Of a stretch of DNA of 25,685 bases, positions 1 through 25,685 are shown piece after piece. Within the stretch, counting starts at the first letter, position 1, and the number at the start of each line of letters is the position of its first letter. The position numbers were made by a program, and so were the translations under genes. The notes under the pieces were generated by a model. The model saw nothing but the letters and a program-made list of their open reading frames with translations. It was not told the origin of the DNA and did not search any database. The stretch covers positions 1-25,685 of IMG/VR virus record IMGVR_UViG_3300045993_000338, one strand, 5' to 3'. Origin of the DNA: a virus.

Positions 1-804
1 ACTGGCAATACAATTAGTGGTTAATAAGCCTACTGTGTTGGAAAGTGATCTGGCTCGCCAGATGTAGCTATCGCCAGAAGGCTCAAGGATAGTGATACCA
101 TCGGTTGTATAGATACAGAAGGCATCTCTTAATGATAGGCCATCAACTATAGGCCCATTGTCACCTAATACAGACGCCTGTCCCGCTATGCCCGCTAAGT
201 CAGTAGGTTCCCAAGTATAAGGGATGCCGTTATTATCAGCAGCGGTAGACCAACGATAATTATTAGGATAATAAGTACCACCTTCATACATTCCGAGAGC
301 AAATAAGAAATTTTTATGTGATCGTATAACATCGCATCGGAAACCTTTAGTTGTCCAAGTGTGGGTAGTATCGTAAGGCAGGTCTTTTAATACCTGACTG
401 GTGACTTGCGGTGACCAATATTGCGGATAACCCTGTGGATTATTAATCACCGGTATTAGGCCCATATTGCAATACGTCCAGAAATACTCATCCCCGGAGG
501 ACATTAATGAATATGGCCCATAGCCAATAGGTGTCCACGCTGAACCATCAAATATATAGACCGCCTGTCTACCCATACAGAGATAATACTTATTAGGCGA
601 TGAGGCTACAAACATGAATTGTGCGAGCTGATGGGTGGCTATATCAGATGTAATAAAGGTGGAACCATAAAACGACAAAACTTTACCATTGCGCAATAGA
701 AAATTCTTACCACTTGTTAAAGTATTTAAGTCCAGGTCGCAGGGTTCAAGGTCATAGTTAACCCCATAGTTCCCTGTTAATTTTATGGTTAGTAGCTGTT
801 GCAT
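1..804 (-). CDS. Phage virion structural protein, 3' end missing at window edge
   Basis: The reading frame is open from an ATG at 804 to the window edge, 268 codons with no stop, so the C-terminus lies outside. It is rich in Trp, Tyr and Gly, with stretches such as VYIFDGSAWTPIG and FCIYTTDGITILEPSG. The pattern ends in WRARSLSNTVGLLT, which resembles beta-propeller-like podophage tail or hub proteins that carry a 'vG.l..ncia' motif after a WR. It starts 4 nt after the stop of the tail-collar gene, so it belongs to the same transcript. A tail-hub or tail-needle-associated role is inferred from position beside the adaptor and fibre genes. The exact family is uncertain because about half or more of the protein may be missing. 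Confidence 0.7.
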   Translation of the reverse strand, partial: MQQLLTIKLTGNYGVNYDLEPCDLDLNTLTSGKNFLLRNGKVLSFYGSTFITSDIATHQLAQFMFVASSPNKYYLCMGRQAVYIFDGSAWTPIGYGPYSLMSSGDEYFWTYCNMGLIPVINNPQGYPQYWSPQVTSQVLKDLPYDTTHTWTTKGFRCDVIRSHKNFLFALGMYEGGTYYPNNYRWSTAADNNGIPYTWEPTDLAGIAGQASVLGDNGPIVDGLSLRDAFCIYTTDGITILEPSGDSYIWRARSLSNTVGLLTTNCIAS

Positions 805-808
805 GATC

Positions 809-1591
809 TTACGACTTCATTATATAGGCCAACACATAATACGGAGGCATGTTTCTACCTGTTACCGCAACCGCGCCAGCAGGAGCCGCGTTAGTTGTAG
901 CCACAGTCATTGAGCCAGTGACATCATGAACATGGGCACCGCCAGCACCAACATTATGGTAATGGCCGGCACTCATAGTTCCGGTATTCGCAGTAACAGC
1001 ACTGAAATTGGTACCTCCTGCCAAGCCTGTTCCTGGGACTATCTGAGTATATTGATGAGTATGATCTGCACTTTGCGGATCAGTACTGTGCGTATGTGTT
1101 GCAGAAGCTGTGGATAGACCCGCTATGTTAGGCGTAGATGTAGCAACGTGGGTATGTGTCAAAATCTGACCATCAGCATAACCACCACCAGCACTTATAG
1201 TTGGGTAGTTTACTGAATCATAGCATAGTACAAATTTACCTGTTAAATCTGGAGTTCCGTTAGTGCCATCACATAAATACCAACCGGCGGGGATAGTGGC
1301 GATAGTACCATGCCACATGCAAATCACCCCTCCTGGAACTCTAGTAGAAATTAATGCGGTTATCGCCGCGAGTTGTGTTTGTATGGGAGAGGTTACTCCA
1401 TGCACACAATTTAATTCCACTTCAGTAGCGGTTATTTGAGAGGCAAAGCCAACACCTCCTGCACCTGGAAAGATAGTCTTTAATACAGTCTTTAATAAGC
1501 GTAGATGGTCATCCCCCTGGCTAAACGGGTCTCCCGCTGTAGGGTTAGCGGTCACTAAGCCCGCAATAGTAGTGGTTGATTCCAAAGACAT
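809..1591 (-). CDS. Tail fibre protein with phage tail-collar domain
   Basis: This 260-residue protein has a collar domain at about residues 87-125. The segment GGVICMWHG.IATIPAGWYLCDGTNGTPDLTGKFVL is the classic collar/microcystin-dependent-protein pattern. The C-terminus NMPPYYVLAYIMKS is the usual end of this family. The middle (146-222) carries five His-x-His pairs (THTHV, THTHS, DHTHQ, GHYHN, AHVHD). In T4-type fibre tips such pairs bind metal along a trimeric needle. The N-terminus (about 1-60) includes a DPFSQGDDHLRLLK segment common in phage fibre attachment regions. It lies 4 nt from the next gene in the tail cluster. The likely role is a distal fibre or tip contacting the host surface. 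Confidence 0.85.
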   Translation of the reverse strand: MSLESTTTIAGLVTANPTAGDPFSQGDDHLRLLKTVLKTIFPGAGGVGFASQITATEVELNCVHGVTSPIQTQLAAITALISTRVPGGVICMWHGTIATIPAGWYLCDGTNGTPDLTGKFVLCYDSVNYPTISAGGGYADGQILTHTHVATSTPNIAGLSTASATHTHSTDPQSADHTHQYTQIVPGTGLAGGTNFSAVTANTGTMSAGHYHNVGAGGAHVHDVTGSMTVATTNAAPAGAVAVTGRNMPPYYVLAYIMKS

Positions 1592-1595
1592 CGTT

Positions 1596-2231
1596 TTATC
1601 CTATTCGAGTTTGCAAAGGCGTTCCCGAATAGACAAGAATATTATCTGCATCCATCAGTTCGCCAATCACTTGTCTGAACCTACCATCCCATAGGGCTGT
1701 GGCTTCAGGGTCTTTAACAAAAGCATTAATCTCAACGAGTATGCCATTGATGTATAAATCTGGGTGGTTTGAAGATATCCAGTTTGATATTGTAGAGCTG
1801 CTAAGTGGAATAATATTCCCATAATAGACAATCTCAAGAAAATGAACGCCATCGACAACCACAGGTTGAATAATTAATTGATTATTCAATATTTGATAAA
1901 AATGCTTAAGGCTATTAATAACATTGGTTGTACTCGTCGCCGTATTCATTTGCTCTGGATTGATTAAACTTAACGTTTCCCTGTCAGTTATATCCAAAGT
2001 ATTAACAATCGCTATATCACGTATAGCGGAAAAATCTGTTGGTAAAGTGTATCTACCATTGGTTGGATTAGGCTCAGGAAATACATACCTTATGCTCATG
2101 TCCTCAATAACCAACAGTCTGTTTATACGGGATTCAACCATACGCATAAACAAATCGACTCTAGAAACAACAGCGTCGTCTGTCCTATCCGCATAAGCCA
2201 GTGATGTATCAAAAATCTCTTCATAAGTCAT
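1596..2231 (-). CDS. Head-to-tail adaptor (SU10/P22 gp4-like)
   Basis: This 211-residue protein is helical at the N-terminus (YEEIFDTSLAYADRTDDAVVSRVDLFMRMVESRINRLL). A 'lPtDF..IRdi' segment, a central beta region and a C-terminal NHPDLYINGILVEINAFVKD helix follow. This order (N-terminal helices, a 'PtdF' strand, 'PdlY..g.l.Ea..f..D' near the end) is that of phage adaptor proteins that dock under the portal ring. Its start overlaps the endolysin stop by 4 nt (ATGA), so translation is coupled. The role is to complete the neck and provide the platform for the tail. Recognition is by motif pattern only. Confidence 0.7.
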   Translation of the reverse strand: MTYEEIFDTSLAYADRTDDAVVSRVDLFMRMVESRINRLLVIEDMSIRYVFPEPNPTNGRYTLPTDFSAIRDIAIVNTLDITDRETLSLINPEQMNTATSTTNVINSLKHFYQILNNQLIIQPVVVDGVHFLEIVYYGNIIPLSSSTISNWISSNHPDLYINGILVEINAFVKDPEATALWDGRFRQVIGELMDADNILVYSGTPLQTRIG

Positions 2232-2680
2232 GCTAGTTTCCCTCCCTTTTCCAGATAAGCCATAAGCAAATCATTTTTCTTATTCTCATGTTGTCCATAG
2301 CCTGAGTTAGGTAAACTTGCCCATCGTGATCGACACTTATTAATAGCAATGGCTATATTTCCCAAATCAATATCCACAGTAGCATCACACTCTTTAATCA
2401 ATTGCATAGCAATCTTATCCTGACTATTGTGCCCAAAATCAGACAGCCCTAACATGTGCTTATAGGCATCGTAAAATCTTTCGAGTATCTGATAACGTCC
2501 AGCAGCAGTTGACCACACGTTAAGACGTTTACAATAAATATGTCGTCTTGGATGATCAGCATAACTATGAAACAGAGCGCCTCCAACCAGTACATTGTAA
2601 CCATTGTCAGAGTCCTGTATGGTTGAAGTACCTTCACTATAAGCAATCATGGACAGGAATGCTTCCATATTCTTAGTCAT
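2228..2680 (-). CDS. Endolysin, lambda R-like lytic transglycosylase (GH104)
   Basis: This 150-residue protein closely follows lambda endolysin R: FLSMIAYSEGT at the start, then GYNVLVGGALFHSYADHPRR, STAAGRYQILERFYDAYKHMLGL, FGHNSQDKIAMQLIKE, and CRSRWASLPNSGYGQHENK at the end. The catalytic Glu corresponds to E16 in AYSEGT. Length matches the family (lambda R is 158 residues). There is no signal peptide, so release should need a holin, and the small membrane proteins just upstream are candidates. It cleaves the N-acetylmuramic acid to N-acetylglucosamine bond of peptidoglycan, forming a 1,6-anhydro end, during host lysis. It sits between the lysis-type membrane genes and the adaptor gene. 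Confidence 0.93.
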   Translation of the reverse strand: MTKNMEAFLSMIAYSEGTSTIQDSDNGYNVLVGGALFHSYADHPRRHIYCKRLNVWSTAAGRYQILERFYDAYKHMLGLSDFGHNSQDKIAMQLIKECDATVDIDLGNIAIAINKCRSRWASLPNSGYGQHENKKNDLLMAYLEKGGKLA

Positions 2681-2694
2681 GCTGATTCCAATGC

Positions 2695-2931
2695 TTACTC
2701 TACAGGTACAGGAACAGGATCAGCTACAATGTCGTCCAATGCCTGAGCCGCTGTTTGAACTTCAGCAATGGATTGATTTACCTCTTCAGGCAAATCGGCA
2801 TTGCCAGCAGCAGCGATAAGCTCATCAATCTTGGCATTGAGTTCCGCAACTTTACCAACGATTTCAGCTTCCGCTTTGTTCAATTGACCCTTGATTGACT
2901 GGTTTGCAGTCAGTAATTCTGATATTTTCAT
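2695..2931 (-). CDS. Small coiled-coil phage protein
   Basis: The likely start is the ATG at 2931, giving 78 residues. A GAGG ribosome-binding site lies upstream of it. A longer frame starts at 3015, but its first 28 residues look uncoded (Arg/Asp/His-rich, unlike the rest). The protein is mainly alpha-helical with a coiled-coil centre (NKAEAEIVGKVAELNAKIDELIAA) and an acidic Pro/Val tail ending PVPVPVE. It has no Cys and no membrane segment. It sits between a holin-like membrane gene and the endolysin. Small proteins of this type recur in phage lysis or structural blocks, but I cannot assign a function. Confidence 0.6.
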   Translation of the reverse strand: MKISELLTANQSIKGQLNKAEAEIVGKVAELNAKIDELIAAAGNADLPEEVNQSIAEVQTAAQALDDIVADPVPVPVE

Positions 2932-3011
2932 AAGTATAAAATCCTCAAAGTTTCTGTGACGAAAGGTATGGGCGTCGTCACTATCGCCCTTTCTTCTTCC
3001 TGGGATTAGAT

Positions 3012-3203
3012 TCATTTAGAAACCTCATTCAAATTCTTAGGGACATCAGGTTTCAATACTGCCATGCCCCCAGATACAGCACTTCCAATAGACAGCACAG
3101 GCGTTGGGTCTATTCCGAATAACGACATTACAATGCTAATAGCGCCTGTTAATACCCACACAATGCCCCTTTGTGTAGATGTTTCATTCATATTAATCTT
3201 CAT
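3012..3203 (-). CDS. Small membrane protein, holin candidate
   Basis: This 63-residue protein has a hydrophobic stretch at about residues 13-33 (GIVWVLTGAISIVMSLFGI) and a second weakly hydrophobic Gly/Ala-rich stretch at about 36-50. Two possible hairpin-forming membrane segments with a lysine-rich C-terminus (KPDVPKNLNEVSK) are compatible with a small holin. It could start at residue 1 or at Met5. It overlaps the upstream gene by 4 nt and lies about 330 nt before the endolysin, where a holin is expected. The assignment rests on size, topology and position; no family motif was recognised. Confidence 0.6.
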   Translation of the reverse strand: MKINMNETSTQRGIVWVLTGAISIVMSLFGIDPTPVLSIGSAVSGGMAVLKPDVPKNLNEVSK

Positions 3204-3601
3204 TTTCTACCACCTTCTAAGCGTTTAATTCGAGTATCGAAGTCTTCGTTATATTCATTCTGCCTTAAGGTTTTACCCGCGTCCTCGGCATGGTGCGCTA
3301 AAACCGAATCCCGTATTGCCGTAAACTCATTGTATCCATAGACTCCAAGACCTACTATGCCAGAGCTTAGCAAGGTGACTATCATCGTAAACCAGTGCCA
3401 GCTATTCAGCGTTTTAATAACTAGCGATTCATGCGCGTCTAGTTTTGATCGTATACCAGTCTGTACGTCTTTTTGTTCCTGTGAATAATCATCAAAACGT
3501 CTGATAATGGCTGATACCCGTTCAGTTAGTGTGTAAACCAGCGATAAGGCAATGCGATCATCCTGACGACGTTGGTGATTTAATAACTCAGCATCTTCCA
3601 T
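3200..3601 (-). CDS. Coiled-coil membrane protein, lysis-region
   Basis: This 133-residue protein has an N-terminal charged helix (about 1-65, including RRQDDRIALSLVYTLTERV) and one membrane segment at about 70-89 (WFTMIVTLLSSGIVGLGVYGY). A charged C-terminal helix ends in RIKRLEGGRK. A single membrane anchor between two coiled-coil parts resembles accessory lysis or i-spanin-like proteins, but the anchor is central rather than N-terminal, so a spanin call is not secure. Its stop overlaps the next gene's start by 4 nt, and it begins just after the 233-residue coiled-coil membrane gene. Confidence 0.6.
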   Translation of the reverse strand: MEDAELLNHQRRQDDRIALSLVYTLTERVSAIIRRFDDYSQEQKDVQTGIRSKLDAHESLVIKTLNSWHWFTMIVTLLSSGIVGLGVYGYNEFTAIRDSVLAHHAEDAGKTLRQNEYNEDFDTRIKRLEGGRK

Positions 3602-3604
3602 AAT

Positions 3605-4306
3605 TCATTTAACCGATCCTCGTTGTAGTATTTGTTCTATAGCGTCTAATCGCCTATTAATAGCCGCAATATTATCTGCATTGATACTGGGCTGCTTACT
3701 ATCAGGATTGTCAAATAACATCAATACTCCCGCTATCATTAACGCTGTCAACACAGATGCCGCCATCGCCCATAATGGGGTAGATATCAGTCCTTTGCCA
3801 CTACCCACACCTTCCCATCTATTCATCCTGTCCGATACATCGGTAATCTTATCGGAGAGAGTCTTCTCTACTGATATTAGCACCGTCCGTTGTTGTTCAA
3901 GCTGAGTTATTGTATGTTGCTCAGACTTGCCAATAGCTAGCGATAATGACGTAATATGATCGCTTGATGCCTCTTTCTGTGCTGCTAGTGCTGCAGCAAG
4001 TGCTACCTTGCCTGACTCAGTAGACTGATTAACCCGTATATCCCGCTCTAAGAATCGTTTTTCAACCCCATCAAACTGTATACCAATGCCTTCTATTTTC
4101 TCGTCCGTTAACTCTTTAAGTTGTATCAGTCGTCTATCCAGTTCTGTAGGAAACCTAACTAGGTCAGCTTTAAATACATCAACCGCTCTGTCCATCGCAT
4201 CAAGTCTTGTACTTATTTGTTTTTCAAGATGCCCAATCTCCCTTAATAACGCGTCTGTGGTTAAGGTTGTGGGGTCAGGTTTTCTATTATCTTCCACACC
4301 TTGCAA
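3605..4306 (-). CDS. Long coiled-coil protein with C-terminal membrane segment
   Basis: The frame spans 233 residues, nearly all helical. Residues about 15-165 are charged and heptad-like (LREIGHLEKQISTRLDAMDRAV; LEQQRTVLISVEKTLSDKI). A Gly-rich turn follows, then a membrane segment at about 178-198 and a short helix (INADNIAAINRRLDAIEQIL). The start is unsure: the frame opens at a TTG (4306) or GTG (4297) inside the preceding lipoprotein gene, with no ATG nearby. Similar coiled-coil/membrane proteins occur in many uncultured-phage genomes next to lysis genes, but their function is unknown to me. Confidence 0.6.
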   Translation of the reverse strand: MQGVEDNRKPDPTTLTTDALLREIGHLEKQISTRLDAMDRAVDVFKADLVRFPTELDRRLIQLKELTDEKIEGIGIQFDGVEKRFLERDIRVNQSTESGKVALAAALAAQKEASSDHITSLSLAIGKSEQHTITQLEQQRTVLISVEKTLSDKITDVSDRMNRWEGVGSGKGLISTPLWAMAASVLTALMIAGVLMLFDNPDSKQPSINADNIAAINRRLDAIEQILQRGSVK

Positions 4307-4583
4307 TCACTCTATCATAAGCTTGTCGGGCGTTAGGGCCACGATAAGCAGTATTGCTATACTGTCCTGACGATTCACCCGTATCGTAGGTATCCTTTAG
4401 TGGGACGTTAGGACACCCGTTAGCCGATGAACAATTAACCATCGCATTGCGATCAGCCTGTCGATTTAAATTGTACTGAACGTTAGCCATAGCATTTCCC
4501 GCCGCTTCATAAGCTTGTTGCTCACAAGTGGGTTTTGCTGCACAAGCCGTTAATAACAATAAACTAATAAAGCCAATTCGCAT
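4287..4583 (-). CDS. Small phage lipoprotein
   Basis: This 98-residue protein has a lipoprotein signal: MRIGFISLLLLTAC, with lipobox L-T-A-C and Cys14 as the lipidated residue. The mature part is hydrophilic and has three more Cys (CEQQAY, NCSSANGC) plus one near the C-terminus (RCGR). The ATG at 4583 has an AGGA site 7 nt upstream, which favours it over the GTG at 4586. It overlaps the JAMM lipoprotein gene by 20 nt in another frame and the coiled-coil gene by about 20 nt. Position beside lysis genes makes an outer-membrane o-spanin-like role possible, but the sequence is not Pro-rich as many o-spanins are. Confidence 0.65.
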   Translation of the reverse strand: MRIGFISLLLLTACAAKPTCEQQAYEAAGNAMANVQYNLNRQADRNAMVNCSSANGCPNVPLKDTYDTGESSGQYSNTAYRGPNARQAYDRVIARCGR

Positions 4584-4995
4584 CACTGTTTCCTATAACC
4601 AAGTAAGATGATTTTATAGACGCCTGAGACATCATTTCTTTAAATTTATCAGCATTTTCTAAATCTATATGTGAAGCCTTGCCAAAGTATTGCCCAGGAT
4701 GATTATGTGCCAGTACAACATGATTGCATTTTTTAATCGTGCAATTAACGACGATCTGAAGGCCATTTGTAGCAACCTTATTTACACCGCCTTGCACGAC
4801 TTCATCCAATAAATATTTGTCGTCCTGATAGTAAATAATACGCGCTTGCTCATTAGCTTGGCCTTTATACTTTGTTAGCAAGTACCTGTTAATGGAATCC
4901 TGATTAAACAGAGTTGGCGGTTGATTTAACTCAACATAATGCTCGTAGTGTGCTGCACAGCCTGTGAGTAATATCAGTAGTGCTAGCATTTTCAT
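4564..4995 (-). CDS. Lipoprotein with JAMM (JAB/RadC-like) metalloprotease motif
   Basis: This 143-residue protein starts with a lipoprotein signal (MKMLALLILLTGC, lipobox ending at Cys13). Its second half carries HNHP at 97-100, then seven residues, Ser108, two residues and Asp111. That spacing exactly matches the JAMM zinc-site consensus HxHPx7SxxD. The strand before it (VVLA) fits the same fold, and Glu65 is a candidate for the upstream acidic residue. JAMM proteins are zinc isopeptidases or metalloproteases; lambda gpK carries one. Activity and substrate here are inferred only. The ATG at 4995 directly follows the LamG gene stop; a TTG at 5001 is the alternative start. Confidence 0.7.
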   Translation of the reverse strand: MKMLALLILLTGCAAHYEHYVELNQPPTLFNQDSINRYLLTKYKGQANEQARIIYYQDDKYLLDEVVQGGVNKVATNGLQIVVNCTIKKCNHVVLAHNHPGQYFGKASHIDLENADKFKEMMSQASIKSSYLVIGNSDANWLY

Positions 4996-4997
4996 AA

Positions 4998-5819
4998 TCA
5001 AAATATCCCAAAAAAGCCTAAGTCATTTGATAATGCAGATAAATAAGCAGCTATTTTTGGTTGTTCGTAAACCTGCCAGGGATTTTGATAGAAGCTTAAT
5101 ACTTCTGGAGCTGATAATGCGCGGTAGTGAATACTGACATTAGCTATAGAACCAGGAAAGCTTATTCCAGGGTAGGGCGGCGTTGTCCCTGATGCATTGC
5201 CAAAAGCACCAATTAATAATTTATAAGCGGTAATTAAATTTTCAGTGTTGAACAAACCAACAGAGGTTACCGTTTGAGCCTGTAGCGTACCATCAACATA
5301 ACAATTTAAAGTCGCATCAGAAGTACGCCGATCTAATACCCCTACTAATTGATGCCATTTGCCATCATTGAATGATGTTGTTGACTTAGCAATAACCCAA
5401 TTAACGTTTGTTCCAGATGCCTGAAAATTGGCTTTTCCTGCGACTATAGAGATACTGTATCTTCCTGATGCAAAACCAGTACAGCCTCTGGAAAAGATTA
5501 TAGCTTCCGCTGCTGCTGTGGTTGTTTTGAACCATACACCAAAAGTACAATTATTAACCCCCATACTTAATACATTGCCACAATCTATATATTGGCTAGT
5601 TCCATTAAACAATAACGCTTTTCCAAACAGATAAGGGCTACTACCTGGAGAAGCTACCAGCGTTCCATTAGCTTTGGAATCTGTTAAATCATAAGCAGTA
5701 TCACCACTACCCTCAGACAATGGCCAATAACCCACTAACCCCTTGGCAAGTGTATTCGACCTATCCAGTTTTGCCGGATAATTAGGTCTAACTAACTGTT
5801 TTGAATTTAGGCTAATCAT
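4998..5819 (-). CDS. LamG/concanavalin-like lectin-fold virion protein
   Basis: This 273-residue protein contains a laminin-G-3 type jelly-roll at about residues 28-245. The recognisable run is GLVGYWPLSEGSGDTAYDLT, then ALLFNGTSQYIDCG, FGVWFKTT, DGKWHQLVGVLDRR, LNCYVDGTLQAQ, and SIANVSIHYRALSAPEV. The N-terminal 25 residues are polar and may dock to the particle. The ending WQVYEQPKIAAYLSAL is typical of phage LamG proteins whose last part follows 'npw.v..p'. It is likely displayed on the virion to bind surface polysaccharide. It sits among other putative fibre or adhesion genes and is followed directly by the JAMM lipoprotein gene. Confidence 0.82.
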   Translation of the reverse strand: MISLNSKQLVRPNYPAKLDRSNTLAKGLVGYWPLSEGSGDTAYDLTDSKANGTLVASPGSSPYLFGKALLFNGTSQYIDCGNVLSMGVNNCTFGVWFKTTTAAAEAIIFSRGCTGFASGRYSISIVAGKANFQASGTNVNWVIAKSTTSFNDGKWHQLVGVLDRRTSDATLNCYVDGTLQAQTVTSVGLFNTENLITAYKLLIGAFGNASGTTPPYPGISFPGSIANVSIHYRALSAPEVLSFYQNPWQVYEQPKIAAYLSALSNDLGFFGIF

Positions 5820-5822
5820 AAC

Positions 5823-6215
5823 TTACGCCAGACTTGCAAACACCGATACAAACGCCTCTACAACGACTGCTTGAGCCGTATTGCCGGTAAATTCTATCTC
5901 AAGGTGCATCACTTCAGGGCCAAAGGTATAACTCCACTCGCCAATGGTGCTTGCTACGACCCCGTTACCTACTTGATAAATGGTCTTCCAGTCTGTACCT
6001 GCACTACCCGCTGTTGGGGTTGCACCCGTATTGTGTGCCACTAATAGATTAGCCACAGCCTGAACCGTTGGGCCTGTGCCACCATTCGTCATTTTGTAAG
6101 TAACAATACCACCAAGTGCTGTACGTAAATCCACAGTTCCGCGTGTTGTTGCGCCTGCTGCATTAGACGTTGCTGCGGCAACCAATGTTGTCACTGTTTT
6201 TGTTGCTGTTGCCAT
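5823..6215 (-). CDS. Conserved phage structural-type protein, unknown function
   Basis: This 130-residue protein is Ala/Thr/Gly/Val-rich with a predicted all-beta pattern: TTRGTVDLRTALGGIVTYKMTNGG near the start, then LLVAHNTGATPTAGSAGTDWKTIYQVG, and a closing HLEIEFTGNTAQAVVVEAFV. The alternating strands and final 'vEftGNt.qaV.VEA' resemble small phage decoration or fibre-knob proteins. It has no Cys, signal or membrane segment. A good ribosome-binding site (GGGG) precedes the ATG. It lies between two fibre-like genes, so a particle-surface role is inferred; no enzymatic motif is seen. Confidence 0.6.
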   Translation of the reverse strand: MATATKTVTTLVAAATSNAAGATTRGTVDLRTALGGIVTYKMTNGGTGPTVQAVANLLVAHNTGATPTAGSAGTDWKTIYQVGNGVVASTIGEWSYTFGPEVMHLEIEFTGNTAQAVVVEAFVSVFASLA

Positions 6216-6216
6216 C

Positions 6217-6654
6217 TTAGAACCCCTTTGAAATTGCTAATACATCGTATTTTGAGGTGACGCCAGTATAAATAAAACCTACTCTATCTAATTTACTAGC
6301 TGTCGTTGTTGCGGTAAATGAAGGGATACTGGTTCCATAACGGGTTTCTCCCGTAAAGGCCACCGTGCGGCTTCCTGTACCATCTTGCAATAGCTCTAAG
6401 ACACACTTCTGTCCATCTACCGCACCAGAATTTGTAATAGTGATATTACCCGTTAGCGTCACTCGAATCACATCGGCAACCGCCCAATTAAGCGTTAAAC
6501 TTGCTGAATAAGTTGGCGTTGTTACGCGTGATACTGTCCTTGGTAAACTGGATACCGCTACTTTAGCTGTCACACCAGATTGAACTAATGGGATAAGCTC
6601 TGTGCCCCCTAGCGTTGATGCATCAGGTAAATCGGAAATTTTTATGTCTGTCAC
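6217..6654 (-). CDS. Tail fibre/spike-like protein
   Basis: This 145-residue protein begins with the stretch TDIKISDLPDASTLGGTELIPLVQSG, a well-known N-terminal signature of phage tail-spike and fibre proteins. A Thr/Ser/Gly-rich beta domain follows (VIRVTLTGNITITNSGAVDGQKCVLELLQDGTGSRTVAFTG). The start codon appears to be GTG at 6654 with AGGTG five bases upstream. The protein is short for a fibre, so it is probably one subunit of a multi-gene adhesion apparatus. Neighbours on both sides are also beta-rich surface-type proteins. Confidence 0.65.
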   Translation of the reverse strand: MTDIKISDLPDASTLGGTELIPLVQSGVTAKVAVSSLPRTVSRVTTPTYSASLTLNWAVADVIRVTLTGNITITNSGAVDGQKCVLELLQDGTGSRTVAFTGETRYGTSIPSFTATTTASKLDRVGFIYTGVTSKYDVLAISKGF

Positions 6655-6669
6655 AATAACACCTATCCC

Positions 6670-8052
6670 TTAATAACTTATATTTAAGTTGTTTTCTGTA
6701 ATTAAACTATTTGAATTTTCAAGAACCAGATGACTCACACTAGCCACAAGCAAGTTGACAATATCCGTACTGGATAACTCGATAGGATAATAAGTAAGTC
6801 TACTAATATTAACTAAGCCACTTTGCAGTAAGTTAATCATTGTTGGAACACTGATTCCTGTGTATTCGGTAGGCGTTGAGCCGCCAGCCCATGTGTATAA
6901 ATACGTGCTACCATCTTTTACCAAATTGTTATAAACAACAACATAAGTCCCAGAGGTTGGAAACGTAATATTAAACGTACCAAAGGCGCTAGGCGTTCTG
7001 AAGGCTGTACCCGATGCTCTAACAACAAAAGTGCCTTGCTCACTGTTATACCAATTTAAGCCAGCTCCGGTGAAACTGGCTACATCCGCTGGACGGGTTA
7101 CGGCTACCGTAGTTGTTGGAATGTAAGATGACTCTTTAGAACCGAGTCCAAGTTGGAAATTAGTAACTACAGCTGAGCCCTGTGCAGTAGTGCTAACAGA
7201 CCCTGTGGATTGTGTTGGATTGGTTGTACCTGCGGGCATGAAGCGCACAATATGTGCGCCAGTTGCTGCTGTCGTAAAGGTCAATACTACACGCCAGAAC
7301 GTGTTAGTTGCCGGTACACACGTAGCTGAAGAGGCTAGGATGGAGGCTCCGGTTATTGCTGTCCACGCTGTTGCGATACCATTAGTTGTATCAATAGTTA
7401 CTAGAGCATAATTAGTACCTAGATAGACATAAAAAACAGGATAACTAGACTGTGCGCCTACTGTTTTCTTTACACGTAGCGTTGCTACATAGGTAGTAGC
7501 AGAAGTTAAAGATGGGCCAGTTTGGAATATATCTACTGCTGAATTACTAGCATCTGTAACTGTCCATGCTGATGTTGCTCCATCAAGACCGATAACATTT
7601 TGTGTTATTGCTGGCCCACCCGCTGAACCCCACGGTGCGGTTGTAAGCGAATTAGACTGCAGTAATAAATTAGTCCGAGACTCTTCAGCAAGTAGTGTAA
7701 TAGGCAAAGTAATTGCCGAACCATCGTTTAATACTGAACTCCACACACCTTCACTAATTCTACGTGCATTCTGAAAGCGCGCTTCATTAGCCGCACAGGT
7801 TATCAATATTGGCGAGTTACCGGCTACCGCTGTAGGTGCATAAGCTAAGACTGTTGAGGCATGGTTACGCGCCCATGTCATACGAGAATCTAGCTGTGGT
7901 GTTGTCGCGTACTGTTCATCGAGGGGAAGGGCAGCTGGTAAATTCTTTCTTAGCCCTACAGTCTGTAAAACATGAGGCCAAACGCTACTAGGGTTACCAT
8001 TAATAAAGACATTAACGTTTCTTCTGAAATTTAAGTTAATTATCTTAGCCAT
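6670..8052 (-). CDS. Large fibre/carbohydrate-binding-like virion protein
   Basis: This 460-residue protein is beta-rich throughout. Residues about 120-320 look like a phage head-fibre/CBM-type jelly roll: 'EESRTNLLLQSNSL.TAPW', 'SAWTVTDAS', 'ATLRVKKTVG', 'FWRVVLTFTT', and 'NFQLGLGSKESSYIPTT' followed by 'VTRPADVASFTG'. That series is common to phage and prophage proteins of this size. The C-terminal part starts with GTFVVRASG, as in concanavalin-like sections. The N-terminus (MAKIINLNFRRNVNVFINGNP) is basic and may attach to the particle. The likely function is capsid- or tail-attached host-surface binding. The Shine-Dalgarno site is weak. Confidence 0.65.
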   Translation of the reverse strand: MAKIINLNFRRNVNVFINGNPSSVWPHVLQTVGLRKNLPAALPLDEQYATTPQLDSRMTWARNHASTVLAYAPTAVAGNSPILITCAANEARFQNARRISEGVWSSVLNDGSAITLPITLLAEESRTNLLLQSNSLTTAPWGSAGGPAITQNVIGLDGATSAWTVTDASNSAVDIFQTGPSLTSATTYVATLRVKKTVGAQSSYPVFYVYLGTNYALVTIDTTNGIATAWTAITGASILASSATCVPATNTFWRVVLTFTTAATGAHIVRFMPAGTTNPTQSTGSVSTTAQGSAVVTNFQLGLGSKESSYIPTTTVAVTRPADVASFTGAGLNWYNSEQGTFVVRASGTAFRTPSAFGTFNITFPTSGTYVVVYNNLVKDGSTYLYTWAGGSTPTEYTGISVPTMINLLQSGLVNISRLTYYPIELSSTDIVNLLVASVSHLVLENSNSLITENNLNISY

Positions 8053-8056
8053 AGTC

Positions 8057-8623
8057 TTATGCTATTGTGTAAGCTACCGCCGAACCACTGACTGCCAAAG
8101 CCGCTGCTAACGGAAGTTGTACAGTGACTACGCCAGATGTGCCAGTAACCACACCTTTAATTAAGTGCGCTGTGATTAACGCCGCTTCAGCATTCGCGGA
8201 AGTCATACCTGTTAAGTCTGGTACGGTTACTTTTGCAGTAAAGGTTACGACGTCATTGGGTTGTGTCTTTGCAGCAGCTGTGGGTAATTGTGAGGTAACC
8301 ACACCATACGCTCCAGTAATCGCCCCTATTGCTAAATTTGCGTTCAATATAGCCGCACTTGCTACCGCTATGGTCATTCCCGCTAAATCAGGCATAGTGA
8401 TGGGTATCGCCATCGCACAGTTATCCCATGTCCCTTCTGGCGTAGTCGTCGCATAGCCTGCTTCATAGGCTGCGTAGAGTTCATCGCCTGAGACATGCGG
8501 GTTAGTATTTGCTCCATTAATTAATCCATGCCTACCTGCACAGAAGGCTTTTCCAAGCTTTCCATCAGCCGTTTTAAGTGTTGTTTCATCTTGTGCGGCT
8601 GCGTATCTTATCTGACCAGTCAT
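8057..8623 (-). CDS. Virion-region protein with two PASTA-like domains
   Basis: This 188-residue protein has an N-terminal part (1-70) and two tandem PASTA-like units at about 74-130 and 132-188. Each unit starts with a 'PdL.GMt...A.aai..A.L..G.vtg..GvVt.QlP.aa' pattern (TMPDLAGMTIAVASAAI; TVPDLTGMTSANAEAAL). PASTA domains bind peptidoglycan or unlinked muropeptides in kinases and penicillin-binding proteins, and they occur as small structural units in phage proteins. The N-terminal portion has two His, an SGDELYAAYEAGYA helix and no signal. A good GGGGAAG site precedes the ATG. Particle display is inferred from neighbours. Confidence 0.65.
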   Translation of the reverse strand: MTGQIRYAAAQDETTLKTADGKLGKAFCAGRHGLINGANTNPHVSGDELYAAYEAGYATTTPEGTWDNCAMAIPITMPDLAGMTIAVASAAILNANLAIGAITGAYGVVTSQLPTAAAKTQPNDVVTFTAKVTVPDLTGMTSANAEAALITAHLIKGVVTGTSGVVTVQLPLAAALAVSGSAVAYTIA

Positions 8624-8624
8624 T

Positions 8625-8960
8625 TCACTTCCCCTGAACCAGACAAGCTTTGCCTTCTGGCGTTAATAAATAATTTGCCATTGCTGAGGCGGCTATATCT
8701 GGGCTTTGACTATTTAAAGCATAACCCTCCCGAATAGCCTTCTCAAACATGTTCATAGGTATCGATGCAACCATACGGCCCCAGGGATGCCCATCTTGTT
8801 CACCTAAATCATACAATACCCCAGGATTCTTTCTTAGCTCGGCATTGCGAGCTAAGATCAAATCTTCTGATGGCTGCGTTTGCTTATGGGCTATCTCGTC
8901 AATGTGCGTTAAGAACTCTGACTTGATAACCCCGTCAAATGTTGGATCAAACTGAGTCAT
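8625..8960 (-). CDS. Conserved phage protein, unknown function
   Basis: This 111-residue protein is mixed alpha/beta. Its central segment LYDLGEQDGHPWGRMVASIPMNMFEKAIREGYALN and a C-terminal helix AASAMANYLLTPEGKACLVQGK are the most distinctive parts. There is one Cys, no signal and no membrane segment. It starts directly after the TAG of a possible 26-residue membrane peptide and is followed 1 nt later by the PASTA-like gene. The context is a run of virion-structure genes downstream of the capsid. I do not recognise the family. Confidence 0.55.
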   Translation of the reverse strand: MTQFDPTFDGVIKSEFLTHIDEIAHKQTQPSEDLILARNAELRKNPGVLYDLGEQDGHPWGRMVASIPMNMFEKAIREGYALNSQSPDIAASAMANYLLTPEGKACLVQGK

Positions 8961-9041
8961 CTAGTCCATCCATACGGTTATTACAGTTAACACTACGGTT
9001 ATTACTGCTAATGCAACCATTATTTGTGCAGTAATATCCAC
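8961..9041 (-). CDS. Possible 26-residue membrane micropeptide
   Basis: A short frame from a GTG (9041) reads V-D-I-T-A-Q-I-M-V-A-L-A, then VITVVLTVITVWMD and TAG. It fills the 83-nt gap between the 9044 and 8960 genes, and its stop abuts the next ATG (TAGATG). The sequence is one hydrophobic helix. No clear ribosome-binding site precedes the GTG. An internal ATG would give 19 residues. It may be chance in a gap. Confidence 0.25.
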   Translation of the reverse strand: MDITAQIMVALAVITVVLTVITVWMD

Positions 9042-9043
9042 AA

Positions 9044-9277
9044 TTACATTCGATTGGTAAACTTAAGAGCGACATTTGTACCTAAATCCACCACGACACC
9101 AGCAGCTGGTGACTGTGCTGAACATGTCAGGGATGAGGCGATACCGCTATCTATAGCCCCGCCTTCCGATCGGGAGGCTTTCATACCTGATGAACCTAAG
9201 CCTGCGGTCTTTAATGCAGTTTCTATTGCGGCTACTGCGATGCCGGTACACGTTGGTGTTGCTACTGTCGTTGGCAT
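9044..9277 (-). CDS. Single PASTA-like domain protein
   Basis: This 77-residue protein looks like one PASTA-type unit: IAVAAIETALKTAGLG helix, a basic/acidic turn (SRSEGGAIDSG), then SLTCSAQSPAAGVVVDLGTNVALKFTN, where 'qsPaaG..v..Gt.V.l' is the usual second half. Two Cys are present. Its start overlaps the previous stop as TAATG, so translation is coupled to the 130-residue Pro/Thr-rich gene. With the two-unit gene at 8057 it gives three PASTA-like units in this cluster. A surface or decoration role is likely but unproven. Confidence 0.6.
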   Translation of the reverse strand: MPTTVATPTCTGIAVAAIETALKTAGLGSSGMKASRSEGGAIDSGIASSLTCSAQSPAAGVVVDLGTNVALKFTNRM

Positions 9278-9669
9278 TACAATCTCTCCAAATATTGATC
9301 AAGTAGATTACTTACTTCCGCCTCTGTTGCAAGACCTGTAGCGCCAGGCTGAATAATGCCCGCTTCAAGATTCAATGCAATGGTATGTATGTTCTTAACC
9401 TTAATAGTTGCAGCAGGTTCATTTGGCCCGATCGAATAACCACGCGCTCTGGCATCTCTTCTAGCCGTATCATCTGGCGTAGAGTGCAGCGGACGATTGG
9501 GCTGTTTAGGTTCAGCTACAAGCGTTTCTGGTGTAGGTGAAGGTTGAATTACATTGGGCGATACTTTGGCTTTAGGCGTAGTATGCGCTGGCGCTACTTT
9601 AGCACTAGTATTGGTTACTGGTGTGGTAGGCGTTACATGTGGTACGTGCTTTGGTGTTTCAGTTGTCAT
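9277..9669 (-). CDS. Pro/Thr-rich phage protein with C-terminal folded domain
   Basis: From the ATG at 9669 (GGAG site, 6-nt spacer) this is 130 residues; a TTG start four codons earlier is less likely. Residues 1-60 are low-complexity and disordered (Pro, Thr, Val, Lys). The rest, about 65-130, has a compact pattern: DDTARRDARARGYSIGPNEP, then IKVKNIHTIALNLEAGIIQPGATGLATEAEVSNLLDQYLERL. This is the first gene after the capsid terminator. Head-completion or decoration proteins often sit here. I cannot name a family. Confidence 0.6.
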   Translation of the reverse strand: MTTETPKHVPHVTPTTPVTNTSAKVAPAHTTPKAKVSPNVIQPSPTPETLVAEPKQPNRPLHSTPDDTARRDARARGYSIGPNEPAATIKVKNIHTIALNLEAGIIQPGATGLATEAEVSNLLDQYLERL

Positions 9670-9680
9670 TTTATTCTCCA

Positions 9681-9729
9681 AGAATTAAAACCTACCTAAT
9701 TTGGGAAGGTGAATAACCAATTAGGCAGG
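9681..9729 (-). terminator. Rho-independent terminator after the capsid gene
   Basis: On the minus strand, CCTGCCTAATTGG (9729-9717) pairs with CCAAATTAGGTAGG (9704-9691). This makes a 13-bp stem with one G-T pair and a single A bulge, followed by TTTTAATT. It sits 30-80 nt after the capsid stop (9761) and before the next start (9669). It probably limits read-through, so downstream virion genes are made in lower amounts than capsid. Confidence 0.75.
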
Positions 9730-9760
9730 AAAACTAGCAGGTATTATTCTGATCGTTTAT

Positions 9761-10309
9761 TTAAAGTGTTACAGCAGTTGCTGGATTAATGTCACCAATG
9801 ATCGCCATCGATTTTTCAGTCAAGACTTTCAACGTCCAATCAACTGACATTTGTTTATTTTCAGCAAGGCCAGTCTTAGCCAAGTCTTCCGTCCGATAGC
9901 CCTTAAGATATGAAAGGGATAAATAGGAAGGATCAAGTATAAACACATCAGCAACCTGGGTTGATCCAGAGTCAGTGTGTTTTTGTTGCAGTCGATTGGG
10001 CACCATTTTAAGAGTCCCGAAATCTGTAACAAATACGTTTACAGAACCCAATGCAGTAGCTTGTTCTGTACTCTTGCCTTGATCGCTCATCAAGGTAGCC
10101 ACACGTGCTGAGCTAGTAAATAAGTATTCACTGAATTTACGAATAACCCCAGGAATAGACATCATCACAGTAGGATCGCCACCATCTGTATAAACAGCTT
10201 GTACAGCATCACGCACCAATGTTTCAGTTAAGCCTCTTGCCGCTGTAGGTATTCTGGCAACCGTTAAACCCGTCGAACCAGAGAACCCGCCAGCAGTACC
10301 ACCATAATT
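9761..10309 (-). CDS. Major capsid protein, exon 3 of 3 (C-terminal 182 residues)
   Basis: The exon starts right after the proposed omega-G of intron 2 at 10310. It reads AATTATGGTGG, coding N-Y-G-G-T-A-G-G-F-S-G-S-T, and continues in frame through RIPTAARGLTETLVRDAVQAVYTDGGDPTVMMSIPGVIRKFSEYLF to TAA. The motif 'GG.PT....P......kf' is typical of SU10-like capsid proteins after the E-loop region. The middle has SRV-like ATLMSDQGKSTEQATAL and a C-terminal SVDWTLKVLTEKSMAIIGDI. A TTG in frame at 10219 would start a C-terminal fragment but has no known role. See exon 1 for the whole protein. Confidence 0.85.
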   Translation of the reverse strand, partial: NYGGTAGGFSGSTGLTVARIPTAARGLTETLVRDAVQAVYTDGGDPTVMMSIPGVIRKFSEYLFTSSARVATLMSDQGKSTEQATALGSVNVFVTDFGTLKMVPNRLQQKHTDSGSTQVADVFILDPSYLSLSYLKGYRTEDLAKTGLAENKQMSVDWTLKVLTEKSMAIIGDINPATAVTL

Positions 10310-11497
10310 CTTTGTATTATTAGTCGCTTTTTAATTACCGACTACTTAAACTCTCGCCTAAGAATAGACTATATCATCAACCAAAAACTTGTTACTTTTA
10401 GCCATATTTTCATAAGCAGGCAATATTTGTAAATTAGCCTCACAATGCAGACCAGTTACAAACTTACCTTTTAAAGGGACTATATGGTCAACATGGAACG
10501 CTATTCCTGTTAACTCAGTAAGTCTAATTGCTTCCTTATATATAGCTTTAATTTTATCTTTGTTCTTCCAAGAAACACTAGCCCTTAACTTTGCAGCTCT
10601 TCTATTTGCGTGACAGACACGTTTAATAATTGCTGCTTTTTCTGGATTAGCCAATTGCCATTTTTTAGTTTTGGCAATACGTTTCTTTTGGTTCTTATAA
10701 TAAGATGTTTTTTCATACTTAAAAACAAGTTCTGGATTAGCCTCTTTCCAAGCCTTATCTTTAACTTTGCATCTTTCTATATTAGCATCTCGCCATTTTC
10801 TAGCATTTTTAACGCATCTATCAAGATTATTTAATCTCCATTCCTTAGCCTGCTTAGACCTCTTGTCTTTATTTAAAAGATTATAGTACTTACCATAAGC
10901 TAATCTTTGCTCTCTATGAGCCTCATAACATTTTCTACTTATTCCTGATAATTTATCAGGATTAGCCAAACGGTATGATCTTTCTTTAGCTAAACATAAC
11001 TCATAATTATTGCTTCTATATTCAAGAGCCTTTTCTGCTATTACAGCAGCATTAGCCTCATAATATTTTCTGCATTCTTTTGAGCGTTTTTCCTTTCCTT
11101 CTGGTGTTGATCTTTCTAATCTTGTTCTTACGTTTAAACAACTTTTACATTCTAACGATCTTGCTTTGAACTCGGATAAAACCTTTATTTCTAAACAAAC
11201 TTTACATTTTTTGGTTGTCGGGCACTCGTGGGTTTTCATCGTCTTCACCTTTTTAATTACTGTTAGTACAAATATAGTGTACTTCCATAATTATGCAAAT
11301 AAAGACTGTATAACCTAGTCGTTGAACCTTGAACTTATCACTAAGTCCCTTGGCTGCTGATTGTCATATAAGCTAGTGTTTTCAAGCATTCACACTTACA
11401 GTCACCTGTTATGTTGTAGCCACTAACCCTTAAAGATATCCCAGCAATTCACCCAATTTTTACTTGTAGCTTACGCTGCAAGGCCACAATTAAGTTT
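10310..11497 (-). ncRNA. Group I intron 2 in the capsid gene (1188 nt, HNH-encoding)
   Basis: The 5' splice site follows exon sequence AGCCAT. Exon GCCAU pairs with intron GUGGC, with the last U opposite G (P1). P2 is CUUGCAGC-GUAA-GCUACAAG with one mismatch. P4 is UUGCUG with CAGCAG. P7 is GACUA (about 11312-11316) with UAGUC near 10368. The intron ends AATACAAAG; exon AAUUA pairs with intron UAAUU upstream of the P1 strand (P10). P5 carries a large insert of about 70 nt compared with intron 1. The HNH gene lies between the two P7 strands, as in P8-loop ORFs. Excision of 1188 nt leaves the frame intact. Confidence 0.85.
10358..11239 (-). CDS. HNH homing endonuclease of intron 2
   Basis: This 293-residue protein (ATG at 11239, AAAGGTGA site 6 nt upstream) has a zinc-finger-like N-terminus, C12xxC15 and C31xxC34. 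A long charged middle is built of about nine degenerate 15-residue units (W/Y-x-x-A/N-N-P/x-E/D-K/R). A C-terminal HNH domain follows: HVDHIVPLKG (H249, D251, H252), GLHCEANLQIL (N269), and ENMAKSNK. It should cut intronless capsid alleles near the insertion site, so the intron spreads. Its last codons run through the 3' P7 strand (VDDIVYS), so coding and ribozyme core overlap. It is divergent from the intron 1 enzyme but of the same class. Confidence 0.88.
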   Translation of the reverse strand: MKTHECPTTKKCKVCLEIKVLSEFKARSLECKSCLNVRTRLERSTPEGKEKRSKECRKYYEANAAVIAEKALEYRSNNYELCLAKERSYRLANPDKLSGISRKCYEAHREQRLAYGKYYNLLNKDKRSKQAKEWRLNNLDRCVKNARKWRDANIERCKVKDKAWKEANPELVFKYEKTSYYKNQKKRIAKTKKWQLANPEKAAIIKRVCHANRRAAKLRASVSWKNKDKIKAIYKEAIRLTELTGIAFHVDHIVPLKGKFVTGLHCEANLQILPAYENMAKSNKFLVDDIVYS

Positions 11498-11596
11498 ATG
11501 GCTAGATAACCAAGTAGGAAGACCACCGACTTTACCCGCTGTAGAGCCACCATCATCAGAGACAGAAGCCTGGTTTTGTAAACAAATGGCATCTAC
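11498..11596 (-). CDS. Major capsid protein, exon 2 of 3 (33 residues)
   Basis: A 99-nt mini-exon lies between the introns and starts after the omega-G of intron 1 at 11597. It reads V-D-A-I-C-L-Q-N-Q-A-S, then VSDDGGSTAGKVGGLPTWLSSH. The LQNQAS and 'GL..Wl' segments are the conserved part of SU10-like capsids that directly follows the RRD end of exon 1. That makes the first splice junction nearly certain. It has no start codon and cannot be a gene on its own. In an unspliced RNA the frame would run on into intron 2 and stop at LAA-stop. Confidence 0.9.
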
Positions 11597-12626
11597 CATT
11601 ATTTTTACGTCCCGTTTACAGGGCGGGAGAGTTCTTTATCTCTCCACCTTTAGTTACCTAAAGGATAGGACTATATCATCAACCAAGATGTTTATTACTT
11701 TTCCTGATATTGTCCAATTTAGTCAATATCTGCATGTTGCCATGCCAGTGTAAACCAGTTACCAACTCACCTTGTAAAGGTACAATATGATCCACCTCAT
11801 GTTGTACACCTGTACTTAATGTCAATCGCCTTGCCTCTTTGCGTAGCTCAATTATTTTAGCTGCGTTATACCAAATGGGTTTAGCTCGTTTGGCTCTGGT
11901 TCTATATCTTTCAGTCTTTTCAGTGTAATAAGAAACATTTTCTTTAAAATGTTGCTTATGATATTCCCTAATAGCATCTAGTCTTTCAGGATTAGCTTCA
12001 TAAAAAGCCTTCCTTTTTGAAACTATTAAGTCCTTATTTTCTGCATAAGTTTTAGCCAATCTGGCCTTTTCTCTAGCAATTACATCAGGCTTGTTTCTAT
12101 ACTCTTTTTTCTGAATACTTATTTTTCCAGCATTCAAAACGTTGTAACCTTTGTGATAATCTGATGATTTCTTCTTAAATTCATCCGTTGATCTTTTTAC
12201 AGCTTGATTAGCTAATTTAAATAATCGAGCTTGCTCGTTGCTGTTATAACGCTCTTTCTCTTTAGCATTCTCACAAAGTTTACATTTACCTTTCAGGTAT
12301 GTCTTTCCTTTCCTGTTGTCAAAATAACTATGGTATTCACTGACAGACTTCTCTGTATTACAAGTTTTACATAACTTGGTTGCCGCGCACTCGTGTTGTT
12401 TCATAATCTCACCTTTTAGTTAATAATATTAAATCATATTAAATAATATTATATACTACTAAGCTCTTGTTGTCTAGAGCATTTCGATGAGACCGTATAC
12501 ATTAGTCTCTGAACCTTCAATCCGTCACCGGAAAGCTTGGCTGCTGATTGCCCTTTTCAGGGGTTCCAGCAATTCACGCGGTTATTACATTGCTACTTAC
12601 GCAGCAAGGGGACTAAAATGCCATCT
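11597..12626 (-). ncRNA. Group I intron 1 in the capsid gene (1030 nt, HNH-encoding)
   Basis: The 5' splice site follows exon GGGAT. Exon GGGAU pairs with intron GUCCC, with U opposite G (P1). P10 is exon 2 AGAUGCC with intron GGCAUUU. P2 is UUGCUGC-GUAA-GUAGCAA. P3 is ACCG with CGGU. P4 is UUGCUG with CAGCAG. P7 is GACUA (in GUUCAGAGACUA) with UAGUC (in GAUAUAGUCC). P8 is CAUCGA with UUGAUG, with the HNH gene in its loop. P9 hairpins follow (GGAGAG/CUCUCC; CCCGUUUACAGGG). The intron ends TAATG. The stop of the HNH gene lies in the 3' P8 strand. This is a complete core typical of phage group I introns. Confidence 0.9.
11679..12404 (-). CDS. HNH homing endonuclease of intron 1
   Basis: This 241-residue protein starts at ATG 12404 with AAAAGGTGA upstream. 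Paired Cys occur at 12/15 and 41/44, a zinc-finger-like N-terminus. The charged middle has repeats like those of the intron 2 enzyme (YRNKPDVIAREKARL; FYEANPERLDAIREY). The C-terminal HNH domain is HEVDHIVPLQG (D205, H206), GLHWHGNMQIL (N223) and DNIRKSNK. Phage P8-loop HNH enzymes such as SPO1 I-HmuI are the nearest type. Its likely target is the intronless capsid allele. The N-terminus MKQHECAATKLCKTC parallels MKTHECPTTKKCKVC in the other enzyme, so the two share a common ancestor. Confidence 0.88.
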   Translation of the reverse strand: MKQHECAATKLCKTCNTEKSVSEYHSYFDNRKGKTYLKGKCKLCENAKEKERYNSNEQARLFKLANQAVKRSTDEFKKKSSDYHKGYNVLNAGKISIQKKEYRNKPDVIAREKARLAKTYAENKDLIVSKRKAFYEANPERLDAIREYHKQHFKENVSYYTEKTERYRTRAKRAKPIWYNAAKIIELRKEARRLTLSTGVQHEVDHIVPLQGELVTGLHWHGNMQILTKLDNIRKSNKHLG

Positions 12627-13010
12627 ATCCCTTCTAAGTTCTTGTTGCCTTCTCATGACCTGATAGCTTGTTTCTTTCGTTCTTCCGATCACATCGGAAG
12701 CATCCGCACGAAATGAGACACGCACCACCTTCTGACTGATCTGGCTATGATTGCCGACACGATTACCAATAACGGTATTATTACCAGAGGCGTCAGAACC
12801 ATCCACGACAGCATTTGTGACGTCAGGCGTTGCCAGGACATCGAGCGTCCACTCCGTATATTCGTTCTTGTGTGTATCACTTCCAATCATATCAGTAAAT
12901 GGTAATGGGATTCGACTGATGTCAAAAATCCTGTTCATGACGTCTTCACGTATGAGTCCTTTATATGTGGCCGCTTTAAGATCGGCCGAATCAAGATTCG
13001 CTGTGCTCAT
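12627..13010 (-). CDS. Major capsid protein (SU10-like, DUF5309), exon 1 of 3
   Basis: Exon 1 codes residues 1-128 of a 343-residue protein (exons 384, 99 and 549 nt, all phase 0). Conserved parts are AATYKGLIREDVMNRIFDISRIPLPFTDMIG, EYTEWTLDVLATPDV, VDGSDASGNNT, VGNHSQISQKVVRVSFRADASDVIG and MRRQQELRRD. These are hallmarks of the SU10/DUF5309 HK97-fold capsid family. Without splicing the frame stops 9 codons into intron 1 (137 residues). It starts with a GGGGTAAATTAAAATG site, 13 nt after the scaffold stop. It forms the icosahedral shell, and splicing of both introns is needed to make it. Confidence 0.92.
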
Positions 13011-13022
13011 TTTAATTTACCC

Positions 13023-14165
13023 CTAATAAATATTTTTGAGCAGCTCTGCCACTGCATCCGTCTCGGCTGCATGTTTTGCGTAACCGCTTGAGGTTTTAGC
13101 CTTGCTAGTCAGCTGCTCTAATTTGGTTTTGGTAGCTTTCACCTGTCCAGTAGGTTTCTGAAACTTACCTACAGGCTTAGCCAATTTCTTTTCTGCTATC
13201 GTCTTTCCAGCACGATACTTTTGAGCATCCAGAATCAAATCTAAAATACGGGCGTCTTTTACATCAGCAAATTCTTGAGCGGAGAAGCCATAAGTGTCAG
13301 ATACAAAGTTTTGCATAGTGCTTAATGCAGATTTAAACTTATTGGTATCTTGCCACTCAGGATGTTTCTCTATCGCTTTCTGTACTTGCTCTTGTATATA
13401 GGCTTGCGTTCTTTGACCAAACTCTTGTTGATACTTTTCAGTCTCTTGCTGTTTTACAGTATCAGTCGCCGTTTTAATCTTTTGTATTTCATCAACACGA
13501 ATGTTGTAATCTTGTACCAGTGCTGCATATTCACCAGGATTAGAATAGCGTAAGGTATTCCAATCTACACCTTGATACTCTTTAACTAAAGAGTTTTCAA
13601 GATATGTGGTTAATGCCTCAGCATCTTTAATCTTGGTGCCATACTCTTGCAAAGTTTGCATTTTCTGGGATTCAAAATTTTTCTTTTCTTCCGCTAGGGC
13701 TTTGCCTTTCTGGTCGATTGCTCTATTCTTCTGGTATCCTGAGATTAACTCAGCAGCAGGAACAACTTCAATCTTGCCAGCAACATTAACTTTAAAGCCA
13801 GCAAAGTCACCCTCGTCATCAAGAATAATTTTATCTTCTGGTACACCTAACACCTTAGACCATGTGGCTTCCTCGTCTTCACTGGGGCCAGCATTGTCTT
13901 CAATTTCAGGCTCTTCTAGTTCACTTTCGTCAACTAGGTCTTTCTCATAGAATTCACCCTCGTCATCCTCGTTACCATCCTCTGTTGAATCCTCGCTTAG
14001 GGGTAAATCCGGCTTAGACTCTTGAGCTTTGGGCTTGGCTGCTTTTGGTTCTTTCTTTTCTACTGGCGCTTGATCTTCCATCAATAACGCCGATATTTGA
14101 TCTGTTACACTACCTACCGCCTGTGAGGGTTGGGATTCGGTGGTGACATTAATTTCATTACTCAT
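13023..14165 (-). CDS. Capsid scaffolding protein
   Basis: This 380-residue protein is very acidic at the N-terminus (about 60-110, rich in Glu/Asp/Ser). A short folded segment follows at about 103-150 (WSKVLGVPEDKIILDDEGDFAGFKVNVAGKIEVVPAAELI). The remaining 230 residues are a long coiled-coil with Gln/Lys/Glu. The C-terminus is basic and rich in Lys/Thr (KKLAKPVGKFQKPTGQVKATKTKL). Position immediately upstream of the capsid gene and this layout are typical of scaffold proteins that guide shell assembly and leave. An AAGG site precedes the ATG. The family cannot be named from sequence alone. Confidence 0.8.
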   Translation of the reverse strand: MSNEINVTTESQPSQAVGSVTDQISALLMEDQAPVEKKEPKAAKPKAQESKPDLPLSEDSTEDGNEDDEGEFYEKDLVDESELEEPEIEDNAGPSEDEEATWSKVLGVPEDKIILDDEGDFAGFKVNVAGKIEVVPAAELISGYQKNRAIDQKGKALAEEKKNFESQKMQTLQEYGTKIKDAEALTTYLENSLVKEYQGVDWNTLRYSNPGEYAALVQDYNIRVDEIQKIKTATDTVKQQETEKYQQEFGQRTQAYIQEQVQKAIEKHPEWQDTNKFKSALSTMQNFVSDTYGFSAQEFADVKDARILDLILDAQKYRAGKTIAEKKLAKPVGKFQKPTGQVKATKTKLEQLTSKAKTSSGYAKHAAETDAVAELLKNIY

Positions 14166-14184
14166 TTATTAATTACCTTCTAGT

Positions 14185-15465
14185 TTACCAACCTTGAATC
14201 ACGACAGGTCGTTCATCAAGTTGGATGGCTTGACCAGCGCTGTAGGTCACTTGGGTTTTACCCCATCGGGTAGCATTACCTGTAACTTTAAAACTGCTGG
14301 TAGCATTGATACCTTGTAACCACACCACTTTAAATTTGCTGGTTCCTGTCTGTACCTTGCATTCCCAAACATTATTAGCTGAACTGCATGTCACTGATGT
14401 TAGATTATCAAGCAGATGGTTTGCTGCACTGACCGCTGCACTACCCAATTGATTTTTAGTTCCAGGAGTAGAAACCCCCATACTGTCATTGTCCCAAGCG
14501 TACCAATATACTCGTGATATGCCTTCGGATACATTAATTAGATAGGTTCTTAATGTTAGTGAATAGATCAAATCTTCTACGGGTATAGTCTTTCTTAATT
14601 TAGCATCGTCAAAGAAACTTTGACCAACTTCAGTATTCCATACAGGCAGCTTGCCGACGCCATTCTTTACCATAGTGTCTTTTAAAGACCGCATGGCAGG
14701 TATGATGCTTTCTGGCTCAGGGTCAAAATAATAATGTTGACTAACTACATCTATATAATGCGCTCCACCTTGCGAAAGAAAGGCGTCAAACTTACCACCC
14801 CAGTCACCTGAGGCAGGATGAATGGAAGGTGATAGCACCAGAGCATTAGGGTCAACTTTCTTAATCTCTTCATAGGCTGTTTGCGTAAGCTCAACCATAT
14901 CGCTAACATTGCCACTAAAAAACCCATTAGGCGCGCCACCATCACCATTGAATTGTGGGTCATACGGATAGTTTACCTCGTTCCATATTTCATAGGCTTC
15001 AATGCTCCCTTTATACTTGGTAGCAATGGTACGTACATAGGTTCTCCAAGTATTTATATCCGCTGGTTCCGCTGCATTACCCGGTGCATAATTCGATTCT
15101 TCATCGGGCCTAGCTGACGCCCATCGGGGAGTAAGCCCAAGCGTCAATAACACTTTCAGGTTAGCCGCTTTACTTTTCGTGATATAACCATCAATAACCT
15201 TATATTGCCAAGCATTGGAGTTTGGTTCCAGACTGGCCCAATCTACCCCAGAGTCCCACAGTCGAATGGCTTGATAGCCCGTACTTGCTGCGGATGGAAT
15301 ATCCATTGAGTCGTGCACATGGAAGCCAAGTATTAAATTAGTTTTTCCACCTGTTACTGGTGGTGTAGGCGGTGTGGGTGGTGGCGTAGGCGGCACAGGT
15401 GGATTAGGTGGTGTAGGTGTTCCACCATGTGTGCCATGCGTACCATGTGAATGATGCTTACTCAT
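14185..15465 (-). CDS. Glycoside hydrolase (clan A, GH39/GH5-like) in head cluster
   Basis: This 426-residue protein begins with a His/Gly/Thr segment (KHHSHGTHGTHGG) and a Pro-rich linker (16-38), then a TIM-barrel at about 42-345. AYEIWNE places the acid/base Glu at E163, and VWNTEVG places the nucleophile at E279, spaced as in clan GH-A. Other supports are GFHVHDSM, AIRLWDSGVDWASLEPN, VLLTLGLTPRWAS and ISRVYWYAWDN. The C-terminal 80 residues are a beta domain. There is no signal peptide. It lies between the scaffold gene and a nuclease gene, an unusual place. It may hydrolyse host polysaccharide as a virion-bound depolymerase; that role is inferred. Confidence 0.82.
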   Translation of the reverse strand: MSKHHSHGTHGTHGGTPTPPNPPVPPTPPPTPPTPPVTGGKTNLILGFHVHDSMDIPSAASTGYQAIRLWDSGVDWASLEPNSNAWQYKVIDGYITKSKAANLKVLLTLGLTPRWASARPDEESNYAPGNAAEPADINTWRTYVRTIATKYKGSIEAYEIWNEVNYPYDPQFNGDGGAPNGFFSGNVSDMVELTQTAYEEIKKVDPNALVLSPSIHPASGDWGGKFDAFLSQGGAHYIDVVSQHYYFDPEPESIIPAMRSLKDTMVKNGVGKLPVWNTEVGQSFFDDAKLRKTIPVEDLIYSLTLRTYLINVSEGISRVYWYAWDNDSMGVSTPGTKNQLGSAAVSAANHLLDNLTSVTCSSANNVWECKVQTGTSKFKVVWLQGINATSSFKVTGNATRWGKTQVTYSAGQAIQLDERPVVIQGW

Positions 15466-15515
15466 TTCATAAACTCCAACTATTAAATATTATGACAATT
15501 TCATATCATTTACCC

Positions 15516-15998
15516 TTACAAATTAATCAAAAATTCATAAGCTTCTTTATTCCATCTGGCATCTTCAAGCGCGTTATGTTCGCCTTTTTTTTGTTCCGGT
15601 AACTCAATATTGCCCAATGAATCACATAATTGCTTAATATCGCAAGTGTACATCGGCCAACCCTCTGGTAAATCCATCATCGTGCCGAATAACTGGCATA
15701 AGACTACATGGTCATAGTCCGCGTAATACGCCCAAAATTCAGGCTTATCATTCCCAATAAACGCTAAAAGTTCTTTCCTTATCTTGTTGCGCGTTCGGTA
15801 ATAAGCTAAGCCTTCATTAGATTCCCTATTTGGCAACTGTATTAATACGTTTTCCCAAACCCACGGAGAAGCATTTGCAGAGTCAAATTCCGTACTAATT
15901 GCATAATACTCACGGCCATCATCAGCCACCACACCTATTGAAATAAGGTCAATGGTCGAACCATCGTCTATAAATTCGCAATCGTAAAAATATTTCAT
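15516..15998 (-). CDS. DEDDh 3'-5' exonuclease (Rv2179c-like)
   Basis: The ATG at 15998 gives 160 residues; it lies 1 nt after the stop of the upstream gene. The sequence has the DnaQ-fold motifs: YDCEFID (D6, E8), WAYYADYDHVVL (D94/D96) and HNALEDARWNKEAY (H141, D146). The pattern, the short size and 'DcEF' instead of 'D.EtTG' fit the Rv2179c-like 3'-5' exoribonuclease family (PF16473). It would remove nucleotides from 3' ends of RNA or single-stranded DNA. It ends a run of short overlapping genes downstream of the portal. Confidence 0.82.
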   Translation of the reverse strand: MKYFYDCEFIDDGSTIDLISIGVVADDGREYYAISTEFDSANASPWVWENVLIQLPNRESNEGLAYYRTRNKIRKELLAFIGNDKPEFWAYYADYDHVVLCQLFGTMMDLPEGWPMYTCDIKQLCDSLGNIELPEQKKGEHNALEDARWNKEAYEFLINL

Positions 15999-15999
15999 A

Positions 16000-16188
16000 T
16001 TATTGATTTTTATTAAAACGGCGTTCTTGTTCCTGCTCATACCGTATTTGTGATTCGTATTTAAGTCTATCCTGCAACATTTTTATTTGTTTGGTATTAC
16101 TTACGTTCTTTTTACCAGACAATACCTCTTGATAGTCTTTTAACATGGCACGTGCTTTATCATCTCTTTCAAGTATCTGGGTAGACAT
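16000..16188 (-). CDS. Small helical phage protein, unknown
   Basis: The likely start is ATG 16188 with AAAGGTGAATAGA upstream, giving 62 residues; a GTG three codons earlier also exists. It is very hydrophilic and helical, with a KARAMLKDYQEVLSGKK segment and a Glu/Arg/Gln-rich C-terminus. It starts 1 nt after the stop of the previous small gene and ends 1 nt before the exonuclease start. No function is recognised. Confidence 0.55.
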   Translation of the reverse strand: MSTQILERDDKARAMLKDYQEVLSGKKNVSNTKQIKMLQDRLKYESQIRYEQEQERRFNKNQ

Positions 16189-16189
16189 T

Positions 16190-16447
16190 CTATTCACCTT
16201 TTAATTGCTTACGTGCCAAATCACCCGTTGTAATATCATTTTGGATTGCTGACTCTAAATTATACAAAGCACTTATTTCCGCATGGATATAAGGATATTC
16301 TTCAAAATCAGCTTCATAAAAATTATCAAATAACATTTGTCTATGCTTGGTTATGTAATGCATTACCCACAGTGAGTAAGCTTTAGCCGCCTTTTCACCC
16401 AGATGGGCTTCTTTTTCAAGCTGGTCATTTTGCTCTATATTGCTCAT
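16190..16447 (-). CDS. Small phage protein, unknown
   Basis: This is 85 residues from ATG 16447, which overlaps the previous stop as ATGA. Twelve extra residues in frame upstream lie inside the DUF1737 gene and are not expected to be used. It has a helical N-terminus (DQLEKEAHLGEKAAKAYSLW), then HYITKHRQMLFDNFYEADFEEYPYIHAEISALYNL. Aromatic and acidic residues dominate. Its location in a tight chain of overlapping small genes suggests a co-translated unit. No motif was recognised. Confidence 0.55.
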   Translation of the reverse strand: MSNIEQNDQLEKEAHLGEKAAKAYSLWVMHYITKHRQMLFDNFYEADFEEYPYIHAEISALYNLESAIQNDITTGDLARKQLKGE

Positions 16448-16629
16448 TGTTTGTAGCTCGCCATAGCTTGATAATAGGTACAATCAAGGGTTGGGTCTTC
16501 CGTTTCCGCGGGATATCGCCCATACATCGCAATATTACCTAGTGGATAATAACCATCCTCCATGCCCTCAACAACTCGCTTGCATAAAGAGGGTAAATCT
16601 TTGCTTTCTATAACTATATAATCGTTCAT
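16444..16629 (-). CDS. DUF1737-like small protein
   Basis: This 61-residue protein reads NDYIVIESKDLPSLCKRVVEGMEDGYYPLGNIAMY..., the compact 'Yivve...dL...V......GyqplG.' pattern of DUF1737-type domains. The final third is YYQAMASYKQ, and 'yyQAm' is typical of the family end. The start has AAAGGTGAAAT upstream and overlaps the previous stop (ATGA). Function is unknown in the family as I know it. Confidence 0.65.
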   Translation of the reverse strand: MNDYIVIESKDLPSLCKRVVEGMEDGYYPLGNIAMYGRYPAETEDPTLDCTYYQAMASYKQ

Positions 16630-16805
16630 ATTTCACCTTTTTGATTATCCATTAACCTCTGTATTTTATGTTTAACATTATTCATCTTTATTCTTATATG
16701 TAATAGCTTTCTATCAATATCACAGGTACTTTTATCATAATTATGGGTTTGATAATTTTCATAAAGTAATCTTTGATAGTTATTACATAATTCTAAATCA
16801 TGCAC
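16626..16805 (-). CDS. Small basic helical protein, unknown
   Basis: The favoured start is GTG at 16805, with AAGGTG 6 nt upstream; another GTG at 16814 has no such site. This gives 59 residues. The protein is helical and basic (KLLHIRIKMNNVKHKIQRLMDNQKGEI). It overlaps the portal stop by 8 nt, so translation is likely coupled. It is not a recognised family. Confidence 0.5.
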   Translation of the reverse strand: MHDLELCNNYQRLLYENYQTHNYDKSTCDIDRKLLHIRIKMNNVKHKIQRLMDNQKGEI

Positions 16806-18999
16806 CAGTTTCACCTTCTGCTGTATCGTTAGATTCTTCCGCTGCTTGGATCAGTTGCTGATTTGCTATGAAATTCGCATCCTGATCAGCCTTGGCTTGC
16901 GCTTCAATTTGAGTCAACTTAATGGCGTTATCCAATAGCATTTTCTCTTTATCAAGTTCATCTTTATGCTTAGTCTTTATTGCATCCAATAACATAGCTT
17001 GTTTTTGTAATTGCATTTCAAGAGCGGCAATCTGGGCCTGACTGGTTGCCTTATCCATTTCACGTTGATGTTTACCTAATTCAACCTGGCCTTTTAACTG
17101 TACATTTGCCATTTGAGACTCGGCGGCAGTAGTCGCAGACTTAGCTAATTCCGCTTGCTGGCGCATTTGCTCTTGAGTCATGGCATCCTGTTTCTGACTG
17201 GCTTGCTGTGCGGATTGTTGGGCTTGTTGTGCGGCTTTCTGTCCTTCAGGGCTCGCAGGATCAATAAAGTATCGGGTAGCACCATTAAGGCCACTAAACT
17301 TGCAAAGATCATCCAAAGCACTGTACACCTTCCCAGGAGCCACCATATAACCTAATGGCGTTTGCGCAATTGCCGCCTGCATTTGGGTTACCTGAGTAAC
17401 TGCAGCTAACTGTTTCGCATGGTCGCCGGTTCCTGTCCCCACACGCACTGTCGTTTTCTGTCTGGGTTTCCAAGAACTTGGGTTAACCTGTACCCATTCG
17501 CCTTTAAATTTAAAATCTTGTACGGTATCGATATGCTTAACAGCTAAATCACGTATTTTTGTACAGAGCGGCTTAATACCTGTTTCCGCAATAACCCTAA
17601 TTAATAATCCGATGAGTTCCTCTTTGGCGTTCATCATGCGCTCTACGCCTTCAGAGCCCACATTGTTACCAATGTTCTGAGGCGTTGCCGATCCTTCCGC
17701 CGATACGCCCACACGTCCCGCCTTGACTTCATCAAGATACTTCATCATGGTGAAGCCAGCATCGCCTATTTGTGGAGTCTGTAATGGAGTAATAGCGTCA
17801 ATCCGCTTGGCTCTGATAATGCCGCCAGGACGAGAAACAAGCATGTCATCAATATTGACTTGACCCTCAACAATGACATTGCGTTGGTTATTTTGCAAAT
17901 ACATGTTGTCCATAATATTCCGCAAAAGATAGGTCTTATTATCCTGTATCTGCTTGAGCCTGTCATAAATGGATAAGCCTTTAAACTTATGGGACATGAT
18001 GATAGCAGTGCAAGCTACCCAAGGACTGTAGTCTACTTCCTCTTTACTTAATACCACTGTAGGCGGCAATGAATTACCCACAGTAATTTTCATAGGCGAG
18101 GCAATCCCATCACCGTCCATGTCGAGTTTAAGAAAGCACTCGCAGACATCAACCAATTTACTAGATATATCTTCAACAAATTGAGTGGGTATGAGTGTGT
18201 TCTCATGTTGCGCACCAAACCGATATGATGATCTAAGTAAGTCGGCTTGTGCCAGGTTTTGCACGATCTCTGGATCATAGCCTTCTTCAATTAAATCACT
18301 AACGGATTTTGTTACTATGTGAGACGTGAAGCGTGCAGTATCCAGGTTTATAGAATTATGCTGATTGCTAACGCGAAACTGTTCAGGAGGCACAGCATCA
18401 ATGCATATTTTACCGCTGTTGGTAGTGATCTTAATTTTAACGTTATACGTTGAAATAGGTTGGCCATCGAACGTAAAGTCTGGAATCTCTGATAATGATA
18501 TTAACTCTACTGACTTATCAGCAACGAGCATTTGTAGCTGCTCTTGTGATAAGCCAGTATAAGTATCTGTGTCAACTTCCTCTTCATCCTCATAATAGAC
18601 TTTGAGGATACCATTGCGCTGCATCAAGGCATCTTTAACAAACTGATGAATCAGGATAAATCCATCGTTTTGTTTCATTAAGATGTCGTAGACAAACTCT
18701 GATTCAAGTTCCGCTTGCTTCTCATCGTCTGGTGATACAGGGTCAAAGATCACTACCTCGTTATTCTGAGTAAAGCTCTTCATTACCTGTGGGATGATCC
18801 ACTCAATAGCATCGGCAACATCGGTAGAGATTAAGGCGGAGCGGCCTTCCTGCTCGGTTCCGGTAGGATTACCAAGATAGTAATTGAGTGGATCAATCAG
18901 GTCTTGAGGCGTCTGCACAGTGACATTAGCCATGCTGAGCTCATTGGCTACTATGGCTAATATATCCTCGTCAGTAAGCTTCTTTTTCTTTGTTGCCAT
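16798..18999 (-). CDS. Portal protein (P22/SU10-like)
   Basis: At 733 residues it is close to P22 portal (725). Features include an N-terminal basic KKKKL, the 'GRSALISTDVADAIEWIIPQVMKSFTQNNEVVIFDP' portal signature, the wing and stem region with SLSEIPDFTFDG and AVPPEQFRVSN, and 'LLRNIMDNMYLQNNQRNVIVEGQVN' followed by SRPGGIIRAKR. The final 160 residues are Gln/Ala-rich coiled coil, matching the helical barrel of long portals. It forms the 12-subunit DNA channel at one vertex. It starts in a 1-nt TAATG overlap with the upstream gene and follows the terminases. Confidence 0.9.
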   Translation of the reverse strand: MATKKKKLTDEDILAIVANELSMANVTVQTPQDLIDPLNYYLGNPTGTEQEGRSALISTDVADAIEWIIPQVMKSFTQNNEVVIFDPVSPDDEKQAELESEFVYDILMKQNDGFILIHQFVKDALMQRNGILKVYYEDEEEVDTDTYTGLSQEQLQMLVADKSVELISLSEIPDFTFDGQPISTYNVKIKITTNSGKICIDAVPPEQFRVSNQHNSINLDTARFTSHIVTKSVSDLIEEGYDPEIVQNLAQADLLRSSYRFGAQHENTLIPTQFVEDISSKLVDVCECFLKLDMDGDGIASPMKITVGNSLPPTVVLSKEEVDYSPWVACTAIIMSHKFKGLSIYDRLKQIQDNKTYLLRNIMDNMYLQNNQRNVIVEGQVNIDDMLVSRPGGIIRAKRIDAITPLQTPQIGDAGFTMMKYLDEVKAGRVGVSAEGSATPQNIGNNVGSEGVERMMNAKEELIGLLIRVIAETGIKPLCTKIRDLAVKHIDTVQDFKFKGEWVQVNPSSWKPRQKTTVRVGTGTGDHAKQLAAVTQVTQMQAAIAQTPLGYMVAPGKVYSALDDLCKFSGLNGATRYFIDPASPEGQKAAQQAQQSAQQASQKQDAMTQEQMRQQAELAKSATTAAESQMANVQLKGQVELGKHQREMDKATSQAQIAALEMQLQKQAMLLDAIKTKHKDELDKEKMLLDNAIKLTQIEAQAKADQDANFIANQQLIQAAEESNDTAEGETGA

Positions 19000-19334
19000 T
19001 ACACCAGACTTCCTAACTTCTTCATTACTTTGTGAATACCCGCGACTTCTGCATCTATCTCAGCATTAATCGTTGTGATGTTAGCTGGATCAATGACTGG
19101 ATAAGTACGCGCAGGATAGCCACTAACCTGTAACGCTGTTATGGCATTAATAACTGCCCGTAGTGTTGTATTACGAGCTAAGCTATCCTCTTGCGCTTTC
19201 TTAATAATACTGCGACTCTGCTCTGATAAAGACGTGAACGTCAATAGATCGGCGTAACCTTTGAGATTAGTCAACTCTACTGATTGGGCAGTGTTAACTT
19301 CTAGTAAAAGCGCGTTAAGGTCTATTAGAGCCAT
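18999..19334 (-). CDS. Conserved phage protein next to the portal
   Basis: This 111-residue protein is helical (LIDLNALLLEVNTAQSVELTNLKGYADLL; RSIIKKAQEDSLARNTTLRAVINAITALQVSGYPARTYPVID). It ends with ITTINAEIDAEVAGIHKVMKKL. It has no Cys. Its stop overlaps the portal ATG as TAATG. Small helical proteins of this size occur between terminase and portal genes in many related phages; their job is not known to me. A portal-assembly or packaging-accessory role is only inferred. Confidence 0.6.
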   Translation of the reverse strand: MALIDLNALLLEVNTAQSVELTNLKGYADLLTFTSLSEQSRSIIKKAQEDSLARNTTLRAVINAITALQVSGYPARTYPVIDPANITTINAEIDAEVAGIHKVMKKLGSLV

Positions 19335-19340
19335 ATTAAA

Positions 19341-19412
19341 TTAGCAGCCTTTCTTACCGGGTTTACCTTTGCCTGGCATTGGTTCTTTACTATCTTTCTT
19401 AGTCTTGCCCAT
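19341..19412 (-). CDS. 23-residue Lys/Gly/Pro-rich micro-protein
   Basis: ATG at 19412 is preceded by GAGG 7 nt upstream. The product is M-G-K-T-K-K-D-S-K-E, then P-M-P-G-K-G-K-P-G-K-K-G-C and stop. It is extremely basic and ends in Cys. The gap otherwise holds no gene, so a strong ribosome-binding site in a gap of 174 nt supports it. Short 'GKGKPGKK' peptides occur between terminase and portal genes in other phages, as I recall. Role unknown; nucleic-acid binding is possible from charge. Confidence 0.6.
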   Translation of the reverse strand: MGKTKKDSKEPMPGKGKPGKKGC

Positions 19413-19422
19413 TATCTTATCC

Positions 19423-19512
19423 TCAAATTAAACATAAAGTTGTTGTTATCATAAATACTCCAATTACTAACCACACCTGCCACTCATCGAAGTAATACAG
19501 GATGGTGTTCAT
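19423..19512 (-). CDS. 29-residue membrane micro-protein
   Basis: ATG at 19512 overlaps the large terminase stop (ATGA), which suggests coupled translation. The product is M-N-T-I-L-Y-Y-F-D-E-W-Q-V-W, then LVIGVFMITTTLCLI, one membrane-spanning helix. The stop at 19423 is next to the ribosome-binding site of the 23-residue micro-gene. Position and coupling support translation. Function unknown. Confidence 0.5.
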   Translation of the reverse strand: MNTILYYFDEWQVWLVIGVFMITTTLCLI

Positions 19513-20804
19513 ACAATCGTTTTATTAGTGTAGCTGTAATCAAGTTTGCTATGAAATTGTGGGTTATCCATCAATAAAGGATGTGCCACAGCCATTAAAC
19601 CAAACGCATCTGCACAATGCGAACTCCAGTCGTGATCAGGCCCTAAACCTATGCGTCGCGCTTCGTCTATCTTTTCGTGATACCAGCCTAACGCATCAAT
19701 CCCGCCTTGACATTTATCGGCATTAAACCACATAGATGGAAATAACCGTCTCGCCGCTTCCACACGCTGTTTAGCTGCACCTGAGCCTTGATTTTGTACC
19801 ACAAACACGTCAAAACCTGCTTCCATTAGAGCCGATTCATAGGTGACAGTATAAACCTTATCATGATTGATTCCGTCATGCGGTAATACAATCTGCGCTT
19901 TACCGTAGCCATTATCCCTTAACCAATGAATATGTGTGGCTAACGGTTGTCCCACTGCTTCATAGTAATCGAGTATGCGGATTTCTTTGCCTATAAATTG
20001 CGCTATCCAAATGCTGCAAGCGTCGGCCCTTGCCCCTGTGCCACCAATGTCCCAGAATGAGCGTATGGTCATCAATGGGTCTTGCGCTACCCGTCCAAAA
20101 CGTCCTTCGGCTTTAGCTTGCGATAGATTCTTGGCATAGTAAGCCGATTCACTAATGGTGACATAATCGCCATTCCAGATATGTTCATATTGATCAGGGT
20201 TAATGCGTAGACAATCGACACGCTCTTGCTCAAGCTCAGCAGGAAACCAAGGATTATTGTTCCAGTTGGCTCTAATAACCACACTGTTTGAGGGCAAGTG
20301 TTCACCTCTAAGCATTTTATCCACAGGGTCAGTCTTGCGCCTTGGGTTCCATGAGAACCACAGTTCAGAATCTGGCGCGCGGATAGTAGGTGTTAGTAAT
20401 TGCAATGAGCGTGTAGACATAGTTTGCGCTTCTTCAATCCAGGCCCGATTAAAGTTTTCTAGCGATTTAATAGATTCAGCATTTTGATCATTCATACCTG
20501 TGAAGACAATCTGTCCGTCACCAGGCGTTTGTATCAGCTCTTTAAATATTCGAAAGCCTTGACGTTGGCCTAAGCCAAAAGCTTTGATCTTGTCCTCAAG
20601 TAACAGCTTGGCGGAGTCTTTTAAACTCTTTTGAACTTCCCTTATGCACACAGAGCGTAAGCCGCGATTAGCATAAGAGTCCTCAATCATTAAGGATGCA
20701 AACATGTGCGACTTGCCACTACCACGGCCACCATACAAGCCTTTGTAGCGGGCAGGATGTAACAGAGGTTCGGCAAATTCAGCGGTTGGAATTGTTAGCA
20801 GCAT
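19509..20804 (-). CDS. terL: Terminase large subunit (PBSX/Terminase_3 type)
   Basis: This 431-residue protein has an N-terminal ATPase: Walker A GGRGSGKS at 25-32, Walker B RAWIEEAQ at 120-127, followed by the coupling 'WNP' segment (SWNPRRKTDPVD). The C-terminal RNase H-fold nuclease has D252 (FWDIGGTG), D310 (LPHDGINHD) and D399 (HCADAFGLM). It is close to usual family length. It packages DNA into the procapsid through the portal and cuts the concatemer. It overlaps the small-subunit gene by 26 nt. It ends in the ATGA overlap with a micro-gene. Confidence 0.95.
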   Translation of the reverse strand: MLLTIPTAEFAEPLLHPARYKGLYGGRGSGKSHMFASLMIEDSYANRGLRSVCIREVQKSLKDSAKLLLEDKIKAFGLGQRQGFRIFKELIQTPGDGQIVFTGMNDQNAESIKSLENFNRAWIEEAQTMSTRSLQLLTPTIRAPDSELWFSWNPRRKTDPVDKMLRGEHLPSNSVVIRANWNNNPWFPAELEQERVDCLRINPDQYEHIWNGDYVTISESAYYAKNLSQAKAEGRFGRVAQDPLMTIRSFWDIGGTGARADACSIWIAQFIGKEIRILDYYEAVGQPLATHIHWLRDNGYGKAQIVLPHDGINHDKVYTVTYESALMEAGFDVFVVQNQGSGAAKQRVEAARRLFPSMWFNADKCQGGIDALGWYHEKIDEARRIGLGPDHDWSSHCADAFGLMAVAHPLLMDNPQFHSKLDYSYTNKTIV

Positions 20805-21207
20805 TTTTCTCGTTAATGATTAAACGGGTAATCTTAATAGCGTCATCAAGGTTACTCACTGAGCTATCCTTGGTTATACCGTGCATCTCTGCAAATACTT
20901 TAATAGCCGAAACTCTGGCACTGGCATTGTTCTGTTTATCGTGCACAATATCCACCAATTGCCGACGGCACCATTCAGTACGCCGTTGATGTTGTTTGTT
21001 GGCGTCACTGGTTTCCTCAGCAATACGCTGTTTAACATAAGCATCCTGCATGAATACCTTAACCATCATATCCGCGGCCTGGAAATTGTAACCCATCCGC
21101 ATACAGGCATCTTTGGCGTTAGAATCCAAGGTGTACTCATTAACGAAATGATCCCTCAAATCCTTCTCAGCCTGAGTTAGTGTGGGTTCATCTAGTAGCG
21201 GATTCAT
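20779..21207 (-). CDS. Terminase small subunit (probable)
   Basis: This 142-residue protein lies just before terL and overlaps it by 26 nt. The N-terminal region LTQAEKDLRDHFVNEYTLDSNAKDACMRMGYNFQAADMMVKVFMQDAYVKQRI looks like the helix-turn-helix DNA-recognition part of small terminases ('a...a...G......a......d..V...i'). The rest is coiled-coil and basic. It likely recognises the packaging site and recruits TerL. No clear Shine-Dalgarno site was seen before the ATG; TATATAACGTCCT precedes it. The call rests on position plus pattern. Confidence 0.8.
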   Translation of the reverse strand: MNPLLDEPTLTQAEKDLRDHFVNEYTLDSNAKDACMRMGYNFQAADMMVKVFMQDAYVKQRIAEETSDANKQHQRRTEWCRRQLVDIVHDKQNNASARVSAIKVFAEMHGITKDSSVSNLDDAIKITRLIINEKNAANNSNR

Positions 21208-21246
21208 AGGACGTTATATACGCTTTAGTTAAGTATTTGTAAATTA

Positions 21247-21717
21247 TTATTTATATTGAATTTCCCACAGGTAGCGAGCCATTAACAAGGCTTCTGCTCT
21301 ATCGGCGTGCTTTTTCAAGTTAAGCGGCGCTTCTGGGAATAGTCTAATCGCTAGCGCTCTTGAGTTTTCTTTATCTTTATCCAGCTTAAAGTGCCGCTTC
21401 CACAATGAGGGGCTCACTAACGTGGTGCGTAAGTTGAGGCAGGCAACCACACTGCGGCAACAACCATAACTGTCACCAAAGCTAAACATCGAACTCACAC
21501 CTTGGCCTGGCATTGCCCCCACTTTCTCAAGAATAACGTCATAATCTTCAAGCGCATCGAGCTGGCTGCGAATGATTTTATTTAAACCACTGGGATCAAG
21601 CTCGCGTCTTGAAGTGCTTTTGATTACCGTAGGCATATCAAATACCGCTTTATAATCACCGTCAAGCAGGAAACCCACAGCACCGTTTAGTCCTGGGTCA
21701 ATACCAATGTTTATCAT
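21247..21717 (-). CDS. RuvC-like Holliday junction resolvase
   Basis: This 156-residue protein starts INIGIDPGLNGAVGFLL (D7 in 'GiDPG'). It has VILEKVGAMPGQGVSSMFSFGDSYG (E64, then the 'mpgQGv.smF.fG..yG' loop), and ends KKHADRAEALLMARYLW (D139, E142). These match the acidic active site of the RuvC/phage resolvase family. It would resolve branched DNA before packaging. It lies 40 nt before the terminase genes, and its start overlaps the preceding gene (ATGA). Confidence 0.88.
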   Translation of the reverse strand: MINIGIDPGLNGAVGFLLDGDYKAVFDMPTVIKSTSRRELDPSGLNKIIRSQLDALEDYDVILEKVGAMPGQGVSSMFSFGDSYGCCRSVVACLNLRTTLVSPSLWKRHFKLDKDKENSRALAIRLFPEAPLNLKKHADRAEALLMARYLWEIQYK

Positions 21718-21899
21718 TCACTCGCATCTCGCCATATTTCATCGGCCAGTTGATCAAGCACATCCTCATAAAGCACCGGCGCAATGTCCAATTCTTTGTA
21801 AAAGACTTTATCCACAGTGATATTAAACTCATCGTTTGCATCACGTGTATATTGCACAGTTACCAAATGCCCGTTTAGTTTACAGTGTTTTAAGCTCAT
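21714..21899 (-). CDS. Small conserved phage protein, unknown
   Basis: This 61-residue protein has strands at the N-terminus (KLNGHLVTVQYTRDANDEFNITVDKVFY) and an acidic C-terminal helix (VLYEDVLDQLADEIWRDASE). The final ATGA is the start of the resolvase gene, so the two are probably translated together. AGGG lies about 10 nt before its ATG. There are no known motifs; a role with the resolvase is inferred only from coupling. Confidence 0.55.
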   Translation of the reverse strand: MSLKHCKLNGHLVTVQYTRDANDEFNITVDKVFYKELDIAPVLYEDVLDQLADEIWRDASE

Positions 21900-21963
21900 T
21901 ATTTGTTTACCCTAGTAATTACTAACGCTTTTAAATTATCGCGGCTTTAGCAATAGATTTTAG

Positions 21964-22092
21964 CTATTTAAAGGCTATTGCCGCAGCAATGCGCAGCCCT
22001 CTTATACGTGATTTATTAACCACGGTGTAGTTATGCCCGTTACTTAGTCTAACGGCAATCCAATATAAGCCTTCTATTTTCTTGATAGTCAT
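21964..22092 (-). CDS. 42-residue small protein, coupled to upstream gene
   Basis: The ATG at 22092 overlaps the stop of the preceding gene (ATGA). The product starts MTIKKIEGLYWIAVRLSNGHNYTVVN and ends KSRIRGLRIAAAIAFK. It is basic with a beta pattern at the N-terminus and a helix at the end. It fills most of an otherwise empty 190-nt stretch. The coupling supports a real gene. Function unknown. Confidence 0.55.
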   Translation of the reverse strand: MTIKKIEGLYWIAVRLSNGHNYTVVNKSRIRGLRIAAAIAFK

Positions 22093-22313
22093 TTCATAAA
22101 CTCATCAGCTGTAGTGTCAGCATCAACCACCGTTAAATGATTCGGTTTGATAGATATGCGGCCTTCGTTAAAGGCTTCAATTAATTGTCTCAAGACAAAG
22201 CTACTGCCGCCATAAGTTTTCGCTTTGCTCACAAACTTATCTTTATTAACCACACTGAGTTGACAGCCAAGGATGCTTTTCTCAAACGTGGGTTTAACTT
22301 CCAGTCCATCCAT
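22089..22313 (-). CDS. Putative ribbon-helix-helix-like small regulator
   Basis: ATG at 22313 with AAAGGTGATTAAA upstream gives 74 residues; a GTG three codons before also exists. The segment CQLSVVNKDKFVSKAKTYGGSSFVLRQLIEAFNEGRI looks like a ribbon-helix-helix unit: a short strand, then two helices with a Gly between ('a..yG.SsfvlRqLI.af'). This is suggestive, not secure. It is the first gene after the iteron-rich region, so it could act there. Its ribosome-binding site overlaps an 8-bp inverted repeat (22323-22343). It ends coupled to the 42-residue gene. Confidence 0.5.
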   Translation of the reverse strand: MDGLEVKPTFEKSILGCQLSVVNKDKFVSKAKTYGGSSFVLRQLIEAFNEGRISIKPNHLTVVDADTTADEFMK

Positions 22314-22322
22314 TTTAATCAC

Positions 22323-22343
22323 CTTTAAAATTTATTTTTAAAG
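22323..22343 (-). promoter_or_regulatory. Inverted repeat over a ribosome-binding site
   Basis: On the minus strand CTTTAAAA (22343-22336), five nt, and TTTTAAAG (22330-22323) make a perfect 8-bp-arm hairpin. Its last bases are part of the AAAGGTGA site of the gene starting at 22313. A second 7-bp pair (AGTTTAA/TTAAACT at 22342-22367) lies just upstream. Both are AT-rich and weak; an operator or a translation-control hairpin is possible. Confidence 0.35.
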
Positions 22344-22419
22344 TTTAATTGTAACATATTTTAAACTAAACTCAGTGTTTTAGTATTGTTTCCTAATAGT
22401 TTACAATCTATAGATTTTT

Positions 22420-22596
22420 GTAGACGTTTGTAGACAGTGTAGACATTTGTAGACGTGTATAAACGTGTAGAAAAATAGACATTTTGTAGACAATTTTGTC
22501 TACAAATCCAGAACTCAATGGGAATGCGGGTTGTAATGGTGTTTATATATATAATATATATATATGTAGACAGATAGACACACACACAGGGTAGAC
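22420..22596 (+). repeat. GTAGAC iteron array
   Basis: GTAGAC occurs at 22420, 22430, 22439, 22449, 22486, 22566 and 22591 on the plus strand, with close variants at 22467 (GTAGAA), 22475 and 22574 (ATAGAC). The first four are phased at about one helical turn (10, 9, 10 bp), often as TTTGTAGAC. Such phasing favours cooperative protein binding on one DNA face. The reverse form GTCTAC is at 22498, 22679, 22687 and 22750. Confidence 0.8.
22483..22506. promoter_or_regulatory. Perfect palindrome built from two iterons
   Basis: TTTGTAGACAA and TTGTCTACAAA are perfect complements with a 2-nt TT spacer. Each arm holds one GTAGAC unit, so two repeats face each other. It lacks a U-run after it, so a terminator is unlikely; a dimer-binding site for an initiator or repressor fits better. 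Confidence 0.65.
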
Positions 22597-22751
22597 GGTT
22601 TTTAGGTCAACGGTACGCTTTTACGTACGCTTTTCACATGTAACCATCTGTCCGCGAGGGGGGGGGTGTCCCGATTTTGTCTACACGTCTACTTTGCCAT
22701 GTTTTCCCAATACTATCAATAACTTAAAAAATCTACATATTTGTCTAATGT

Positions 22752-24938
22752 CTACTGGGATTTGCACCTATATAATCGAGTTCCCTCTAAAATACACGTC
22801 CCTTCACTCACTAAAGCCTGAACAACTTGTCGTTGCGTACCAATTTCCAGCTTCTTATAACTCCTCGACCAGTTACCCAGATGAGCAATTTGAATAGCTT
22901 TATCTCTGCAACCACCTTGCGTAAAAGCATGGCGAAGTTGTTGCAACACTTTAGAACTCAAACTACTATCATTTAAACCGCCAGCAGCTTGCAAGCAGCT
23001 TCTAAACTTATAATATAAATTCAAGCGAATGGTGTAAGCCAACACCATATCATCTACGCTCATCACACACCTGTGGTTACTTAAGGCAAAGATGGCGGCA
23101 TCTTTAATAGCCTGTTCGCTCAACCGTCCGGCAAAGCAGCTATCTTGAATTTTCAGTGGCATCACGATCGTTTGATCGATCTCAATATATTTCTCCCAAG
23201 ATTCATCGCTAAACTCAATCCATTCGGGCTGAGTTCTATCGAGTATAAAATCCAAATCATTTAAGCATTGCTCAGGTACGCTATAAATCTCCCGCCCTCT
23301 TAAATATTGCTTTTGAGGCATTTCCTCACAAACATGGATAACAAAGCGATTGTATGTGCCACTGTGGGCATGGCTGCTGGTAAACGATTCCAAGGCCCGC
23401 TCAATAGTGCTAAAAGAGAAAAGCCCGATATTCGGGTTTTGTACAGCCTCATAATCACTGTCTTTAGTTTGCGGCGGGCATACCCATCCATTGACTGCTT
23501 TGGTATAGCATTCCATCATGTAACCCATTGCTTCCTGTTTACAGCCTGCCTTATGTGTGGATACCAGATATTCGCCTAACTCATCCTGGATAAAATGTTG
23601 ATGATTATTACTTTCTAAAAGCCGGTGCAAGCCTTGTTGACTGGAGGGCAGGGCTCTATTCAAATTAAAATCCGGTGCGATATGGTTAGGTGCGTCCATT
23701 ACCCGATTGAATACTTTTATAATGCTTTCTTTGCCAAATGAGGTAGGCGCCAGAATAATAATATTCTCGTTAAAACCTAGGCCTTCCTGGCTATCAATGG
23801 ACTTGGTTGTAGAGGCATACGCCTTATATAAGGATAGCGCGGTTAATCCAGCCACCTCCATATCTGGATTAATTAAGGTTGAATAGATATGCCGTTGCAA
23901 TAAGCCAAGCCCATCGGGTAAGTTAGTGAGGCTATAGCCTGTAGTGTTATCCGGCAAGGGTCTGAGCTGTAGGGGGTCAATATCGGGAAGTTCCTCCTGC
24001 ATCTCTTTCATTGTTTCAGCCCGTTTAGCGATTAAGGACTCAAAGTGCAAAGCTTTGCTTTTTTGTTCAATCCTTAAGGATTCCTGGTATTGCCTGGCAC
24101 TGTGGATAGTATCTGACACATAGGATGAGCTTTTCTTACGTACTAGCGTATGCTTATACAGCTCGCTCATTTTAAAAATGCGTTCACCCTGGCCTTGATT
24201 CAAGGTGTAGAAGGCAATGATAAGAGACAGTGCAGCATCGGCCTCTGAGGCGCTTTTATAGCCGTATCTGTTGCGCCAGTCCTGTTCATGTGTTGCCCAA
24301 CTGTTCATAAATAAATCCTGGAACTTGGGACAACTTTTAGACGCTTGAATTTTATTAACCACAGCCATATCGTCATCGGTAGGCTCAGGGTTATCGAGGT
24401 CTATACTGTGGGTAATTGCGGGTTTCATATGCGCGGCGAGCTTTTCCAAAAGCTCATTGCCGTCAACGATGTCGCGTTGGAGATACGTGTTACCTGTGAA
24501 AATGATAAAACGAGCTTGACTGTAAAGCTCAACGCCGTGTTTATCGTCTCTTAAGCCTTTGCCACTTTTATTGACACGTAAAATAATGTGGAAACCCGTA
24601 TTAGATTTTGAACGCTCGGTGAAAGAATTGGCTTGCAATATGAGTGCCTCAAACTCCGGCTGTCTTTCGGGTAAGCCTTTTTTATTATCCAAATCGACAC
24701 AGGCGTATGGATCCCTGGCTGTAAAGATAAAGCCAATGTAATGCTTAACACCTGTGGACACCTCGTTAAGCTTGGCAAACTCTAACGCTGTGGTAAAGGG
24801 CATCCAGGTTTTAGGGTTAACTACACTGGCGTTAATTAACCCGTTACCTGTGCTATATTTGGGGGCTTTATCGTGGTCGTTAGCAATGCACCATTGCGGT
24901 AGCTCCTGTAGTTCTGTTGGAATAGTTTCATAGCCCAT
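22752..24938 (-). CDS. Primase-polymerase/helicase-like replication protein
   Basis: This 728-residue protein starts with an archaeo-eukaryotic-primase-like domain (about 10-165): PQWCIANDHDKAPKY, AKL..., YACVDLDN (D82, D84), SNTGFHIILR (near H117) and VELYSQARFIIFTG (E137). Next is a helical segment like the NrS-1-type helix bundle (about 228-285: SASEADAALSLIIAFYTLNQG). A helicase-like part follows at about 335-600, with ILAPTSFGKES (K403) and HFIQDELGEYL (about 449-456). The loop has Ala for the first Gly and Glu after Lys, so ATPase activity is uncertain. It probably primes and unwinds at the adjacent iteron region. AGGTG precedes the ATG. Confidence 0.8.
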   Translation of the reverse strand: MGYETIPTELQELPQWCIANDHDKAPKYSTGNGLINASVVNPKTWMPFTTALEFAKLNEVSTGVKHYIGFIFTARDPYACVDLDNKKGLPERQPEFEALILQANSFTERSKSNTGFHIILRVNKSGKGLRDDKHGVELYSQARFIIFTGNTYLQRDIVDGNELLEKLAAHMKPAITHSIDLDNPEPTDDDMAVVNKIQASKSCPKFQDLFMNSWATHEQDWRNRYGYKSASEADAALSLIIAFYTLNQGQGERIFKMSELYKHTLVRKKSSSYVSDTIHSARQYQESLRIEQKSKALHFESLIAKRAETMKEMQEELPDIDPLQLRPLPDNTTGYSLTNLPDGLGLLQRHIYSTLINPDMEVAGLTALSLYKAYASTTKSIDSQEGLGFNENIIILAPTSFGKESIIKVFNRVMDAPNHIAPDFNLNRALPSSQQGLHRLLESNNHQHFIQDELGEYLVSTHKAGCKQEAMGYMMECYTKAVNGWVCPPQTKDSDYEAVQNPNIGLFSFSTIERALESFTSSHAHSGTYNRFVIHVCEEMPQKQYLRGREIYSVPEQCLNDLDFILDRTQPEWIEFSDESWEKYIEIDQTIVMPLKIQDSCFAGRLSEQAIKDAAIFALSNHRCVMSVDDMVLAYTIRLNLYYKFRSCLQAAGGLNDSSLSSKVLQQLRHAFTQGGCRDKAIQIAHLGNWSRSYKKLEIGTQRQVVQALVSEGTCILEGTRLYRCKSQ

Positions 24939-24941
24939 AAA

Positions 24942-25151
24942 TTACACCTGTCTAGATGTAATAAGGTACTCCCCGTCCATGTAATCTTTAAGGTCTTTAA
25001 CCTTATAGTAATAGCGTCCCCCTCGCCTTATACAAACAGGGCCTTTAAGTTTGTGCCGGTAGATATGCAGCGTCATTCTAGTCAGAGGGATATATTTGCT
25101 GGCTTCTTTCGCAGACAGTAATTCTTCATCGGGTAGGTCGTTGAGTGTCAT
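24942..25151 (-). CDS. MerR/AlpA-type HTH DNA-binding protein
   Basis: This 69-residue protein reads LLSAKEASKYIPLTRMTLHIYRHKLKGPVCIRRGGRYYYKVKDLKDYMDG. That is the HTH_17 pattern: a helix-turn-helix, then the wing 'g....R.g.r.yy...dL..ym'. AlpA or excisionase-type proteins of this size act as small regulators or directionality factors. It starts with AGGTATTCCT before the ATG, ends 3 nt before the replication gene, and faces the divergent control region. Confidence 0.82.
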   Translation of the reverse strand: MTLNDLPDEELLSAKEASKYIPLTRMTLHIYRHKLKGPVCIRRGGRYYYKVKDLKDYMDGEYLITSRQV

Positions 25152-25187
25152 AGGAATACCTATAAAGTTATATTTGTTTTTATAATG

Positions 25188-25216
25188 TTGTATTATACTT
25201 TATTTTACCTTATACT
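25188..25216 (+). promoter_or_regulatory. Possible promoter for the plus-strand gene
   Basis: TTGTAT (25188-25193), a 17-nt spacer and TATACT (25211-25216) form a fair promoter pattern, with a start near 25223. The -10 overlaps the first inverted repeat, and the second repeat covers the likely start site. The -35 matches consensus at three of six positions. Confidence 0.35.
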
Positions 25217-25222
25217 GTGTAA
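25192..25222 (-). promoter_or_regulatory. Possible promoter for the HTH-replication operon
   Basis: On the minus strand TATAAT (25197-25192) lies about 40 nt before the HTH gene start. The -35 region is weak (TTACAC or ACACAG, overlapping the inverted repeat at 25213-25227). The -10 match is perfect but the region is AT-rich, so chance is not excluded. Confidence 0.35.
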
Positions 25223-25242
25223 CAGTAAATTATGTAATTTAC
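25213..25242. promoter_or_regulatory. Two overlapping inverted repeats, candidate operators
   Basis: TACTGT-GTA-ACAGTA spans 25213-25227. GTAAATTA-TG-TAATTTAC spans 25225-25242. Both are perfect and share three bases. They sit between the divergent genes and over both proposed promoters, a classic place for a repressor to control both sides. The HTH protein beside them is a candidate ligand. Confidence 0.6.
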
Positions 25243-25284
25243 TAACGTCTTGGCGTACCCCAAGAAACCTTATAGGAAATCAAA

Positions 25285-25668
25285 ATGTTAGACTTTAAAA
25301 ATTCAAATTCAGAACCCGAATCCGAAAAGAAAGCAGTAATCTTAACTTTTCGGGAACAAAGTGCTATACATAAACCTGCAAAAAATGCTTTTTCCCAAGT
25401 TGATTTTCTTTTGAATATTGATGATTGTTGGAATGAAGCTCGAGCCTGTATTGGTGAGCCTAGCCCTTGTGGTTCAAGAGGTATGGATCACGGTGAGTTT
25501 GTTAACGTGCTTTATAAACACGATGCCAAACACGTCCTTAAAAACTTAACTCGAATAGATAAGCAGGGCAACCCCGTCACTCTTAAAAAGAATGACGTGT
25601 GGCCCATTGCTGTTCGTGTTATGCGTTCCGCAGGCTTTAGAATTTCTAAAGGTACACTATTAGGTTAA
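25285..25668 (+). CDS. Divergent plus-strand gene, unknown function
   Basis: The only plus-strand gene in the window, 127 residues, ATG at 25285 with AGGA 7 nt upstream. The N-terminus is polar (NSNSEPESEKKAVILTFREQ), followed by LLNIDDCWNEARACIGEPSPCGSRG. The second half is basic (HVLKNLTRIDKQGNPVTLKKNDVWPIAVRVMRSAGFRISKG). There is no membrane segment and no recognised domain. The 133-bp upstream gap is shared with the HTH gene, and the gene is not joined to the phage's main strand direction. It may be an early or host-takeover protein; that is only inference. Confidence 0.6.
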   Translation: MLDFKNSNSEPESEKKAVILTFREQSAIHKPAKNAFSQVDFLLNIDDCWNEARACIGEPSPCGSRGMDHGEFVNVLYKHDAKHVLKNLTRIDKQGNPVTLKKNDVWPIAVRVMRSAGFRISKGTLLG

Positions 25669-25685
25669 TATTTACCGAGCCCTCG

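Follow-up and report, generated by a model that had tools for sequence, protein, structure and literature searches.

A probable iteron replication origin behind the primase-polymerase/helicase gene of a tailed phage, and lineage-specific repeat arrays behind homologous genes

The DNA analysed here, called the window, is a linear IMG/VR virus record of 25,685 bp (IMGVR_UViG_3300045993_000338) with genes typical of a tailed phage, among which family matches identified an SU10-type portal, a terminase, a RuvC-like resolvase and tail genes. Within the structural gene block, two adjoining ORFs (10358-11248 and 11679-12404, minus strand) match endonuclease VII/HNH-type families (phrog_1035 and phrog_26577); they may be homing endonucleases or the two members of a duplication. 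One of the genes in the head region specifies an RNase H-family phage protein (phrog_2259; 15516-16040, minus strand). The region of interest contains three genes on the minus strand. A 69-aa protein with a match to the HTH_17 family (24942..25151), probably the regulator of the primase operon, is encoded directly upstream of a 728-aa primase-polymerase/helicase (22752..24938), the proposed initiator. The stop of the latter gene (22752) and the start of a small gene (22313 or 22322) delimit a noncoding gap. This small gene (22089..22313) encodes a protein of 74 to 77 aa, which has a homologue in the sister contig L015, looks ribbon-helix-helix (RHH)-like when judged by eye only, and gave no Pfam match.

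The gap holds eleven exact copies of GTAGAC/GTCTAC, located at 22420, 22430, 22439, 22449, 22486, 22498 (minus strand), 22566, 22591, and 22679, 22687 and 22750 (all three minus strand). They span 336 bp (22420-22755), in agreement with a preliminary description made from the sequence. All eleven units extend to GTAGACR (R being A in seven and G in four), with the consensus ttTGTAGACRtt, and degenerate units (TAGACA, GTAGAA) occupy some of the spaces between exact copies. The hexamer occurs 20 times in the whole window against 8.3 expected, the nine copies outside the cluster being at chance level. In 300 dinucleotide shuffles of the window no 340-bp stretch contained more than three copies, compared with the eleven observed, so that the excess is not accounted for by base composition; when any hexamer was allowed (100 shuffles), the maximum was six per 340 bp. 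Four iterons form a phased tandem set distal to the primase gene (22420..22454, plus strand) with steps of 10, 9 and 10 bp, which bears out the proposed phasing at the helical repeat. The repeats are thus clustered beyond chance and phased at about one helical turn, as is characteristic of iteron-type origins. The exact-copy search places two further iterons (22566 and 22591; 22566..22596, plus strand) at the flank of an A/T tract, and three proximal ones in the opposite orientation (22679..22755, minus strand), the last of which (22750) overlaps the primase stop; as first noticed, the primase-helicase gene therefore ends inside the array.

The other elements described for the gap were largely found as reported. 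Two facing units form a perfect palindrome (22483..22506), TTTGTAGACAA-TT-TTGTCTACAAA, with arms of 11 bp (22483-22493 and 22496-22506) and a 2-bp spacer; the 10-bp direct repeat GTACGCTTTT is present twice (22613..22634, copies at 22613 and 22625); and the sequence analysis fixed the position of the run of nine G at 22658..22666. The tract described as 25 bp of alternating A and T proved to be an A/T-only run of 24 bp (22542..22565) in which the alternation is broken once. As read from the sequence, it lies between the two iteron sets, and it is a candidate unwinding element of the kind that adjoins the repeats in iteron-type origins. The phased set and the palindrome are on one side of this tract and the other units across it, the three nearest the primase stop being reversed. 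A 74-residue ORF (22361-22585), formerly listed among the candidate binding proteins, was rejected as a gene: it is probably not real, because it lacks relatives and consists mostly of translated repeat. Searches of Rfam and of plasmids returned no match.

The palindrome could also be mainly a terminator of the primase operon, the repeats having another replication role or none. A consensus scan does score 22506-22483 (minus strand) as terminator-like, and the 60 bases around it fold, as RNA, to -14.3 kcal/mol; the stem, however, contains only three G-C pairs, and a terminator would leave unexplained both the eleven units over 336 bp and the recurrence of arrays in other phages (see below). 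We regard this explanation as very improbable.

The domain make-up of the 728-aa protein was established from its sequence and its predicted fold. It matches phage primase families and, above the cut-off of the family, the NrS-1 HBD domain (PF22763), and its N-terminal third matches the solved NrS-1 PrimPol structures. The primase chain 7ola (797 aa), which we take to be a SaPI5 protein, is matched over residues 6-256 only, leaving the helicase half without a sequence match. The PrimPol catalytic positions (DxD, SxH-type and R) are conserved in the homologue alignments, as expected for an NrS-1-like PrimPol. An AlphaFold2 model based on a 66-sequence alignment (mean pLDDT 82.5, pTM 0.50) displays an MCM-like AAA+ domain at residues 338-648 (22995..23927, minus strand), which aligns with MCM AAA+ domains with Z of about 19 and an rmsd of 3.5 over 263-270 residues, some of the MCM matches to the predicted model extending to residue 728 and thus into the MCM winged helix. 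This likeness comes from the fold of the predicted model, as a match to MCM sequence families was not found. Residues 657-725 (22764..22970, minus strand), the proposed iteron-binding domain, form a winged-helix-like region in a low-confidence model: the last 70 residues adopt a winged-helix topology with lower confidence than the rest, the tail modelled alone has a mean pLDDT of 65.8, and the top rows of a tail-only fold search of the PDB were mostly winged-helix proteins, none of them significant.

A comparison with the contigs L015 and L196, which represent a sister lineage of the window phage (identities for L015: portal 85%, TerL 83%, RuvC 66%), bears on which protein recognises the repeats. 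L196 retains the HTH protein (57% identity), PrimPol plus HBD (43% over residues 1-327, E 6e-81), RuvC and the terminase. Past residue 327, BLAST detected no significant similarity between its primase and the window protein, and its helicase part matches DUF3987. In the 455-bp gap after the L196 primase, which is common to L015, there is not a single GTAGAC unit and no 7-mer is present in more than three copies. L015 retains the 77-aa protein (42%) and a 61-aa protein. The array is therefore missing where the helicase/C-terminal half is a different one, although the remaining candidate binders are kept; the repeats appear to follow this half of the primase, and the comparison suggests that origin specificity resides there. 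It is a single comparison, and the kept HTH and small protein could have shifted specificity. The L196 primase gene (L196:4353-6557) looks like the product of a domain swap near residue 327 amid conserved neighbouring genes, its PrimPol/HBD part being alike and its DUF3987-type helicase half unrelated. In another close portal/terminase relative a DUF5906 helicase-like gene is located upstream instead (L008:157-1551). Replication modules thus seem, from such comparisons, to have been exchanged within the phage group of the window.

Two regulatory explanations were considered against the same comparison. Ribbon-helix-helix proteins often bind tandem short boxes, and the array could be the operator/promoter of the small gene starting at 22313 (minus strand), bound by its product: four phased units are positioned about 100 bp before the gene start, and the protein is RHH-like by eye. 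Yet the RHH assignment has no Pfam support, L015 keeps the homologue (42%) with a gap devoid of a GTAGAC array, and in distant phages the arrays come after the primase while the next gene varies, which makes this role unlikely. Slightly more doubtful still is that the array serves as the site of the 69-aa HTH protein, acting as a regulator or as an accessory origin protein. A small HTH gene is located directly before the primase at most homologue loci, and the gene order of pRN1, with its repressor, is alike (PMC4234260), but the HTH protein of L196 is 57% identical with no array present, and most relatives have a different-looking HTH protein in this position. Among the binders first proposed, the primase-helicase is hence retained, its C-terminal half being favoured. 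The HTH and the small protein encoded downstream are less likely, since relatives of both persist in the L196/L015 lineage without the array.

Arrays were further sought behind homologous genes. Homologue loci were drawn from cultured phages and IMG/VR, giving 66 after dereplication (window included), and their proteins are mostly 20-27% identical to the window protein in the alignments. At most of these loci a small, usually HTH-like gene directly precedes the primase; in most relatives (L282-L361) its product is small and HTH-like and bears an NPSVNRVQ-type motif, in contrast to the HTH_17/MerR-like protein of the window and of L196. An array was scored when the 450 bp past the primase stop contained at least five copies of one 7-mer, a test that misses degenerate repeats. 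It was positive at 20 of the 66 loci, whereas of 1149 other windows taken from these loci 23 were positive, an odds ratio of 21. When only gaps of 200 bp or longer were considered, arrays were found in 13 of the 29 directly after the primase versus 2 of the 73 elsewhere. The p-values of these comparisons assume independent loci, an assumption that holds only in part. The remaining 46 loci, Septimatrevirus phages included, were negative by the 7-mer test, and their origins may therefore be elsewhere or degenerate.

The spelling of the repeats varies by lineage (TATCCCC, CCGAAAAC, AATGAGTA, ATCTAATA and others): GGGGATA is the repeat in Stenotrophomonas, Variovorax and Pseudomonas phages, CCGAAAACA that of Achromobacter phage Axy18, and AATGAGTA, ATCTAATA, TACCCTA and others are found in IMG/VR contigs. 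Several loci have a layout in common, with units in one orientation near the primase, followed by a reversed tandem trio (steps of 8-12 bp) and AT-rich DNA. A run of at least five G or C is located 60-160 bp past the primase stop at 14 of 19 array-bearing loci against 1.5 expected, and at 13 of the 19 once the iterons are masked. Iteron similarity correlated about equally with all domains of the protein in a Mantel test, so that the tail is not singled out.

The expectation that the same hexamer would be found near the replication genes of related phages fails as a test, because the hexamer changes across lineages while position and layout recur. No closely related phage with an identical iteron was found, the primase used as a single query gave no match in IMG/VR, and 35 portal-related records contained no match to the window primase at the sensitivity of the search tool. 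A scan of the collection for triple TGTAGAC returned at least 120 loci, and a primase profile, which recognised its own members as positive control, found no window-type primase among the matches listed; the hexamer alone is therefore not diagnostic. These stretches, at least 120 from IMG/VR (L076 onward), carry three close TGTAGAC units without a window-type primase, and there may be further origins or operators among them that use this word.

GC skew, proposed at the outset as a check for an origin peak, is higher downstream of the primase gene than within it at 16 of 19 array-bearing loci (p 0.0017), with a weaker trend the same way at loci without arrays (p 0.022). This signal is weak and confounded and does not form part of the main evidence: in two phages the skew curve of the whole genome reaches neither a maximum nor a minimum at the gap, and the minimum of the cumulative GC skew of the window (23586) is off the array by about 0.8 kb.

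The best-supported reading of these data, as far as sequence can tell, is an iteron-type origin beside the primase-helicase gene, given that lineage-specific arrays with opposed sets, AT-rich DNA and a G/C run recur behind homologous genes. We therefore consider it likely that 22420-22755 is an iteron replication origin and that the neighbouring PrimPol-helicase recognises it through its C-terminal part. By analogy with SaPI Rep, SCCmec Cch2, P4 alpha and pRN1, which are the basis for the binding, melting and priming steps, the PrimPol-helicase would bind the TGTAGACR iterons, in two opposed sets, through its C-terminal winged-helix-like region; its MCM-like AAA+ rings would assemble there, the A/T tract between the sets would be melted, and priming of both strands would yield two forks and bidirectional replication. 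More broadly, and with about even chances, these phages may represent a widespread replicon class in which one polypeptide (PrimPol, MCM-like AAA+ and winged helix) is served by a private iteron origin behind its gene. The helicase/C-terminal half and the iterons would change together, and origin specificity would therefore be exchangeable as a unit, without replacement of PrimPol, HTH or any other part of the genome.

To our knowledge, the origins of most phages with archaeo-eukaryotic-type primases are unknown. The location of an origin directly behind the gene of an initiator helicase is already known; searches of the open-access literature turned up no description of iteron origins that vary by lineage behind the NrS-1-like PrimPol family. 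A positional rule follows, by which an origin is to be sought where the gap behind a PrimPol-helicase gene combines opposed iterons of lineage-specific spelling with AT-rich DNA and a G/C run. It points to candidate origins in cultured Pseudomonas, Stenotrophomonas, Achromobacter and Variovorax phages, among them Achromobacter phage Axy18 (gap at 7.25-7.64 kb) and Stenotrophomonas phage ply2008005c (gap at 6.65-7.03 kb), and with the L196 comparison the evolution of initiator-origin pairs becomes open to direct tests.

Among known systems, the P4 alpha protein, according to the summary in PMC4234260, binds origin repeats by a winged helix, unwinds and primes. The window protein is proposed by analogy to unite the same three activities, although the primase domain of P4 alpha is of the bacterial (Toprim) type. 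Kazlauskas and colleagues (PMC5862659) predicted that the DUF3987/DUF927 proteins partnering primases function as helicases, and suggested that winged helices bind the origin. The NrS-1 primase-polymerase is similar by sequence and fold in its N-terminal PrimPol and HBD, but the helicase reported for it is SF3-like, with a novel Head and a novel Tail (PMC7102993), whereas the AAA+ part of the window protein best matches MCM in the predicted fold. The replicon of pRN1 (orf56/orf904) consists of a gene for a small DNA-binding protein, a gene combining PrimPol, helicase and C-terminal winged helix, and an origin downstream, and Bordetella phage BIP-1 has a replication protein similar to that of pRN1; for PrimPol-SF3-winged-helix proteins, that of BIP-1 included, the pRN1 authors proposed a stem-loop and not iterons (PMC4234260). 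The pRN1/BIP-1 systems differ in having a large stem-loop, no iteron origin and an SF3 helicase where the window has an MCM-like fold. A large stem-loop (about 100 nt) was not found downstream of the window's replication gene, where the largest perfect hairpin is the 24-bp palindrome. A further parallel in organization is provided by SaPI Rep and SCCmec Cch2. Each of these initiators binds, through its C-terminal domain, repeats immediately downstream of its own gene (PMC7581432): there, as proposed for the window, the gene of an initiator helicase is followed by an origin made up of several short iterons. SaPI and SCCmec are satellite or cassette elements and the window is a tailed phage, and the SaPI rep-ori iterons are unrelated in sequence to those of the window. 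By this analogy the window origin would work like SaPI rep-ori and resembles that of pRN1, and it is a member of neither group.
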